This document shows, in pieces, positions 1 to 64,000 of a DNA stretch of 64,000 bases. Under the pieces are notes generated by a model that ran no database searches, was not told the origin of the DNA, and worked only from the letters and a program-made list of their open reading frames with translations. This DNA comes from an uncultured Geobacter sp. (lineage in GTDB: Bacteria > Desulfobacterota > Desulfuromonadia > Geobacterales > Geobacteraceae). The stretch is from contig CAIYDQ010000342.1 in NCBI GenBank assembly GCA_903925075.1, positions 1 through 64,000 of the forward strand. The letters run 5' to 3'. The position numbers and the translations under genes were made by a program. Position 1 is the first letter of the stretch, and each line of letters starts with the position of its first letter.

Positions 1-639
1 AACTACATCTTCTCCACCAAGAAGCTGATCGAGGTGCTGCAGGAAGGGAAGAAGAAATACGAGGACCTGGATTTCGGCAAGCACGTGATCCCGATGATGC
101 TGGAGAACCGCGACAAGATCTACGCCTACAACTTCAACGACAACCTGATCCCCGGCATGAAGGCGGAAGAGAAAGGGTACTGGAAGGACGTGGGCACCAT
201 CGAATCCTACTACGAGGCCAACATGGACCTCATCAACGTCTCGCCCCAGTTGAACCTCTACAACTACAAGTGGCCCATCTTGACCAACCAGGGGAACCTT
301 CCTCCCGCCAAGACCGTCTTCGACGAGGACACCCGGCGCGGCCTCAACATCGACTCCTACGTCTGCGCGGGGTGCGTGACCAGCGGCGGCACGGTGAAGA
401 GATCGATCCTCGCCCCGCGCTGCAAGGTGAACAGCTACAGCCTGGTGGAGGATTCCATCCTCTTCGAGAACGTCTCCATCGGCAGAAACGCCAAGGTGAG
501 AAAGGCGATCATCGACAAGAACATCTCCATACCCGACGGCGCGCAGATCGGCTACGACCACGACCAGGACCGGTTGAACGGCTACCGGGTGACCGAATCG
601 GGCATCGTGGTGGTCTCCAACGCCGAGTTCAAGTGGTAG
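1..639 (+). CDS. glgC: Glucose-1-phosphate adenylyltransferase, C-terminal part (5' truncated by window)
   Basis: The frame is open from the first base, so only about the last 212 residues are present. The family makes ADP-glucose from ATP and glucose-1-phosphate for glycogen synthesis in the cytoplasm. Visible are the end of the catalytic domain (YWKDVGTIESYYEANMDL) and then a left-handed beta-helix region with short repeating strands (SILAPRC, SILFENVSIG, KVRKAIIDKN), ending in the usual SGIVVVSNAE-type tail. The nucleotide-binding N-terminus and start codon lie outside the window. The downstream gene is 76 bp away and has no obvious link to glycogen. The identity is well supported by the C-terminal sequence pattern; no other sugar nucleotidyltransferase fits as well. 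Confidence 0.88.
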   Translation, partial: NYIFSTKKLIEVLQEGKKKYEDLDFGKHVIPMMLENRDKIYAYNFNDNLIPGMKAEEKGYWKDVGTIESYYEANMDLINVSPQLNLYNYKWPILTNQGNLPPAKTVFDEDTRRGLNIDSYVCAGCVTSGGTVKRSILAPRCKVNSYSLVEDSILFENVSIGRNAKVRKAIIDKNISIPDGAQIGYDHDQDRLNGYRVTESGIVVVSNAEFKW

Positions 640-715
640 CCGGAGCGCGGGCGCAATCGCCCGGCGCCGGACGCCGTCCCCCGCGCGGAGCGCACGCCGC
701 GACGGGAGAACGCCT

Positions 716-1405
716 TTGAGATCCTTGCAACGACAGGGCGCCCGCGGGCTCGTCTTGGTTTTGCTGCTGGCCGTCTCCTTTGCGGCCACGGCACAGGCTG
801 CCGGCTCGCGGGACGTGCTTTGGGAGATCGTCACCAGTTGCCTCGACCCGGGCGTTGCCGGCTACTGCGCGAACTGCCGCTGGCCGCGCACGGAGACCAG
901 TTGCGCCGCCGGGCTTTCCTGCAAGCAGAACACCGAGGTCTGGGCCGAGAGCGAAGCCTTCGTGATCCTGCGCGACCGCAAGATGTGCGGCTGCCCCGAC
1001 ACATTCGTGCACGGCCTGGTGGTGCCGCGTGCGCGGGTGGCCGGGGTGGAAGATCCGCGCCGTCCGGTGGGGATCTGGGGTTATGCCTGGGCCGAGGCCA
1101 TGAAGAGGATAGCCGACCGACCCAACGCCGCGTTGGTGGTGAACCCGGCCGGGAAGCGGGGGCAGGACCAGCTCCACGTGCACATCCTCAGGCTGCGACC
1201 GGACGCCCGCCAGCGTTTCGCCAAACTTCCCTCCGCCCGCATCTCGGTTTTGGAGGAAGTTTGGGGCGCGGCCGCGCGGAGCGCCGCGCAGGCCGGGCTG
1301 GCCGATTACGGCATCCTGGTGGCGAGCCATCCGCAAGGCGGATTCGTGGTCCTGGTCGATCCGGACAGCCCCGAAAACGACTACGGGGTAGAGCGCTGCC
1401 GATGA
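716..1405 (+). CDS. cdh: CDP-diacylglycerol diphosphatase (Cdh family)
   Basis: Predicted exported 229-residue protein of the CDP-diacylglycerol pyrophosphatase family, which hydrolyses CDP-diacylglycerol to phosphatidate and CMP at the membrane. It starts with a hydrophobic signal segment (residues about 10-28, ending AQA). The mature part has several Cys residues (SCLD, CANCRW, SCKQ, CGCPD) and a HIT-like active-site block QLHVHILRL near residue 158, with the H-x-H pattern of the family. The start is TTG, chosen because GGGAG lies 7 bp upstream and the signal peptide begins there. Length is close to the E. coli enzyme. It stands between glgC and a sensor kinase with no functional partner. 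The main doubt is substrate: the HIT-like fold also covers other nucleotide hydrolases. Confidence 0.75.
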   Translation: MRSLQRQGARGLVLVLLLAVSFAATAQAAGSRDVLWEIVTSCLDPGVAGYCANCRWPRTETSCAAGLSCKQNTEVWAESEAFVILRDRKMCGCPDTFVHGLVVPRARVAGVEDPRRPVGIWGYAWAEAMKRIADRPNAALVVNPAGKRGQDQLHVHILRLRPDARQRFAKLPSARISVLEEVWGAAARSAAQAGLADYGILVASHPQGGFVVLVDPDSPENDYGVERCR

Positions 1406-1491
1406 AGCGGGGCGACGCGGATCAAAAGTCCCCGCCCCGCCCTGCCCCCTCCGCCCTGACCGCCCCGACCGCCTCCGCCCCTGCCCTACCT

Positions 1492-1517
1492 CGTCCATGT
1501 CGTCCACGTCGTCCACC
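1492..1517. repeat. 9-bp tandem repeat, three units (CGTCCAYGT)
   Basis: Units CGTCCATGT, CGTCCACGT and CGTCCACC(C) follow each other in the gap between the Cdh-family gene and the histidine kinase gene, both on the plus strand. Read on the other strand the unit is a one- or two-base variant of the GGACGATGT array at 22453-22488. Confidence 0.7.
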
Positions 1518-1620
1518 CCGCCGCCAAAGTCGCACCTTGACGGCGAAGCCCCCGCCATGGCATGCTGGCTTCTTTGAACAAACTCTTTGCTGCGGCGGTT
1601 TCCCCGCGACGGAGCCCTTC

Positions 1621-3756
1621 ATGCGAACGGATTTGAAAAAAGGCGCCCGCCGCGAGATCAACAGGATCGTCGGCATCTATGCCCTGGTCGGCTGCACGTG
1701 GATACTTCTCTCCGGCAGGTTTCTTCGGCTGATCGCCGAGCCCGCCATGGTCTCCCGCATCGAAGTCTACAAGGGACTGTTCTTCGTCCTGCTCACCTCC
1801 GGGCTCCTCTACCAGTTGATCGGCGGCTTCGTGCGCCGCCACGCCGATGCGGTGCGGCAGCTTGCCGAGAGCGAGGAGAGCTTTCAGACCATTTACCACA
1901 ACGTTAACGACGCGCTCTTTATCCACGACGCGGCCAGCGGCGAGATCGTCGACGTCAACCAGACCATGTGCAACATGTTCGGCTACAGCCACGCCGAAGC
2001 GCTGCAAATGCAGGTGCAGGAACTGAGCTCGGGCGCGGCTCCCTACTCGCAGCAGGAAGCGCGACGGCTGCTGAGCCTTGCGGCCAAGGGGGTTCCTCAG
2101 ACCTTCGAGTGGCGCAGCAAAAAAAAGGACGGCACCGTCTTTTGGAGCGAAGTCAACATGCGCGACACCAACATCAACGGCCACGCCCGGGTGATGGTCA
2201 TGGTGCGCGACATCGACACCCGGAAGAAGGCCGAGAAGGCCCTGCGCCAAAACGAGGAGATCCTGAAGGTCCTGATGGAGGAGATGCCGGCGGGGGTCGG
2301 CTGGGCCGACGAATCCGGAACCATACAATATCTGAACGGCTGCCTCATCGACTGGTTCGGCTGTACGCCGGCGGAAGTCCCGACCATCGAAGAGCTGATG
2401 CTGCGCGCCCTGGCCGTCGATGAGCAAGCCCCTGAAAACCGGGAAACCTGGAAAAGCGCGATCGCCGCGGCCAGGGAAAAGCACGCCGCAGCGCCGCCGG
2501 TAGAGGCGAGGGTCGTATGCCGGGACGGCTCGGTCAGACGCGTGATCCTGAACATCCGGCTCGTGCAGCATAGAATTCTCTTCATCTTCACGGACATCAC
2601 CAGGTGGGAAGCGATGCAAGCCGAGATCCTCAAGGCTCAGAAGCTGGAATCGCTCGGGGTGATGGCTGGCGGGATCGCCCACGACTTCAAAAACATCCTC
2701 ACCGGCATTCTCGGCAATATATCCTTCGCCGGCATGCTGGTCGAAGAGGCGCACCCGGCGCGCAAGCCGCTGGAGCACGCGGAGAAGGCGTCGTTGCGGG
2801 CGGCCGAGTTGGCGCATCAGTTGCTGACCTTCGCCAAGGGGGGAGAACCGATCAAGAAATCCGTTTCGGTGGCGGCCCTGGTGCAGGAATGCTTGTCCCT
2901 GGTCGTGCACGGCTCCAAGGTGCGAACCGAGGTCGACATCGCGACATCGGTCCATGCCATAGAGGCCGACGAAGGGCAGATAAATCAGGCCTTCAACAAC
3001 GTCATCATCAACGCCTTGCAGTCGATGCCGGGCGGCGGCACGCTCAGCGTCCACGGGGCGAACGTCTCGCTCTCCGCTAAAAACGACCTGCAACTCCCCC
3101 CGGGCGACTACGTCAGGATCGCCTTCGCCGACCAAGGGGGCGGCATTTCCCACGAAAACCAGAAAATGATCTTCGATCCCTATTTCACCACCAAGTCGGG
3201 CGGGACCGGCCTCGGGCTCGCCTCGGTACACTCCATCGTCAGCAGACACAACGGCAGCATCCAGGTCGACTCCTCCCCCGGCGCCGGCACGACCTTCAGC
3301 CTTTACCTCCCCGCGTCCGGCGCATCCTCTCCGGAACCCGAAGCCGCGCCGGAGCCGGCGCTGCCGGAAGGAGGAGCCGAAGGCGTCATCCTGGTCATGG
3401 ACGACGAAGAAACCATCAGGACGCTGGCCACCGACATGCTGGAGTACTTGGGCTACCGGGTGGTCACCTGCGGCAACGGCGAGGAGGCGGTCCGGCTTTA
3501 CATAGAGGCGGGGGAGGCGGGAACGACTTTTCACGCGGCCGTCATGGATCTCACCGTGCCGGCCGGCATGGGGGGCAAAGAGGCGGCGCGGCAGATCCTG
3601 GACTACGACCCGCGCGCGCGGTTGATTGTTTCCAGCGGCTACTCAAACGATCCGGTGGTGGCCATGCACCGCGACTACGGCTTCTGCGCCGCCGTCATCA
3701 AGCCTTACCGCTACGCCGAGATGCAGCAGGCGCTGGCCTGCAGGAACAGGACCTAG
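1621..3756 (+). CDS. Membrane PAS hybrid histidine kinase with receiver domain
   Basis: Predicted 711-residue hybrid sensor kinase. Two membrane segments lie at about residues 14-35 and 57-77. Two PAS-type domains follow (from FQTIYHNVNDALFIHD near residue 91, and from LKVLMEEMPAGVGW near residue 216). The H-box GGIAHDFKNIL has its phospho-accepting His near residue 354; the ATPase domain shows NQAFNNVIINALQSMPGGG, ADQGGGI and GGTGLGL. A C-terminal receiver (VILVMDDEE...) has its phospho-Asp near residue 643 in AVMDLTVP and Lys in VIKPYR. ATG at 1621 was chosen because GGAG sits 6 bp upstream and the first membrane helix follows; the frame is open further upstream but that stretch has no protein-like character. 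No partner regulator is adjacent, so input and output are unknown. The gene ends 10 bp from the convergent TolC-family gene. Confidence 0.88.
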   Translation: MRTDLKKGARREINRIVGIYALVGCTWILLSGRFLRLIAEPAMVSRIEVYKGLFFVLLTSGLLYQLIGGFVRRHADAVRQLAESEESFQTIYHNVNDALFIHDAASGEIVDVNQTMCNMFGYSHAEALQMQVQELSSGAAPYSQQEARRLLSLAAKGVPQTFEWRSKKKDGTVFWSEVNMRDTNINGHARVMVMVRDIDTRKKAEKALRQNEEILKVLMEEMPAGVGWADESGTIQYLNGCLIDWFGCTPAEVPTIEELMLRALAVDEQAPENRETWKSAIAAAREKHAAAPPVEARVVCRDGSVRRVILNIRLVQHRILFIFTDITRWEAMQAEILKAQKLESLGVMAGGIAHDFKNILTGILGNISFAGMLVEEAHPARKPLEHAEKASLRAAELAHQLLTFAKGGEPIKKSVSVAALVQECLSLVVHGSKVRTEVDIATSVHAIEADEGQINQAFNNVIINALQSMPGGGTLSVHGANVSLSAKNDLQLPPGDYVRIAFADQGGGISHENQKMIFDPYFTTKSGGTGLGLASVHSIVSRHNGSIQVDSSPGAGTTFSLYLPASGASSPEPEAAPEPALPEGGAEGVILVMDDEETIRTLATDMLEYLGYRVVTCGNGEEAVRLYIEAGEAGTTFHAAVMDLTVPAGMGGKEAARQILDYDPRARLIVSSGYSNDPVVAMHRDYGFCAAVIKPYRYAEMQQALACRNRT

Positions 3757-3766
3757 CGCCCTCCTT

Positions 3767-5191
3767 TCACCTCATCGCATCCTGCTCCCCCACCGCATAG
3801 CTCAGGTTCGCCAGAGCCAGGTTGTAGTTGTAGATCGACTGGAAGTAGGCCGCCCGCATCTTGGCGTACTGCTGCAGGGAGTCGAAGATCTCCTTGGCCG
3901 GTCCGATGCCGAAATCGAAATTGGCGAGCGCGGTGACCGCCCATTTCTTGGAGCTCTCGTAGCCGGACTTGGTCGATTCCATGCCGCTGGCCGCCTCAAC
4001 ACCCTCGTCGTAAAACTTGGCGATCTGCAGCGGGATGTTCTGATCGGCAAAAGCCTTGGTGGCGATCAGCCGGTCGTACTGGGCCTGCTCCTGGGAGATC
4101 TTGGCGGAGGTGATGCCGAAGTCCAGCTTCCAGCGCAGCCCCAGCGCCAAGCCGCCCCAAAAGTGGTTGAACTCGTCCGGCACCCAGGGGTTGTTGACCC
4201 GGTCGCGTCCATCCGAATGGGCCGCCGACAGCATGCCGCCCACAAAGAGGTCCGGGTAGCGAGCCGCTTTTGCCGCCGCCACCAGTTCCTTTCTCGCCTG
4301 CAGGCCTTCGCTCACCTGCCTGAACTCGGGCCGTCTCTCCTTGGCCCGCGCCAGGTACGCGTCGAGGGGTGCGAGCGGCTCCCCGACCCTGGAAAGCCTG
4401 GTGTCGGCAAGTTCCAGCGTCGCCGCCGGCGCGAGGCCGATCTTGGCCTTCAAGGCGGAAAGGGCCAGGGTCTCCCCCTTGGTCGCCTCCGCCAGGTACT
4501 TGCCCACCTCGCCGCTGAAGGCGTCGAGCTTGTAAAGATCCGCCTCCTCCACGTTCTCGGAATTCTGCTCCAGCAGCTTTCTCGCCTTGTCCCTGGCCTG
4601 GCTCAGATCGTCGCGCACCTCGCCGAGCAACGCCTTCAGTTCCCGGGCGAGCAGCACGCCGTAGTAATATTCCTTCACCTTGGGGACGATCTCGTTGCGG
4701 ATCTGCTCCTGGCGCGCCTTCTCCACCTCGATGCCGTGGCCGGCGGCGGACATGGCGTGCGAGATCTTGCCGAAGCTGTAAATCGGCTGCACCAAGGTGG
4801 CGTCGCCGCGCTCGAACCAGGTCCAGTGGCCGGTGGAATTTATGCTGTCCGGCGAGAACACCTGGTTTCCCCGCGCCCTCGGGACCGGCCCCGTCAGGCC
4901 CAGGAATTCGATCTGCGGATAGCGCCACCCCTTGGCCTCGTCAAGCTTCGCCCGGGAGAGCGCCAGATCCGCCTGCGCCTCGCCGACTTCCGGGGCGTTT
5001 GCCAGGGCGCGAGCCACGCACTCCCTGACGTCGAGCGACTCGGCCCTGGCCGGGAGCCGCTCGGCGGCCAGCAGCAAGGCCGCAGCCAGCACCAGCACTC
5101 CGAGAGTCTTGCACGATGCCCCTGAGATGGCGGCGGTCCGGGAAGATCGGAGCGTCCTTTTCGCCAAGTCTGATCTGGATATCCCCTTCAT
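3767..5191 (-). CDS. TolC-family outer membrane channel protein, last gene of the mla operon
   Basis: A 474-residue outer membrane efflux protein family member; these form trimeric channels from the outer membrane into the periplasm. A long basic N-region precedes a hydrophobic signal segment (about residues 28-43, cleavage after ARA). The mature part shows the two-fold repeat of long helices typical of the family (ESLDVRECVARALANAPEV at the start, KAARYPDLFVGG in the middle, and a second helical hairpin ending NYNLALANLSYAVG). AGGAGG lies 6 bp before the ATG. It follows mlaD by about 50 bp on the same strand and shares the mlaE promoter by position, so it probably works with the Mce transporter as its outer membrane partner instead of with a drug pump. 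No periplasmic adaptor or RND pump is nearby. Confidence 0.85.
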   Translation of the reverse strand: MKGISRSDLAKRTLRSSRTAAISGASCKTLGVLVLAAALLLAAERLPARAESLDVRECVARALANAPEVGEAQADLALSRAKLDEAKGWRYPQIEFLGLTGPVPRARGNQVFSPDSINSTGHWTWFERGDATLVQPIYSFGKISHAMSAAGHGIEVEKARQEQIRNEIVPKVKEYYYGVLLARELKALLGEVRDDLSQARDKARKLLEQNSENVEEADLYKLDAFSGEVGKYLAEATKGETLALSALKAKIGLAPAATLELADTRLSRVGEPLAPLDAYLARAKERRPEFRQVSEGLQARKELVAAAKAARYPDLFVGGMLSAAHSDGRDRVNNPWVPDEFNHFWGGLALGLRWKLDFGITSAKISQEQAQYDRLIATKAFADQNIPLQIAKFYDEGVEAASGMESTKSGYESSKKWAVTALANFDFGIGPAKEIFDSLQQYAKMRAAYFQSIYNYNLALANLSYAVGEQDAMR

Positions 5192-5241
5192 CTCTTCCTC
5201 CTTCGGTCGATTGACCGCTGACTGAATGCCGGCTGTCGGAG

Positions 5242-5694
5242 CTATTCGACCTGGCCGTGCACGTATTTACTGAACAGTTCCTCGAAGTCGACCGCGGGCT
5301 CCGTCTCTCTGATGGTGCCGCCCGGCTCGATTGGCGTATCGGAGCCGCCCGGTTTCAGCAGAATATAGCGGTCCCCGATCAGCCCTCGGGTGCGCACCGA
5401 GGCGATGACGTCGTCCTGAAGTTTCAACCCCTTGCGCACGCTGAGATCCACCCGTGCCCGGGCGCCCTGCTTGGGGTCGATGGAGATGCCGTCCACGCGC
5501 CCCACCTCGACGCCGGCGATCTCCACCGAGGCTCCCTTTTTGAGCCCCGCCACCGAGTCGAAATAGGCCTTCACCTGGTAGGAGTCTCCGCCGAAGAACT
5601 CAAGCTTGCCGAGGTTGATCGACAGATAGCCAAGGCAGAGTATGCCGATCAGCACGAAGAGTCCGACCACCGTATCTATGTTCGTGGTTTTCAT
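5242..5694 (-). CDS. mlaD: MlaD/Mce-domain lipid transport protein
   Basis: A 150-residue inner-membrane-anchored protein with one MCE domain. One transmembrane helix lies at residues about 8-28 (VVGLFVLIGILCLGYLSINL), then the MCE barrel (YQVKAYFDSVAGLKKGASVEI, GVEVGRVDGI, GLIGDRYILLKPG). The tail EELFSKYVHGQVE matches the usual MlaD end. In the family, hexameric MlaD sits on the MlaFE transporter and carries phospholipids across the periplasm side. This is the short, single-domain form, too short on its own to span the periplasm. It lies between mlaF and the TolC-family gene in one strand-consistent operon. Proteins MlaC, MlaB and MlaA are not encoded in the window. Confidence 0.9.
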   Translation of the reverse strand: MKTTNIDTVVGLFVLIGILCLGYLSINLGKLEFFGGDSYQVKAYFDSVAGLKKGASVEIAGVEVGRVDGISIDPKQGARARVDLSVRKGLKLQDDVIASVRTRGLIGDRYILLKPGGSDTPIEPGGTIRETEPAVDFEELFSKYVHGQVE

Positions 5695-5720
5695 GTGCCA
5701 CCTGTGTCTAAAACATCTTC

Positions 5721-5739
5721 TGACCAGTCGGACTGGTCA
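5721..5739. repeat. Perfect inverted repeat of the 9-mer GACTGGTCA in the mlaF-mlaD gap
   Basis: TGACCAGTC, one G, then GACTGGTCA form a 9-bp perfect inverted repeat, followed by a second small palindrome AGACCGGTCT. The unit GACTGGTC is the same as in the tandem array at 56240-56275. It lies in the 42 bp between mlaF and mlaD. Confidence 0.7.
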
Positions 5740-6519
5740 GACCGGTCTGAAACCTTCCTCATCCCTCATCGTTCCTTCCAATTGAATCGGGCCTTCCAAG
5801 CTGCCGCTGATGAACTGCCGCACCATGGGGTCGCTGCTGGACTTGATCTCTTCCGGGGTGCCGGAGGCGACGATCGATCCCCGGTACAAGACGGCGACCC
5901 GGTCGGCGATGTCGAAGATTTCCGGTATCTCGTGGGAAACCACCACCGCGGTGTAGCCGAACTTGGCATGGGTTTCCTTGATCATATGGTGGATGCCCCG
6001 GCCCATCACCGGATCGAGTCCGGTAGTGGGCTCGTCGAACAGGATGATTCGAGGGTCCATCAAGAGCGCCCGCGCGAGCCCCACCCTCTTCTTCATCCCT
6101 CCCGATAGCTGATCCGGATATTTCGCGTCCACGCCGGAAAGCCCCACATGAAGCAGCGCCTCCCGCACCCGCTGGGCGATTTCGGCATCGGTCAGCTTGG
6201 TCTTCTCCTGCAGCGGAAAGGCGACGTTGTCGAAGACGGTGAGGGAGTCGAAGAGCGCCGCGTTCTGGAACAGCATCCCGAACTTCTCCCGCACCCGGTT
6301 CAGCCCGCCGCGCCCCAGGGAGGTGATCTCCTCTCCATCCACCTGCACGCTGCCGCTGTCCGGCCGCAGCAGACCGATCATATGTTTCAAGAGCACGCTC
6401 TTTCCCTCGCCGGAGGGACCGATGATGGCGGTGATCTCGCCGGTGGGAATCTCCAGATCGACCCCGTTTAGCACCAGTTGACTGCCGAACCATTTTCGCA
6501 CCCCTCTTAGTGAAATCAT
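5737..6519 (-). CDS. mlaF: MlaF ABC transporter ATP-binding protein
   Basis: A 260-residue cytoplasmic ATPase that powers the Mce/Mla phospholipid transporter. Walker A is GPSGEGKS (residues about 34-41), the signature LSGGMKKRVGLARAL is near residue 139, and Walker B with the D-loop is IILFDEPTTGLDPVMG near residue 160; the switch His is in VVVSHEI. The C-terminal segment PIQLEGTM resembles the extension with which MlaF subunits contact each other. It starts 7 bp after mlaE ends and is followed by mlaD. Role is assigned from sequence and from the operon; direction of lipid transport (to or from the outer membrane) cannot be read from it. Confidence 0.92.
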   Translation of the reverse strand: MISLRGVRKWFGSQLVLNGVDLEIPTGEITAIIGPSGEGKSVLLKHMIGLLRPDSGSVQVDGEEITSLGRGGLNRVREKFGMLFQNAALFDSLTVFDNVAFPLQEKTKLTDAEIAQRVREALLHVGLSGVDAKYPDQLSGGMKKRVGLARALLMDPRIILFDEPTTGLDPVMGRGIHHMIKETHAKFGYTAVVVSHEIPEIFDIADRVAVLYRGSIVASGTPEEIKSSSDPMVRQFISGSLEGPIQLEGTMRDEEGFRPV

Positions 6520-6526
6520 GGCCGCC

Positions 6527-7297
6527 TCACAGGAGCACCGAGGTGATGAAATAGTCCCAGATCAGGATCAGCACGCTGGATAAAACCACCGCCCCGGTGG
6601 TGGCGCGCGAGACCCCTTCGGCGCCGTGCCCCGTATAGTATCCCTTGTAGCAGCAGACCCAGGCGATGATCACCCCGAAACTGAGCGACTTGATCATCCC
6701 CGAATAGACGTCCTGCCACTCCACGGAGTTTTTCATTTCCCCGAAATAGGCCCCCGGATTAACTCCCAAAAGCCGTACCCCGACCAGGTAACCGCCCCAG
6801 ATGCCGACCAGGTCGAAGATGGCGCACAGCAGCGGCAGCGCCAGGAGCGAGGCGATCAGTTTGGGCGAGACCAGGTATTTGAACGGTTCCAGCGCCATGG
6901 TCTCCAGCGCGTCGATCTGCTCGGAGATGCGCATGATGCCGATCTCGGCGGTTATGGCGCTGCCGGCGCGTCCCGTCACCATCAGCGCCGAAAGGACCGG
7001 ACCCAATTCCCGGATCAGCGACAGGGCCACCGCCACGCCCAGCATCCCTTCGGAGCCGAATTTGGTGAGCGTGTAATAACCCTGCAACCCCAGCACCATG
7101 CCGGTGAAGCCGGCGGTAAGCACGATGACGAAGCTCGACTTGGCGCCGATGAAGCTGATTTGCTTGATGATGTGCCGCGGACGGACCGGATCTGCGACGC
7201 AGACGTACACGGCGTAGAGCAGGAAGTTGAGCATCCTTCCCAGATCCGCCACCCGGGCGATGGTCCAGGCGCCTAGTCGTTGGATAACATGAGTCAT
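6527..7297 (-). CDS. mlaE: MlaE/YrbE-family ABC permease
   Basis: A 256-residue inner membrane permease of the MlaE family. It begins with an amphipathic helix, then membrane spans (SFVIVLTAGFTGMVLGLQGY, LPVLSALMV region, LLALPLLCAIFDLVGIWGG, and a last span near LSSVLILIWDYFITSVLL). The conserved cytoplasmic loop GSEGMLGVAVALSLIRELGP and the coupling sequence MRISEQIDALETMALEPFKYL are both clear. It is the first gene of mlaE-mlaF-mlaD-tolC. A TTTACA/TACAAT promoter lies 36-64 bp upstream. Confidence 0.92.
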   Translation of the reverse strand: MTHVIQRLGAWTIARVADLGRMLNFLLYAVYVCVADPVRPRHIIKQISFIGAKSSFVIVLTAGFTGMVLGLQGYYTLTKFGSEGMLGVAVALSLIRELGPVLSALMVTGRAGSAITAEIGIMRISEQIDALETMALEPFKYLVSPKLIASLLALPLLCAIFDLVGIWGGYLVGVRLLGVNPGAYFGEMKNSVEWQDVYSGMIKSLSFGVIIAWVCCYKGYYTGHGAEGVSRATTGAVVLSSVLILIWDYFITSVLL

Positions 7298-7333
7298 GGC
7301 TTCACCGGCTTATCATTAGAAGTGACGGTAAAG

Positions 7334-7361
7334 ATTGTAGAAGGAGAAAAACGAATGTAAA
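7334..7361 (-). promoter_or_regulatory. Sigma-70-type promoter for the mla operon
   Basis: Read on the minus strand: -35 TTTACA (7356-7361), 16 bp spacer, -10 TACAAT (7334-7339). The transcript would start near 7327 and run into mlaE at 7297. Confidence 0.6.
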
Positions 7362-7423
7362 GCCGGCGGGAGAAAGAATGTAGCTGCGGTTTTCGCGGGG
7401 CGGGAGGCGAATCGGGCCGGTCG

Positions 7424-7450
7424 GACCCGCCGCAAGCGCTGCGGCGGGTC
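7424..7450. terminator. Perfect 10-bp GC stem-loop downstream of msrA
   Basis: GACCCGCCGC, a 7-base loop, and GCGGCGGGTC form a perfect stem 27 bp after the msrA stop codon. There is no T-tract on either strand, so it may be a stabilising 3' hairpin or part of a Rho-dependent end and not a classic intrinsic terminator. Between it and mlaE nothing else was recognised apart from the mla promoter. Confidence 0.4.
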
Positions 7451-7476
7451 GACGAGTCGAGGGGAGGGAGGGGCGG

Positions 7477-8019
7477 TTATTCGCCCCAGAGCTCTTTGAG
7501 ACGAGGTTTGCGGCCGCAGTTGGCGTGGTAGATCTGGTAATTGAGCGGCTCCTTCTGGTAATACTGCTGGTGGTATTCCTCGGCGGGGTAAAACTCGCCG
7601 GCCGCCACGATCTCGGTGACGATCGGCAGATTCAGCGGCCTCGACTCTTGCAGTTCGCGCTTGGACTCCTCGGCGGCCAGCCGCTGCTCCTCGCTCAGAT
7701 AAAAGATCGCGCTGCGGTACTGGCTGCCGTAATCGCAAAACTGCCGGTTCCGCGTGGTGGGGTCGATGTTGCGCCAGAAAACACGCAACAGCTCCCGATA
7801 GCTCACCCGCGCCGGGTCGAAGACGATGCGCACCGCCTCGGCATGGCCGGTCTCGCCGGAGCAGACTTCGCGGTAGCTGGGGTCGGGGGTGCTCCCGCCG
7901 ATGTAGCCGGGAACGACGGCAAGGACGCCGTCCATCCGGTCGAAGACCGGCTCCATGCACCAAAAGCAGCCACCGGCGAAGATGGCGATGTCTGTGGGTT
8001 GCTCGGCTGGCGACGGCAT
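7477..8019 (-). CDS. msrA: Peptide methionine-S-sulfoxide reductase MsrA
   Basis: A 180-residue enzyme that reduces the S-epimer of methionine sulfoxide in proteins using thioredoxin. The catalytic motif GCFWCMEPVF holds Cys18 and is followed by GYIGG. Other family blocks are GHAEAVRIVFDP, YRELLRVFW, HDPTTRNRQ-like IDPTTRNRQFCDYGSQYRS and the C-terminal HQQYYQK. The start is supported by AGGAG 10 bp upstream. There is no signal peptide, so the enzyme is cytoplasmic. It lacks an MsrB partner in the window and does not carry one as a fused domain. Downstream of the GspE/PilB ATPase on the same strand, but the 9-bp array between them makes a shared function doubtful. Confidence 0.93.
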   Translation of the reverse strand: MPSPAEQPTDIAIFAGGCFWCMEPVFDRMDGVLAVVPGYIGGSTPDPSYREVCSGETGHAEAVRIVFDPARVSYRELLRVFWRNIDPTTRNRQFCDYGSQYRSAIFYLSEEQRLAAEESKRELQESRPLNLPIVTEIVAAGEFYPAEEYHQQYYQKEPLNYQIYHANCGRKPRLKELWGE

Positions 8020-8043
8020 GGGGCGGCTCCTTTTGGGTTTTGT

Positions 8044-8070
8044 CGGACGGATCGGACGGATCGGACGGAT
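8044..8070. repeat. 9-bp tandem repeat, three perfect units (CGGACGGAT)
   Basis: Three identical 9-mers lie in the gap between the ATPase gene and msrA, both on the minus strand and immediately upstream of the msrA ribosome binding site. Confidence 0.75.
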
Positions 8071-8115
8071 GATCGAATAAATGGGAAGGCCTGCGCCCTC
8101 CTCAAGCCCGCGCTC

Positions 8116-9903
8116 TCAGCCGGTGACGGCTATCACTTCCTCGTAGGTGGTGGCGCCTTGCAGCATCTTTTTCACCGCCAACTCCCGCAGGGTCACCATG
8201 CCGTCACGCTTGGCCACTGCACGCAGGGCGGCCAGGTCCAGGCGCTCGGTGAACACCGCTTTCACCCCCTCGTTGACGTCGAGCACTTCGAATATCCCGG
8301 TCCTCCCTTTGTAGCCGGTCCCGCGACACTCCCCGCACCCCTCGCCATACCAGACCTGCCCCGCCGCCTTCAACCCCAGATACTCCTGCTCCTCAACCGT
8401 CAGCCGACGCTCGCGCTTGCAGGCCGGACAGATCTTTCTCAACAGCCGCTGGGCGATAATGCCGACTACGGTCGACGATATCAAGAAGGGGGGGACGCCG
8501 AGATCTATCAACCTGGTCACCGAGGAGGGGGCGTCGTTGGTGTGCAGCGTCGACAACACCAGATGCCCGGTCAACGCCGCCTGCACCGCGTTCTCCGCGG
8601 TCTCCCGATCCCGAATCTCGCCGATCATGATGATGTCGGGATCCTGACGCAGGATGTTTCGCAAGACCTTGTCGAAGGTCACCCCGATGGCGCTTTGCAC
8701 CCCGACCTGGTTGAACTCCTCCATCACCATCTCGATGGGGTCTTCGACGGTGACGATGTTCACCTCGGGCGAGGAAAGGCTCCTCAAGGACGAATACAGG
8801 GTGGTGGTCTTGCCGCTGCCGGTCGGCCCGGTCACCAGGATGATGCCGTTGGACCTGCGGATGAAGGAGTTGTAGAGCTGATACTCGCGCGGATAAAACC
8901 CGATCTGGTCGAGATCCTGCATCAGCACGTCGGGATCGAAGATCCTGATCACCACCTTCTCGCCGAAGGCGACGGGGAGCGTGGAGACGCGCAGCTCGAT
9001 CTCTTTGCCCTGATGGCTGGTCTTGATCCTGCCGTCCTGGGGCCGCCTCTTCTCGGCCAGGTCCATGCGCGAAAGCATCTTGATCCGGGAGACGATCGGG
9101 GGGTGCAACTGCTTGGGCACCGCGTGCACGTTGTGCAGGACGCCGTCCACCCGCAACCGAACCAGGGTCTTCTCCCGCTTGGGCTCGATATGGATGTCGC
9201 TCGCCCGCTGGTCGAAGGCGTATTGCAGCAGGAACTCCACCGCCGAAACGATGTTGCGGTCGGTCCCCTCGATCTCGTGCCCCATCTTCAGGCGCACGAA
9301 CTGCTCCAGGTTCCCCAGGTCCACCGCGTTCCCCACTTCGCTCTCCGCCGCCTGCACCGAGGCGCGAAAGCCGAAGAACTCCCGCAGGATCTTCAGGATG
9401 TCGTTTCGCGAGGCCAGCACCCGCCGAAACTCCATGCGCTTGACGCTTCTCAACTCCTCGATCACCTGATCGTTGAAGGGATCGGCCACGGCCAGGGTGA
9501 CCACCCCGGCCGAGAAGGCAACCGGCACGATCAGGTTCTTCAGTGCGAAGGGACGCGAGATGTGCGCCGTCACCAGCTCCAGGTCGAGCTTCATCGGGTT
9601 GATCTTCAGGTAGGGCATGCCGATCGCGGCCGCCAGCACCTCGGTGATCGCGTCCTCGGTCAAAAGCTTGCCGCCGGAGCCGGGTATCTCCAGGTTGAGC
9701 GAAGCGATCACCTCGGCGGGGGACGCCTTCTCCGGCGTCTGCTGCAGGCGCCGGGAATATCCCGCCTGCTGGGCGCTCGCCAGGCGCTGGGCCTGCACCT
9801 CTCCCTGATCGATCAGCTCCCTCGACTGGGCCTGGTCGATCAGACCTCGCTGCAACAGGATCTGCGCCAAGTTACCGATGTTCAGCGTCCTTTTCTTCTG
9901 CAT
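8116..9903 (-). CDS. GspE/PulE/PilB-family secretion ATPase, orphan
   Basis: A 595-residue assembly ATPase of the type II secretion/type IV pilus superfamily. An N-terminal domain resembles the MshEN/T2SSE-N fold (ILLQRGLIDQAQ, then PFALKNLIVPVAF). Walker A GPTGSGKTTTLY lies near residue 360, the Asp box/Walker B region is DPDIIMIGEIRDRETAE, and the His box is STLHTN. A tetracysteine zinc site is formed by CPACKRE and CGECRGTGYKGR near residues 494-525. ATG at 9901-9903 was preferred to an earlier in-frame codon because GGGAG is 6 bp upstream and the domain starts there. No pilin, PilC/GspF or secretin gene is nearby, so its machine is encoded elsewhere. PilB, GspE and MshE-type roles cannot be told apart here. 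Confidence 0.88.
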   Translation of the reverse strand: MQKKRTLNIGNLAQILLQRGLIDQAQSRELIDQGEVQAQRLASAQQAGYSRRLQQTPEKASPAEVIASLNLEIPGSGGKLLTEDAITEVLAAAIGMPYLKINPMKLDLELVTAHISRPFALKNLIVPVAFSAGVVTLAVADPFNDQVIEELRSVKRMEFRRVLASRNDILKILREFFGFRASVQAAESEVGNAVDLGNLEQFVRLKMGHEIEGTDRNIVSAVEFLLQYAFDQRASDIHIEPKREKTLVRLRVDGVLHNVHAVPKQLHPPIVSRIKMLSRMDLAEKRRPQDGRIKTSHQGKEIELRVSTLPVAFGEKVVIRIFDPDVLMQDLDQIGFYPREYQLYNSFIRRSNGIILVTGPTGSGKTTTLYSSLRSLSSPEVNIVTVEDPIEMVMEEFNQVGVQSAIGVTFDKVLRNILRQDPDIIMIGEIRDRETAENAVQAALTGHLVLSTLHTNDAPSSVTRLIDLGVPPFLISSTVVGIIAQRLLRKICPACKRERRLTVEEQEYLGLKAAGQVWYGEGCGECRGTGYKGRTGIFEVLDVNEGVKAVFTERLDLAALRAVAKRDGMVTLRELAVKKMLQGATTYEEVIAVTG

Positions 9904-9937
9904 GAGACTCCCGTGCTCCCGGTAGCGACCGTCTGGC

Positions 9938-9966
9938 AGTATCGGCCAGAACCCGTGTAAAGTCAA
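9938..9966 (-). promoter_or_regulatory. Promoter for the GspE/PilB-family gene
   Basis: Minus strand: TTGACT (9961-9966), 17 bp, GATACT (9938-9943), about 35 bp before the ATG at 9903. It is back to back with the plus-strand promoter at 9979-10007. Confidence 0.6.
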
Positions 9967-9978
9967 GGGAGTCCATCG

Positions 9979-10007
9979 TTGACTTTGCCGGAGCGGACGG
10001 ATATCAT
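9979..10007 (+). promoter_or_regulatory. Promoter for the phasin-like/UbiB operon
   Basis: TTGACT (9979-9984), 17 bp, TATCAT (10002-10007). A small inverted repeat, CAAGGA...TCCTTG (10018-10038), sits between the promoter and the strong AGGAGG ribosome binding site of the next gene. Confidence 0.65.
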
Positions 10008-10066
10008 TAGGGTCGTCAAGGAATTGTTAACTCCTTGGTCGGCTATCCCACATTAGGAGGTGTGCC

Positions 10067-10393
10067 ATGTTTGAACTGCTGGAGAAAGCGGTGCTGAGCG
10101 CTCTGGGCGCGGCGGCCCTGACGCAGAAGAAAGCCGAGGAACTGGTGCAGGAAATGAAGGCACGCTACAAACTGAGCGAAGACGAGGGGAGGGCGTTTCT
10201 GGAGCGGATCCAGGAGATCGGGCGCTTGGGGCGGGAGCGGACCGCCGAGCTGGCCGAGATCGAGGTGAAGCGCGCGCTGGACCGGTTCGGCATGGTGCCG
10301 CGCGAGGATTTCGAGAAGCTGGAGCGGCGCGTCCGGGCGCTGGAGGCGCAACAAGGTGAAGGGCGGGACGAGGAGCCGGGCACCGAATGTTGA
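10067..10393 (+). CDS. Phasin-like coiled-coil small protein
   Basis: A 108-residue acidic, all-helical protein (MFELLEKAVLSALGAAALTQKKAEELVQ...). The alternating charged and hydrophobic pattern and the C-terminal DFEKLERRVRALEAQ coiled coil match proteins annotated as phasin-like or polyhydroxyalkanoate granule-associated regulators. AGGAGGTG lies 6 bp before the ATG. Its last codons overlap the first of the following ABC1/UbiB kinase (stop codon inside the ATGTTGA junction), so the two are translationally coupled. This pairing suggests a structural partner or adaptor for the kinase and not necessarily a PHA function; no PHA synthase gene is present in the window. Confidence 0.6.
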   Translation: MFELLEKAVLSALGAAALTQKKAEELVQEMKARYKLSEDEGRAFLERIQEIGRLGRERTAELAEIEVKRALDRFGMVPREDFEKLERRVRALEAQQGEGRDEEPGTEC

Positions 10394-12075
10394 GGCTTTT
10401 GCAGGTCAACCGCAACGTCAGGAGCATCCGGCGCTACCGGCAGATCATCGGCGTCCTGGCCGAGTACGGCCTGGGGCAACTGCTGGAGTACCTGAACCTC
10501 TCCCAGATGGTGGCCGCCTCCCGCCGACTGCTGCGCCGCGGCAGCGGCAGGTCCACGGATCACCTCTCCCCCCCGCAACGGCTGCGGCTGGCCATGGAGG
10601 AGCTGGGCCCCACCTTCATCAAGCTGGGACAGCTCCTCTCCACCCGCGCCGACATCATCCCCCCCGCCTTCGTCGCCGAATTGGCGCTCTTGCAGGACAG
10701 CGTCCCCTCCATTCCGTTCGCCCTGATCCAGGCGGAGATCGAGCGCGAACTGGGCGCACCCACGGCCAGCCGCTTCGCGCTCTTGCAGCAGGAGGCGATG
10801 GCCGCGGCCTCCATCGCCCAGGTGCACCGCGCCCGGCTGATCGGCGGCGAGGACGTGGTGGTGAAGGTGCGCCGCCCGGGGGTGGCCGAGGCGGTGGAGA
10901 CCGACATCGACATCCTGATGGGGGTGGCGCTGCTCCTGGAGCGCCACATGCCCAGAAGCGACCTCTACGACCCGGTCGGCGTGGTGCGCGAGTTCGCCTA
11001 CACCATCCGGCGCGAGATGGACCTCTCCCGCGAAGGGCACGCCATGGAGCGGGTCCGCGACAACTTCCGCGGCGACCCGACCCTCTACTTTCCGCGGGTC
11101 TACTGGGAGGCGACCGCCCGCGGGGTGCTCACCACCGAGTACGTGGACGGCATCAAGGTGAGCGATCTCGCCGCCATCGAGGCGGCCGGGCTGGACCGGC
11201 GCGAGATCGCCCGGCGCGGGGCGGTGACCTTTCTGAAAATGGTGCTGGAGCACGGCTTCTTCCACGGCGACCCCCATCCCGGCAATGTGCTGATCATGCG
11301 GGACAACGTCATCTGCCTGCTCGACTTCGGCATGGTGGGGAGGCTCGACCCGGACCTGAAGCGCTACCTCACCGATCTGCTCTCGGCGGTGATCAAGAAG
11401 GACGTGAAGGGACTGGTCGAGACGGTGGTCGGCAACGTCGAAACCAGCGAGACCCTGAACCTGGGCGCGCTGAAGCGGGGGGTGGCAGAATTCATCGACC
11501 ACTTCTACGAGATACCGCTCAAGGAGATCGAGGTCGGGCGCATGCTGCTCGACTTCATCGACCTGATTTCCACCCACCGCATCAAGTTGCACCCGGACCT
11601 GACGCTCTTGGTCAAGGTGCTGGTGGTGGTGGAGGGGATGGGGAGGGAGCTGGACCCGCAGTTCGACATGGCGGGGCACCTGCGGCCGTTCCTGGAACGG
11701 GAACTGAGGGAGCAACGCTCCCCGGGGCGGATCGCCCGCGAGCTGGAGCAGGGGGTGGAGGATTACCTGTCGCTGGCCAAAAGCCTGCCGCGCGACCTGA
11801 AGGGGGTGCTGAACAAGATCAACCGCAACCGGTTCCGCATCGATCTCGAACACCGCGGGCTGGACCGCTTCAGCAGGGAGCTGGACCGCTGCGCCAACCG
11901 GCTGTCGCTCAGCATGATCATCGCCGCGCTCCTGATCGGCTCCTCCATCGCCATGCAGACCAACCGGGGACCGCTGCTTTTCGGCCTCCCCGCCCTCGCC
12001 TTCTTCGGCTACAGCTGCGCCGGCGTGGTCGGCCTCTGGTGGATGGTGGCCATCGTCCGCTCTGGCCGGCTCTGA
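10387..12075 (+). CDS. ubiB: ABC1/AarF/UbiB atypical kinase family protein
   Basis: A 562-residue membrane-associated atypical protein-kinase-like protein. Family marks are the K-x-G-Q motif TFIKLGQLLSTRADIIP (near residue 78), the Ala-rich loop AAASIAQVH that replaces the glycine-rich loop, the catalytic segment HGFFHGDPHPGNVLI and the metal site LLDFGMVG. Two C-terminal membrane helices (about residues 505-525 and 530-555) anchor it. UbiB proteins support synthesis or movement of isoprenoid quinones and other lipids; this lineage makes menaquinone, and menG is found 11.8 kb away. It is coupled to the upstream phasin-like gene. The exact substrate is unknown across the family. Confidence 0.85.
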   Translation: MLRLLQVNRNVRSIRRYRQIIGVLAEYGLGQLLEYLNLSQMVAASRRLLRRGSGRSTDHLSPPQRLRLAMEELGPTFIKLGQLLSTRADIIPPAFVAELALLQDSVPSIPFALIQAEIERELGAPTASRFALLQQEAMAAASIAQVHRARLIGGEDVVVKVRRPGVAEAVETDIDILMGVALLLERHMPRSDLYDPVGVVREFAYTIRREMDLSREGHAMERVRDNFRGDPTLYFPRVYWEATARGVLTTEYVDGIKVSDLAAIEAAGLDRREIARRGAVTFLKMVLEHGFFHGDPHPGNVLIMRDNVICLLDFGMVGRLDPDLKRYLTDLLSAVIKKDVKGLVETVVGNVETSETLNLGALKRGVAEFIDHFYEIPLKEIEVGRMLLDFIDLISTHRIKLHPDLTLLVKVLVVVEGMGRELDPQFDMAGHLRPFLERELREQRSPGRIARELEQGVEDYLSLAKSLPRDLKGVLNKINRNRFRIDLEHRGLDRFSRELDRCANRLSLSMIIAALLIGSSIAMQTNRGPLLFGLPALAFFGYSCAGVVGLWWMVAIVRSGRL

Positions 12076-12108
12076 CGGTTTCCACCTCCGGACCGGACTT
12101 CTTGCGGC

Positions 12109-12183
12109 GTTGCGCCGTAGCCCCGCAGCGGTGTTGCGCTTTTGCCCGCGAGAGTGTTGCACAAACGCCACACCCCTCGTTGC
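12109..12183. repeat. Four GTTGC motifs at 23-24 bp spacing upstream of lpxC
   Basis: GTTGC occurs at 12109, 12133, 12156 and 12179, so the steps are 24, 23 and 23 bp. The stretches between are only loosely similar (GTTGCGCTTTTGC, GTTGCACAAACGCC, GTTGCTTTTGCACC). The block lies 106-180 bp upstream of the sigma-54-like element at 12289. Confidence 0.55.
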
Positions 12184-12288
12184 TTTTGCACCACAGCCCC
12201 CCGCCGCCGGCGCCTCCACTTTCCGCCCCGCGCCGCTATCAGCGCGGCCTAGCGAGCTTTTTTCCAAATCCTACCCCCCCCTCTTTTT

Positions 12289-12302
12289 GGCCCATTCCTT
12301 GC
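12289..12302 (+). promoter_or_regulatory. Candidate sigma-54 (-24/-12) promoter of lpxC
   Basis: TTGG CCCATTCCTT GCTA has the GG and GC dinucleotides exactly 10 bp apart, with a T on each key side. Start of transcription would be near 12314, and lpxC begins at 12344. A TATAGT-like -10 element overlaps just downstream (12306-12311) but has no good -35. Confidence 0.45.
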
Positions 12303-12343
12303 TATATAGTCCGCATACTGATTAAATGGGCAGGGAGCACGCC

Positions 12344-13258
12344 ATGATATTCCAGCAAACGTTGGGCAACAAAGCGACCTTCAGCGGCATCGGCCTGCAC
12401 TCCGGAAAAACCATCACTCTGACGCTGCGCCCGGCCGAAGCCGGCACCGGCGTGGTCTTCCACCGGGTGGACCTCTCCCCTGCGGTCTCCATCGAGGCGC
12501 GCGCCGCCAACGTGGTCAGCACCAGGCTCTCCACCACCATCGGCAGCGGCCAGACCAGCGTCTCCACCATAGAACACCTGATGGCGGCCCTTTACAGCTG
12601 CGGCATCGACAACGCCCATATCGACATCAACGGGCCGGAGGTGCCGATCATGGACGGCTCCGCCGCCCCCTTCATGGCCGAGATCGCCAAGGCCGGCGTC
12701 AAGGGTTGCGGCAAGGCGCGCAAATACCTGGTGGTAAAGAAGCCGGTGACCGTGGTCGACGGCGACAAGAAGATCTCCATCATCCCCTCGCGCCATTACA
12801 AGATCTCCTTCGACATGCAATTCGCGCACCCGGCGGTGAAGAGCCAGTACAAATCCATGCTCTTCAGCCAGACCGGCTTCGCCGACGACTACGCCGCCGC
12901 CCGGACCTTCGGTTTTCTGTCCGAGGTGGAAACCCTCAAGGCGCACGGCCTGGCGCTGGGGGGCTCGCTGGAGAACGCCGTGGTGATCGGCGACCAGGGT
13001 GTGTTGAACGAGGAGGGGCTGAGGTTTCCCGACGAGTTCGTGCGCCACAAGATCCTCGACTCGGTGGGCGACCTGGCGCTGGCCGGTTACCGCCTGTTCG
13101 GCCACGTCAAGGCCAGCAAGTCGGGGCACGAGTTGAACCACAAGCTGGTCACCGAACTGCTCAAGCACCCGGACTGCTTCTCGCTGGTGGAACTCACCCC
13201 CCAGGCCGAGCACACGCCGTTCAACTTCGCCCTCCCGGAACTGGCCTGGGCGGACTGA
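12344..13258 (+). CDS. lpxC: UDP-3-O-acyl-N-acetylglucosamine deacetylase LpxC
   Basis: A 304-residue cytoplasmic zinc amidase that carries out the committed step of lipid A synthesis. The first zinc His is in STIEHLMAAL (His78); the second half has HKILDSVGDLALAG with the His-x3-Asp ligands and the catalytic His in KSGHELNH. Substrate-binding features such as SFDMQFAHP and the NAVVIGD loop are in place. ATG at 12344 was preferred to an ATG 18 bp earlier because AGGGAG lies 6 bp upstream and the family N-terminus (QQTLGNKATFSGIGLHSG) starts there. It is a single-gene unit here: a strong terminator follows and the upstream gap has a candidate sigma-54 promoter. Confidence 0.96.
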   Translation: MIFQQTLGNKATFSGIGLHSGKTITLTLRPAEAGTGVVFHRVDLSPAVSIEARAANVVSTRLSTTIGSGQTSVSTIEHLMAALYSCGIDNAHIDINGPEVPIMDGSAAPFMAEIAKAGVKGCGKARKYLVVKKPVTVVDGDKKISIIPSRHYKISFDMQFAHPAVKSQYKSMLFSQTGFADDYAAARTFGFLSEVETLKAHGLALGGSLENAVVIGDQGVLNEEGLRFPDEFVRHKILDSVGDLALAGYRLFGHVKASKSGHELNHKLVTELLKHPDCFSLVELTPQAEHTPFNFALPELAWAD

Positions 13259-13303
13259 CGACCAGCCCAAAATTTCGGTCGAGATTACCCTGCACTGCCG
13301 GTC

Positions 13304-13334
13304 AGCAGCCCCTCATGAAGGGGCTGCTTTTTTT
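13304..13334 (+). terminator. Intrinsic terminator of lpxC
   Basis: AGCAGCCCCT, loop CATGA, AGGGGCTGCT and then a run of T: a perfect 10-bp stem 46 bp after the lpxC stop codon. Confidence 0.9.
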
Positions 13335-13361
13335 TGGGCCTGCGCCCCCAAGTCGATCTGC

Positions 13362-13388
13362 TTGAATTCCCTTCCCTTTTCGTATAGA
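13362..13388 (+). promoter_or_regulatory. Possible promoter of the NtrY-like kinase gene
   Basis: TTGAAT (13362-13367), 15 bp, TATAGA (13383-13388). The -10 ends 8 bp before the ATG at 13397, so the mRNA would carry almost no leader. Confidence 0.45.
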
Positions 13389-13396
13389 GTGGGGCG

Positions 13397-15661
13397 ATGC
13401 CTACCACAAGGGAACAGGGCGCAAGCGCGCCGCAGGAGACGGGTCCTCAGCTTCCCGCCGCCGAGATCAAAAAGAGAAAACGCGAGGCGATCATCGTCTG
13501 CGTCTCGCTTTTGACCATCCTGCTCCTCACCTCGGTGGAAATCCACCTGTCGCGCCTGAGCTCCGAGGTGCCGATGGGGAGCAACATCACCATCTTCGGC
13601 ATCATCAACGTCATCATCCTGCTGATCATCCTCCTCGTTTACCTGGTGTTCAGGAACATCGCCAAGCTGCTTTTGGAGCGGCGCCGCAACGCCCCCGGCT
13701 CGCGCCTGCGCACCAAGCTGGTGCTCGCCTTCGTCACCTTGTCGCTGGTGCCGACCATGCTGCTCTTCTTCGTCTCCGCCGGCTTCATCACCAACAGCAT
13801 CCAGAACTGGTTCAACAAACAGGTGGAAAACTCCCTGAACGAGTCGATGGAGGTGGCGCAGACCTACTACAAGAGTTCCGCCGCCAGCGCGCTCTACTAC
13901 GGCCAGCAGATCAGCGACGCCATCAAGGCGCAAAAGCTCCTGAACGAGGCCAATCTGCCGCAGCTGAAGGCGCTGGTGCGCCAAAAGCAGCAGGAGTACA
14001 ACCTGGGGGTGGTGGAGGTGTTCTCCTCGCAGCGCGAGGAACTGATCCGCGCCGCCAACCCGAAGCTGCCGCTGGGCGAGTTCACCAACCCCTCCTCCGA
14101 CGACCTCAAGGTGGGGCTGGCCGGGCAGCAGTTGACGCGGGTGAACGCCATCGGCAAGGCGGACCTGATCCGCGGCATCGTGCCGGTCAGGTCCAACTGG
14201 AACGACAGCGACGTGGTCGGGGTGATCGTGGTCAACTACTACGTCCCCTATTCGCTGGTCTCCAAGATGCGCGAGATCTCCGCCTCCTACCACGAATTCC
14301 GCCAGTTGAAGATCATGAAGAACCCGATCGCCACCGGCTACATCCTGACCCTGTTCCTGATCACCATGGTGATCGTCTTTCTGGCCGTCTGGTTCGGCGT
14401 CTACCTGGCCAGAAGCCTCACCATCCCGATCCAGGAACTGGCCGAGGCCACCCGGCAGGTGGCGGAGGGGAACTTGGACGTGCACCTGGGGCAGACCGGC
14501 CACGACGAGATCGGCATGCTGATCGCCTCCTTCAACAGGATGACTCAGGACCTGAGGGAGAACCAGCTGGCGCTGCAGCAGACCAACCAGGAGCTGCAAA
14601 AGAGCAACCTGGAACTGGAGCAGCGGCGCCGCTACATGGAGGCGGTGCTGGCCAACGTCACCGCCGGCATCATCTCGGTGGACAAGGACGGCCTCTTGAC
14701 CACGGTGAACAAATCCGCCGAGAAGCTGCTGCTGATCAACATGGACCGGGTGGCGGGCCACAACTTCCGCGAGGTGCTGCGCCCCGCCCATCTGGACATC
14801 GTCAAGGGGCTTTTGCGCGACATGGTGCTCTCCAAGCAGGACGCCATCACCAAGCAGGTGGTGATCCCGATGCGCGACTCGGAATTGACGCTGCTCACCA
14901 ACCTCACCGTCCTTAAGGACGAGAACGACGTGTTCATGGGGATGGTGGTGGTGCTGGACGACCTGACCTCCCTGATCAAGGCCCAGCGCATGGCCGCCTG
15001 GCGCGAGGTGGCCAGGAGGATCGCCCACGAGATCAAGAACCCGCTCACGCCGATCCAGCTCTCCGCCGAGCGCCTCAGAAAGCGCTACCTCGCCCGCTTC
15101 GAGGGAGAGGAGAAGGTGTTCGACGAGTGCACCGCGATGATCATCAAATCGGTGGACGAGTTGAAGGGGCTGGTGGACGAATTCTCCAATTTCGCCCGCA
15201 TGCCCGCCTCGGTGCCGTCGCTCAACAACCTGAACCTGCTGCTCAAGGAGGCGCTCACCCTCTACGTGGAGGCGCACCGCCGGATACGGTTCACCCTGCA
15301 CACCGACGACAGCATGCCGGAGATCATGCTGGACCGGGACCAGATCAAACGGGTGCTGATCAACCTTTTGGACAACGCGGTGGCCGCCATCGAGGAGGAG
15401 GGGGAGATCGAGCTCTCCAGCTCCTACGACGGCGAGCTGAAGATGGCCACCTTCGCCGTCTCCGACACCGGCCACGGCATCGCCGCCGAAGACCGCCCCA
15501 GGCTCTTCGAGCCCTACTTCTCCCGGAAGAAAAGCGGCACCGGGCTGGGATTGGCCATCGTCAACACCATCATCACCGACCACCACGGCTTCATCAGGGC
15601 CAAAGAGAATTCCCCCAAGGGGAGCAGGTTCATCATCGAGCTCCCCACGGACGCCTCGTGA
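13397..15661 (+). CDS. NtrY-like sensor histidine kinase
   Basis: A 754-residue membrane sensor kinase. Three hydrophobic segments at the N-terminus (about residues 36-55, 67-92 and 115-135) and one near 315-340 frame an extracytoplasmic sensor region. HAMP follows (ARSLTIPIQELAEATRQVAEG), then a PAS domain (VLANVTAGIISVDKDGLL), the H-box RRIAHEIKNPLTPIQLSAER with His near residue 544, and the ATPase domain (NLLDNAVAAIEEEG, DTGHGI, SGTGLGLAI). The N-terminal layout and the NPLTPIQLSAERLRKRY sequence match the NtrY family, which phosphorylates NtrC-type sigma-54 activators. No NtrX-like regulator is adjacent; the next gene is AsmA-like. The true partner must be elsewhere. Confidence 0.88.
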   Translation: MPTTREQGASAPQETGPQLPAAEIKKRKREAIIVCVSLLTILLLTSVEIHLSRLSSEVPMGSNITIFGIINVIILLIILLVYLVFRNIAKLLLERRRNAPGSRLRTKLVLAFVTLSLVPTMLLFFVSAGFITNSIQNWFNKQVENSLNESMEVAQTYYKSSAASALYYGQQISDAIKAQKLLNEANLPQLKALVRQKQQEYNLGVVEVFSSQREELIRAANPKLPLGEFTNPSSDDLKVGLAGQQLTRVNAIGKADLIRGIVPVRSNWNDSDVVGVIVVNYYVPYSLVSKMREISASYHEFRQLKIMKNPIATGYILTLFLITMVIVFLAVWFGVYLARSLTIPIQELAEATRQVAEGNLDVHLGQTGHDEIGMLIASFNRMTQDLRENQLALQQTNQELQKSNLELEQRRRYMEAVLANVTAGIISVDKDGLLTTVNKSAEKLLLINMDRVAGHNFREVLRPAHLDIVKGLLRDMVLSKQDAITKQVVIPMRDSELTLLTNLTVLKDENDVFMGMVVVLDDLTSLIKAQRMAAWREVARRIAHEIKNPLTPIQLSAERLRKRYLARFEGEEKVFDECTAMIIKSVDELKGLVDEFSNFARMPASVPSLNNLNLLLKEALTLYVEAHRRIRFTLHTDDSMPEIMLDRDQIKRVLINLLDNAVAAIEEEGEIELSSSYDGELKMATFAVSDTGHGIAAEDRPRLFEPYFSRKKSGTGLGLAIVNTIITDHHGFIRAKENSPKGSRFIIELPTDAS

Positions 15662-15689
15662 AGGCGACATCGGAACGGCGGACCGACCC

Positions 15690-18600
15690 ATGCGACTGAG
15701 ATCGATACGAGCCTGGCTGCTCCCGCTGATCGCCACCGTCCTCTCGGTAGTGGTGGTGGGGGGGAGCCTGATGCTGAGATACCTCGACCTGGACACCTAC
15801 AAGGCCGAGATCGTCTCCCAAGTGAGAAGCGCCCTGAAACGCGACCTGCAGTACGGCACCGGAGATTTCTCCTTCCGCTACGGCCTTTCCTTCAGTTTCC
15901 GGGACGTGACCATCAAGGAGAAGGACGGGGTAGGCGACTTCGTCAAGGCCGACCGCCTCACCATCAGCCTGGCCCTGATCCCGCTTTTGCGCCGCGAACT
16001 GGTGTTGTCGCGCATGCACCTGGAGCGTCCCGTGCTCAGGCTCTCGCGCGACCGCGACGGGGTCTTCAACGTCGGCGACCTGTTGAAACCCGGGCCCGGC
16101 GGGGCCTCCGCCGGCATCAGGGGGGTCGAGCTCACCAAAGCGCGCATCAGCTTCACCGACGCCGCCCTCCCCGGCCCTGCGGTCCTTACCGAACTCACCG
16201 AGACCGACCTTTATCTGAGCCGGCTTTTGCGCGGCCAGTCCTGCGACTTCAAGCTGCAGGGCTTTCTGGGGAGCGGCCCAGGCAAGACGGCGCTGCTTTT
16301 GGCCGGGGTCGCCAAGATTCCCGCCGCCGGCCGGCCGCTAAGCGCGTGCGAGGCGAGCGGACGGCTGCGCACCGGCCCCTTGGACGCGGCGCACTTCTGG
16401 CCCTACTACGGCGGCTACCTCCCCTTCAAAAGCCTCTCGGGGCAACTGGCCGTCGACGCCAGCTTCAAGGGGAAACTCGCCGCCTTCAAGACCGAGGGCG
16501 AGTTGAAGGTGACCCGGCTGAACCTCGACTACCCGCAGGTGTTCCATGCGCAGCTGACGCCCAAGTCGCTGAAAGCCACCTTCAAGCTGGAGCTGACCGA
16601 CCGGGACCTGGAGATAAGCTCGGTCAAGCTGAACATGGACGGGCTGAGCGTGCAGGGGAGCTGCCGGCTGGCCGACCTCCACTCCAAGGACCTGCGCATC
16701 GTCGCCAAGGCCTCCAGCAACCGCTTCAACCTGCGGGATTTCCGCCCCTACATCCCCTACGGCATCATCGTCAAGGGGACGGCCGACTTCATCGAGCAGA
16801 AGATACCCGGCGGGTTCTACCGGCTCGACCAGGGACATCTCGACGGCCGGGTGAGCCAGATCCTGCACATGGAACTGGGCAACAACGCCAGCATCCTGTC
16901 GGTGCGCGCCCGGGTCGAGCAGGGGGAGGTTCATTACGGCTCGGGGATTCCGGTCTTTCGCGGCCTCGCCGGGGAGCTGGAACTGGCGGGGAAGGACTTC
17001 CTGCTGAAGGGGATGACCGGGAGCTTCGGCGGCTCGCCGCTCTCCCTGGAGGGGCGCATCGCCGACTATCCGCTCTCCACTCCGACCCGTTACCTGTTCT
17101 CGGCGCTGATCCACCCGAGACAGGCGGAGGCGGCCTGGCTTTTGGGACGGGGGCGCGGCGAGAAGCTCATCCTGGAAGACGGCTCGACGCTGAAGCTGAG
17201 CGGCGAGGGGACCTCCTCGCTCTACAACCTGACCGGCGACTGGGAGCTTGGCGCCGTCGGCTACACCTTTGCCGAGCTGATCGAGAAGCCCAAGGGGCGC
17301 CCGAACGCGCTCTCCTTCAAGGGGAGCTTCGGCAAGGACGAATTCCGGCTGAACGCGCTCAACTACCACCTGGCGCCGCTCGCCTTCTCCGCCACGGCGC
17401 TCAGCCACTATCAGGGGGCGCTCTCCATCGACCTGAAGAGCAACCATTTCCAGGTAGCGGAAGTCGCGCCGCTGTTGCCGGCGGCGAGGAAATATCAGCC
17501 CGCCGGCACGGTGCAGGCGCAACTGCACGCCGCCGGCACCGGGCTGGAACGCCTGGTGTGGACCGGGAGCGTCGCCCTCTCCGGGGCGTCCTTCAAGGCC
17601 GGCGAAAAGATCAAGCAGGTGACCGGCATCAACGGCAACATCCATATCGGCGGCGAGTCGCTGGAGAGCTCCCAGCTCTCGGTCAGGCTGGGGAGCTCGA
17701 CCATCAACGGCCGCGGGACGCTGAGCGGCTTCAACTCTCCCAGCTTCTCCCTCTCCTTCTCCTCGCCCTCCCTGGATTTCGCGGACCTGGGTTTCCCCCG
17801 GGGCCGGCTGCCGCTGCGCGCCGAAAACCTGCAGGGGAACCTCTCCTACGGCAAGGACAACCTGCAGATCGGCTCCCTCTCGGGCACGCTCGGCAAGAGC
17901 GTGCTGCAGATCAAGGGGAGCGTGCAGGGGATGCAGCACCCGGCCATCGACCTCACCGTCGCCTCTCCCCACCTCGAGTTGGAGGACTTGGCCCCGCTGT
18001 TCGGCGCCTCTCCGGCAGGCGGCAGCCGCTTCACGCTGAAAGCGCATGTCGCCGCCGCCGAAGGAAAGGCGCGGGAGATCCCGTTCCAGCATCTCAAGTG
18101 CCAGCTCCTGCTGGAAGACAAGGTGCTCCTCCTGCAGCCGATCGACTTCTCCAGCCTGGAGGGAGAAGTCTCCGGCAAGATGCGCATCGACCTCGGCCCC
18201 GGCGCGCCCCGCTACCAGGTGACCGCCAATCTGCACAAGGTCTCGGCCGAGCGGCTGATGCGGGCCATGGGAGCGAAAAAACAGGAATTGACCGGAACCG
18301 CCAGCGTGCTGGCGGAGCTGTCGGCCAAGGGGGAAAGCGCCGCCGAGCTGAAAAAGAGCGCCGCGGGCACCGTCAAGGTGAAGATCGAACACGGCAGCAT
18401 CAACAAGTTCTCCACCCTTTCCAAGGTCTTCTCGATCTTGAACTTCTCCCAGCTGCTCAAATTCCATCTGCCGGACATGGTTTCGGGGGGGATGCCCTAC
18501 AACAAGATCACCGGGGAGCTCGCCGTCAGAGACGGCTTCGCCTCCACCACGGATCTGCTGCTGGACAGCAACGCCATCAACCTCTCCACGGTGGGCAAGC

Positions 18601-18884
18601 TCGACCTGGTTAAAAACCAGCTGGATCTGATCATCGGCGTGCAACCGCTGCAGACGGTGGACAAGGTGGTGAGCCGGATACCGATCGTCGGCTGGATCTT
18701 GACCGGCAAGGACCATTCGCTGGTCACCACCTATTTCGAGGCCAAGGGTCCGGTCGAGGACCCGCAGGTGACGGCGGTGCCGGTGAAGTCGCTGGCGAAG
18801 GGAGTGCTTAACATCTTCATGAGGGTGTTCGAGCTGCCGGTGCGGCTGGTCACCGACACCGGAGAAGTGATGATCGGCAAATAG
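15690..18884 (+). CDS. Large AsmA-like envelope lipid-transfer-type protein
   Basis: A 1064-residue protein with one N-terminal membrane anchor (about residues 9-29) and then a long periplasmic part rich in beta strands. The N-terminal AsmA domain is seen in DLDTYKAEIVSQVRSALKR and the repeated pattern of V.I..KDG. and LSRMHLERPVLRLSRD. The C-terminal AsmA_2-type region is clear (LPDMVSGGMPYNKITGEL, STVGKLDLVKNQLDLIIG, IPIVGWILTGKD). Members of this superfamily (AsmA, TamB, YhdP) form long grooves that move phospholipids to the outer membrane. It lies 28 bp after the NtrY-like kinase and may be co-transcribed with it. Size is between those of E. coli AsmA and YhdP. Cargo is not predictable. 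Confidence 0.82.
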   Translation: MRLRSIRAWLLPLIATVLSVVVVGGSLMLRYLDLDTYKAEIVSQVRSALKRDLQYGTGDFSFRYGLSFSFRDVTIKEKDGVGDFVKADRLTISLALIPLLRRELVLSRMHLERPVLRLSRDRDGVFNVGDLLKPGPGGASAGIRGVELTKARISFTDAALPGPAVLTELTETDLYLSRLLRGQSCDFKLQGFLGSGPGKTALLLAGVAKIPAAGRPLSACEASGRLRTGPLDAAHFWPYYGGYLPFKSLSGQLAVDASFKGKLAAFKTEGELKVTRLNLDYPQVFHAQLTPKSLKATFKLELTDRDLEISSVKLNMDGLSVQGSCRLADLHSKDLRIVAKASSNRFNLRDFRPYIPYGIIVKGTADFIEQKIPGGFYRLDQGHLDGRVSQILHMELGNNASILSVRARVEQGEVHYGSGIPVFRGLAGELELAGKDFLLKGMTGSFGGSPLSLEGRIADYPLSTPTRYLFSALIHPRQAEAAWLLGRGRGEKLILEDGSTLKLSGEGTSSLYNLTGDWELGAVGYTFAELIEKPKGRPNALSFKGSFGKDEFRLNALNYHLAPLAFSATALSHYQGALSIDLKSNHFQVAEVAPLLPAARKYQPAGTVQAQLHAAGTGLERLVWTGSVALSGASFKAGEKIKQVTGINGNIHIGGESLESSQLSVRLGSSTINGRGTLSGFNSPSFSLSFSSPSLDFADLGFPRGRLPLRAENLQGNLSYGKDNLQIGSLSGTLGKSVLQIKGSVQGMQHPAIDLTVASPHLELEDLAPLFGASPAGGSRFTLKAHVAAAEGKAREIPFQHLKCQLLLEDKVLLLQPIDFSSLEGEVSGKMRIDLGPGAPRYQVTANLHKVSAERLMRAMGAKKQELTGTASVLAELSAKGESAAELKKSAAGTVKVKIEHGSINKFSTLSKVFSILNFSQLLKFHLPDMVSGGMPYNKITGELAVRDGFASTTDLLLDSNAINLSTVGKLDLVKNQLDLIIGVQPLQTVDKVVSRIPIVGWILTGKDHSLVTTYFEAKGPVEDPQVTAVPVKSLAKGVLNIFMRVFELPVRLVTDTGEVMIGK

Positions 18885-18940
18885 CCGCGGGAAGCTTGAG
18901 ACGAATGCGCAGATCAAACCGGGCAATGCTGATTTTTTTA

Positions 18941-18970
18941 TTGTAAACAACATGAAAATTATGCTAGTCT
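18941..18970 (+). promoter_or_regulatory. Promoter of the small lipoprotein gene
   Basis: TTGTAA (18941-18946), 18 bp, TAGTCT (18965-18970), in an AT-rich stretch about 42 bp before the GTG start at 19012. Confidence 0.45.
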
Positions 18971-19011
18971 GAGCGACTGTAAGCTTAAATATGTCTAACA
19001 CGGAGGTAACT

Positions 19012-19422
19012 GTGAAGAAGACTTTTGTAGTCCTGTTGGCAATAGTTGCTGCGGCGGCTGTCGGCTGCCAGAAAAAGGAAGAAGCACCCAAAGCTGAGGC
19101 TCCCGCCGCGGCGCCCGCAGGGCAGATGCCTGCCGCGGCACCAGGCGCGAATCCCCATGCCGGCATGAAGGCACAGGAGATCAAGCCGGGCGCAGGGCAT
19201 AAGGGAAAAGTCGTCGAAACCATGGATTCCGGCGGATACACCTACGTGCAGGTAGACGAGAACGGCCAGAAACTGTGGGTAGCCGCCATGCAGACCCCGG
19301 TGAAAGTCGGCGACACCGTCGAATTCCCGGATGCGCCGCCGATGGTGAACTTCCAGAGCAAGACCCTGAAGCGCACCTTCGACAAGATCATCTTCGCGCC
19401 GGGCCTCGCCGTCAACAAATAG
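19012..19422 (+). CDS. Small lipoprotein with NrfJ-like/OB-type domain
   Basis: A 136-residue predicted lipoprotein. The signal ends in AAAAVGC, so Cys is lipidated after cleavage. An Ala/Pro-rich linker (EAPKAEAPAAAPAGQ) leads to a C-terminal domain beginning GHKGKVVETMDSGGYTYVQV and containing GQKLWVAA and VKVGDTVEF. This pattern is found in NrfJ-related small periplasmic proteins and other OB-like domains whose function is not established. GTG at 19012 was chosen because CGGAGGT lies 5 bp before it; an ATG 21 bp upstream has no such site. It has its own promoter and a strong terminator, so it is monocistronic. Expression may be high, judging from these signals. Confidence 0.75.
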   Translation: MKKTFVVLLAIVAAAAVGCQKKEEAPKAEAPAAAPAGQMPAAAPGANPHAGMKAQEIKPGAGHKGKVVETMDSGGYTYVQVDENGQKLWVAAMQTPVKVGDTVEFPDAPPMVNFQSKTLKRTFDKIIFAPGLAVNK

Positions 19423-19455
19423 GTCTCGCAGGATACCGCAGCAGTTGCTAAAAAA

Positions 19456-19490
19456 GGGTGCCCCCGGTTAAGCGGGAGCACCCTTTTTTT
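19456..19490 (+). terminator. Intrinsic terminator of the lipoprotein gene
   Basis: GGGTGC..CCG, loop, CGG..GCACCC followed by seven T residues, preceded by a run of A that could also serve the opposite strand. Confidence 0.88.
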
Positions 19491-19509
19491 GTACGGCGCA
19501 GTCGCTTTT

Positions 19510-19580
19510 GTAGGATGCGGTGAGGAACGAACCGCATCGGTTTGGGAATGATGCGGTTCACGGTGTTCACCGCATCCTAC
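19510..19580. repeat. Two-tier inverted-repeat element between convergent genes
   Basis: Outer arms GTAGGATGCGGTGA (19510-19523) and TCACCGCATCCTAC (19567-19580) are perfect complements; inner arms AACCGCATC (19530-19538) and GATGCGGTT (19550-19558) are also perfect. Each half is itself a GATGCGGT/ACCGCATC hairpin. The element ends 9 bp from the radical SAM gene's stop codon. It looks like a REP- or MITE-type dispersed palindromic repeat. Confidence 0.7.
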
Positions 19581-19588
19581 GGGTATGT

Positions 19589-21283
19589 TTATGGTCGCGG
19601 CCCCCGCCGCTTCGCTCCCGCGGCGGCCAGCCCTTCCAGGGCCGCGGCTTCCGTCGGCTCCAACAGCAGGGCCTCCTGGAAATACTTGCCGGCCGGACCC
19701 TTTTCGCCGGCGGCCAGCGCGATCTCGCCCAGCGCCACCAGCGCCGGCAGGTGCCGGGGGACGAGCCGCAGCACCTGTTGATAGGCGGCGCGGGCAGCCG
19801 TCAATTCGCCCAGCCGCGCCAGCACCCCTGCTAAGAGCAGATGGCCCCACGGGTTCTCCGGTTCGGCCTCAACCATCCCCCGGTGCAGCGCCACAGCACT
19901 CTGCCACTCTCCCCGCTGCTCGCTCAGTTCGGCGGCGAGCATCTCGGTCACGAAGGAGTAGCCGAGCAACCCGCGCTGCCGCTCGAATTCGGCCGGAGTG
20001 AAGCCGCCGCTCTTGGCCGCCTTGCCCAACGCCTTCATCAGGGCCGACCGGGAACGCTCCACGAAGGCGTCACGGCGCACCAGGAAGCCTTCCCCCCGCT
20101 GCTGTTCGAACAGATCCGCAGCAACCGTCCGCTCCCGGAGCGCTTTGGCGAAGAGCTGGGTGCCGGGGTAGTAGACCAGGGGAGAGACCTGGCCGTCCTG
20201 GGGCTTGATCCTGCCGATCAGCTCCACGGTCTGCCGCAGGTCGGCCTCCCCCTCTCCGGGGATCCCGGTGATCAGGTAGACGGAGAGGTTGATCCCCACC
20301 CGCCGCACCGCCGCCGCGGCCCGCTCCACGTCGGCCGGCACGATCCGCTTGCCGAGCGCCTTCAACATCTGGGGCGAGCCGGATTCCACCCCGAACTGGA
20401 TGCACTCGCAGCCGGCCCGCTTCATGGCGACCAGCATCTCCTCGTCCACCGCGGTGACGCGGGACTGGCAATTCCAGAGCACGTGCAACCGCTGCTCCTG
20501 CAACTGCCGGCAGATCTCCAGCACCCGTGGCCGATCGGCCGTGAAGGTGTCGTCGCGGAAGGAAAAGTAGAGCAGGCCGTAGCGCTCCTTCAAGAGCCGG
20601 ATCTCCTCCACCACCGAGCGCGGCGAGCGGAAACGCACCCCCCTGCCCCAAAAGAGCGGCGAAGAGCAGAACAGGCAGCTCGCCGGACAACCGCGCGAGG
20701 TAATCACGAACTCCAACTGACGCCGCCAATCGACGCCGACGCTCTCCCCGGTATCGGCGCCGACCATGGGGAGCAGATCGAGATCGGCGATGGCGGCGCG
20801 GCGCGCGCTCTGCAGGGCGCTCTCCCCCTGGCGATAGGCGATTCCCGCCACCTCCGAAAGAGCCCTCCCCGCCTGCCGGGCGGCGAGCAGTTCGACCAGC
20901 GTCTCCTCCCCCTCCCCCAGCACCACCGCGTCCAGCTCCTGATGGCCCGCCAAAAGCTCCAGCCAGGCATGGGTGGCGTGCGGCCCGCCCAGCACCACGA
21001 AACAGCCGGCATCCAGCTCCTTGGCGAGTGCGGCGAGCTTCAGCGACTCCATCCTGTTGTGGGTGAATTGGGAAATCCCCAGCGCCTCCGGGCGCAGCTT
21101 TTTCAGGAGCTGGCGCACCTGCTGCCAGGAAAAGCCGGAGAGGTTGGCGAGGGTGACCTGGTGGCCGTCACGGCGCAGCACCGCGTCCAGGGTGAGCAGC
21201 CCCGCCGGCAGCAGCGAGGTGAACGGGTCATCGGCCCCTTCGGGATGCGATTTGTACGCCAGGAGAATTTTCATGGCACCCAT
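19589..21283 (-). CDS. B12-binding domain radical SAM protein with TPR tail
   Basis: A 564-residue protein. Residues about 4-140 form a cobalamin-binding-type Rossmann domain (ILLAYKSHPEG, PEALGISQFTHN, VVLGGPHATHAW). A radical SAM domain follows, with the cluster ligands in SRGCPASCLFCSS near residue 205 and the later GVESGSPQMLKALGK and YLITGIPGEGEAD motifs. The last 120 residues are helical repeats of TPR type (EPENPWGHLLLAGVLARLGE, VPRHLPALVALGEIALAAGE). Such class B enzymes methylate or rearrange unactivated carbons, or modify peptides; no substrate can be assigned. The ATG 9 bp downstream (21274) is an equally good start. It lies after an NlpC/P60 gene on the same strand. Confidence 0.8.
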   Translation of the reverse strand: MGAMKILLAYKSHPEGADDPFTSLLPAGLLTLDAVLRRDGHQVTLANLSGFSWQQVRQLLKKLRPEALGISQFTHNRMESLKLAALAKELDAGCFVVLGGPHATHAWLELLAGHQELDAVVLGEGEETLVELLAARQAGRALSEVAGIAYRQGESALQSARRAAIADLDLLPMVGADTGESVGVDWRRQLEFVITSRGCPASCLFCSSPLFWGRGVRFRSPRSVVEEIRLLKERYGLLYFSFRDDTFTADRPRVLEICRQLQEQRLHVLWNCQSRVTAVDEEMLVAMKRAGCECIQFGVESGSPQMLKALGKRIVPADVERAAAAVRRVGINLSVYLITGIPGEGEADLRQTVELIGRIKPQDGQVSPLVYYPGTQLFAKALRERTVAADLFEQQRGEGFLVRRDAFVERSRSALMKALGKAAKSGGFTPAEFERQRGLLGYSFVTEMLAAELSEQRGEWQSAVALHRGMVEAEPENPWGHLLLAGVLARLGELTAARAAYQQVLRLVPRHLPALVALGEIALAAGEKGPAGKYFQEALLLEPTEAAALEGLAAAGAKRRGPRP

Positions 21284-21343
21284 AAAAAAATCCGGCCACA
21301 GGGGCCGGATCGGAAATGTTGCATGCGGGCTGCGGCCGAGCGG

Positions 21344-22360
21344 CTAATTGCTGCTGGCCAGGCCCAAGGCGTCGTTCTTTTGAGCGTCGTCGGGGTTCTC
21401 TTCCTCGACCCCCAGGATCAGGTCGTCGAACCTGAAGACGTCCGGATTCAGCTTGGTGATGCGCTTGGCCCCCAGGAAACGGGAACGGTAGTAGGAGGTG
21501 TTCATCAGCGAGATCACCACCCTGCGGTCCCGGGAGGAGGCATGGATCATCTTGTTGTTGCCCAGGTAAATGCCGACGTGCGAAGCGTAGGAGGCATAGG
21601 TGCTGAAGAAGATCAGGTCCCCCTTCTGCAGGTCGCCCGGCGCCACCTGCGTCCCCATCTCGAACTGTTCGCGCGCGGTGCGGGGCAGCGACACCTCCTG
21701 CTCGCGGAACACCTGCTGCACGAAGCTGGAGCAGTCGATGCCCGAGCGCGAACTCCCCCCGAAGCGGTAGCGGGTGCCGAGGAAACCGTAGGCCGATTTC
21801 TTCAGCTCCTTGATGCCGTCCATCTTGAGTTCCGCGCTCTTTCGCAGGTCGATCTGCCGCTCGGGCTCCGCCTCGGTCAGCTCCTGCAGGCTCTGCTCGT
21901 AATCCTTGTCGCTGAAGAGATCCTTGTGGCGCAGCTGCAGCTTCCTCGCCATCGCCACCCTTGCCCGCGGCTCTTCAGGCGGAGCGCTTTCCCTGAGCGC
22001 CAGCATCTTTCCGGCCTTGACCCGGCTGCTGCTCAGATTATTGAAACGCTTCAGCTCCGCCACCGACACCCCGGTCTTTTGGGAAATGCGGGACAGGGTC
22101 TCGCTCTTGGTCACCTTGTACAGACCGGCGCCGGCAACGGCGGCGGTCCTGGGCGGAATGACCAGAATCTGCCGCGGTGCGATGTTGTTCCCAACCAGGT
22201 TATTGGCGCTTTTTAGCTCTTCCACCGTGACGTGATACTTCTTGGCCAGCGTATATACGGTCTCATTCTTTTTGACGCGGTGGGTCTTTTTAGCAAGGGC
22301 CAAGGATGGGAAGGAAAGGATGATAACGCAGATGGCGAATAGCTTGAGGCTATTTATCAT
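21344..22360 (-). CDS. LysM-LysM-NlpC/P60 peptidoglycan hydrolase
   Basis: A 338-residue exported cell-wall peptidase. A signal peptide (about residues 1-23, ending ALA) is followed by two LysM domains (VKKNETVYTLAKKYHVTVEE and KVTKSETLSRISQKTG), then a linker and the NlpC/P60 domain. Catalytic Cys is in GIDCSSFVQQ, catalytic His in ASHVGIYLGN, and the third polar residue is probably His in MIHASS. These enzymes cut the D-iGlu to diamino acid bond in stem peptides. It has its own strong promoter 45 bp upstream and is next to a fused c-di-AMP synthase gene, a class of genes often tied to wall synthesis. Confidence 0.9.
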   Translation of the reverse strand: MINSLKLFAICVIILSFPSLALAKKTHRVKKNETVYTLAKKYHVTVEELKSANNLVGNNIAPRQILVIPPRTAAVAGAGLYKVTKSETLSRISQKTGVSVAELKRFNNLSSSRVKAGKMLALRESAPPEEPRARVAMARKLQLRHKDLFSDKDYEQSLQELTEAEPERQIDLRKSAELKMDGIKELKKSAYGFLGTRYRFGGSSRSGIDCSSFVQQVFREQEVSLPRTAREQFEMGTQVAPGDLQKGDLIFFSTYASYASHVGIYLGNNKMIHASSRDRRVVISLMNTSYYRSRFLGAKRITKLNPDVFRFDDLILGVEEENPDDAQKNDALGLASSN

Positions 22361-22404
22361 TAGTCCTCCTACATTTGTTTTGCGGCAAACATCGGGTGCG
22401 CCAA

Positions 22405-22433
22405 TTTATATAACAATCGGCTGAAGAAGTCAA
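22405..22433 (-). promoter_or_regulatory. Strong promoter of the NlpC/P60 gene
   Basis: Minus strand: TTGACT (22428-22433), 17 bp, TATAAA (22405-22410). The leader to the ATG at 22360 is about 38 nt and carries AGGAGG. Confidence 0.75.
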
Positions 22434-22452
22434 CCCGATTGACACGCACGAA

Positions 22453-22488
22453 GGACGATGTGGACGATGTGGACGATGTGGACGATGT
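22453..22488. repeat. 9-bp tandem repeat, four perfect units (GGACGATGT)
   Basis: Four identical 9-mers lie just after the diadenylate cyclase stop codon and before the NlpC/P60 promoter, in a gap between minus-strand genes. The unit differs by one base from the complement of that at 1492-1517. Confidence 0.8.
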
Positions 22489-22497
22489 GGAGACCGG

Positions 22498-23667
22498 CTA
22501 GCGCTCTTTGGCCCCGTCCTTGCGCACTTTACGCTCGGCGACTACCTTGACCAGGGAGCGCTCGATGTTGGCGACCACCACGCCCGGAGGGAGCTTGATG
22601 TCCTCCTTCCTGATCTGGACGCTGTTGCTCCCCTCCTTGGCCTTGGAGAGGTCGAGGTTGACGACGATATCGAGGTCCTTGGGGGAGGAGACCAGGTGCG
22701 AATAGGCCTTCAACTGGAGGTCCACCTCCTCCGGGTTGCTTCGGGTCATGGTGAGGGTTTCCGGCAGGTTGTGGAACTTGATCGGGGCGGTGACCGTCAG
22801 GATCTCCCCCTGCCTGAAGGTGATCAGCAGCCAACAGGCGACCACCAGCGCCAGCACGGCGATCTTGGGCCAGAGGTTGGCGAAGAGCCTGGAGCGAAGA
22901 CTTACCCGTTGCGCCTCCGGGGAAAGCGGCAGCAGCAGGGAGGTGAGCTTCTCGTGCAATTCCGCCTGCGACCCCATGGCCTGCAGCTCGCCGGCAAGCG
23001 ACAGCGAGACCTGGCCGCGTTCCTCGGAAACGATGACGATGGCCGCGTCGGTGCGCTCGGACAGCCCCAGCCCGGCCCGGTGCCGGGTCCCCAGATGCTG
23101 CGGCACCTCGGCGCTCACCGACAGCGGCAGATGGCAGGAGGCGAGCGATACCCGGCCGTCCTTGATCAACACCGCGCCGTCGTGCAGCGGCGAGGACGGC
23201 AGGAAGATGCTGGTGAGCAACTGACCGCTGACCAGGGAGTCCAGCGGGACGCCGTGCAGGATGCACTCGTCCAGCAGTTCCTCGCGCTGGAACACCACCA
23301 GGGCGCCGATCCGCTGGGCCGCCAGGGCGAAGACGGTCGCCGAGAACTCCAGCAGGTCGACCCGCACCCCGGTCTCCTGACGGTCGAAGAAATTGCGCAG
23401 AAGGCTCAAGCGATAAAGCGCCTGGCGGATCTCCGCCTGGAATACGACGATCAAAAGGATCAGCAGCACGGTGCCGAGTTCCTGCAGTATCCAACTGGTC
23501 ATGAAGAGCCCGAGGCTCTTGGTGACCACATAGATGGCCCCCAGAAAGAGCAACCCCAGCACCACCTGCAGCGCCTTGGAGTTTTTGAACCAGCTGTAAA
23601 GCTGGTAGACCAGGAACGCCATGATCAGGATGTCTGCTACGTCCTGGGGGCGGATATGCGGGAACAC
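22498..23667 (-). CDS. cdaA: Diadenylate cyclase (CdaA type) fused to a YbbR/CdaR domain
   Basis: A 389-residue membrane protein. Three N-terminal helices (about residues 9-75) lead to the diadenylate cyclase domain, with the DGA motif in PLHDGAVLI and the RHR motif in GTRHRAGLGLSE. It makes cyclic di-AMP from two ATP. After about residue 265 a further membrane helix (LWPKIAVLALVVACWLLITF) leads to one YbbR-like domain (LTVTAPIKFHNLPETL, LQLKAYSHLVSSPKDL, KLPPGVVVANIERSLVKV). In Bacillota CdaA and its regulator CdaR, which carries YbbR domains, are separate neighbouring genes; here one polypeptide carries both. The YbbR part would lie outside the membrane. glmM, the usual third partner, is not adjacent. 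Confidence 0.87.
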   Translation of the reverse strand: MFPHIRPQDVADILIMAFLVYQLYSWFKNSKALQVVLGLLFLGAIYVVTKSLGLFMTSWILQELGTVLLILLIVVFQAEIRQALYRLSLLRNFFDRQETGVRVDLLEFSATVFALAAQRIGALVVFQREELLDECILHGVPLDSLVSGQLLTSIFLPSSPLHDGAVLIKDGRVSLASCHLPLSVSAEVPQHLGTRHRAGLGLSERTDAAIVIVSEERGQVSLSLAGELQAMGSQAELHEKLTSLLLPLSPEAQRVSLRSRLFANLWPKIAVLALVVACWLLITFRQGEILTVTAPIKFHNLPETLTMTRSNPEEVDLQLKAYSHLVSSPKDLDIVVNLDLSKAKEGSNSVQIRKEDIKLPPGVVVANIERSLVKVVAERKVRKDGAKER

Positions 23668-23849
23668 GCTTTGCCTCCTGTTCGAGATCGGTGCGGGGAA
23701 CGGCTGCGGGGGGAGCCGTTGCCGGCGGAAAAAAGCCGACCGGGCGTTTTTAGTGGCAAGCCCGGCCGCTTTATGCTAAAAATCAAGGGTCGTACGGCCG
23801 CGGCCGTCGCGAATTTATAGCATTTCAGGCGTCAAAAAGGTAGGGAAAT

Positions 23850-24557
23850 ATGTACGCACTGTCGGAAAAGGGTGAACGCATCCGCGCCATGTTCGGGAGC
23901 ATCGCCCCGCGCTACGACCTTTTGAACAGGCTGCTTTCGCTTGGCATCGACCGTCGTTGGCGCCGTTTCGCCGTCGGCAAGATCGGCCTGTCGGGCGCGG
24001 GCCGGGTCCTGGACGTGGCGACCGGCACCGGAGACGTGGCCCTGGAGATCGCCTCCCAGACCCCCGCCTCCGTCAGCATAGTGGGCGTCGACTTTTGCCC
24101 GGAGATGGTGGAGCTCGGGCGCGTCAAGGTGCAGGCATCGCGCCACGCCGGCCGCATCACCCTGCAGGTGGCGCCCTGCGAGGAGATACCCTACGAAGAT
24201 CGCAGCTTCGACGCCGCCACCATCTCCTTCGGCATCAGGAACGTGGTAGACCGGCACAAGGGGCTTAGCGAGATGCGCCGCGTGCTGAAAGACGGCGGCA
24301 GGATCGTGATCCTGGAATTCTCCACCCCGACCTCCCCCCTCTTCAGGTCCTTGTACCATTTCTATTTCCTGAAGATGCTCCCCGTCATCGGCGGCGCCTT
24401 TTCCAGGTTCAGCGCCTACCGCTACCTCCCCGATTCGGTGCTGGAATTCCCTTCCCGCCAGCGTTTCGAGGCGATGATGGCCGAGGTGGGCTTCAAGGAC
24501 GTGCGGCATTTCGACCTGACCGGCGGCATCGCCACCGTCTACCTCGGCACGCGCTGA
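23850..24557 (+). CDS. menG: Demethylmenaquinone methyltransferase
   Basis: A 235-residue class I SAM-dependent methyltransferase of the UbiE/MenG family, which methylates demethylmenaquinone in the last step of menaquinone synthesis. Motif I is VLDVATGTGDVALEI near residue 53; family blocks include PRYDLLNRLLSLGIDRRWR, SISFGIRNVVDR-like ATISFGIRNVVDRHKGL, EMRRVLKDGGRIVILEFSTP and FRFSAYRYLPDSV-like SRFSAYRYLPDSVLEFP. A GGTAGGGA site lies before the ATG. It is divergent from the diadenylate cyclase gene. Its stop codon overlaps the ATG of the following lipoprotein by one base. Confidence 0.93.
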   Translation: MYALSEKGERIRAMFGSIAPRYDLLNRLLSLGIDRRWRRFAVGKIGLSGAGRVLDVATGTGDVALEIASQTPASVSIVGVDFCPEMVELGRVKVQASRHAGRITLQVAPCEEIPYEDRSFDAATISFGIRNVVDRHKGLSEMRRVLKDGGRIVILEFSTPTSPLFRSLYHFYFLKMLPVIGGAFSRFSAYRYLPDSVLEFPSRQRFEAMMAEVGFKDVRHFDLTGGIATVYLGTR

Positions 24558-25099
24558 TGGCCATGCGAGAGCGAGCGGAGCAGCCAATCATCGAGACGCG
24601 GAGTTTGAGGCTGAAGGCGCTTTTCTCTACCTTGGCCGTCGCCAGCTGCCTGGCCCTTGCTGGCTGCGGCGGAGGTGGCGGTGGCGGAGCAGCGGGCGGC
24701 GGCAGTTCGGCGAAGCTGAGGCTGAAACTGGCCGGGACGGCTACTAACGGAGGCGTCGCCAAAGCGGTGCAGGCAACGGTCACCCTTCCCGACGGCGTCA
24801 CGGTGAAGGCATCGCCCGCCGGAGATCTCGACCCGACCACCGCCGCCGCATCCGGAGTGGCCCCCCTCGGTGCCTTGTTCGCGTCCCATTACCGGGCTGC
24901 CGCGGCCGGCCAAGCCGGCAGCGTGACCATGGCGCTGGTCTCCACCAGCGGTCTTTCCTCCGGCGAATTCGCCTTCATCGTCTGCGATATCGCCGCAGGG
25001 AAGTCGGTAACCGCGGCGGATTTCGCCTTGTCCGACCAACAGGTGGTCAACGATCAAGGAGCGGTGCCCGGTTTGACCATCGCGTTAACGCTCGACTGA
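24557..25099 (+). CDS. Hypothetical Gly-rich lipoprotein
   Basis: A 180-residue predicted lipoprotein. An N-terminal charged stretch precedes the hydrophobic segment and lipobox LALAGC (Cys near residue 37), followed directly by a run of glycines and a short Gly/Ser linker. The mature part (about 130 residues) reads as beta-rich: LRLKLAGTA, VQATVTLPDGVTVKA, AGSVTMALVSTSGL, EFAFIVCDIAAGKSV, GLTIALTLD. This resembles the cohesin- or Ig-like lipoproteins frequent in this lineage but I do not recognise the family. The start overlaps the menG stop, so translation is coupled; a second ATG 6 bp later is possible. No function can be given. Confidence 0.7.
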   Translation: MAMRERAEQPIIETRSLRLKALFSTLAVASCLALAGCGGGGGGGAAGGGSSAKLRLKLAGTATNGGVAKAVQATVTLPDGVTVKASPAGDLDPTTAAASGVAPLGALFASHYRAAAAGQAGSVTMALVSTSGLSSGEFAFIVCDIAAGKSVTAADFALSDQQVVNDQGAVPGLTIALTLD

Positions 25100-25121
25100 A
25101 ACGCTCCCAGTTAGCTGCGGG

Positions 25122-25691
25122 TTAGGCCTTGCGAAACAGCACCCGCGCCACCGGGGTGCCATGGGAAAGATCTTCCTCAAGTAGCAGGATATCTCCGGCG
25201 AACCAGGAGAAAAGCCGCTCCAGTTCCCCCGATTGCAGCAGATAATCCTTGCAGTGTTCCCCCTCAAGACCCGGATCGCTCAGGATGGTCTCCATCAAAA
25301 TAACGCCGCCTGACGCCAGGGAGGCCACCATCTCCGGGATCATCGGCCTCAGCAGGAAATTGAAGTCGACGATCAGGTCGTAGACCCCCTGCAGCCGGTA
25401 ATCCTCCAGATCGGCGACGATAAAATCCACCGAGACACCCACCTGCTCCGCCCGCGCCCGTCCCCTTTCCACACCCAGCTCAGAAATGTCGATGGCGCTC
25501 ACCTGGAAGCCGTGTTGCGCCAGAAAGATGGCGTTTCGCCCCTCGCCGCAGGCGATGTCCAGCGCCCGCCTCCCCGCGACCAGCGCGCAGACCCGTTCCA
25601 CGCTCCTGGCCAAGAACTTGGACGGCGTGAAGGAAAACATGTAATCCTTGCCGCCGTAGCGTTGGTTCCATTTGACGCGATCTGACTCCAT
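25122..25691 (-). CDS. Class I SAM-dependent methyltransferase (TehB-like)
   Basis: A 189-residue soluble methyltransferase. The start WNQRYGGKDYMFSFTPSKFL is of the TehB/thiopurine S-methyltransferase-like type; motif I is ALDIACGEGRNAIFLAQHG near residue 44, motif II VDFIVADLEDYRL, and motif III DLIVDFNFLLRPMI. Targets in this group include small molecules and metalloids such as tellurite; none can be assigned. It starts with GGGGGTGAG before the ATG. It is convergent with the lipoprotein gene and divergent from the small 87-residue gene, with a 9-bp repeat array in the divergent gap. Confidence 0.8.
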   Translation of the reverse strand: MESDRVKWNQRYGGKDYMFSFTPSKFLARSVERVCALVAGRRALDIACGEGRNAIFLAQHGFQVSAIDISELGVERGRARAEQVGVSVDFIVADLEDYRLQGVYDLIVDFNFLLRPMIPEMVASLASGGVILMETILSDPGLEGEHCKDYLLQSGELERLFSWFAGDILLLEEDLSHGTPVARVLFRKA

Positions 25692-25781
25692 CTTCTCACC
25701 CCCTCTTGGATTTGTCGGTGGTCGGCGCTGGTAGTCTGGGTACTTTTCGCCGAGATGTCAACCGTCTTGGCGGTGATCTTT

Positions 25782-25870
25782 ATGGGAATTATGGGAATTA
25801 TGGGAATTATGGGAATTATGGGAATTATGGGAATTATGGGAATTATGGGAATTATGGGAAGTATGGGAAT
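25782..25870. repeat. 9-bp tandem repeat: eight perfect ATGGGAATT units plus variants
   Basis: Eight identical units (25782-25853) are followed by ATGGGAAGT and a partial ATGGGAAT. It is the longest array in the window and the only one in a divergent gap. Because 9 is a multiple of 3, several frames stay open through it, giving spurious (GIM)n, (NYG)n and (IPI)n translations. Confidence 0.9.
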
Positions 25871-25968
25871 GCAGCAGCGGTTGTGGAGGTTTTTCGGGGG
25901 CGCTCGGCACTTGCGACATATTCTGTCGCGCACCTGTGGTTTACTGGGGAAAACCAAGGAGGTGCACC

Positions 25969-26232
25969 ATGATCTATCTGACCAACGACGCGCTGGACCA
26001 GGCGGTATATTTCGACTTGCGCCGCAGCGAACCTCACCGAAGGGGAAACCGCATCGACCAGGTCTATTTCGGACTGCTGGGCAACGGGGTTCACGAGGTG
26101 GCGGTCACTCTCAGGAAATGCCGCGGCAACGTGGAGATCGCTTTCGGCAAGAGCGACTTGTTCAGTTTCATCGAGGAGCAGGCGCTGCGCCGGCTGCTGG
26201 GCGAGGCGGTGACGGATGACACCATGCATTGA
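25969..26232 (+). CDS. Small conserved-looking hypothetical protein
   Basis: An 87-residue soluble protein (MIYLTNDALDQAVYFDLRRSEPHRRG...). AAGGAGGTG 5 bp before the ATG is a strong ribosome binding site, and codon choice is like that of neighbouring genes, so it is probably real. It has no signal peptide or membrane segment. A short beta-alpha pattern (VYFGLLGNGVHEVAVTLRK, VEIAFGKSDLFSFIEEQALRRLL) suggests one compact domain. I do not recognise the family. It stands alone between the repeat array and the acyl-CoA synthetase gene, which starts 88 bp later. Confidence 0.6.
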   Translation: MIYLTNDALDQAVYFDLRRSEPHRRGNRIDQVYFGLLGNGVHEVAVTLRKCRGNVEIAFGKSDLFSFIEEQALRRLLGEAVTDDTMH

Positions 26233-26320
26233 GCGCTTAGGAGACGATGTTTGAGCTAGCCGCGCCCACTGTTTCTTGCTATAAGTATCCGGTCGCCATT
26301 ACGGGGTAGGAGAAAGCCGC

Positions 26321-28180
26321 TTGCAGACCATCGATTCCTTGTTGCAATCGCGTTGCCAGACCTTTGCCGATAGAACCGCGCTGCGCGAGAAGGTCGCCGG
26401 CGTCTGGCAGGAAACCCGCTACCGCGAACTCTGGGAGTGCTCGGGCAGGATCGCCTCGGGCCTGCTCAAACGCGGCTTTCAGCCCGGCGACCACGCCGCG
26501 CTGCTGGCCCCCTCTTCCAGCCGCTGGGTCGCGAGCTACCTCGGCATCCTGAGGGCGGGCGGCGTCGCCGTGCCGATCGACAAGGAGCTGAAGAGCGCCG
26601 AATTGCGCCACATCCTTACCGACTGCGCGGCGCGGGTAGTGTTCACCGACTCCGCCTGGCTGGAAGGGGTACTCGAATGCGCGCCCGCGCTCCAGACGCT
26701 GGAGGAGATCGTGTTGTTGCACCCGGCCAAGGATCGAAAAAGCGACCCGGGGACGGCCCGGGCCTTGGCGGCGCTCCTCGACGAATGGCACGGCTTGGTG
26801 AACAGCCTCGCCATCCCCCCGGAGCGGGCGGGCAGGATCGAGACCCTGGCCAGCCAGTTGCACCGCCTTTTGAGCTCGGCCACCGGCAAGGTGACGGAAC
26901 CCGAATGGCAGGACCCTTTCTCCCCCACCCTCGCCATACGCACGGCCATGCTCCGGGACGGCAGGATCATGCCGCTGGACGCCCTGCTAAAGGACGCAAC
27001 GCCGCCCCCCTCGCCGCGCAACGCCGACGACACCGCCGTCATCCTTTACACTTCAGGAACCACCGGGCGCTCCAAAGGGGCCATGCTCTCCCACAGCAAT
27101 ATCGTCTCCAATCTGCAGGGGGCGGTCAGCCACTTCAACCTTGACGACAGCATGCACACCCTCTCCTTTCTGCCGATCAACCACATCTTCGAACAGGTGC
27201 TTGGCATCCTGTTACCGCTTTGCATGGGGGGCAAGGTCTCCTTCGCCGAATCGCTGAAGAAGTTGGGTGAGAACCTGGCCGAGGTGCAGCCGACCTTCCT
27301 GCTCGGCGTACCCGCGGTCTACAAGATGCTCCTGGACCGGATCCGCAAGAACGTGGCATCGAAAAAACTCTCCCGGATGCTCTTTTCCATCCCGGTCACC
27401 CGCCCGCTGATCACCTCCAAGGTGAAGAAGGCCTTCGGGGCCGGCACCATCTTCATCAGCGGCGGCGCGGCGCTCGATCCGGCCGTCGCCCGCGGGCTCT
27501 TGTCCTTCGGCCTCAGCATCTACCAGGGGTACGGCATAACGGAGACCTCGCCGGTGATCTCCGCCGAGAAGCCGGGCTTCATGCGACTGGGCACCGTCGG
27601 CTGCCTGCTGAACGAGGTGCAGGTCCGCATCGACAATCCCAACGAGGATCGGATCGGCGAGGTGGTGGTCAAAGGCCCCAACGTGATGCAGGGGTACTAC
27701 AACAACCCGCAGGCCACCGCCGAGGTGCTACGGGACGGCTGGTACCATACCGGCGACCTGGGACGGCTCGACCCCGACGGCTTCCTGTCGATCTGCGGCA
27801 GGCTGAAAAACCTGATCGTCACCCCCAACGGCAAGAACGTCTATCCCGAAGAGGTCGAAAACGAACTGCTGAAAAGCCCTTACATAGCGGAAGCAATGGT
27901 CTACGGGCACAAAGTCGGCCCGGTCGCGGAGGAAGTGCACGCGGTGATCCATCCCAACCAGGAAGAGATCGACAACTATGCGATCAGGCACGGCATCGCC
28001 TCCTTGTCGCTGAGCAACGTGGAGCAGTTGATCCGTGACGAAGTGCTGGCTGCGGGCAAGGAGCTTGCCGATTACAAGCGGGTGAAGCGCTTCACGCTGC
28101 GCGAAGACGAGTTCCCGAAGACCACCACCAGAAAGATCAAGCGCTTTGCCGTCGAGGCCAGCGTCTCCATGCACGACTGA
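26321..28180 (+). CDS. Long-chain acyl-CoA synthetase / AMP-dependent ligase
   Basis: A 619-residue ANL-superfamily ligase that activates a fatty acid with ATP and CoA. The P-loop-like motif is AVILYTSGTTGRSKGAMLSH near residue 245; the second core motif is YQGYGITETSPVISAEK; the hinge and C-terminal motifs are DGWYHTGDLGRLDPDGFL and KNVYPEEVENEL. An insert near residues 130-210 with the text KDRKSDPGTARALAALLDEW is longer than in many homologues. The start is TTG, supported by GTAGGAG 8 bp upstream. It lies upstream of fadL and a lipase, in line with use of scavenged fatty acids. A bacterial FAA1/FadD15-like role is likely, the chain length is not known. Confidence 0.88.
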   Translation: MQTIDSLLQSRCQTFADRTALREKVAGVWQETRYRELWECSGRIASGLLKRGFQPGDHAALLAPSSSRWVASYLGILRAGGVAVPIDKELKSAELRHILTDCAARVVFTDSAWLEGVLECAPALQTLEEIVLLHPAKDRKSDPGTARALAALLDEWHGLVNSLAIPPERAGRIETLASQLHRLLSSATGKVTEPEWQDPFSPTLAIRTAMLRDGRIMPLDALLKDATPPPSPRNADDTAVILYTSGTTGRSKGAMLSHSNIVSNLQGAVSHFNLDDSMHTLSFLPINHIFEQVLGILLPLCMGGKVSFAESLKKLGENLAEVQPTFLLGVPAVYKMLLDRIRKNVASKKLSRMLFSIPVTRPLITSKVKKAFGAGTIFISGGAALDPAVARGLLSFGLSIYQGYGITETSPVISAEKPGFMRLGTVGCLLNEVQVRIDNPNEDRIGEVVVKGPNVMQGYYNNPQATAEVLRDGWYHTGDLGRLDPDGFLSICGRLKNLIVTPNGKNVYPEEVENELLKSPYIAEAMVYGHKVGPVAEEVHAVIHPNQEEIDNYAIRHGIASLSLSNVEQLIRDEVLAAGKELADYKRVKRFTLREDEFPKTTTRKIKRFAVEASVSMHD

Positions 28181-28270
28181 AACCACGCCGGACGCGCTCT
28201 CCCTGCGCCAATCGCCCCCCCCCTCCCCCTCGCTACCCCCCCACATGAATTATCATAAACTAATATTAGC

Positions 28271-28299
28271 TTGACTTAACAAGAGGCCGACGGTAGTAT
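28271..28299 (+). promoter_or_regulatory. Promoter of the fadL-lipase pair
   Basis: TTGACT (28271-28276), 17 bp, TAGTAT (28294-28299). The leader to the ATG at 28434 is about 128 nt, long enough for control elements; I recognised no known riboswitch in it. The remaining part of this 253-bp gap is C-rich sequence after the acyl-CoA synthetase stop. Confidence 0.7.
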
Positions 28300-28433
28300 C
28301 ACCCCTCGCCACTCCCTCCACCGACGACTCCGGCTGCGGGGGGGGTCTACTCTCACGAGATGCGTAGCCATCGAAAAGGGAAATTGCCGTAGGCACAGGG
28401 CATCGCCTGATCCGTTTCCGCGAGGAGAGCCAA

Positions 28434-29798
28434 ATGAGAATGAACCTGTTATGCGCTGTGGTGGTCGGTGCCATCTGGGGGGTGAGCAGCGGCGTTTCTT
28501 ACGGCGCGGGCTTCAAGATCAGCGAGCAGGGGGCGAAGGCGATGGCCATGGGCAACGCCTTTGCCGCTCAGGCCGACGACCCTTCCGCCCTGTACTACAA
28601 CCCCGCCGGCATCGCCTTTCTACCCGGAGCGCAGGTGAGCCTGGGCTCCCTAGCCATACTGGTGCCGCAGACCGAGTTCAACGGCACCACGCCGTTGACC
28701 GGCAATCCCCCCTTGGGCACCGGGTTTTCCACGGTCTCGGAAAGGGCCAAGCGCGACCTGTTCATCGCCCCGACCTTGTATGCGAGCTACAGCTTCGACT
28801 CCTTCCCGGTTTCCGTCGGCATCGGCATAAACACCCTGTACCCCGTGGCCAAGAGTTGGGACGACAGCAGCGTCTTTCGCAATCAGGTCCAGAACGTCTC
28901 GATCAAGCCGATCAACTTTCAGCCCACCGTCGCCTATCGTTTCGACAACCTGAAACTCGCCGTCGCCGCCGGGCTTGACGTCAGCTACGCCATCGTATCG
29001 CTGCAAAAAGCCGCCTACAGCCCGGTGATAGACCCGAACAACCCGGCTCCTCCGCTGGGCGCCTTCGAGCTCGGGTCGCTCGGCGTGGACGGCACGGCGA
29101 CCGGCGTAGGATACAACTTCGGAGTCAGATGGAAACCGCGCGACCAGGTTATCTTCGGCCTCGCCTACCGCAGCCGGCTCACCCTCGACGTGAAGGGGGA
29201 CGCCAATTTCCTGGCGACCACGCCCACGGGATTTGGAGCGATCGGCCTTCCCAGCGCCGCCGTTTTCCCCTACTCCCGCGCCCGCGCCACCAGCACCGCC
29301 TCGACCAGCATCACCCTTCCCGACACCCTCGACCTCGCCGTCGCCTGGCTGCCGACCGAGCGGCTCACCCTGGAGTTCGACGCCACCAGGACCGGCTGGA
29401 GTTGCTTCGACAAGTTGCTGATCAATTTCGACAACCCGCAGTTGGCGGTCTTCAACAACAAGCCCGACCCGAAGAACTGGCAGGACGTCTGGAGCTACAA
29501 GTTCGGCGGGCAGTACGCGCTGAACGGCAAGCTGGACCTGCGCGCCGGCTACTCGTTCGACACCACCCCGGTTCCCGACGCGACCGTCGATCCGCTGCTT
29601 CCCGACGCCGACCGCCACAGCTTCGCCTTCGGAGCCGGCATCCACAACGAGCTGGCCACCCTGGACCTGGCCTACATGTGGGTGCACTTTTCGGAGCGCG
29701 CAGTGCACAACCAGGACCCGAGCACCCTGCGCGGCGAAAACGGCACGTTCAAGAGCGACGCCTACCTGCTCGCGGCCAACCTGACCTTCAAGTTCTAA
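28434..29798 (+). CDS. fadL: OmpP1/FadL/TodX-family outer membrane transporter
   Basis: A 454-residue outer membrane barrel for uptake of long-chain fatty acids or other hydrophobic compounds. A signal peptide ends near residue 25 (SYGA), and the mature start AGFKISEQGAKAMAMGNAFAA with DDPSALYYNPAGIAFLPG is the family hallmark hatch region including the NPAG motif. Strands with alternating aromatic residues follow, ending in the C-terminal LLAANLTFKF, with Phe as last residue as expected for BAM recognition. GAGGAG lies before the ATG. It is followed after 35 bp by a VolA-like lipase gene and preceded by an acyl-CoA synthetase, giving a lipase-porin-ligase order of supply. Confidence 0.9.
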   Translation: MRMNLLCAVVVGAIWGVSSGVSYGAGFKISEQGAKAMAMGNAFAAQADDPSALYYNPAGIAFLPGAQVSLGSLAILVPQTEFNGTTPLTGNPPLGTGFSTVSERAKRDLFIAPTLYASYSFDSFPVSVGIGINTLYPVAKSWDDSSVFRNQVQNVSIKPINFQPTVAYRFDNLKLAVAAGLDVSYAIVSLQKAAYSPVIDPNNPAPPLGAFELGSLGVDGTATGVGYNFGVRWKPRDQVIFGLAYRSRLTLDVKGDANFLATTPTGFGAIGLPSAAVFPYSRARATSTASTSITLPDTLDLAVAWLPTERLTLEFDATRTGWSCFDKLLINFDNPQLAVFNNKPDPKNWQDVWSYKFGGQYALNGKLDLRAGYSFDTTPVPDATVDPLLPDADRHSFAFGAGIHNELATLDLAYMWVHFSERAVHNQDPSTLRGENGTFKSDAYLLAANLTFKF

Positions 29799-29833
29799 GT
29801 TGATGCCCTTTACCCCTTCGCCGAGGTGACACC

Positions 29834-32302
29834 ATGCGACGCTTCTTCCTCTACCCGCTGTTCCTGTTGGCCCTGGGTTGCAGTTCCGGCACCGGGGTGT
29901 CGGAGAGCGTCAGCCCGAACGCGGCGCTCTTCGATCCGACCACCTCCACCGTGCCGCTGCCAAACGTCCTCGCCACGGCGACGGCGAAAGATCCGATCAC
30001 CCAGTTCACCGACCCGGCAACCGGCAACGTCGTGCTGCGCCCGGCCAACGCGCCGATGAATCCGCTGGAGGCGCTCGCCTACGTGGACCTGCGCGAGGTG
30101 GGGGGGAGCCACGCGGTTTCCGGGGTGAACGCGCCCATCTACATCCGCTTCACCGCTCCGCTGGTCCCCTCGACGGTGAACGGCGCCAACATCAAGGTCT
30201 TTCAAATTACCCCGGACACGCCCAGCCCGACCGCCCCGGAAAATAACGCCCTGCGTTTCAGCGACGTCACCGGCATGTTCAGCTTCAACTACAGCGCCGG
30301 GAGCAGCGATCTCCAGTTGTTTCCCAATTTCCCGCTGCTGCCGGCGACCCGCTATCTTTACCTGGTGACCGACAGGGTGAAGGACGCGGCCACCGGCGCC
30401 TCGGTGAGCAGTTCGGTGTACTTCGACGCGCTTAAATCCGCCGCCCCGTTGGGCGGCCCGTTCGCGACGCTGGAGGCGATCCGGGCGAACGTCCTGGATG
30501 CCGGCGGCACCAGCATCGTTTTTTCCGGCTACGCCAAGGTGATGAACGACCTGATCGCCTCCTCCCCCGTCACTACCGTCGCCAGCCGTAACGAGATCGC
30601 CCTGCTCGGCCGCTTCATCACCACGGCGGCGGGCTTCATCGCCACCGACCCTGCCAATCCGGTCGGCAGCCTGGTGCCTATGGAGAGCGCGCTGCGGGCC
30701 TTCGCCGCCGGCAACGGCCTGCCGGGGGGGCTTCCCGGCAAGGACTGGGCGGGCGCCGGGCTGAACTCGGTGGCGGTGGACGCCCCGGCGCTAAGCCCCA
30801 GCGCCTATTGGACGCTCGTTTCCAACGGCGCCCTGGTCGGCGCTCCCCCGAGCGTGGGCGCGGTGGTCACGGGCAGTATCGCCAGCGCCGACCTCTCCAT
30901 GAACCCGGTGGCGGTCTCGCTCGACAAAACGACCATCAACCGCAACCTCCTTTTCAACAACTACAGCGCCGCCGCTTCGGTCGTGCAGCCGTTTCGCGAC
31001 CAGAGCACGGGGAAACTCACCGGCTTTTATTACGCAGACCGCCGGATACCTTTCGTCTATATAACGCCTGCCGGCATCCCGCCGGCCGCCGGCTGGCCGC
31101 TGGCGATCTTTCAGCACGGCATCAACGGGCAAAAGGAACAGGCGATCGCCGTGGCCGGCGCGCTCAGCGCTGCGGGCGTCGCCGTGGTCGCCATAGATCT
31201 CCCGCGCCACGGCCAACTGGCCATTGCGGGACACGCCTCCAGTACGCTTTGGGGCCAGGATTTCATCGCCTTGGGCGCGCCGCTCGCCGCCCGCTCCAAC
31301 GTCCAGCAGGCAGCCTTCAACCTTGACCGGCTGGAGATGACCATCGGCTTTGGCGCGCTCGGCCAGGGATTCGCCGCGCTGGGAGCCATCGCGCCCGATC
31401 CCGTTCACAAACCGACCTACCTCGGCATCAGTCTGGGCTCCATCGTCGGGGCCTATTATCTGGCGGGCAACACCACTTTGAGCCAGAGCGCGGGTCAGCC
31501 TCCCTACACCCGGGACTCGCTGAACGCCGACATGAGAGGGCTTTTGAACGTGCCCGGCGGCCGCGTGGCCTACCTGCTGAAGGACAGCGTCGACTTCGGA
31601 CCCGGCATCAGCGCCGGGCTGGCCGGCAAGGGGATCGTCGCCGGCACGCCGACCTACATTCAATTTTTTCTGCTCACCCAAGCCGTCTTCGATCCGGCCG
31701 ATCCGGCCACCATGACCACGCCGCTGCCGAACCTGCAGAGCGCGGACCTGCTTCCTTCGCGGCTCTCGGGGCGGGTCGCCGTGCAGGAGGCGACCAGCAC
31801 CAGCTTCAACGCCGCCGGGACGCCGCTAAACGGGGACCTGGTGATACCCAACTCCAGCACCCGCTACTTCGGCAACGCCCTGGGGGGGCGCGGCGTACTC
31901 GGCACCCCGGCGGCTCTGGCCGTGGCTCCCGGTTTCAAGCAGTTGAGCTACGCCTCGGGCCGCATCCCCGCGCCGTTCATGTTCACCCTGGCCGGCGGAA
32001 GCCCGGTCCCCAAGACCGCCCCTGCCGCCGACAGCGCCGCCGCGCCCGGACCGCGCGAGGGCTATTTCCAATTCGACCAGCCCGACGTCAGCCACGGTTT
32101 CCTGATCGACCAGGCGAGCTCGCCGGTCAGCATTCAGCTCGCCCAGCGGCAGATGGTCTACTTCGTGACCGATACCGGACTGGTGGTGGATCCGACCATC
32201 GCCAGCGCCGCCCTCCCCAAGATGGCGGTCGGCGCCGGGCCGGGCGCGGGCATGAAATGGAAAGTGACCCCGCCGGCAACGATGAGGATTTTCGGTTATT
32301 AA
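29834..32302 (+). CDS. VolA/Pla-1-like outer membrane lipoprotein lipase
   Basis: An 822-residue predicted surface or periplasmic lipoprotein. The lipobox is LLALGC (Cys near residue 16). Residues about 30-330 match the bacterial virulence factor lipase N-terminal type (SPNAALFDPTTSTVPLPNVL, PLEALAYVDLREVGG, LLPATRYLYLVTDRVKDAATG). The alpha/beta-hydrolase part has AIFQHGINGQKEQA for the oxyanion region, and the nucleophile elbow GISLG with Ser near residue 533; a late His is seen in DVSHGFLID. Vibrio VolA is a lysophospholipase whose gene lies by fadL; the same order is seen here. The enzyme would release fatty acids for FadL and the nearby acyl-CoA synthetase. Substrate not proven. Confidence 0.82.
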   Translation: MRRFFLYPLFLLALGCSSGTGVSESVSPNAALFDPTTSTVPLPNVLATATAKDPITQFTDPATGNVVLRPANAPMNPLEALAYVDLREVGGSHAVSGVNAPIYIRFTAPLVPSTVNGANIKVFQITPDTPSPTAPENNALRFSDVTGMFSFNYSAGSSDLQLFPNFPLLPATRYLYLVTDRVKDAATGASVSSSVYFDALKSAAPLGGPFATLEAIRANVLDAGGTSIVFSGYAKVMNDLIASSPVTTVASRNEIALLGRFITTAAGFIATDPANPVGSLVPMESALRAFAAGNGLPGGLPGKDWAGAGLNSVAVDAPALSPSAYWTLVSNGALVGAPPSVGAVVTGSIASADLSMNPVAVSLDKTTINRNLLFNNYSAAASVVQPFRDQSTGKLTGFYYADRRIPFVYITPAGIPPAAGWPLAIFQHGINGQKEQAIAVAGALSAAGVAVVAIDLPRHGQLAIAGHASSTLWGQDFIALGAPLAARSNVQQAAFNLDRLEMTIGFGALGQGFAALGAIAPDPVHKPTYLGISLGSIVGAYYLAGNTTLSQSAGQPPYTRDSLNADMRGLLNVPGGRVAYLLKDSVDFGPGISAGLAGKGIVAGTPTYIQFFLLTQAVFDPADPATMTTPLPNLQSADLLPSRLSGRVAVQEATSTSFNAAGTPLNGDLVIPNSSTRYFGNALGGRGVLGTPAALAVAPGFKQLSYASGRIPAPFMFTLAGGSPVPKTAPAADSAAAPGPREGYFQFDQPDVSHGFLIDQASSPVSIQLAQRQMVYFVTDTGLVVDPTIASAALPKMAVGAGPGAGMKWKVTPPATMRIFGY

Positions 32303-32370
32303 AACGAAGGAGGTATTTTTAAGGCGCCGACGACGCGGAGGCGAAATTCCCTCTCGACAAAATGAGGCGA

Positions 32371-32400
32371 TTGAAATATATTCCGGCAGTAGTGTATACA
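32371..32400 (+). promoter_or_regulatory. Promoter of the fumarase gene
   Basis: TTGAAA (32371-32376), 18 bp, TATACA (32395-32400), about 88 bp before the ATG. An orphan AAGGAGGT-like sequence near 32309 just after the lipase stop has no fitting gene behind it. Confidence 0.6.
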
Positions 32401-32488
32401 GTATGCCGCGCCTCGGGCATTTCTCGGCGCGATCGGCACTACCCGGCAAAATTAATCCGTCATTCCACCCAAAGGAGATCAGACCCCT

Positions 32489-34114
32489 ATGGCAACTCCA
32501 GAGTTCAAGTACCAGGAAACTTTCCCGCTCGGGCCGGACACCACCACCTACCGCCTGATCCCGGATACGCAGCAGTACGTGACCGTCGCCAACTTCGACG
32601 GCCAGGAGATCCTCAAGGTCTCCCCGGAAGCGCTTACCGTCGCCGCCAACACGGCGATCAGGGACGTCTCCTTTCTCTTGCGCGCCGAGCACAACGAGCA
32701 GGTAGCCAAGATCCTCGCCGACCCCGAAGCCTCCCAGAACGACAAGGGGGTGGCGCTCGCCTTCCTGCGCAACGCCGAGGTCGCCGCGCGCTTCGAACTG
32801 CCGGTCTGCCAGGACACCGGCACCGCCATCGTCATGGGGAAAAAGGGGCAGCAGGTCTGGACCGGCGTCAAGGACGAGGAATACCTCTCCCGCGGCGTCT
32901 ACAAGACCTACACCGAGGAAAACCTCCGCTACTCGCAGACGGTGGCGCTCGACATGTACGAGGAGATCAACACCGGCACCAATCTCCCCGCGCAGATCGA
33001 TCTCTACGCCACCCAGGGGATGGAGTACAAGTTCCTCTTCATCACCAAGGGGGGGGGCTCCGCAAACAAGACCTATCTGTTTCAGGAGACCAAGGCGCTC
33101 CTCAACCCGGAGAGCCTGCTGAAGTTCCTGGTGGCCAAGATGAAGACGCTGGGGACGGCGGCCTGCCCCCCCTACCACCTGGCCTTCGCCATCGGCGGCA
33201 CCAGCGCCGAGACCTGCCTGAAAGCGGTGAAACTGGCCAGCACCAAGTACTACGACGGCCTCCCCACCTCGGGCAACGCCGGCGGCCAGGCGTTTCGCGA
33301 CCTGGAGCTTGAGGAGAAGCTTCTCAAGGCGGCGCAGGAAAGCGGCATCGGCGCCCAGTTCGGCGGCAAATACTTCTGCCACGACGTGCGCATCGTCCGC
33401 CTGCCGCGCCACGGCGCCTCCTGCCCGGTCGGCATGGGGGTCTCCTGCTCGGCGGACCGCAACATCAAGGCGAAGATCAACAAGGAAGGGATCTGGATCG
33501 AGCAGATGGACGAGAACCCCGGCCGCCTGATCCCCGACAGGTACCGCGGCAAGCACGAGCACGGCGTCAAGATCGACCTGAACAAGCCGATGAGCGAGCT
33601 CTTGGCCGAACTCACCAAGCACCCGGTCTCAACGCCCCTGCTTTTGACCGGGACCATCGTGGTGGGACGCGACATCGCCCACGCCAAGTTCAAGGAACTC
33701 CTCGACGCCGGCAAGCCGCTCCCCGAGTACCTGAAGAACCACCCGATCTATTACGCCGGTCCGGCCAAGACCCCGCAAGGGAAGCCCTCGGGCTCCTTCG
33801 GCCCCACCACCGCCGGCCGCATGGACTCCTACGTCGACCTCCTGCAGCAAAACGGCGGCTCGATGATCATGATCGCCAAAGGGAACCGCAGCCAGCAGGT
33901 GACCGACGCCTGCCACAAGCACGGCGGTTTTTATCTCGGTTCCATCGGCGGCCCGGCGGCCATCCTGGCCGAGGAGAACATCAAAAAGGTGGAATGCATC
34001 GACTACCCTGAGTTGGGCATGGAAGCAGTCTGGAAGATCGAGGTCGTCGATTTCCCCGCCTTCATCCTGGTGGACGACAAGGGGAACGATTTCTTCAAGC
34101 AGCTGGGAGTGTAG
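32489..34114 (+). CDS. fumA: Class I (iron-sulfur) fumarate hydratase
   Basis: A 541-residue single-chain [4Fe-4S] fumarase that interconverts fumarate and malate in the TCA cycle. The N-terminal alpha domain shows [16 protein letters not shown] and [16 protein letters not shown], with cluster Cys residues likely in [17 protein letters not shown] and AETCLKAVK. The C-terminal beta domain has [38 protein letters not shown] and [10 protein letters not shown]. Both domains are in one polypeptide as in E. coli FumA/FumB. AAAGGAG lies 12 bp before the ATG. In fumarate-respiring and acetate-oxidising relatives this is the main fumarase. A bidirectional terminator separates it from cheX. Confidence 0.95.
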
Positions 34115-34138
34115 TTTTCGGCAGCAGCCAGCAAAAAA

Positions 34139-34172
34139 GCCCCCGACGCCTAAACGGCGCCGGGGGCTTTTT
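34139..34172 (+). terminator. Bidirectional terminator between fumarase and cheX
   Basis: GCCCCCGACGCC and GGCGCCGGGGGC pair in a 12-bp stem with one mismatch; A-tract before and T-tract after allow termination on both strands. Confidence 0.88.
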
Positions 34173-34227
34173 GCTTTCTGCTTTCTGAGGCGAGGCGGAA
34201 AAACCGCGCCGCGGCTATTTTATCGTG

Positions 34228-34728
34228 CTACATGTAGACCATGATCCTGAAGGTGATCCTGCCGTCCAGGGTGGTGAAGGGAATGGTGACCCCCTTGCAC
34301 TGAACGCTCATGCTGCCGTCGTGCGAGGCCTGCTCCGGAGGGTCGGAGATCGGGCGGATGCGACCGGAGACGACCAGCGGCAACCCGAGAGCGACGCTGC
34401 CGTATTGCTCGTGGTACTTGCTCTTGAAGACGCCGGCGATGTTGTTGGTCACCTCGCCGATGGCGTCGTTGATCGACTCGTCGTCGGCCTCCTCCAGCAT
34501 GAGAAGTTCCTTGGCGATCTGCTCGGCCGAGCTCTTCTCGGTGGCGAAGAGTATGTAGCCGACCCGGTCGCCGGCAACGCCGATGATGCTGACCACATCG
34601 CTGCGCAGCGGGTTGATCTTCTTCTCCACCTTGCCGGCGTAGATGTCGGTGTCCATGTAGCTTTTCAGCGTGTCCTGGGTAGCCGACATGATGGTAAACA
34701 TGATCTCTTCAAAACTAATGCTACTCAA
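34228..34728 (-). CDS. cheX: CheX-type CheY-P phosphatase
   Basis: A 166-residue cytoplasmic protein of the CheC/CheX/FliY phosphatase family, which removes phosphate from CheY. The catalytic E-x3-N helix is present once (GEVTNNIAGVFKSKY), as in CheX; other blocks are GVAGDRVGYILFATEKSSA and the C-terminal strand FTTLDGRITFRIMVYM. The start is TTG at 34728, with AGGAGG 6 bp upstream; the ATG just before it runs straight into a stop. A sigma-28-like promoter lies 31-57 bp upstream. The next gene but one is an HD-GYP response regulator, and no other chemotaxis genes lie in the window. Confidence 0.85.
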   Translation of the reverse strand: MSSISFEEIMFTIMSATQDTLKSYMDTDIYAGKVEKKINPLRSDVVSIIGVAGDRVGYILFATEKSSAEQIAKELLMLEEADDESINDAIGEVTNNIAGVFKSKYHEQYGSVALGLPLVVSGRIRPISDPPEQASHDGSMSVQCKGVTIPFTTLDGRITFRIMVYM

Positions 34729-34758
34729 GGCATCCTCCTAGGGCTGGCATAGCTTACT

Positions 34759-34785
34759 TTATCGGCAGCGGCGCGGCAATCTTAA
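34759..34785 (-). promoter_or_regulatory. Candidate sigma-28 (FliA) promoter of cheX
   Basis: Minus strand: TTAAGATT (34778-34785), 11 bp, GCCGATAA (34759-34766). The -10 matches the FliA consensus in all eight positions and the -35 in six of eight, with the exact spacing. Confidence 0.55.
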
Positions 34786-34816
34786 ACCTGGAAGTCGGAA
34801 AAAGATTGCCGGGGAC

Positions 34817-34996
34817 TCATATTCCGGTCAATTCCTCGATTTTCAACTCCAGATCGTCGCCATTTAGCCGCACGACCCCCTGCTCCTCCTCGGTGCGGAC
34901 CACCCCTTCATCGATCCATACCCTGAGCCGCTCTTCTTCCAAGCCGAATTTGGCGATCGCTTCCTCGACGGTGTACCAGGTTTTTGAGATCTGCAT
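34817..34996 (-). CDS. Small MerR/excisionase-type HTH protein
   Basis: A 59-residue protein ([18 protein letters not shown]...). The sequence [28 protein letters not shown] is the usual helix-turn-helix of MerR/excisionase-type small proteins, followed by [18 protein letters not shown], which fits the wing. The frame stays open for 92 codons upstream, but that part has no protein-like character; the ATG at 34996 is preceded by AAAAGGGGGAG at the right distance. It is probably a DNA-binding regulator of 6-7 kDa. A good promoter lies 137-165 bp upstream. It sits directly upstream of cheX on the same strand, 88 bp away. Confidence 0.65.
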
Positions 34997-35315
34997 TACT
35001 CCCCCTTTTACGCATGGGCTTTGCCTGAAGCTCCAGTTGCCTGCTCTCCTCGCCTTTTCCCTGCACTGGTCGGGGACGGTTCTCCAACCGCGCTGGCAGC
35101 CTTCTTCCGACCGGCCGCCAAGCACCGGATGCATGGTACCGCCTGTTATCCTTGATGTCAACAAGGTTGGCCGCCTTGGTCCGGCGAAAAACATAGTATT
35201 CAGGCGGGACGGACCGCTTTTTTTCTTAAATTTTCCCCTAGACATTGCCGATATGGTAGGGTGGCGATGCACAGACGCTGCAATGAACTCTGACCATGCC
35301 GGAGGCGCGGGCCCG
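34997..35315. other. Non-coding gap between the HTH gene and the HD-GYP gene
   Basis: This 319-bp divergent gap holds the minus-strand promoter at 35133-35161 and an AT-rich block near 35219-35240. A sigma-28-like string, TAAATTTT, 12 bp, GCCGATAT (35227-35254), is one base too long between its boxes but points toward the HD-GYP gene. No gene or RNA was recognised; the sequence before 35133 is a 130-nt leader of the HTH gene. Confidence 0.5.
35133..35161 (-). promoter_or_regulatory. Promoter of the small HTH gene
   Basis: Minus strand: TTGACA (35156-35161), 17 bp, TACCAT (35133-35138). The -35 lies within a CCTTG...CAAGG inverted repeat (35150-35166), a possible operator. Confidence 0.6.
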
Positions 35316-36281
35316 ATGTCTTTAAAAGATAGAATGCAGGAAACGGTGCTATTCGTGGATGACGAAAAGAGCTACCTGGCTTACACCAGCGGCATCTTCC
35401 AGGACCGGGGGCTGAATGTGCTCACCGCCAGTTCCGCGCTGGAGGCGCTGAAACTCGTCGAAGAGCAGGCGGTTGCCGTCGTGGTGTCCGATAACGAGAT
35501 GCCGGGGATGCGGGGCATCGAGTTGCTCACCAAGATCAAGGAGATCTCTCCCCACACGGTGAAGATCATGATGACCGGCAGCGCCGACCTCGCCGTCACC
35601 CTGGCCGCCATCAACCGGGGCGAGGTGTTCCGTTTCGTGCTGAAGCCATGGAAGAAGGCGGAGATGCTGCGCGCGGTGAAAGACGGGCTGCGCCGGTACC
35701 GGGTGCTGCAGTCCTTGAAGCGCGAGGATGAATTCATCCTGCACTCCCTGGCCCAGACCATCGAGCTCAAGGACGCCTCCACCAAGGGTCACTGCGACCG
35801 GGTTGCCACTATCGCGCTGCAGTTGGCCGAGGCCTTGGGGATCACCGAAGAGGTGCAGATCGAGATCAAATACGGCAGTTGGCTCCATGACTGCGGCAAG
35901 ATCGGCGTACCGGAGGCGATCCTGAACGCGGAGCGCGGGCTCACCGAAGAGGAATTCAAGGTGGTCAAGAAGCACCCGGAATGGGGGTGCGAGGTGGTGC
36001 GCAAGGCGAACCTGTCGCAGACCGTGCAGGACATCGTCCTCTACCACCACGAGCGCTATGACGGGAAAGGATACCCTTTCGGGCTTGACGGGGCTAAGAT
36101 ACCGATGGCGGCCCAGATCGTTTCGGCGGCTGACATCTGCGACGCCCTTTCCGTCGACCGTCCTTACCGCAAGCAACTAACCGGAGAGGAATTGATCCAG
36201 ACGCTGAACGGCATGAAGGGAAGCAATCTGGACTCACATCTGGTGGATACGCTGTTGACCATTATGAAAACCGGAATCTAA
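35316..36281 (+). CDS. Response regulator with HD-GYP phosphodiesterase domain
   Basis: A 321-residue cytoplasmic two-domain protein. The receiver ([17 protein letters not shown]) has its phospho-Asp at residue 59 in [11 protein letters not shown], Thr in KIMMTGSAD and Lys in FVLKPWKK. The output is an HD-GYP domain: [31 protein letters not shown] (HD pair), HPEWGCEVV, and [14 protein letters not shown] (GYP). Such proteins break down cyclic di-GMP, in some cases cGAMP in this lineage. ATG at 35316 has GGAGG 10 bp upstream; earlier in-frame ATGs have no site. RpfG-like order. It ends 12 bp from the convergent glutaredoxin gene. The sensor partner is not adjacent. Confidence 0.9.
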
Positions 36282-36293
36282 CCCGTACGACCG

Positions 36294-36662
36294 CTATTTT
36301 ATCCGGTGCTTTTCCAGAACCTTTTCGAAACGCTGCTGATCAAAACCCTTTACCACCTCGGCATCGTCTCCGATCACAATCACCGGCACGCCCTGGCTCT
36401 GGTATTTGCCGGTAAGTAGCGCCATGGCCTCGGCGTCAAGTTCGACGTCCCTGTTGATGAAGGGGATGTTGTTCTTGGTGAGGTACTCCTTGGCCGCCTT
36501 GCAGTGCGGGCACCAGGAGGTGGAGAAGATCACGATCTTCGGATAGCTCACAGCCGGGGCGACGCGATTTTGCAACGGGCTTTGCGGCAGTTGTTCGGCG
36601 ACTGCCGCGGACAAAGGTAGCATGAGAACAACGGCCAGCGCCGCCGTGCAAAGAATGCGCAT
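36294..36662 (-). CDS. Exported glutaredoxin-like protein
   Basis: A 122-residue protein with a signal peptide (about residues 1-22, ending AVA). The mature domain is glutaredoxin-like: YPKIVIFSTSWCPHCKAAKEYL with a C-P-H-C active site, then FINRDVELDAEAM, and the cis-Pro block QGVPVIVIGDD. C-P-H-C with an N-terminal signal suggests a periplasmic thiol-disulfide role and not cytoplasmic glutathione-linked reduction. It starts 2 bp after the end of a PDZ-domain gene on the same strand, so both belong to one transcript and may act on the same envelope substrates. Confidence 0.82.
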   Translation of the reverse strand: MRILCTAALAVVLMLPLSAAVAEQLPQSPLQNRVAPAVSYPKIVIFSTSWCPHCKAAKEYLTKNNIPFINRDVELDAEAMALLTGKYQSQGVPVIVIGDDAEVVKGFDQQRFEKVLEKHRIK

Positions 36663-36664
36663 GA

Positions 36665-37057
36665 TTATTTCCCCTTTAGCTGCTGTTTTCCGGCGGCGCC
36701 CGCAACGGCCAATTGCCGCCTGACAAGTTTGAAGGTCAGCGGTTTCGGGTTTCCAGGCCGACTCACCTTAAGCACTACCTGTGTGCCCGCTTGCCCGCGC
36801 AACCGGTGCTCCACCATATCCTTGAAATCGCTCCCCAGGGTCGGGGCGCCGTCAATCTTGGTGATGATGTCCCCTACCTGGATTCCCGCCGCTTGCGCCG
36901 GCCCTCCCAGCACGAGCTGTTTCACCACGATGCTGCCGTCCGCCCAAGGCGCGCCGTCGATGCCGACGCCTCCGAAAGCGCGCGGCGAGTTGGCCGCCGA
37001 CGCCGCCCCGGCGATGCAAAGAAGCGCGATCATGAGTGTGGAGAGTATTTTTATCAT
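36665..37057 (-). CDS. Small exported PDZ-domain protein
   Basis: A 130-residue protein: signal peptide (residues about 1-21, ending SAA), then one PDZ domain. The carboxylate loop region is FGGVGIDGAPWADGSIVVKQLV, followed by GGPAQAAGIQVGDIITKIDG and VLKVSRPGNPKPLTFKLVRR. No protease domain is present, so it may act as an adaptor or chaperone in the periplasm. It is the first gene of a two-gene unit with the exported glutaredoxin. A TTGACA/TATACC promoter lies so close to the ATG that the mRNA would have only about four leader bases; there is no clear ribosome binding site. Confidence 0.78.
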   Translation of the reverse strand: MIKILSTLMIALLCIAGAASAANSPRAFGGVGIDGAPWADGSIVVKQLVLGGPAQAAGIQVGDIITKIDGAPTLGSDFKDMVEHRLRGQAGTQVVLKVSRPGNPKPLTFKLVRRQLAVAGAAGKQQLKGK

Positions 37058-37067
37058 TAAGAGCTAA

Positions 37068-37095
37068 GGTATACGATGGGAGTGGCCCGTGTCAA
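37068..37095 (-). promoter_or_regulatory. Promoter of the PDZ-glutaredoxin unit
   Basis: Minus strand: TTGACA (37090-37095), 16 bp, TATACC (37068-37073). The -10 ends 10 bp before the ATG at 37057, suggesting a leaderless or nearly leaderless mRNA. The rest of the gap up to 37232 shows no further element. Confidence 0.65.
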
Positions 37096-37231
37096 TCATG
37101 CTTTTAACCTGCGAGCCGAGCGGCTTGGTGATTTACCCAATCCTTAACTTAACGGCAGTGGGGTTGGGGGGAGGAGAGCCTTCGCGAGCCTGTTCACCCT
37201 CTCCCCAGCCCTCTCCCATCACGGGCGGGAA

Positions 37232-37717
37232 CTAACCGATTTTCTGTTTTCCCGACATCTGCGCGCATGCCGCTTCCGCGCCTTTTTTCATCTCGTCCGG
37301 CGACACGTCTTTGATATGCGTGCCGAACATCCAGCTATAGCCGAACGGATCCTTCACCGATCCGACCCGGTCTCCCCAAAACATGTCCTGCACCGGCATC
37401 TGCACCGTGGCGCCCGCCTCGACGGCTCGGGAAAACGCGGCGTCGACGTTCTCCACATAGAGGTAGGCGCTGACGGGCGAACCGCCGAGGGTTTCGGCGC
37501 TGCGGCAGGACTGCTGCGGATTCTCGTCGCCCATCATGATCTTCGAGTCGCCGACCAAAAGTTCGGCGTGCATCACGCCTTTTCCTTCGGGCCCCGGCAT
37601 TACGTTTTGCTCTTTGGCTGCAAAGGCTTTTTTGTAGAATTCAATGGCCTTGCGCGTGTCCTTGAACACGAACATCGGCGTAAATGTATGATATCCTTCC
37701 GGGATTGGTTTTGCCAT
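37232..37717 (-). CDS. VOC-family (PhnB/glyoxalase-like) protein
   Basis: A 161-residue cytoplasmic protein of the vicinal oxygen chelate superfamily. The start GYHTFTPMFVFKDTRKAIEFYKKAF and the blocks GVMHAELLVGDSKIMMGDE, SPVSAYLYVENVDAAFSRAVEAG, and WGDRVGSVKDPFGYSWMFGTH match PhnB-like glyoxalase/bleomycin resistance proteins, which bind metal through residues of two beta-alpha-beta3 repeats. ATG at 37717 was chosen because AGGAG lies 8 bp upstream; the frame is open 22 codons further but without signals. No substrate can be named. It is divergent from asnS and is a single gene by position. Confidence 0.82.
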   Translation of the reverse strand: MAKPIPEGYHTFTPMFVFKDTRKAIEFYKKAFAAKEQNVMPGPEGKGVMHAELLVGDSKIMMGDENPQQSCRSAETLGGSPVSAYLYVENVDAAFSRAVEAGATVQMPVQDMFWGDRVGSVKDPFGYSWMFGTHIKDVSPDEMKKGAEAACAQMSGKQKIG

Positions 37718-37924
37718 GACCCTTCTCCTTTTAATGGCGGGACCGTCCGCGTCCCGTCGGATTGGATTTAGCTTACCATTCAAGCGTATACCAAAGCCGC
37801 CTGTTTAGTCAACTATGGCGCTGAAGCAGGCAGACGTTGAGATTTTGTGGACCATACCGCTGCGCGAGGGTATATTAGCATGACATTTTTTAACGATTTC
37901 CATCATTGATTACCGGAGATAGAC

Positions 37925-39310
37925 ATGAGCAAATATCAGAGGGTCCTTTCCCTCCTGAAAAATCCCCCTTTGGGCACGGGAATTACCGTAAAGGGATGGG
38001 TGAGGTCGATCAGGGTCGGCAAAGGGGTCGCCTTTATCGCCGTCAACGACGGTTCGTGCGTCACCAGCTTGCAGGTGGTTTTGGATCCCGGCATGCCCGG
38101 ATATGAAGAGGCGTGCAAAATCGGCACCGGCAGCGCGGTCGGCGTCGAGGGTGTGCTGGCGGCGTCTCCGGCCGCCGGACAGCCGGTCGAGTTGCGCGCG
38201 GAACGGGTGACGGTTTACGGCGGCGTCGACGAGAGCTACCCGCTGCAGAAGAAGCATCACAGCTTCGAGTTCCTGCGGAGCATCGCGCACCTGCGGCCGC
38301 GCGCCAACACCTTCGGCGCCGTATTCCGGGTCCGCTCGGCCCTCTCTTTCGCCATTCACCGCTTCTTCAGGGAGCGCGGCTTCGTCTACGTGCATACCCC
38401 GATCATCACCGCGAACGACTGCGAAGGTGCCGGAGAACTGTTCCGGGTGACGACCCTGGACCTCGCGGACCCTCCTCGGATCGAGGGAAAGCCGGACTTC
38501 GGCCGGGATTTTTTCGGGCAGGCGACCGGACTCGCGGTCAGCGGGCAGCTTGAAGGCGAGCTATTGGCCTGCGGCTTGTCCTCGATCTACACCTTCGGTC
38601 CCACCTTTCGCGCGGAGAACTCCAACACCGCCCGGCACGCGGCCGAATTCTGGATGGTCGAACCGGAGACCGCCTTCGCGGACCTGGCCGACGACGCCGA
38701 TCTGGCCGAGGACTTCATCCGCTACCTGTGCCGCTTCGCCTTGGAGGAGTGCGCAGAGGATATGGCCTTCTTCGACAAGCAGATAGAGCCGGGCCTGATA
38801 CATCGCATCGGCGCCCTGGCCGATTCGGAATTCGTCAGGATGGACTACACCGAGGCGATCGCCAAGTTGGAGAAGGCCAGCGTCAGCTTTCAATATCCGG
38901 TATCGTGGGGACTCGACCTGCAGACCGAGCATGAGAGGTATCTGACCGAGAAAGTGGTGGGCGGCCCCATGTTCGTGCTCAACTATCCCAAGGAGATCAA
39001 GGCCTTTTACATGCGGCAGAACGACGACGGCCGTACCGTTGCAGCCATGGATCTGCTGGTGCCCAAGGTCGGCGAAATCATCGGCGGCTCGCAACGCGAA
39101 GAGCGCCTGGATCTGCTGCAGGCGCGCATGGAGCAGATGGGCATAGACCAGGCCGGCCTCTCCTGGTATCTGGACAGCAGGCGCTGGGGCACCTGCCCGC
39201 ACGCCGGGTTCGGCCTGGGGTTCGAGCGTCTGATCATGTATCTGACCGGCATGGAAAACATCCGCGACGTGATTCCCTTCCCGAGAACTCCGGGCCACGC
39301 GGAATTCTAG
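37925..39310 (+). CDS. asnS: Asparaginyl-tRNA synthetase
   Basis: A 461-residue class IIb synthetase that charges tRNA-Asn. The N-terminal OB anticodon-binding domain is ITVKGWVRSIRVGKGVAFIAVNDGS; catalytic motif 2 is FGPTFRAENSNTARHAAEFWMVEPE in parts (FRAENSNT, EFWMVEPE), and motif 3 is GFGLGFERLIMYLTG, followed by NIRDVIPFPRTPG. The Asn-specific form is indicated by the EFWMVEPE and FPRTPG segments in place of the Asp enzyme's text. A probable promoter was not found with confidence (TATATT near 37871 lacks a -35). A terminator follows at once. Confidence 0.95.
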   Translation: MSKYQRVLSLLKNPPLGTGITVKGWVRSIRVGKGVAFIAVNDGSCVTSLQVVLDPGMPGYEEACKIGTGSAVGVEGVLAASPAAGQPVELRAERVTVYGGVDESYPLQKKHHSFEFLRSIAHLRPRANTFGAVFRVRSALSFAIHRFFRERGFVYVHTPIITANDCEGAGELFRVTTLDLADPPRIEGKPDFGRDFFGQATGLAVSGQLEGELLACGLSSIYTFGPTFRAENSNTARHAAEFWMVEPETAFADLADDADLAEDFIRYLCRFALEECAEDMAFFDKQIEPGLIHRIGALADSEFVRMDYTEAIAKLEKASVSFQYPVSWGLDLQTEHERYLTEKVVGGPMFVLNYPKEIKAFYMRQNDDGRTVAAMDLLVPKVGEIIGGSQREERLDLLQARMEQMGIDQAGLSWYLDSRRWGTCPHAGFGLGFERLIMYLTGMENIRDVIPFPRTPGHAEF

Positions 39311-39345
39311 CGCGACGAGACGGCAATAGAAAAGACAATAGAAAA

Positions 39346-39378
39346 GGCCCCGGGGCGACACGCGCTCGGGGCCTTTTT
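39346..39378 (+). terminator. Intrinsic terminator of asnS
   Basis: AAAAGGCCCCG, loop, CGGGGCCTTTTT 35 bp after the asnS stop. Two direct copies of AATAGAAAAG precede it. Confidence 0.85.
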
Positions 39379-39394
39379 GCACTGAGATGGAGGC

Positions 39395-39485
39395 GGGCGA
39401 ACACAAGGTTCGCCCTACGGTTCCCATTAACATCGGGATGCCGCAAGTTGCCGCGTTTTGGTAGGGGCGAACCTTGTGTTCGCCC
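39395..39485. repeat. Pair of inverted palindromic repeats between asnS and the DUF3108 gene
   Basis: The 24-bp sequence at 39395-39418 (GGGCGAACACAAGGTTCGCC plus CTAC) is repeated as its reverse complement at 39461-39485 with one extra G. Each copy is also a palindrome (GGGCGAAC and GTTCGCCC arms). The 42 bp between them carry no gene. This looks like a REP/MITE-type element lying between two convergent genes. Confidence 0.75.
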
Positions 39486-39500
39486 TGCATGCGCGCGCCT

Positions 39501-40256
39501 TTAGTCCTCGCGCTGCGGCCAGTAGCTCCCGCCCACCAGCACCGCCTTGATTTTACCCAGCTTCACCTTGGTGACCATCATCACCGGGATGCGCAGGCTG
39601 TCATCGGTGAGCCAGACGGTCACGTCCCCGGTGCGGGCGAAAAGGCCTTCGCTCTTCAGGTGCGGCTTGACCACCAGGGTCTTGAAGGTGCCAAGCGGCG
39701 TATCGATCTCCTCCCGCCTCACCACCTGCACCTCGGTGTTCCAAAGCCGCTTGCAGTCGTAGATGTCGATGAATACCGACTGGCCCGGCACCAGTTCCAT
39801 GGAGCGGACCACGTAGATGCTGGAGAGCGTGTCGAAGGTCTTGTTGCTGATCGGATCGATCTTCTCGGTCTTCTTCAGGAAATCCTTGGTGGCCACCTTG
39901 AGCCCTTGCGGGTCGAAATGAGCTTCCTTCAGGGCGTGAAACTTCCCCTCGTTGATCTTTTCCTTGAAATACTTGGGGGTGCCGAACTGCTCGGAGCTGC
40001 CGCCGCGCACCAGCACCGATTCGGTCCTGTCGTCCACCGGGAAGAAGGGGTTGATCCAGCCGGCCGAGTGGGTGGTGGAAACGATGTGCAATTCCCCGCC
40101 CTTCAGGGCGACCTCCTGCACGGCGGTGCCGGCCTTGATGCCGGTCCAGCTCAGCTCGTAGACCAGCTTTTCCGGGACGGTGAGGGCGGAAACGGGACGG
40201 ACGGGAAGAAGTACGATCAGGGAGGCGCAAATGGCCAATAGGGCGAGTTTTTTCAT
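39501..40256 (-). CDS. DUF3108-family exported protein
   Basis: A 251-residue protein with a signal peptide (residues about 1-25, VSA-type end). The mature part has the DUF3108 pattern: VPEKLVYELSWTGIKAGTAVQEV, HIVSTTHSAGWINPFFPVDDRTES, QSVFIDIYDCKRLWNTEVQV, GTFKTLVVKPHLKSEGLF and VTVWLTDDSLRIPVMMVTKV. The family is beta-rich and of unknown function, seen in the periplasm of many Proteobacteria. It lies 44 bp after a small DMT transporter and downstream of hpnJ and hpnK on the same strand, so it may belong to the hopanoid-linked transcript. A link of DUF3108 to envelope lipids is only an inference. Confidence 0.8.
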   Translation of the reverse strand: MKKLALLAICASLIVLLPVRPVSALTVPEKLVYELSWTGIKAGTAVQEVALKGGELHIVSTTHSAGWINPFFPVDDRTESVLVRGGSSEQFGTPKYFKEKINEGKFHALKEAHFDPQGLKVATKDFLKKTEKIDPISNKTFDTLSSIYVVRSMELVPGQSVFIDIYDCKRLWNTEVQVVRREEIDTPLGTFKTLVVKPHLKSEGLFARTGDVTVWLTDDSLRIPVMMVTKVKLGKIKAVLVGGSYWPQRED

Positions 40257-40300
40257 ACCCTCAGCTTATCGCTAAAGCAGGTGATTTTCCAAGCGAAAAA

Positions 40301-40681
40301 TCAAGCGCCACCGCTCTTGGTGATCATGATCACACCGATGGCCACCAGCACGGTCCCCGCCCAACGCAATGGACTCACCATCTCGTGCAGGAAGTACTGG
40401 GATAAGAAGGCGACCAGGATGTAGTTGAGCGCCTGCATGGGGAGCGCCACCGAGAGGTCCTCCCAGGAGAGGACGGCGAGCCAGAGGAAGAAGAAGACCG
40501 CCAGCATGGCGGTGCCGGCCACCAGTTTGGGCGTGGTGAGCGCCCGCAGGCAGACGTTCACGATCCCTTTCAGATTCATGGTGGAGATGTCCCCGAGCTC
40601 CTTCATGCCGCTGGCCAAAAGCAGGTCCCCGATGGTGCCAGCGATCACTGCGATCAGCATGACGACGGCTGTTTTAAACAT
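40301..40681 (-). CDS. Small four-helix DMT/EamA-type transporter
   Basis: A 126-residue membrane protein with four predicted helices (about residues 5-23, 49-70, 74-96 and 102-121). The start MLIAVIAGTIGDLLLASGMK and the end LHEMVSPLRWAGTVLVAIGVIMITKS match the small drug/metabolite transporter superfamily (EamA half, ArnE/ArnF-like), which act as dimers. It overlaps the 3' end of hpnK by 8 bp, so translation is coupled. The pairing with a deacetylase resembles lipid-carrier flippases, but the cargo, a hopanoid intermediate or a sugar lipid, is not known. Confidence 0.75.
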   Translation of the reverse strand: MFKTAVVMLIAVIAGTIGDLLLASGMKELGDISTMNLKGIVNVCLRALTTPKLVAGTAMLAVFFFLWLAVLSWEDLSVALPMQALNYILVAFLSQYFLHEMVSPLRWAGTVLVAIGVIMITKSGGA

Positions 40682-41540
40682 ATTTTTTAACCTCTCCGCG
40701 GTAATTTCTCAGTCTGATGCCGAGTCCGGCCATTTTGCCGGCCACCCGGGCGCTGGTGAGGGCGGCCAGTTCCTCGTCGTGTCGATAGTCGGGCATCCAG
40801 CGGTCGAGTTCCGCGCAGGGGCGGCAGCCGGGATGGAAGTAGATCTCCGTCACCCCCTCGCCGACGCTGTCGAGCGCCTGCAGCAGGTACTCCTCGGTCA
40901 TGCGGCCCGAGTTCAAAAGCCCCTTCACTTCGGCCGTATAGCCTATGCCAAGCCGATCCAAGCGGCTCCGGCAGCGCTTGGCGAGTGAGGCGAAGATGAA
41001 GGCGTCGGCGCATTTCCCCAGCACCCGCCTGCGGTCCGCGGCAAGGTTCGCCGACAGGTTTTCACGAGAGAGCCGAAAGGTGGTGATGCCGTACTTGGGC
41101 ATCAGCTCGCAAAGGACGTCGAAGACCACCGGATGCATATGGATGTTCAGATGGCCGTCCACATGGCTGAGCACGATGCCGGCCGCCAGGCATTTTTCGA
41201 TCTGCGCCTCGATCTCGGCGTAGAGCCTTTTCCTGAGCGGCTTTAAAAAGAAGTAGCGCATGCCCGCCAAAACCGGGTCGTTGCCGAAGTCGCGGTTGCC
41301 GTCGACCAGGGCGGGAAAGCCTTGGCGCTCCAGCACGGCGCGCCCCTGGACCAGCGTCAGGTGCAGCCCGACCTGCAAGCCCGGGTTCTCCCCGGCAAGG
41401 CACACCGCCTCCTCGAAGGCGGCCCCTCCGACCATCAGCGAGGCGCTGGTGAGGATGCCTTCCCGCCATGCCCTGACGATGCCACGATTGGCGCCGCTGG
41501 AGAGGCCGAAGTCGTCGGCGTTTACGATCAGCTCTTTCAT
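40674..41540 (-). CDS. hpnK: Hopanoid-associated deacetylase HpnK (YdjC/ChbG family)
   Basis: A 288-residue cytoplasmic metal-dependent deacetylase. The YdjC core is present: LIVNADDFGLSSGANRG (metal Asp), VGLHLTLVQG, HVDGHLNIHMHP (metal His residues) and YFHPGCRPCAELD. In hopanoid producers HpnK removes the acetyl group from N-acetylglucosaminyl bacteriohopanetetrol. Its place directly after hpnJ supports this over chitooligosaccharide deacetylation. The ribosome binding site GGAG lies 5 bp before the ATG and touches a heptamer repeat array. HpnI, which would add the sugar, is not in the window. Confidence 0.85.
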   Translation of the reverse strand: MKELIVNADDFGLSSGANRGIVRAWREGILTSASLMVGGAAFEEAVCLAGENPGLQVGLHLTLVQGRAVLERQGFPALVDGNRDFGNDPVLAGMRYFFLKPLRKRLYAEIEAQIEKCLAAGIVLSHVDGHLNIHMHPVVFDVLCELMPKYGITTFRLSRENLSANLAADRRRVLGKCADAFIFASLAKRCRSRLDRLGIGYTAEVKGLLNSGRMTEEYLLQALDSVGEGVTEIYFHPGCRPCAELDRWMPDYRHDEELAALTSARVAGKMAGLGIRLRNYRGEVKKYV

Positions 41541-41550
41541 GTGACTCCGG

Positions 41551-41599
41551 TTCTACGTTCTACGTTCTACGCTCTACGTTCTACGTTCTACGTTCCACG
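41551..41599. repeat. 7-bp tandem repeat, seven units (TTCTACG)
   Basis: Units TTCTACG (three times), CTCTACG, TTCTACG (twice), TTCCACG. It occupies nearly the whole gap between hpnJ and hpnK and touches the hpnK ribosome binding site. With its flank it shares 18 identical bases (CCGGTTCTACGTTCTACG) with 50570-50587. Confidence 0.9.
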
Positions 41600-41608
41600 T
41601 TATTCAGG

Positions 41609-43030
<1,422 letters not shown>

Positions 43031-43078
43031 AACGTGCTGCCTCCAAAGCTGTGTCTTTTCAGGGAAAAACAATCGTCC

Positions 43079-43107
43079 ACAATAGCGGCGCGGGCAATTT
43101 TTGTCAA
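43079..43107 (-). promoter_or_regulatory. Strong promoter of hpnJ
   Basis: Minus strand: TTGACA (43102-43107), 17 bp, TATTGT (43079-43084). Leader about 42 nt. Confidence 0.75.
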
Positions 43108-43186
43108 GGCGAAACCGGCGCAAGCAGCGGTCGCCGCGCCTCGTTTCGCTGTTTTGCGCGTCGGCGCCGCGGCGCCAAGGTTTGGC

Positions 43187-43215
43187 TTGCGGCGGGGCGC
43201 GCCCTCTGCTAAAGT
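43187..43215 (+). promoter_or_regulatory. Promoter of hpnG
   Basis: TTGCGG (43187-43192), 17 bp, TAAAGT (43210-43215). A GGCGCCGCGGCGCC palindrome at 43163-43176 lies between it and the divergent hpnJ promoter and could bind a shared regulator. Confidence 0.5.
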
Positions 43216-43244
43216 GCGCCAGACGTGAAAGGAGCCTGAAACGT

Positions 43245-44009
43245 ATGCAGAGTCACTGTTTAGGTGTCGTGGCAGCCATGCCGCAGGAGATCGCACCGCT
43301 GTTGCGGCGCATGAAGGGACATGTGAAGGAGAGCGCTGCGGGGTTCACCGTCTACCGCTTCGAATCGCACGGCATCCCGGTGGTGCTGATCGAGTCCGGC
43401 ATCGGCCCCAGACACGCGGCGGCCGCCACCAAGGCGCTGATCTCGCTGGCCCAGCCAAAGATCATCCTCAATTTCGGCGTGGCCGGCGCGGTGCTTCCCG
43501 GGCTCGCCGTCGGCGACCTGGTGCTGGCCGACCGGGTGCTCCTCCTGCAGGACGGCCGCCCGACCGAGGCCCCCCAACCCGACTCCCGCCTGGCCGGACT
43601 GTTCTTCTTCGCCTGCGCCCTGGCCCCCTTCACCCTGCGCCGCGGCAGCTTCATCACGGCGGGCTCGATCATGAACAAGCAGGCGGTGGCGGCCTGCCTG
43701 ACCGCCGACGTGGAGCATCCGGTGCTGGAGATGGAGACGGTGGCGGTGCTCTTGGAGGCGGAAGCGGCCGGCATACCGGTGGTGGCGGTGCGAGGGGTGA
43801 GCGACGCCGCCGACGAGGAGCTGGGCTTTTCCATCGAGGAGTTTTGCGACGCGGAGCTGAAGATCAGCCCGGCGCGCGTGTTCAAATGCATGCTGGTCAG
43901 GCCCTGGATCATTCCGCAGTTGCGCAGGCTTTCGGCCAACACCAAGAAGGCGGGGGAAAATCTGGCGCTCTGCGTCGAACTGGCACTGAAGGCGCTGGGC
44001 GAGGCGTAA
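43245..44009 (+). CDS. hpnG: Hopanoid-associated nucleoside phosphorylase HpnG
   Basis: A 254-residue protein of the purine nucleoside phosphorylase/MTAN family. It shows GVVAAMPQEIAPLLRRM at the start, IESGIGPRHAAAATKAL, ILNFGVAGAVLPGLAVGDLV, the phosphate/base loop ITAGSIMN, and EMETVAVLLEAEAAGIPVVAVRGVSD. In hopanoid producers HpnG cleaves adenine from adenosylhopane to give the ribosyl hopane. The position divergent from hpnJ supports this; on sequence alone an MTA/SAH or futalosine nucleosidase remains possible. ATG at 43245 has AAGGAG upstream. It ends 17 bp from the convergent ptsI gene. Confidence 0.78.
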   Translation: MQSHCLGVVAAMPQEIAPLLRRMKGHVKESAAGFTVYRFESHGIPVVLIESGIGPRHAAAATKALISLAQPKIILNFGVAGAVLPGLAVGDLVLADRVLLLQDGRPTEAPQPDSRLAGLFFFACALAPFTLRRGSFITAGSIMNKQAVAACLTADVEHPVLEMETVAVLLEAEAAGIPVVAVRGVSDAADEELGFSIEEFCDAELKISPARVFKCMLVRPWIIPQLRRLSANTKKAGENLALCVELALKALGEA

Positions 44010-44026
44010 AGCGGGGTACCGTTTGC

Positions 44027-45787
44027 TCAGTCGAAGCTTTCCGAGAAGCGGGCCGAGATCTCCCCTCTCAGGTAGGCGTCGGCCTCGGCCGCGGTGGCGT
44101 AGGTGAGCACGCGGGCGGCCACCTCGCGGGCGGCCACCATGGTGCAGCGCCTGAGGATCTTCTTGACGCGCGGTATGGAGACGGCGTTCATGGAGAGCTC
44201 GTCGAAACCAAGGCCCAAGAGGATGGGGAGGTATTCCGGCTCCCCGGCCATCTCGCCGCAGATGCAGGCGTCGATGCCGGCGGCGTGGGCCGCGTCCACC
44301 ACCATCTTCAGCGAGCGCAGCACCGCCGGGTGCAGCGGCTCGTACAGCGAGGAGAGGTGCTCGTTGGTGCGGTCGATGGCCAGCGAGTACTGGATCAGGT
44401 CGTTGGTGCCGACGCTGAAGAAGTCCACCTCCGCCGCCAAGAGGTCGGCGATCATCACCGCCGAGGGGATCTCGATCATGATGCCGACGGCGAGCTGCTC
44501 GTCGAAGGCGAAAAAGCCCCGCAGCTCCCTCTTCGCCTGCTCGAAGAGCGCCTTGGCCGACCGCACCTCGGCCAGCCCCGAAACCATCGGAAAAAACAGC
44601 CGGACCTCTCCGAAGGCGCTCGCCCTGAGGATCGCCCGCAACTGCGCCTTGAACGCCTCCGGCTGGCGCAGCGAGAGCCGGATCGCCCTCACCCCCAGCG
44701 CCGGATTCATCTCGTCGGCGAGGTTCAACTCGTTCAGGCACTTGTCGCCGCCGATGTCCAGGGTCCTGATGGTCACCGGATGCGGCGCCATCTCCTTGAC
44801 GATGGCCGCGTAGGCCTGGAACTGCTCCTCCTCGTCCGGCAGCGTGTCCCTGCCCAGAAAGAGCATCTCGGTGCGGTACAGGCCGATCCCTTCGCCGCCG
44901 TGCCGGTTGATGGAACCCACCTCGTCGATGAACTCCACGTTCCCCTTGAGCCGCATGCGGTGCCCGTCCAGCGTCACCGCCGGCAGGTCCTTGAGCTTGG
45001 AGAGCTCCCGCTCCACGTACTCGTAGCGCTGCTTTCGCTGCAGGTAGTCCCGAAAGGCCTGCTGGTCCGGGTTGACGATCACCAGGCCGGAGGCGCCGTC
45101 CAGGATCACCGTATCGCCGTCGGACACCTCGGAGGTGATCCGCTCCAGGCCGACCACCGCGGGGATCTCGAAGGCGCGCGCCAGGATGGTGGAGTGGGAG
45201 GTCTTCCCCCCCAGGTCGGTGATGAAGCCGATCACCTTGGACTTGTCGATCTGCAGGATGTCGGCGGGCGAGAGGTCGTGCGCCACCAGGATCACCTTGC
45301 CGTCGATCTGGGAGATCGGCTCCTGCTTCTCCCCCATCATGGTGCGCAGCACCCGCTCGACCACGGTCTCCACGTCGCCGCCGCGCTCGCGCAGGTACTC
45401 GTCGTCGACCGCGTCGAAAAAGGACTTGAAATGGATCAGGGTCCGGCGCAGGGCCCCTTCGGCGTTGATGCTCAGCCGCTCGATGTGCTGGGTGGTCTCC
45501 CCGAGCAGCATGGTGTCGTCCAGGAGCATCAGGTGGGCGTCGATCACGCACAGGTGCTCGGGACGATGGGACTCGGAGAGTTGGTCCTTCAGGGCGGCCA
45601 GTTCGTCCTTGGCGCGTTCGATCGCCTTGGCGAAGCGACGCAGCTCCGTCGGGATCTGGTCGGCGGGGACGGCGATCTCGGTGACCGCCACCCGGCGCCG
45701 GTCGGTGATGCGGACCTGGCCGATGGCGATGCCGGCCGAGGCGCCGATCCCCCTGAACTCCTGCGAGTCACTCCTCTCCAAAGCCAT
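44027..45787 (-). CDS. ptsI: PTS enzyme I (phosphoenolpyruvate-protein phosphotransferase)
   Basis: A 586-residue enzyme that takes phosphate from phosphoenolpyruvate and passes it to HPr. The active-site His is in [18 protein letters not shown] near residue 191. PEP-binding blocks are [32 protein letters not shown], and [23 protein letters not shown] with the acid-base Cys. The first residues [13 protein letters not shown] are typical. It overlaps the end of the HPr gene by 20 bp, so it is translationally coupled. It has no GAF domain, so it is the plain PtsI form. No sugar permease IIBC gene is nearby, in agreement with a regulatory PTS. Confidence 0.94.
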
Positions 45788-46034
45788 TCCGGATCAGCTC
45801 CCCGACGGCGGCGAAAGCCTCGGCGTCGTCCGCCCCTTCCACCTTCAGCACGATGCTGCTCCCCTTGGCCGCGGCCAGCATCATGATCCCCATGATGCTC
45901 TTGCCGTTCACCTCGACCCCCTCGCGCTCGATCTTGATCTCCGAGCCGAAACGGCTGGCCGTCTTCACCAGCAGCGCGGACGCCCTGGCGTGCAGCCCCA
46001 ACTTGTTCGGTATGACGAATTCTCCCTGAATCAT
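45768..46034 (-). CDS. ptsH: HPr phosphocarrier protein
   Basis: An 88-residue carrier. His15 in [11 protein letters not shown] is phosphorylated by enzyme I; Ser46 in [12 protein letters not shown] is the site used by HPr kinase/phosphorylase, whose gene is 1.3 kb upstream in the same run. Having both sites, together with hprK, indicates control through HPr(Ser-P) as in Bacillota and many Proteobacteria with incomplete PTS. It lies 37 bp after the EIIA gene and overlaps ptsI. Confidence 0.95.
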
Positions 46035-46071
46035 ATGGTTAGCATCCGGGTCGCTCGACCCGTCCCCCGTC

Positions 46072-46467
46072 TTATTTCTTGAGATAGTCTCCGGCCACGG
46101 AAATCCCTTCCCTGCCGCTGTCTTTGAGCTTCAGCGCCAATTCGCCGACGCTTGAGCGCCCGCGCTCCTGGGTGAAGCGGATCAGCATCGGCAGGTTGAC
46201 CCCGGTCAGCACCTCCACCCGCCCCTCCTCCAGGAAGGAAATGCTCATGTTCGAGGGGGTGCCGCCGAACATGTCGGTCATGATGATGGCGCCCTCCCCG
46301 GAAACCCGCGCCACCGCCTCCTTGATGGAGGCCATCACCGCCGCGGCCGAGGCGTCGGGTTCGATCCCCACCGCCTCGGCAAGCTCCAGCTTGCCGACTA
46401 TCATCTCCGCCGCGGCCAGAAGCTGGCCAGCCACCCCGGCGTGCGCTACCAAAAGCAATCCGATCAT
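46072..46467 (-). CDS. PTS mannose-type EIIA protein
   Basis: A 131-residue EIIA of the mannose/fructose/sorbose family. The phosphorylation site is His9 in LLLVAHAGVAGQ; the fold continues with AIIMTDMFGGTPSNMSIS and VEVLTGVNLPMLIRF. No IIB, IIC or IID gene lies next to it, so phosphate probably serves regulation instead of sugar uptake. Its first codon overlaps the rapZ stop by 4 bp (ATGA). The order hprK-rapZ-EIIA-HPr-EI is common in relatives and is taken as one operon. Confidence 0.92.
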   Translation of the reverse strand: MIGLLLVAHAGVAGQLLAAAEMIVGKLELAEAVGIEPDASAAAVMASIKEAVARVSGEGAIIMTDMFGGTPSNMSISFLEEGRVEVLTGVNLPMLIRFTQERGRSSVGELALKLKDSGREGISVAGDYLKK

Positions 46468-47327
46468 CCCTGCCCCTTGTCGATATCCCTGTGGATAATT
46501 TTGATGTTCACGTTTCTTTGTTTGAAATACTGGTACAGCTCCTGCGCGATGGCGACCGAACGGTGCCTGCCGCCGGTGCAGCCGATGGATACGGAGAGGT
46601 AGGATTTTCCCTCCCTGCGATAGCCGGGGAGCAGGAACTCCAGCATCCCCCGGAAGCGCTCCAGAAAAACCGTGGTCTCCTTCTGCCCGAGCACGAACTC
46701 CCGCACCCCCTGCTCCAGCCCCGAGAAAGGGCGCAGCGCGGGGACGAAGTAGGGGTTGGGGAGAAAGCGCACGTCCATGACCAGGTCCGATTCCAGCGGC
46801 AGCCCGTAGCGAAAGCCGAAGGACTGCAGGTTCACCTGCATCTCCAGCGCCTGGTCGCTCCCCTTGATGCTGGAGATCACCACTTCCTTCAGCCGGTGCA
46901 CGTTCATCTCCGAGGTGTCGATGATGGCGGTGGCGATGCGCCTAAGCCCCGCCAACTGGTCGCGCTCGAAGCGGATCCCCTCGGGCACGCTGGCCCCTTC
47001 CAGCGCCGGATGGCGGCGCCGGGTCTCCGAGAAGCGCCGGATCAGCACCTCGTCGGTGGCGTCGAAGAAGAAGATCTTCACGGAGTGCCCGGCCTTGGAC
47101 ATGCTGGCGAAGACCTCGTCGTACCCCTTGATGAAGTCCCGGCTGCGGATGTCCATCACCAGCGCCACGTCCGAGATCTGCTCGCGCGAGTGCTCCGCCA
47201 GGTCGATGAAGGTGGCGACCAGCGAAACGGGGAGGTTGTCCAGGCAGAAAAAGCCCTCGTCCTCCAGGGCGCGCACGGCCGTCGATTTGCCGGAGCCGGA
47301 AAGCCCGGTGATGATCACGATGCGCAT
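46464..47327 (-). CDS. rapZ: RapZ/YvcJ-family nucleotide- and RNA-binding protein
   Basis: A 287-residue P-loop protein. Walker A is GLSGSGKS (residues 8-15); the family signature blocks are FCLDNLPVSL, VMDIRSRDF, FLDATDEVLIRRFSETRRRHP-like FFDATDEVLIRRFSETRR, and GCTGGRHRSVAIAQELY at the RNA-binding C-terminal domain. In E. coli RapZ guides RNase E to the sRNA GlmZ; outside Enterobacteria the RNA target is unknown and YvcJ-like GTPase activity is reported. It starts 1 bp after hprK ends. The place between HPr kinase and EIIA implies a link of PTS state to RNA or cell-wall precursor control. Confidence 0.92.
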   Translation of the reverse strand: MRIVIITGLSGSGKSTAVRALEDEGFFCLDNLPVSLVATFIDLAEHSREQISDVALVMDIRSRDFIKGYDEVFASMSKAGHSVKIFFFDATDEVLIRRFSETRRRHPALEGASVPEGIRFERDQLAGLRRIATAIIDTSEMNVHRLKEVVISSIKGSDQALEMQVNLQSFGFRYGLPLESDLVMDVRFLPNPYFVPALRPFSGLEQGVREFVLGQKETTVFLERFRGMLEFLLPGYRREGKSYLSVSIGCTGGRHRSVAIAQELYQYFKQRNVNIKIIHRDIDKGQG

Positions 47328-47328
47328 G

Positions 47329-48288
47329 CTATTCCACCTCGTTGCCCAGCGGCCGGAATTCCATGCGGGCCAGGAGCTTCTCGTGGAACTCCCGGGCCGA
47401 GTGGTACCCCATCCCTTTCAAAAGGAAGTTCCTGGCGGCCACCTCGATGATGGAGGTGAGGTTCCTGCCGGGGCGCACCGGTATCTTCAGGTGCGGCAGG
47501 TCCACCCCCAGGATGGTCTGCACCTGGTCGTCGATCCCCAGCCGTTCGTATTCCTGGGTCGCGTCCCACTCCATCAGCTCCAGCACCATGTCGATGATCT
47601 TTCTTTCCCGGATCGAGGAGACGCCGTAGAGGTCCTTGATGTTGATGATCCCCAGCCCCCGGATCTCCATGTGGTACTGGATCGACTCGCCCGCCTGGCC
47701 CACCAGCGCCGCCGGCATCTTCTTCTTGATGTGGATCACGTCGTCGGCCACCAGCCGATGGCCGCGAATCACCAGGTCCAGGGCGCACTCGCTCTTGCCG
47801 ATGCCGCTTTTGCCCAGGAGCAGCACGCCGACGCCGAGCACGTCCACCAGCACGCCGTGGATATGGGTGGTGGGGAGCAGGCTCTCCTCCAGGAACTTGG
47901 TGATCAGGGAGATGAAGGTGGAAGACTGGTGGTGGGTGACCAGCAAGGGGATGCCGGCGGCCTGGGCGGAAACCTTCAGGAATTCGGGGGGATCGAGCCC
48001 CTTGGTGACGATGAAGCAGGCGATGGCGAAGCTGCAGAGCTTGTCGATGTGCCGGCGCCCGAGCTCTTCGGGGAGCTGGCTCAGATAGGAGATCTCGGTG
48101 TTGCCCAGCACCTGGACCCGGTCGGGATGCAGGTGTTCCGTGTAGCCGGTGAGGGCCAGGCCGGGTTTCTGGATGCGGGAGCTGTAGAGCCGGTTACCAA
48201 GCCCCGACTCGCCGCCGATGAGTTGCAGGTCCAGGCCGTAGGCCTTGTCTTCCAGGAGGTCCTTGATGGAGAGACTCATGCTTGTCAA
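47329..48288 (-). CDS. hprK: HPr kinase/phosphorylase
   Basis: A 319-residue bifunctional enzyme that phosphorylates HPr on Ser46 and can reverse it. Walker A is GKSGIGKS near residue 155; the HprK signature is MEIRGLGIINIKDLYGV, and the C-terminal loop VDLPHLKIPVRPGRN contacts HPr. The start is uncertain: TTG at 48288 has AGGA 8 bp upstream, whereas an in-frame ATG 9 bp later lacks a clear site. The N-terminal domain lacks obvious defects. It lies 91 bp after hpf with a heptamer-type array in the gap. Confidence 0.93.
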   Translation of the reverse strand: MTSMSLSIKDLLEDKAYGLDLQLIGGESGLGNRLYSSRIQKPGLALTGYTEHLHPDRVQVLGNTEISYLSQLPEELGRRHIDKLCSFAIACFIVTKGLDPPEFLKVSAQAAGIPLLVTHHQSSTFISLITKFLEESLLPTTHIHGVLVDVLGVGVLLLGKSGIGKSECALDLVIRGHRLVADDVIHIKKKMPAALVGQAGESIQYHMEIRGLGIINIKDLYGVSSIRERKIIDMVLELMEWDATQEYERLGIDDQVQTILGVDLPHLKIPVRPGRNLTSIIEVAARNFLLKGMGYHSAREFHEKLLARMEFRPLGNEVE

Positions 48289-48317
48289 TAGCTTGTCCTA
48301 AGTACTGAGGTGTGGAA

Positions 48318-48380
48318 ACTAGACACTAGACACTAGAGATCCGACTCTAGTGCCTAGTATCCAGCATCCAGTCTCTAGCC
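48318..48380. repeat. Degenerate 7-bp tandem array (ACTAGAC/TCTAGTG type) between hpf and hprK
   Basis: Read in sevens: ACTAGAC, ACTAGAC, ACTAGAG, ATCCGAC, TCTAGTG, CCTAGTA, TCCAGCA, TCCAGTC, TCTAGCC. It also contains the hairpin CACTAGAG, ATCCGA, CTCTAGTG (48331-48352) but no T-tract. Confidence 0.65.
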
Positions 48381-48928
48381 TACTGGTGCTGTTCCGGCGC
48401 GATCAGGCCGTAGTTGCCGTCTTTGCGACGGTAGACCACGTTGATGTTTTCGGTCGAGGCCTCGGTGTAGACCAGGAAATCCTTGTGCAGCAGTTCCATC
48501 TGCATGACCGCCTCCTCGACGGACATCGGCTTCATGGAAAAGCTCTTGGTCTTGATGACCACCGGCTCCCTGGTCTCCTCGATGCTGTGGGCTTCCACGA
48601 TGCTCTTTTGCACCTGGCGCTCGCGCAGGTCGCTGGCCGGCTTGTGGGCCTTGATGCGCTCCTTGAAACGGCGCAGCTGCCGCTCGATCTTGTCGGAGAC
48701 CGCGTCGATCGAGGCGTACATGTCGTTGGTCTCTTCGGCGGCCTTGATGGTGATCCCCTTGGCGGTGATGGTCACCTCGGCCATATGGCGGATCTTCTCC
48801 ACGGTCAGGAATACCTGGACGACAATCGGCTCGTCAATATATTTCTTCACCCTCTCCAGCTTCTCTTCCGCGTAGCTCTTCAGGGCTTCGCTCGGCTCCA
48901 TGTGTCTGAATGTCGTGGTTATCTGCAT
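48380..48928 (-). CDS. hpf: Long-form ribosome hibernation promoting factor
   Basis: A 182-residue long HPF. Residues about 1-100 form the S30AE domain (MQITTTFRHMEPSEALKSYAEEKLERVKKY, with EVTITAKGITIKAAEETNDMYASIDAVSDKIERQLRRFK); residues about 125-180 form the dimerisation domain (VVIKTKSFSMKPMSVEEAVMQMELLHKDFLVY, EKNINVVYRRKDGNYGLI). Long HPF joins two ribosomes into a 100S dimer in stationary phase. It follows rpoN by 63 bp, the order found in many Proteobacteria. A GGGAGGT site is before the ATG; TACAAT 20 bp upstream could be a -10 but has no clear -35. Confidence 0.94.
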   Translation of the reverse strand: MQITTTFRHMEPSEALKSYAEEKLERVKKYIDEPIVVQVFLTVEKIRHMAEVTITAKGITIKAAEETNDMYASIDAVSDKIERQLRRFKERIKAHKPASDLRERQVQKSIVEAHSIEETREPVVIKTKSFSMKPMSVEEAVMQMELLHKDFLVYTEASTENINVVYRRKDGNYGLIAPEQHQ

Positions 48929-48991
48929 ACTCGTACCTCCCTTTATTGTATTGCACGCCGGCGCCGCCCGACTTACGCGGCAGCGTTTGCG

Positions 48992-50539
48992 TTAGAAATG
49001 CTTCTTTCTTTCCGAGGACGACCCGATCCGAAGCATCTCGCGGTACTTGGTGACGGTGCGCCTGGCGATGACGATGTTGTGCACGGTCAGCAATTCCGCC
49101 AGGCGCTGATCGCTGTAGGGGCGCTTCGGGTCCTCGGCGTCGACCAGCTCCTTGATCTTGCTCTTCACGCTCTCCGAGGCGATGAAATCCCCCTCGCCGG
49201 TGGAGATGCCCGAGTTGAAGAAATACTTGAGTTCGAAGAGCCCCTGCGGGGTCTGCATGTATTTGCTGGTGGTGACCCGGCTGATGGTCGATTCGTGCAT
49301 GCCGATGTCCTCGGCGATGTCCCGCAAGACCAGCGGCCGCAGGTGGTCGATCCCCCGGTCCAGGAAATCGCGCTGGAACTTGACCAGGCTCTTGGCCACC
49401 TTGAAAATGGTGCGCTGGCGCTGCTGGATGCTCTTGATCAGCCAGATGGCCGAGCGCATCTTCTCGCCGATGTACTCTTCCGCCTTCTTGTCCACCGCCC
49501 GGCTGGACTTGGCTTCCGGCGCGTAGAGCGGGTTGATCCTCAGGTTGGGCATCCCCTCCTCGTTCAGGGCCACTACGTACTCGTCGCCCACCTTGTGCAC
49601 GAAGATGTCCGCCGAGATGTACTGCACGTCTTCCTGCCCGAAAACCCGCCCGGGTTTCGGGTCCAGCTCGGCGATGATCTTGGAGGCCTCCAGGATGTCG
49701 TTCACCTCGCAGCCGAGCACCTTGGCCGCCTGCTTGTAGCGGCGGCTTTCCAGGTCCTTCAGGTGGTCCCGCAGCAGCGCCTCGACCAGGCTCCCCCCCA
49801 TCCCCAGGCTCGCCACCTGGAGCAGCAGGCACTCGCGCAGGTCGCGGGCGCCCACGCCGATCGGGTCGAATTCCTGGATGCGCTTGAGCACCACCTGCGC
49901 CAAGGGGGCCAGCACGCTCTCGGAAAACCCGTCGGCGGCCTCCGAGATCTGCTCGCGTTGCGCGTCCGGCACCAGCCCGGACCAGGCGATCATCTCCTGG
50001 CGAAACGGACTCACCTGCACGCACGCCTGAGCCACGTCGTCCAAGGTGGCCCTCAGGTAGCCGTCCTCGTCGATGTTGCCGATGATCTCCGCCCCCACCG
50101 CCATCTCCCGCTCCGTCAACCGGGTCAGGCTCAACTGCCAGAGCAGGTGGTCGGAGAGGGTCGATTTCTTGGTCAAAAGGTTTTCGAAGGAGGGGCGGTC
50201 CTCGTCGTCGTAGTACTGTTCCCCCGCGCTGTAGTTGTAGCCGTCTATGTAGGAATCCCAGTCGGTTTCCCGGGTCTCCTCGCCGGCCCGCACCTCTTGA
50301 AAATCGTTGCTGGCGCTCTCGGGTTCGACTTCCTTCTCGTGCGTTTCTATCTGTTCCGGCTCCCGGATCTCTTCCTGCTCCGGCGCCTCGTCAAGTATCG
50401 GATTTTCCTCCAGTTCCTGCCGCACCACGTCCTGCAATTCCAGCCTGGAAAGCTGGAGAAGCTTGATGGCCTGCTGCAACTGGGGGGTCATCACCAGTTG
50501 CTGGCTCATTTTCATCTGCTGGCGCATCTCTATAGCCAT
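48992..50539 (-). CDS. rpoN: RNA polymerase sigma-54 factor
   Basis: A 515-residue sigma-54. Region I is Gln/Leu-rich (QQMKMSQQLVMTPQLQQAIK, LQLSRLELQDVVRQELEENP), region II is acidic (EQEEIREPEQIETHEKEVEPE), and region III contains the core-binding and HTH parts. The RpoN box near the C-terminus is ARRTVTKYREML. It recognises -24/-12 promoters and needs NtrC-type activators. In Geobacter sulfurreducens rpoN is reported as essential. Here it lies between lptB and hpf; a 239-bp gap with heptamer repeats separates it from lptB, so it may have its own promoter. Confidence 0.97.
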   Translation of the reverse strand: MAIEMRQQMKMSQQLVMTPQLQQAIKLLQLSRLELQDVVRQELEENPILDEAPEQEEIREPEQIETHEKEVEPESASNDFQEVRAGEETRETDWDSYIDGYNYSAGEQYYDDEDRPSFENLLTKKSTLSDHLLWQLSLTRLTEREMAVGAEIIGNIDEDGYLRATLDDVAQACVQVSPFRQEMIAWSGLVPDAQREQISEAADGFSESVLAPLAQVVLKRIQEFDPIGVGARDLRECLLLQVASLGMGGSLVEALLRDHLKDLESRRYKQAAKVLGCEVNDILEASKIIAELDPKPGRVFGQEDVQYISADIFVHKVGDEYVVALNEEGMPNLRINPLYAPEAKSSRAVDKKAEEYIGEKMRSAIWLIKSIQQRQRTIFKVAKSLVKFQRDFLDRGIDHLRPLVLRDIAEDIGMHESTISRVTTSKYMQTPQGLFELKYFFNSGISTGEGDFIASESVKSKIKELVDAEDPKRPYSDQRLAELLTVHNIVIARRTVTKYREMLRIGSSSERKKHF

Positions 50540-50573
50540 AAGTCCTCTTCGTTGAGCCCCGACGCGAAACCGG

Positions 50574-50657
50574 TTCTACGTTCTACGTGCTACGTTCTCT
50601 ACACTCTACTTCTACGTTATACGCTCTGCCTTCAATGTTCAACTTTTCCGTTCCACG
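50574..50657. repeat. 7-bp tandem array (TTCTACG family) upstream of rpoN
   Basis: Units TTCTACG, TTCTACG, TGCTACG, TTCTCTA, CACTCTA, then TTCTACG, TTATACG, CTCTGCC, TTCAATG, TTCAACT, and a last TTCCACG. It starts after the same CCGG as the array at 41551 and, like it, ends in TTCCACG. The remaining 120 bp of the lptB-rpoN gap (to 50778) show only an ATTTCATGAAT palindrome on the minus strand near 50690. Confidence 0.8.
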
Positions 50658-50778
50658 CCGGAAAGGGACAAGAGCAAAAGGTAATTCATGAAATGAACTA
50701 CAGGCGTTGTCCGACGAGGTGGCGCTTCGAAGCTGGAACCGCCGCTTCCGCTTGGAGTAGAACGTATTTTTGGATTTT

Positions 50779-51516
50779 TTACAATCTAAATTTGTCGCCC
50801 AGGTAGATCTCCCGCGCCTTCTTGCTCTGGGAAATCTGCAGCGGATCGCCGCATTCGATCACCTCTCCGGAGCTCATGATGTAGGCCTTGTCGCAGACGC
50901 CGAGCGTCTCCCGCACGTTGTGGTCGGAGATCAGCACGCCGAGCCCCTTTTCCTTCAGGGCGGTGATGATGTTCTGGATATCGATGACGGCGATCGGGTC
51001 GATGCCGGCAAAGGGCTCGTCCAACAGGATGAAGGCCGGATCGGTGGCCAAGGCCCGCGCGATCTCGACGCGCCGCCTCTCGCCTCCGGAGAGCGAGTAG
51101 CCGCGGTTTGCCGAGATGTGCTCGATCCTGAACTCGCTCAACAGCTCCTCCACCCGTTCCCGACGCTGGACCGGCTCCAGCGGCATGGTCTCCAGCACCG
51201 CAAGCAGGTTGTCCCTGACGCTCAGGCGCCTGAACACGGACGGTTCCTGCGGCAGGTAGCTGATGCCGCGCCGCGCCCGCTGGTACATGGGGAGTTCGGT
51301 GATCTGTTCGCCGTCCAGGAAGACCTGGCCGCTGTCGGGGCGGCACAGCCCCACCACCATGTAGAAGGTCGTGGTCTTCCCGGCGCCGTTCGGCCCGAGC
51401 AGCCCCACCACCTCTCCGGAGGAGACCTCCAGATCTACCCCGTTCACCACCATGCGCCGGTTGAAACCTTTGGCCAGCCCGCGGGTGTACAGGGTGCTAC
51501 GGTTTCGCGCCGCCAT
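50779..51516 (-). CDS. lptB: LptB, ATPase of the LPS export ABC transporter
   Basis: A 245-residue cytoplasmic ATPase powering the Lpt bridge that moves LPS from the inner to the outer membrane. Walker A is [10 protein letters not shown] (residues 41-50), signature [16 protein letters not shown], Walker [17 protein letters not shown], switch His in [29 protein letters not shown] is the usual Q-loop context of LptB. The start overlaps the end of lptA by 20 bp. The permease genes lptF and lptG are not in the window. Confidence 0.95.
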
Positions 51517-51991
51517 TTTTCCCCCCGGGATGGATGACCGCTTCCACCCGTTCGCCCGGGCCGCCGGTTACCACGCTGCGCTGCTCGTTCACGTAGTAGG
51601 TGATCACCTTGCCGGTGATGACGTCGTCCCCCTGCACCACCTTGGGGGAGCCGTCCAGGTAGATGCGGGCGGCCTTGGGGTCGTAGATGGCGTGCGCGCC
51701 GGTGGCCTGCCTGGGCCCCTGCAGGACGCGGACGCTGCCGAAGGCCTCGACCCGGGACAACTCCTGCTGGGTCGATCCGGCGTAGCTGATCACCAGTCGG
51801 TCGCAGTGCAGGGTCAGATCGCCCTGATGGGCCACCACCTTCCCCTCGAAGGTCGCCGTCTTCTTCTCGTTGTCGGAGCGCAGCGAGTCGGACTTGATCT
51901 TCAAAGGCTCGCCGTCGGCGGCCGGCCCGGCGAAGGCGGCCGTCGCCAGGGCGAAAAGCATCAGCCAGGCGCTGTAGAAGTTTCGCATCAC
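51497..51991 (-). CDS. lptA: LptA, periplasmic LPS transport protein
   Basis: A 164-residue exported protein: signal peptide (residues about 1-21, AFA) and an OstA/LptA beta-jellyroll ([59 protein letters not shown]). LptA subunits stack into the trans-periplasmic bridge that carries LPS. It overlaps lptC by 4 bp and lptB by 20 bp, so the three are translationally coupled. Confidence 0.92.
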
Positions 51992-52563
51992 TTGGTCCCC
52001 CGCGACCGGTACACGGCGCTCACGTCCTTCATCAACTTAAACCTCCGTGTCTGGGTGTCGAACTGCATCCCCACCCCTTCCAGTTCCACCCCGCGGTCGA
52101 TAAGGCGCACCCTTTGGTTCGTTTCCAGGCGCGAGCGGGCCGCCAGATAGGTCAGTTGGGGGGCCGAAAAGCTCATCCCCTTGCCGGTTTTCCCGACCAC
52201 GTTGCCCGACAGGGTTACGTCCCGGGTGGCGTTGTGGTAATCGGCTCGATCCGCGGTGACCAGCAGGTCGCCGGTGTCGGCGCCGCCGTTCACCACCAGG
52301 CGCACCCCGAAGAGCACGGTGACGTCGTTTTGCTTGTTGAACTCCGCCCGGTCCGCCGAAAGATCCCAGCGCTTCACCCCTTGGGTGGTCTCGGTGTAGT
52401 GCACCTTCTGAAGGGAGACGTCGACCTGCACCGGCAGCTTGCGCACCGCGGGTTTCGGGGCGCTCCGCTGATGCATGCGGAAGGCTATGGTGGCGACCAC
52501 CGAAACAGCCGCCAGCGTCGCCACTATGGCGAGAAATCGCCTGATTTTATTGAGTTTTTGCAT
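51988..52563 (-). CDS. lptC: LptC, LPS export bridge protein
   Basis: A 191-residue bitopic protein with one N-terminal helix (FLAIVATLAAVSVVATIAF) and a periplasmic LptC jellyroll (VDVSLQKVHYTETTQGVKRWDL, ADRAEFNKQNDVTVLFGVRLV, GDLLVTADRADYHNATRDVTLSG). It receives LPS from LptFG and passes it to LptA. The frame is open for eight further codons, but the TATACT -10 box lies inside that stretch, so ATG at 52563 must be the start if the promoter is real. There is no clear ribosome binding site and the leader would be about 8 nt. Confidence 0.9.
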   Translation of the reverse strand: MQKLNKIRRFLAIVATLAAVSVVATIAFRMHQRSAPKPAVRKLPVQVDVSLQKVHYTETTQGVKRWDLSADRAEFNKQNDVTVLFGVRLVVNGGADTGDLLVTADRADYHNATRDVTLSGNVVGKTGKGMSFSAPQLTYLAARSRLETNQRVRLIDRGVELEGVGMQFDTQTRRFKLMKDVSAVYRSRGTK

Positions 52564-52577
52564 GTTTTTGCCCGCAA

Positions 52578-52606
52578 AGTATAGCATCTTAAAAATTTAC
52601 TGTAAA
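52578..52606 (-). promoter_or_regulatory. Promoter of the lptCAB-rpoN run
   Basis: Minus strand: TTTACA (52601-52606), 17 bp, TATACT (52578-52583). It divides the LPS-transport genes from gmd-fcl upstream and fixes the lptC start. Confidence 0.7.
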
Positions 52607-52700
52607 GACTATTTTGCGGGAACCGGCAGTCTTGGCACAAAGTTTGAAAAAGACGCAAAAAGCGCGCCGGGCACGGCATCTCCCTTGCCGCGAGCCGTCC

Positions 52701-53630
52701 TCAGCCGCGGTTGGCCAGATACCAGGCGTAGGTGTCGTGCAGCCCCGCGTCCAGGTCGATGGCGTGCCGCCAACCGAGGCCGTGGATCTTGCTCACGTCG
52801 CACAGCTTTCTGGGCGTGCCGTCCGGCTTGGACGGGTCGAAGCGGATCTCGCCGTCGAAGCCGACCACCTGGCCGATCTTTTGCGCCAGCTCGGCTATGG
52901 TCAGCTCCTGTCCGCTCCCCACGTTCACCGGCTCCCACCCCTCGTAGCGCTCCATCAGGAACAGCGAGGCCTGCGCCACGTCGTCCACATGGACGAACTC
53001 GCGGTAGGGGGCGCCGCTCCCCCAGACGGTCACGCTCGCCTCCCCGGCCAGCTTCGCCTCGTGGAACTTCCTCAAGAGCGCGGGGAGCACGTGCGAGGTG
53101 GTGAGATCGAAGTTGTCGTTGGGACCGTACAGGTTGGTCGGCATGGCGCAGATGTAACGGGTGCCGTATTGGCGGTTGTAGGACTGGCACATCTTGATGC
53201 CGGCGATCTTGGCGATGGCGTACGGTTCGTTGGTCGGCTCCAGCGGCCCGGTCAACAGCGACTCCTCGCTGATCGGCTGCGGCGCGAGCCGCGGATAGAT
53301 GCAGGACGAACCGAGCAGCAGCAGCTTCTTCACGCCGTTCAGATAGGAGTTATGGATCACGTTGTTTTGGATCATCAGGTTGTCGTAGATGAACTCCGCC
53401 GGATAGCTGCTGTTGGCGACGATGCCCCCCACCTTCGCCGCCGCCAGGAAGACGTACTCCGGCCGCTCTTCCCGAAAGAAGGCGGCCGTCGCCCCCTGGT
53501 CGCGCAGATCCAGCTCGGAGCTTGCGCGCAGCAGCAGTTTCCCGTACCCCGCGCCCTTAAGCCGCCTGACGATGGCGGAGCCGACAAGGCCGCGATGCCC
53601 GGCAACGTAGATCGTCGCCTCCTTATCCAT
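52701..53630 (-). CDS. fcl: GDP-L-fucose synthase
   Basis: A 309-residue NADPH-dependent SDR epimerase-reductase that turns GDP-4-keto-6-deoxymannose into GDP-L-fucose. The dinucleotide motif is [14 protein letters not shown] (residues about 8-22); the catalytic Ser/Cys and Tyr-Lys pair are in [16 protein letters not shown] and [27 protein letters not shown] is a strong fucose synthase block. It overlaps the end of gmd by 8 bp, so both steps of GDP-fucose synthesis are coupled. The product likely feeds the O-antigen or other surface glycan. Confidence 0.94.
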
Positions 53631-54672
53631 TGGCGCGTTGCTCTCTCTGGGCGAGGGCCAGATCCTGGTCGGTCATCATGTCCACAAGGGCGGAAAAGCT
53701 GGTGGTCGGCTCCCAGCCCAGTTCCCGCTTGGCCTTGGCGGGGTCGCCCAACAGCAGGTCGACCTCGGCCGGACGGAAGTAGCGCGGGTCGATCCTGAGC
53801 ACGGTCTTGCCGCTCACCTGGTCGATCCCCTCCTCCTGCACCCCTTCGCCACGCCAGCTCAAAGGCATGCCCAGGCGGCCGAACACCAGCTCCGCGAACT
53901 TGCGGACGCTGTGGGTCTCGCCTGTGGCGATCACGTAATCGTCGGCGCGCTCCGCCTGCAGCATGCGCCACATCCCCTCCACGTAGTCTCCGGCAAAGCC
54001 CCAGTCCCTTTGGGCGTCGATGTTGCCCAGATAGAGGCACTCCTGCAGGCCGAGCTTGATCCGGGCCGCGGCCCTGGTGATCTTGCGGGTCACGAAGGTC
54101 TCGCCGCGGCGGGGGGATTCGTGATTGAAGAGGATGCCGTTGCAGGCGAACATGTCGTAGCTCTCGCGGTAATTGAGCGTGATGTAGAAGGCGTAGGCCT
54201 TGGCGCAGGCGTAGGGCGAGCGCGGATAGAAGGGGGTGGTCTCGCGCTGCGGGGTTTCCACCACCTTGCCGTACAGCTCCGAGGAGGAAGCCTGGTAAAA
54301 ACGGGTGTCGAGCCCGGTCTCCCGGATCCCCTCCAACAGCCTCACCGTGCCCAGCGCGTCGACCTCGCCGGTATACTCCGGCACGTCGAACGAGACGCGC
54401 ACGTGGCTTTGGGCGCCCAGGTTGTAGATCTCGTCCGGACGCAGCTCGCGCAGCAGACGGTTGATGGAACTGGCGTCGTTCAGGTCTCCGTAATGGAGGG
54501 AAAGCCGCGTCCCCGACTCGTGGGGATCGTGGTAAAGATGGTCGATCCGGCCGGTGTTGAAGGACGACGAACGCCGGATCATACCGTGCACTTCATATCC
54601 CTTCCCGAGGAGCAGTTCGGCAAGGTAGGAGCCGTCCTGCCCGGTGATGCCAGTGATCAGCGCTTTTTTCAT
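53623..54672 (-). CDS. gmd: GDP-mannose 4,6-dehydratase
   Basis: A 349-residue SDR enzyme for the first step from GDP-mannose to GDP-fucose or GDP-rhamnose. Marks are [15 protein letters not shown] (cofactor loop), [38 protein letters not shown] with catalytic Ser/Glu, [11 protein letters not shown] (Tyr and Lys) and [23 protein letters not shown] at 54672 has GGAGG 5 bp upstream; the longer frame overlaps the promoter. Coupled to fcl, hence directed to GDP-fucose. Confidence 0.96.
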
Positions 54673-54703
54673 GAATCCTCCGGAAAACAAAATTAATCTT
54701 TCA

Positions 54704-54732
54704 AAAATACATGAGCCGACGGGCAATCGCAA
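54704..54732 (-). promoter_or_regulatory. Promoter of gmd-fcl
   Basis: Minus strand: TTGCGA (54727-54732), 17 bp, TATTTT (54704-54709), in the 88-bp gap after hldE. Confidence 0.5.
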
Positions 54733-54760
54733 GGAAAACCCGGTGTTGTCTCCCGCGCTT

Positions 54761-56224
54761 TCAGTAGGAGGCGAGGATTTTCTCGATGATCCGGCTGGTG
54801 GACCTGCCGTCCACGAACTGGACCAGTTCCACCCGGCCTCCGCTCGCCTCGACCGACTCGCGCCCCACCACCTCGTCCACGCTGTAGTCCCCTCCCTTCA
54901 CCAGCACGTTCGGGGCCAGCGCCTCGATCACCTTGAGGGGGGTGTCCTCGTCGAAGATCACCAGGTAATCGATGCAATCCAGCGCCGCCAGGATGTGGGC
55001 GCGCTCCGATTCCTCGATCAGCGGTCTCAGTTCCCCCTTCAGGCGCTTGACGGAGGCGTCGGAATTGAGTCCCACGACCAGCAGGTCGCCGAGCGTCCTG
55101 GCTTTTTGCAGGTACTTGACATGGCCCACGTGCAGCAGGTCGAAGCAGCCGTTGGTGAAGACCACCTGTTTGCCGCGGGAGCGCTCCCGGGCGATCAGGT
55201 GCGCCAGGACGTCCAGGTTCTTGATCTTGGAGTCGCTGTCCTTCAGGCCGTGCCCCACCTCGGCCACGATCTCCTGCGGGGTGACGGTGGAGGTGCCCAG
55301 CTTGCCGACGGCGATGCCGGCCGCCACGTTGGCCACCCAGGCCGCGTCGGCCAGAGGGAGCCCGCAGGCCAATCCCAGGGAGAGCACCGAGATCACGGTA
55401 TCGCCGGCGCCGGTGACGTCGAAGACCTCGCGTGCCACCGTCGGGATGTGCACCGCGGGGCCTTCGGCCGGGAAGAGCGACATGCCTGCCTCGCTCCTGG
55501 TGATCAGCAGCGCGTCGAGGGCCAGCTCCGCCAACAGCCTGGCGGCGGCCGCTTCCAGCGACGGGAGATCGGTGATGGCGATCCCCGAGGCGATCTCCGC
55601 CTCCTTGCGGTTGGGCGTGAGCAGGGTGGCGCCGCGGTACTTGCCGTAGTCGTTCCCCTTGGGATCCACCACCACCGGGATGCCGAGGGATCTGCCGGCC
55701 AGGCAGAGGGCGGAGAGCACCGCCGGGGTGAGCACCCCCTTCAGATAATCGGAGACCACGATGACGTCGAAGCTGCCGCAGCAGGCGGAGATGTAGCTCA
55801 GCATCTCCCCCTCGCAACCGGCGTCGACCGGCGCTTTGGTTTCGCGGTCGATGCGCACGATCTGCTGGTTGGCGGCGATCACCCGGGTTTTCTTGCTGGT
55901 TTTGCGCTGCGGGTCCTCGAAGAGTCCCTCCAGGTCCACCCCCTTGGCCTCGAAGGCGCGGCGCAAGAGCGCGCCGTTTTCGTCGGCGCCGATCACCGAG
56001 CAGACCGAGACGCTGCATCCCAGGGCCGCCAGGTTGTGCACCACGTTGCCGGCGCCGCCCAGGCGCAGGTCCTCGCGGGTCACCTCGACCACCTGCACGG
56101 GCGCCTCCGGCGAAATGCGTTCGGCCTTGCCCCACAGGTACTCGTCCAGCATCAGGTCGCCGATCACCAGCGCGCGCACCGAAGCGGCTTTCTCGAAAAA
56201 CGATTCGACTTCTCTTCTTTCCAT
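54761..56224 (-). CDS. hldE: Bifunctional heptose kinase/ADP-heptose synthase HldE
   Basis: A 487-residue fusion. Residues about 1-325 are a PfkB/ribokinase domain that phosphorylates heptose-7-phosphate at C1 ([57 protein letters not shown] with the catalytic Asp). Residues about 345-487 are a nucleotidyltransferase ([20 protein letters not shown] with the HxGH motif, and [10 protein letters not shown]) that makes ADP-heptose for the LPS inner core. GGTGGAG lies before the ATG. gmhA, gmhB and hldD are not seen in the window. It shares a strand and small gaps with gmd and the DHS-like gene. Confidence 0.94.
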
Positions 56225-56239
56225 GGGATCTCCACCGGC

Positions 56240-56275
56240 GACTGGTCCGACTGGTCCGACTGTTCCGACTGGTCA
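56240..56275. repeat. 9-bp tandem repeat, four units (GACTGGTCC)
   Basis: GACTGGTCC, GACTGGTCC, GACTGTTCC, GACTGGTCA fill most of the 60 bp between the DHS-like gene and hldE. The same unit forms the inverted repeat at 5721-5739. Confidence 0.85.
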
Positions 56276-56284
56276 AACTCGCTG

Positions 56285-57238
<954 letters not shown>

Positions 57239-57300
57239 AGCTTTCCTTTGCGGCCGGTTGCGCCGGGAGACGACGACATCAAGGCTGGCACAAACATCGC

Positions 57301-57329
57301 ATATTACGAAATAATTACCGGTTCTTCAA
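57301..57329 (-). promoter_or_regulatory. Promoter of the DHS-like gene
   Basis: Minus strand: TTGAAG (57324-57329), 17 bp, TAATAT (57301-57306). The -35 lies beside a CCGGTT...AACCGG inverted repeat (57318-57346). The gap further holds a G-tract of ten bases near 57385. Confidence 0.55.
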
Positions 57330-57432
57330 GAAAAAACGGGAACCGGCTGCTCGCCCCGGCGGGGAGAGCTGTCGTCCCTCCCCCGGGGGGGGGGAGGGGT
57401 CGGGAGGGGGAAAGCGATGCGACGAAGTGGGG

Positions 57433-57464
57433 CTGAGGAGGCGGCAGACAGGCGGGTCGGCGGG
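57433..57464. repeat. Degenerate 8-bp tandem repeat after the epimerase gene
   Basis: GGCAGACA, GGCGGGTC, GGCGGGCC, GGCAGGCT, ending 12 bp before the epimerase stop codon. Weak, and the only array in the window with an 8-bp unit. Confidence 0.4.
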
Positions 57465-57476
57465 CCGGCAGGCTTC

Positions 57477-58487
57477 TCAAGCCCGGTAATACTGCCGGTA
57501 CCAAGCCACGAAGCGCTCGATGCCGGCTTCGATCGAGGTGGAGGGTTTGAAACCGACGTCCGCCATCAGGTCGTCGACATCCGCATAGGTGGCCGGCACG
57601 TCTCCGGACTGGATGGGAAGCAGGTTTTTTTGCGCCTTTTTGCCCAGCGTCGTCTCCAGCACCTCGATGAAGCGCAAAAGCTCGACCGGCGCGTTGTTGC
57701 CGATGTTGTACAGCCGGTACGGCGCGTAGCTGGTCCCGGGATCGGGACGCTCGCCGCTCCAGGCGGGATCTCCCTGGGGCACGCGCTGCAGCACCCGCGC
57801 CACCCCCTCCACGATGTCGTCCACGAAGGTGAAATCCCGTTGCATCTTGCCGTGGTTGAAGATGTCGATCGGCCGGCCTTCCAGGATCGCCTTGGTGAAC
57901 AGGAAAAGCGCCATGTCCGGCCGCCCCCACGGTCCATAAACGGTGAAGAAGCGCAGCCCCGTGGTCGGGATGCCGAACAGGCTCGCGTAGCTGTGGGCCA
58001 TCAGCTCGTTGGACTTCTTGGTGGCGGCGTAAAGGGAGACCGGATGGTCCACGTTGTGGTGCACCGAGAAGGGCATGGCGGTGTTGGCGCCGTAGACCGA
58101 ACTGGAGGAGGCATAAACCAGGTGCTTTACCCGGTTGTGGCGGCACCCCTCCAGAATATTGAGAAAGCCCTGGATGTTGCCGTCGATGTAGGCGTAGGGG
58201 TTGACCAGCGAGTAGCGCACCCCGGCCTGCGCCGCTAAGTGCGCCACCTTGTCGAAACGCTCCTCGGCGAAGAGCCCCGCTACGGCATCGCGGTCGGCCA
58301 ACTCCAGTTTCAGGAAACGGAAGCCATCCCGCCCTTCCAGCTGCGAAAGCCTTCCCAGTTTCAGGTTGACGTCGTAGTAGTCGTTGAGGTTATCGAGCCC
58401 CAGCACCTGAAAACCCTGGTCCAGCAACTTTTTGCTCAGATGGAAGCCGATGAAGCCGGCGGCGCCGGTAACCAGTATCTTTTCCAT
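57477..58487 (-). CDS. UDP-glucuronate 4-epimerase-type NAD-dependent epimerase
   Basis: A 336-residue SDR epimerase. The cofactor loop is [17 protein letters not shown] near the N-terminus; [14 protein letters not shown] is characteristic of the UDP-glucuronate/galacturonate 4-epimerases (CapI/LspL type); catalytic Ser-Tyr-Lys lie in [10 protein letters not shown] and [37 protein letters not shown] follows. The product UDP-galacturonate would be used in LPS core or capsule. ATG at 58487 has GGGGAG upstream. It has its own promoter and begins the minus-strand envelope run. A 42-bp copy of its inner part occurs at 59261-59302. Confidence 0.88.
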
Positions 58488-58550
58488 GATCTCCCCACCA
58501 GGCACAACTGACATGTTCGTAAGCGAGCAATTTCTTTAGCGAAGGAGTAC

Positions 58551-58579
58551 AAATTACCATGTACATCAAGGGGAGTCAA
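58551..58579 (-). promoter_or_regulatory. Promoter of the epimerase gene
   Basis: Minus strand: TTGACT (58574-58579), 17 bp, TAATTT (58551-58556). Confidence 0.7.
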
Positions 58580-58601
58580 ATCGTCGGGAAAAGAAAACCG
58601 T

Positions 58602-58937
58602 TCAGCGCTCAACCGCTTTGCGCAAGGCTTCGGCCACGAACCGGTTCAAGGTCATGCCGTCCCGCGCCGCCGCGATCATGGCGCGCTCGTGCAGTTCGGG
58701 CGCGACGCGCACGTTGAACGAACCCTTGAGCGGTTTCTCCGGCTCCTTCCCCAACTCGGCGCAGGTTGACAGGTAATCCTCCACCGCTTCTTTGAACGCG
58801 GACTCAAGAGAGTCTGCATCCCGCCCCTCGTAACTCACCAGCGAGCGGATGAATTCAATTTTGCCGTAAAAGATGCGGTCTTCCGGATTATAGTGCACCG
58901 ATCCAAAATAGCCTTTATATTTTAGGGTGTCTTTCAT
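58602..58937 (-). CDS. hicB: HicB-family antitoxin
   Basis: A 111-residue antitoxin. The N-terminal half is the partial RNase H-like fold that binds the toxin (YKGYFGSVHYNPEDRIFYGKIEFI, SYEGRDADSLESAFKEAVEDYL); the C-terminal part is a ribbon-helix-helix DNA-binding domain (GSFNVRVAPELHERAMIAAARDGMTLNRFVAEALRKAV). ATG at 58937 overlaps the hicA stop in an ATGA junction and has AAGGAAGGG upstream. The RHH form implies repression of its own promoter. Confidence 0.88.
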   Translation of the reverse strand: MKDTLKYKGYFGSVHYNPEDRIFYGKIEFIRSLVSYEGRDADSLESAFKEAVEDYLSTCAELGKEPEKPLKGSFNVRVAPELHERAMIAAARDGMTLNRFVAEALRKAVER

Positions 58938-59188
58938 AGCAACCCTTCCTTTTGGAGAAATTCGACGAGCTGCTCCACTTGGTAACACTTCAAGATTGGC
59001 GTGGGGTGGGGCTTGTGCAGGATTATCGGCGGGTGTTCGGGATGAAGGAACTTGACCCGCGAGCCGCCTGATTTCCCGGCGGCAGCCATGGCATAGCCAA
59101 GCCCCTCTAGAAGGCTCTTTAGCTCCCCCCAAGAATAATCGGCCGGCTTCGTCAAAAACCGCTGCAACTGTTTTTCACGCCGACTCAT
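58934..59188 (-). CDS. hicA: HicA-family toxin (variant active site)
   Basis: An 84-residue toxin of the double-stranded-RNA-binding-like HicA fold, an mRNA interferase. It is somewhat longer than classical HicA (about 60 residues). The place where classical members have Gly-Ser-His reads GGSRVKFLHP, so Arg stands at the usual catalytic His; the motif ILHKPHP provides other His residues, a pattern seen in the longer HicA subgroup. The toxin gene precedes the antitoxin gene. Promoter and palindrome are just upstream. Activity of this variant is uncertain. Confidence 0.82.
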   Translation of the reverse strand: MSRREKQLQRFLTKPADYSWGELKSLLEGLGYAMAAAGKSGGSRVKFLHPEHPPIILHKPHPTPILKCYQVEQLVEFLQKEGLL

Positions 59189-59194
59189 GATTGC

Positions 59195-59238
59195 ATCCTA
59201 GCTTGAAAAGGGGAACTCAGCAACTAGATTTAGTTGCT
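59195..59238 (-). promoter_or_regulatory. hicAB promoter with overlapping palindromic operator
   Basis: Minus strand: TTGCTG (59218-59223), 17 bp, TAGGAT (59195-59200). A perfect inverted repeat, AGCAACTA, GATT, TAGTTGCT (59219-59238), overlaps the -35 and fits an autorepressor site for HicB. The -10 is only 6 bp from the ATG; alternatively AGGA within it is the ribosome binding site and the promoter lies further upstream. Confidence 0.55.
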
Positions 59239-59260
59239 GCCGCTTTACATCCTGCGCACC

Positions 59261-59302
59261 CCGCCACCTTATCGAAACGCTCCGCAGCGAAGAGCCGCGC
59301 TA
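59261..59302 (-). pseudogene. 42-bp relic of a UDP-glucuronate-epimerase-type gene
   Basis: 37 of 42 bases equal 58241-58282 inside the intact epimerase gene, without gaps. On the minus strand it still reads LFAAERFDKVA against [11 protein letters not shown]. Similarity fades on both sides. The rest of the 243-bp gap to 59432 shows no gene. Confidence 0.65.
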
Positions 59303-59431
59303 ATGGGGTCATGCCGCAGATCAGATGAATTTCCGGAAGGCCGTGGCTGCGAAACATCTGTCGTTACCTGCGAAGATCCGCGGGCCTCGGTTCTTCGAGT
59401 CGCGGCATTTTTGGTTCAGCCTCGCGTGCCG

Positions 59432-60406
59432 TTACTTGGAATGACCTTTAGATTCGTCGAGTCCCATTGCGACGAGCTCTTTCGACAAGGCATTTGCCAC
59501 GAACGTTCTACCTTTTTGATTCATGTGCTCGTTGGGGAAGCCGTTGACTTTCCAGTCAAAAAATTCCGAAGGAATCGAGTGGGAGAGATCCAGCACAGGC
59601 AGGCCGTTATTTGAAATTATGTTTTTTACCACGCCGACGTTTTTATCAACCAAATCGCCTGTCCCTGCGTAAACACCATCTATATAAGCAAAATCCACAG
59701 GCGTTACGTAAAACAAGATTTTCGCGTTCGATCTCTTGGCCAAGAGGCAGATTTCGTTTAAGGCCTTTAGCTTCCGATGCCCGACCATCAAGTGGTATCT
59801 GTACAGGAAGACGATTTTCTTCTTCATGTCCAGATCATTTATGTCTTTGCCCCCGATTTTTTCGAAATCCTTCACTTTTCCGGCAAGTGTATCGTTATCG
59901 TAAACGTTCGAATCGAGCCATGTATCTTTATTCGCGAAGTCATTGAAATAATCGGTGTAAATACTGAAAGGCTTATAAAACGGTGCGAAAATAATCCCTA
60001 ACTTCAACAGTAAAGATTCCTTTTTGAATTGATATTCAGGACGTGTATCCCATTCCGCAGAGAAGGATCTCATGTTTATCGGTACGATAATGGCTTTGGG
60101 CCGTCGATGCTCGATCAAATACTTCACGAAGTCTTCATACACGCCGAGATGATAGGCACCGTGAGTGATACCTACTACTCTTTCGTTGATAGCGTCCTGA
60201 AGGCATGTCGGGATCGATCTTTTATCCGAATCGTCGACACTGCAACTATATGTCGTGCTATCTCCTAAATACACTATGTTGTTTTCGCAGTTGTTGGATT
60301 TCATCACCGAACGCAATTCAGGAGGACAATGCTGAAAGCCGGTAGAAATTTGAACAATCGCAACCAATAAGAACAGTACGGCTAATTTTTGAAATAATTT
60401 AGGCAT
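59432..60406 (-). CDS. SGNH-type hydrolase-like partner of the MBOAT acyltransferase
   Basis: A 324-residue exported or membrane-anchored protein. A hydrophobic N-terminal helix (about residues 8-22) is followed by the block NIVYLGDSTTYSC with the nucleophile-type GDS(T) at Ser50. Further on are GITHGAYHLGVYEDFVKYL, IIVPINMRSFSAEW and FYVTPVDFAY. Near the C-terminus GFPNEHMNQKGR stands where DltD/AlgX-like members have Asp-x-x-His-Leu-Asn; the Asp is not evident. It lies 9 bp after the MBOAT gene, so it would receive acyl groups in the periplasm and pass them to a glycan. GC content is clearly lower than in the surrounding genes, pointing to recent acquisition. Confidence 0.7.
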   Translation of the reverse strand: MPKLFQKLAVLFLLVAIVQISTGFQHCPPELRSVMKSNNCENNIVYLGDSTTYSCSVDDSDKRSIPTCLQDAINERVVGITHGAYHLGVYEDFVKYLIEHRRPKAIIVPINMRSFSAEWDTRPEYQFKKESLLLKLGIIFAPFYKPFSIYTDYFNDFANKDTWLDSNVYDNDTLAGKVKDFEKIGGKDINDLDMKKKIVFLYRYHLMVGHRKLKALNEICLLAKRSNAKILFYVTPVDFAYIDGVYAGTGDLVDKNVGVVKNIISNNGLPVLDLSHSIPSEFFDWKVNGFPNEHMNQKGRTFVANALSKELVAMGLDESKGHSK

Positions 60407-60415
60407 AAATCCCGA

Positions 60416-61855
60416 TCAAAACACGAAGTAAATAAATTTAGCCTCTTTAGAAATGCCAAAGTTCAGGCATGCCAACACTACGGCTGCGTAAACCGCGAAT
60501 CGCACCAAAATATTTGTTTGCCGTCCTTTCTCGGTAAACAGCCTTCCGCAAATCAAGGCGATGGCAATTGAAGCTATCAATTCGTTCAGGCAGGCTCTTC
60601 CTTGCGACAACAGAAACTCTCCCAAACCGAGATTCTTGATGCCGTGGAACATGTTGGTTATTACGTATTTCGCATCCGCTAGATTTGCAGCCCTGAAAAA
60701 GACCCAGGCAACACTCACCATGTTGAAGGTAACGAAAATCTGCCAACCTTTCAGGAACCGTGTCTTCTCTACAGCCAGCGCTTTATGCAGTTTCTTCTGG
60801 TAGGGCCGGTAAAACACGGAACATCCCATGTACAAGCCATGCAATCCACCCCAGATGACAAACCCCCAGCTTGCGCCGTGCCAGATTCCCGACACCAGAA
60901 AAGCCACCACCAGCGCCGTAGCGGTACCCCAGTTTTTCCAGTTGCGCCACTGCATCTGCAGCGGCTTGAAGACGTAGTCGAGTATCCAGCGGGAAAAACT
61001 GATGTGCCACCGTCTCCAGAAATCAGCCACCGAGGTGGCAAGGTAGGGACTGTTGAAGTTCTGGGTCAGATTGATATTGAAGAGCAGGCCGCTGCCAAGG
61101 GCCATGTCGGTATAGCCGGAAAAGTCCATGTAAATTTGGAAAGCATAGGCGTAGGTTGCTGCGAGGAGAGGCAATCCGGCAAAAGCATGCACATCGTTGT
61201 AGACGTGGTCGACGTAAAGCCCGAGGCGGTCGGCAATCACGACCTTCTTGAACAAGCCCCAGGTGAACAGCAGCAGACCGAAGCGCACGTTCTCATAATC
61301 GAACTCGTATTTGTTCTTCAGTTGCGGGATCAGATCCCCCGCCCGTTCAATCGGTCCCTGCAACAGTTTGGGAAAAAACGAGAGATATAACGCGAAGTAA
61401 CCAAAATGCCTCTCTGACTTCTCTATGTCGAGATAGATGTCGAACAGGTAAGATATGGCCTGGAAGACATAATAAGAGACGCCGATGGCGACAAATACTT
61501 TGACCGGTTGCACCTGGGTATCTATTGACAGGAGAGTTGAAAGTAACTTCAGGTTCTCCGAAAGAAAAGGCAGGTATTTCATTACCACCAGTATTGCCAC
61601 ATTAGCCGCAACGCCACCCCATAGCAGAGCACGCTTTGCCTTTGGGGACTCAGCCTCATCAAGCCAGATCCCGAATGCGTAGGTTGTCACGGCCACCAAC
61701 CCCAGCACGACCGGCAAGTACGGCACGTTCAGAGCGGCGTAGAATAACAGGCTGGCCGCCAACAGAACGCACCAACGCGCCCGTTCACCTACAAAGTAGT
61801 AGAGGAAATAGACAACCGGTAAGAACAGGAAGTATTTAAGTGAGTTGAAAGGCAT
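60416..61855 (-). CDS. MBOAT-family O-acyltransferase
   Basis: A 479-residue polytopic membrane protein of the AlgI/DltB-type MBOAT family, which moves acetyl or other acyl groups across the inner membrane. About ten hydrophobic segments are visible. The family blocks are AISYLFDIYLDIEK, FPKLLQGPIERAGDLIPQL, AYAFQIYMDFSGYTDMALG, FNINLTQNFNSPY, SVADFWRRWHISFSRW and the active His in GIWHGASWGFVIWGGLHG. With the SGNH-like gene 9 bp downstream it forms a two-part O-acetylation system as for alginate. It follows wecB by 32 bp. GC is lower than average but less so than in the SGNH gene. Confidence 0.9.
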   Translation of the reverse strand: MPFNSLKYFLFLPVVYFLYYFVGERARWCVLLAASLLFYAALNVPYLPVVLGLVAVTTYAFGIWLDEAESPKAKRALLWGGVAANVAILVVMKYLPFLSENLKLLSTLLSIDTQVQPVKVFVAIGVSYYVFQAISYLFDIYLDIEKSERHFGYFALYLSFFPKLLQGPIERAGDLIPQLKNKYEFDYENVRFGLLLFTWGLFKKVVIADRLGLYVDHVYNDVHAFAGLPLLAATYAYAFQIYMDFSGYTDMALGSGLLFNINLTQNFNSPYLATSVADFWRRWHISFSRWILDYVFKPLQMQWRNWKNWGTATALVVAFLVSGIWHGASWGFVIWGGLHGLYMGCSVFYRPYQKKLHKALAVEKTRFLKGWQIFVTFNMVSVAWVFFRAANLADAKYVITNMFHGIKNLGLGEFLLSQGRACLNELIASIAIALICGRLFTEKGRQTNILVRFAVYAAVVLACLNFGISKEAKFIYFVF

Positions 61856-61887
61856 AGTTATATCAGGTGGTTGTCATGGCAGTACCG

Positions 61888-63027
61888 TCAGCGCGCCGCT
61901 TGGCGCCCGAGGATATCGACGATGCGGGCGGCGGCCCGTCCGTCTCCGTAGGGGTTGTGCGCCAGGCTCATCTGCCGGTAGACGGAGGGGTCGTCCAGCA
62001 GGCGGCCGGCCTCGGCCACGATGCGCTCCCGATCGGTGCCGACCAGCAGCACGGTGCCGGCGGCGACCGCCTCGGGACGCTCGGTGGTCTCGCGCATCAC
62101 CAGCACCGGCTTGCCCAGCGAGGGGGCCTCCTCCTGCACGCCGCCGGAGTCGGTGATGATCAGATACGCCCGACTCATCAGGTAGACGAAGGGGAGATAG
62201 TCCACCGGCTCGATCAGATGCACGTTGCGAAGCGCGCCGCCGCCCAAAAGGCGCTTGACCGGTTCCTGGACGTTGGGGTTCAGGTGAACCGGATAGAGGA
62301 TCTCGCTGTCCGGGTGCCGGCCGGCGATCTCGGCCAGCGCCCGGCAGATGTTTTCGAACCCCTCGCCGAAATTCTCCCGGCGGTGCCCGGTCACCAGGAT
62401 CAGCCGCTTGCCGGCGTCCAGGAAGCGGAACTGTTCGGCGAAGCTCTTTTGCAGCGCCGGCTCCGAGGCGATGCGGGCCGATACCGACAGCAGCGCATCC
62501 ACCACGGTGTTGCCGGTGACGTGAATCGAGTCCGCGGCCACCCCGGCCTGCAGCAGGTTGCGGCGGGCCGCCTCGGTGGGGGCGAAATGGAGGTCGGCCA
62601 GCACGCCGCATACCTGGCGGTTGATCTCCTCGGGGAAGGGGGCGAACTTGTTGTGGGTGCGCAGCCCCGCCTCGACGTGGCCGACCGGGATGCGGCTGTA
62701 GTAGGCCGCCAGCGCGGCGGTCATGGTCGTGGTGGTGTCGCCGTGCACCAGCACCAGGTCGGGGCGTTCGGCGGCCAAAACCGGTTTCAACCCCAGCAGC
62801 ACGTTACTGGTCACGTCGTAAAGGTCCTGTCCCGGCCGCATGACGTCCAGATCGTGATCCGGGCGGATCTCGAACAGGTTCAGCACCTGGTCGAGCATCT
62901 GGCGGTGCTGCGCGGTGACGCAGACCCGGCTGACGAAACGGTCGGGATGACGCATCAGTTCCCGCACCACGGGCGCCATTTTGATCGCTTCCGGCCGGGT
63001 GCCGAATATGGACAGGATCTTGATCAT
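61888..63027 (-). CDS. wecB: UDP-N-acetylglucosamine 2-epimerase (non-hydrolysing)
   Basis: A 379-residue cytoplasmic GT-B-fold epimerase making UDP-ManNAc from UDP-GlcNAc for surface polysaccharides. Marks are [19 protein letters not shown] at the start, [59 protein letters not shown] in parts, [20 protein letters not shown] and [28 protein letters not shown] in parts. ATG at 63027 marks the family N-terminus; the open frame upstream has no protein character. Ribosome binding site weak (GTGAG). A ManNAc dehydrogenase is not in view. Confidence 0.93.
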
Positions 63028-63075
63028 GAAGTTCTCACTTTTCGCCCGCGGTCGAGGATAGCTCCCGTACACGGA

Positions 63076-63096
63076 GCACAGGGCACGGGGCACGGG
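63076..63096. repeat. 7-bp tandem repeat, three units (GCACRGG)
   Basis: GCACAGG, GCACGGG, GCACGGG in the 148-bp gap between the glycosyltransferase gene and wecB, both on the minus strand. No other element was recognised in that gap. Confidence 0.6.
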
Positions 63097-63175
63097 AGGC
63101 CCGTGCGTCGGACGCCGGCCGCGGCGGCCACAGAAGGGGGCGGCTGTCCGAGGCCGTCGTACCGGCGTCGGTCTC

Positions 63176-64000
63176 TTACCCCTTATAGCCGTGGCGAAAC
63201 AGGTGCAGATAAAACTTGGGCAGCAGCCAGCGATTCGGATAGGGGGGAAACGGCGATTGGAATTCGGCAATCCGTTTTTCCATCACCTTGGGATGCGAGC
63301 CTCGGAAACGCTTGTACCAGAAATCAAGTTTGTAGTCGTTGACCAGCGAAACGTCCTCGCCCTGATAGTGCACCCGCATCAGGTTGTCCTTCTTCAAGAG
63401 AGCGCGCTTGTCCTTGACCCAGGAGTAATGGAATATGTACATGTCCCTGATGGAGATGATTTTCTCCGGGATCAGGCTCTGGATGGTGCGCTTCTCGGCG
63501 GAGGACTTCAAGGTGAAGGTCACCGCGTCGCCGACGCTGATCATTTCGCCGTTGTTTCTGATGATGCGGATGGCGTGGCGATGCGAGTAGGGATTGAAGG
63601 TCTGGTAATCGCCATGGAAATTGCGAATCCTCAGCGAGATCGCCAGCGTCTGCGGGTTGTCCAACTGCTGCTCCATGATGCTGCGCAGGCGGGGAAGATC
63701 TTTTTCATGCAGCACCTCGTCCGCCTGCAGGTAAAACGCCCAGTCGCCCGTGCACTCTTCCAGCGCCACGTTGGTCAGGTCGCTGAAGAACTCCCCGCCG
63801 GTTTTCTTGTCGTCGCGCCATTCGTTTTCCACGATCCTGATCTTGGGACTGCCAATGGCTTTTACCCGCTCCAAGGTGTCGTCATCGGATTTTCCGATCA
63901 GCACCACATATTCGTCGACAATGGGAAGGATGGAAAGGATCGACTCGACGACCGGGTATTCCAGCAAAACCGCATTTTTTACAATGGTGAATGCAGATAC
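63176..64000 (-). CDS. Family 2 glycosyltransferase, N-terminus cut by window end
   Basis: The frame is open to the window edge and reads [20 protein letters not shown] at the start of the visible part, the usual opening of GT2 enzymes acting on LPS or O-antigen. The metal-binding region is [13 protein letters not shown], in the place of the DxD motif, and [19 protein letters not shown] precedes it. The C-terminal part is rich in aromatic and basic residues ([36 protein letters not shown]). No membrane helix is seen. Only a few residues are probably missing. Substrate unknown; upstream of wecB in the polysaccharide locus. Confidence 0.85.

Follow-up and report, generated by a model that had tools for sequence, protein, structure and literature searches.

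The lpxC locus and its predicted promoter

In the window, by which we mean the whole 64-kb stretch of DNA analysed here, lpxC lies between a UbiB-family gene and a gene for an NtrY-like membrane histidine kinase (Table 1). The closest named LpxC is that of Geomonas oryzae (79%), and the window belongs to a Geomonas-like member of the Geobacterales; 18 further genomes of its genus were searched. Only one LpxC gene was found in the window's genome. The lpxC start was placed at 12344 and not at the ATG at 12326, on the evidence of a Shine-Dalgarno sequence at 12332-12337 and an MIFQQ start common to relatives. After lpxC, one terminator-like site was found against a mean of 1.3 in shuffles, a count that says little by itself; hairpin-like stretches ending in T are visible by eye at the same place within the genus, and the hairpin suggests a one-gene transcript. 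The first-pass annotation had placed rpoN after LPS-transport genes, and it does follow lptC-lptA-lptB.

Table 1. Features of the lpxC locus and of the genes discussed with it; positions are those of the window unless another contig is named
Feature	Position	Strand	Remarks
UbiB-family gene	10387..12075	+	Upstream of lpxC; conserved neighbour
Degenerate GTTGC unit GTTGCGCCGTAGCCCCGC	12109..12126	+	In phase; about 8/12 operator positions; no counterpart in relatives
Degenerate GTTGC unit TGTTGCGCTTTTGCCCGC	12132..12149	+	In phase; 8/12 operator positions; no counterpart in relatives
Distal conserved dyad, predicted activator site TGTTGCACAAACGCCACA	12155..12172	+	TGTTGC-N6-GCMACA; centred 137 bp before the -12 GC
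Proximal conserved dyad, predicted activator site CGTTGCTTTTGCACCACA	12178..12195	+	23 bp past the distal dyad; centred 114 bp before the -12 GC
Predicted -24/-12 (sigma-54) promoter element TTGGCCCATTCCTTGCT	12287..12303	+	Kept in 39/39 type-1 lpxC upstream regions
Predicted transcript start	12314..12315	+	12-13 bases past the -12 C, from the promoter position
lpxC	12344..13258	+	UDP-3-O-acyl-GlcNAc deacetylase, 304 aa; TIGR00325 326 bits, PF03331
Terminator-like hairpin and T run	13304..13336	+	After lpxC; 10-pair stem
NtrY-like membrane histidine kinase	13397..15661	+	Probable partner of the activator; NtrY_N, HAMP, PAS, HisKA, HATPase
rpoN (sigma-54)	48992..50539	-	Only one found in the genome
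NtrX-like response regulator	G000:C10:17796-19169 (L104/L187)		Likely activator; on a contig other than that of lpxC

The first-pass annotation had proposed a GG-N10-GC pair at 12289-12302 as the -24/-12 promoter of lpxC. Its coordinates are right: the window sequence reads GG at 12289-12290 and GC at 12301-12302, separated by ten bases and set in a TTGGCAC-like and a TTGC-like context. The element agrees with the consensus at 10 of 12 scored positions, a score equalled by 41 of 3000 dinucleotide shuffles of 12076-12343. For Geobacter sulfurreducens the sigma-54 consensus has been given as TTGGCACGGTTTTTGCT (PMC2725144). The predicted start would leave a leader of about 29 bases. TGGC-N7-TTGCW occurs five times in the window against 1.19 expected, so the element by itself is not rare. 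Upstream of it, GTTGC words begin at 12109, 12133, 12156, and 12179 (spacing 24, 23, and 23). No chain of GTTGC phased in this way arose in 5000 shuffles; in 37 of 2000, however, some 5-mer or other formed a fourfold chain at intervals of 20-33 bp, which makes the array, judged on the window alone, only an event of about 2%. As a tandem repeat the array was rejected, Tandem Repeats Finder returning 0 rows. The case for sigma-54 is carried by conservation.

Conservation within the family

The order has two LpxC classes. Type 1, to which the window's protein belongs, matches PF03331 at about 1e-104 to 1e-112, and full-length proteins of the second class match it at about 1e-83 to 1e-93. In a quick tree with open forks, 11 of 12 second-class proteins formed one clade, whose stem measures 2.9 changes per column. 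The twelfth, L150 (the second LpxC of G021), sits on a long branch outside that clade. The two sets (L150-L161 versus L002-L019 and L131-L149) are far diverged, and some genomes have both: two LpxC genes were found in G021, G029-G033, G058, and G059, the window's genus has type 1 only, and the remainder of the order mostly has the second class only. The arrangement suggests that, in genomes with both classes, the copy with the sigma-54 promoter is an inducible isozyme and the other a constitutive one.

We compared 39 type-1 lpxC upstream regions, which represent 11 genera within the family: 19 are from the window's genus and 20 from ten other genera. Left out of the set were G043, whose lpxC is truncated at a contig end, L021 and L022 as duplicates of L007 and L131, and the type-1 copies of G058 and G059. 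The motif TGG[C/T]-N7-TTGC was found in every region (38 TGGC, 1 TGGT), with TGG standing 49-74 bases ahead of the start codon. The GG/GC pair, whose loss from orthologous promoters the first-pass annotation would have counted against its own reading, was thus retained in 39/39. Information content is cited from the 20 other-genus and the 19 genus rows. In the 20 other-genus rows, the T, G, G and the T, T, G, C never vary (2.0 bits). Outside the element no position exceeds 0.8 bits, with the exception of the T preceding TGG (1.4 bits). The strict form TGGC-N7-TTGC was absent (0/12) from up to 400 bp upstream of second-class genes of the same family (L150-L161). On this evidence the sigma-54 promoter reading for lpxC is very likely right, and we infer from sequence, with the support of these alignments, that lpxC is under sigma-54 control from the predicted start.

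The same alignments bear on a TATAGT box at 12305-12310, to which the first-pass annotation had given the rank of a weaker sigma-70 alternative. Were the housekeeping sigma factor to transcribe lpxC from this box, the GG/GC pair would be there by chance, which its presence in all 39 regions argues against. The box is nearly constant inside the genus, and AATAAT stands at its place in 5 of the 20 other-genus rows, both of which speak for such a promoter; outside the genus it is not kept, each of its positions carrying 0.1-0.7 bits in the 20 other-genus rows and 10 of these rows agreeing with TATAAT at no more than two positions. A sigma-70 scan of 12000-13450 gave 0 sites. An AT-rich stretch is expected where a sigma-54 promoter melts, so that one at TATAGT is expected under the sigma-54 reading as well. 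The low rank of the box stands, and we judge transcription of lpxC from it highly unlikely. Both kinds of promoter might also be at work, sigma-54 giving the regulated output of lpxC and a weak vegetative promoter, at this place or inside ubiB, a basal one, so that rpoN and the activator would be nonessential for lpxC. Because lpxC is normally essential and is the sole LpxC gene found in the window's genome, a safety supply would make sense; ubiB lies upstream in the same direction as lpxC, and the retention of TATAGT within the genus also favours such an arrangement. Against it, no sigma-70-type match was found in 12000-13450, a scan that stopped at 12000 on the ubiB side, and we consider a second, basal promoter rather unlikely.

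Upstream of the sigma-54 element, the conserved unit is the palindrome TGTKGC-N6-GCMACA, of which the GTTGC words are the left halves. The four phased GTTGC motifs of the first-pass annotation are correct in position and spacing, but only the last two sit in conserved palindromes. In relatives the predicted activator sites take the form of two palindromes, mostly 23 bp apart, and not of four GTTGC words. The best dyad pair is 23-24 bp apart in 31 of the 39 regions and 19-22 bp apart in 8, and it stands some 95-150 bp before the -12 GC; in L140 the second dyad is not convincing. The predicted sites in the window, by their centres, fall within the roughly 80-200 bp upstream at which enhancer dyads of sigma-54 promoters lie. 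The operator consensus was picked after the alignments had been seen.

We built a sequence-only profile of the dyad pair (R1) from 22 sequences and ran it on 47 of the 48 family genomes (G016 left out) under stricter filters, which miss weak matches. In the window's genome, the sole place at E <= 1 on both strands was lpxC (E 7.6e-11). The best place was lpxC in all 38 searched genomes having a type-1 lpxC upstream region, 21 of which had contributed training sequences to R1; the match at lpxC was weak in G047 and G022 (E 0.013 and 0.019). Several genomes have weaker matches away from lpxC, the best at G009:C1:705325 (E 5.9e-4). A search of the whole genome with the single-dyad pattern, one mismatch allowed, was uninformative (73 matches against 60 for a reversed control). 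We are highly confident that the dyad pair, as a conserved predicted operator, is real. A strong operator match was also seen at G045:C6:3546-3589; no LpxC match was found in G045, where lpxC has perhaps been lost at a contig break.

The candidate activator and its probable kinase

The candidate activator is an NtrX-like response regulator with a receiver domain, a Sigma54_activat AAA+ domain carrying GAFTGA, and a Fis-type HTH, the domain set of the NtrC family. Its best NCBIfam model is NtrX (NF051870), at 515.5 bits against a cut-off of 600, short of equivalog assignment. In the window's genus no activator adjoins lpxC at the loci examined. The kinase gene lies downstream of type-1 lpxC at 18/18 other loci of the genus and at 14 of 20 loci of other genera; it was not found downstream at the remaining 6, some of which are cut short. 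A regulator ortholog follows the kinase immediately in L022, L024, L025, L026, L029, and L038, in a comparison that took in 30 of the genome's 60 Sigma54_activat matches. L223 and L224 likewise show lpxC-kinase-regulator, as does L222, where 3.2 kb separate lpxC from the kinase; UbiB-kinase-regulator without an intervening lpxC occurs in L226, L227, and L230 (genomes with the second LpxC class only), and kinase-regulator in L228. Across the order, the regulator had matches at E <= 1e-125 in 124 of 141 genomes, a threshold that lets in some paralogs. Genomes that have the other LpxC alone often carry an ortholog of it, which must therefore serve other purposes there. In the window's genome (L186:4180-8173) the regulator lies downstream of genes for an aminotransferase, an HD-domain protein, and a small unknown protein.

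The other LpxC is the only one in six genomes of the family (G025-G028, G035, and G036; G023, 70% complete, and G043 were excluded). In five of them the best R1 match, weak in score (E 0.014-0.07; tied in G025), is a lone dyad that lies upstream of the regulator gene at a distance of 1.2-1.4 kb; as G025-G028 are one genus, these are few independent cases. G035 has the regulator, lacks type-1 lpxC, and has its best R1 match elsewhere. The dyad upstream of the regulator is a predicted link of operator and regulator independent of lpxC. In the window's genome, no operator at >=10/12 positions was found near the activator gene (plus strand of L186 and L187). At L217:6482-6499, L218:8150-8167, and L225:3241-3258, a single dyad lies just before the Shine-Dalgarno sequence of the gene preceding the regulator, an aminotransferase-like gene in L217; this position suggests autorepression rather than activation.

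The promoter and operator could be real and yet be served by an enhancer-binding protein other than the NtrX-like regulator. In the window's genus the regulator gene is not linked to lpxC, and there are 60 Sigma54_activat matches in G000, some of them partial and in all a large activator set for one genome, so that another activator is possible; in addition, the genomes of L040, L049, and L091 have a best regulator match of only 44-46% identity, yet the promoter is present in all three and the operator in L040 and L091. Set against this are the succession of lpxC, kinase, and regulator in other genera, the best operator-like site upstream of the regulator in five of the six family genomes with only the other LpxC, and the precedent in Desulfovibrio vulgaris (see below). 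We hold a different activator to be unlikely and regard the NtrX-like regulator as the likely one.

The whole circuit, made up of a sigma-54 promoter, the NtrX-like activator, the NtrY-like kinase, and tandem dyads, probably drives lpxC. Sigma-54 RNA polymerase would wait in a closed state at the lpxC promoter (12287-12303). The NtrY-like kinase encoded just after lpxC presumably phosphorylates the NtrX-like regulator, which would bind the tandem palindromes (12155-12195) and, by ATP hydrolysis in its GAFTGA-bearing AAA+ domain, open the promoter. The effect is presumed to be activation; the signal may be envelope or lipid A status. Given the terminator-like hairpin after lpxC, the circuit probably governs how much of the committed lipid A enzyme is made, and nothing else.

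Known systems and distribution beyond the order

Control of LpxC is known mainly as proteolysis in E. coli, and a sigma-54 promoter would be a quite different logic. FtsH/LapB proteolysis in E. coli sets the amount of the same committed enzyme; as described in PMC12444477, it acts post-translationally through a C-terminal degron, whereas the window's LpxC ends in ...PELAWAD, without an AVLA end of the E. coli type. The first-pass annotation had called sigma-54 control of lpxC unusual, a word to be qualified, since for D. vulgaris the account in PMC3333781 gives lpxC (DVU2917) as the only target of the sigma-54 response regulator DVU2934. The pair is listed under 'Lipid A biosynthesis' in a sigma-54 regulon (PMC4641369). 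In view of this precedent, regulation of lpxC through sigma-54 is of a kind already known. Among PMC3333781, PMC4641369, PMC3431258, PMC7240162, and PMC12444477, it is the two papers on D. vulgaris regulators that tie lpxC directly to a sigma-54 response regulator.

By the description in PMC3333781, DVU2934 is, like the regulator of the window's genome, a GAFTGA response regulator. Orthologs in Geobacter lovleyi and Acidobacterium capsulatum are named in the same paper, which also reports lpxC directly upstream of the operon of the DVU2934 ortholog in Syntrophobacter fumaroxidans. Before lpxC, its authors found their validated motif in just two further genomes, both of Desulfovibrio, and proposed divergence elsewhere; the window's dyad is conserved family-wide and its wider form (below) beyond. 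DVU2934 reportedly shares its operon with an HD-GYP response regulator; the regulator of the window's genome follows a gene for an HD-domain protein.

The NtrYX system of alphaproteobacteria resembles the present one in being an NtrY/NtrX-like pair, and it affects the lpxC transcript and the envelope (PMC7240162, PMC12444477). It differs, as there described, in lowering the lpxC transcript and having broad regulons, against one sigma-54 promoter and one strong operator place here. In Rhodobacter sphaeroides, loss of NtrYX raised the lpxC transcript 8.8-fold, apparently indirectly, with no NtrX site upstream of lpxC in that account (PMC7240162); the sign of regulation here could accordingly differ. 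A 2025 review (PMC12444477) names alphaproteobacterial NtrYX and ChvGI as transcriptional regulators of lpxC outside E. coli, and its main text mentions neither Desulfovibrio nor Geobacter. The proposal of sigma-54 as controller of the bacterial exterior (PMC3162934) connects sigma-54 with LPS and with an rpoN-lpt neighbourhood like that seen here; lpxC is absent from its main text and from the main text of the paper on the G. sulfurreducens RpoN regulon. According to PMC4641369, deletion of rpoN was unsuccessful in Myxococcus xanthus and G. sulfurreducens. As far as the literature searched shows, what is new here is the promoter and operator in Geobacterales, the linkage of an NtrY-like kinase, and the distribution across phyla.

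For the spread beyond the order, 78 of 80 named lpxC loci had enough upstream DNA (L065 and L083 were dropped because theirs was short). A promoter was scored when GG and GC were present and at least 9 of 12 scored positions matched within 250 bp; group labels come from record titles and are uncertain for several 'Deltaproteobacteria' metagenome-assembled genomes (MAGs). The promoter was present in 16/19 'Desulfo' loci (1.0 expected from shuffles), 5/6 Myxococcota (0.4), 7/8 Acidobacteriota (0.5), 3/4 Nitrospirota (0.2), and two of five other MAG loci; it was found in 0/36 loci of alpha-, beta-, gamma-, and epsilon- and Bdellovibrio-group bacteria (1.75 expected). L021 and L022 are included in this count and excluded from that of the operator. 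A wider operator, TGTKG-N8-CMACA (at least 9/10 positions), selected post hoc from the sequences, was found in 11/17 'Desulfo' loci (0.5 expected), 7/8 Acidobacteriota (0.3), and 3/4 Nitrospirota (0.2), in L079 just 58 bp before the promoter. It was found in 0/6 Myxococcota and in none of the five other MAG loci, and it occurs in 4/36 control loci (about 0.9 expected), two of these without a GG/GC candidate.

The best regulator match was nearly full length at 55-59% identity in 11 of the 19 genomes searched (7 Acidobacteriota, 1 Nitrospirota, and 3 deltaproteobacterial); in six of the seven Acidobacteriota a second match reached 50-54%, so that the best match there is a putative ortholog. Next to the 44-46% of the L040, L049, and L091 genomes given above, an alpha control reached 48% and the gamma control L042 44%, and the gamma control L037 had a match at E 1.6e-102. 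In two Myxococcaceae, the match (55%) covers the first 379 residues only, and the C-terminal helix differs. A single LpxC match was found in 15 of 16 genomes checked, including four Myxococcaceae; the second match in G154 is a fragment of 61 positions.

The predicted sigma-54/two-component arrangement at lpxC recurs in related bacteria and, probably, in several further phyla. More tentatively, at somewhat short of even chances, a sigma-54/NtrYX-like circuit acting on a TGTGG-N8-CCACA-type operator may be an ancient control, common to several phyla, of the committed step of lipid A synthesis, present in the Desulfobacterota including Geobacterales, in Acidobacteriota, and in some Nitrospirota, with the promoter and a different operator and activator in Myxococcota. 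Where a lone LpxC gene depends on this promoter, sigma-54 and the activator would then be needed for viability, which could account for the failed deletion of rpoN in M. xanthus. A sigma-54 promoter at lpxC that is conserved across four groups of phylum rank would bring a transcriptional logic to the setting of lipid A supply; if true, it would explain part of the old association between sigma-54 and LPS-bearing bacteria and make a concrete prediction on why rpoN cannot be deleted in M. xanthus.

In the Myxococcaceae loci L031-L034, which include M. xanthus, a sigma-54-type element lies about 103-114 bp before the lpxC start region; these loci have no TGTKG-N8-CMACA dyad, and their LpxC gene is single. 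One locus labelled Chloroflexi (L028) carries a UbiB-lpxC pair of the Desulfuromonadales type and is probably mis-binned.
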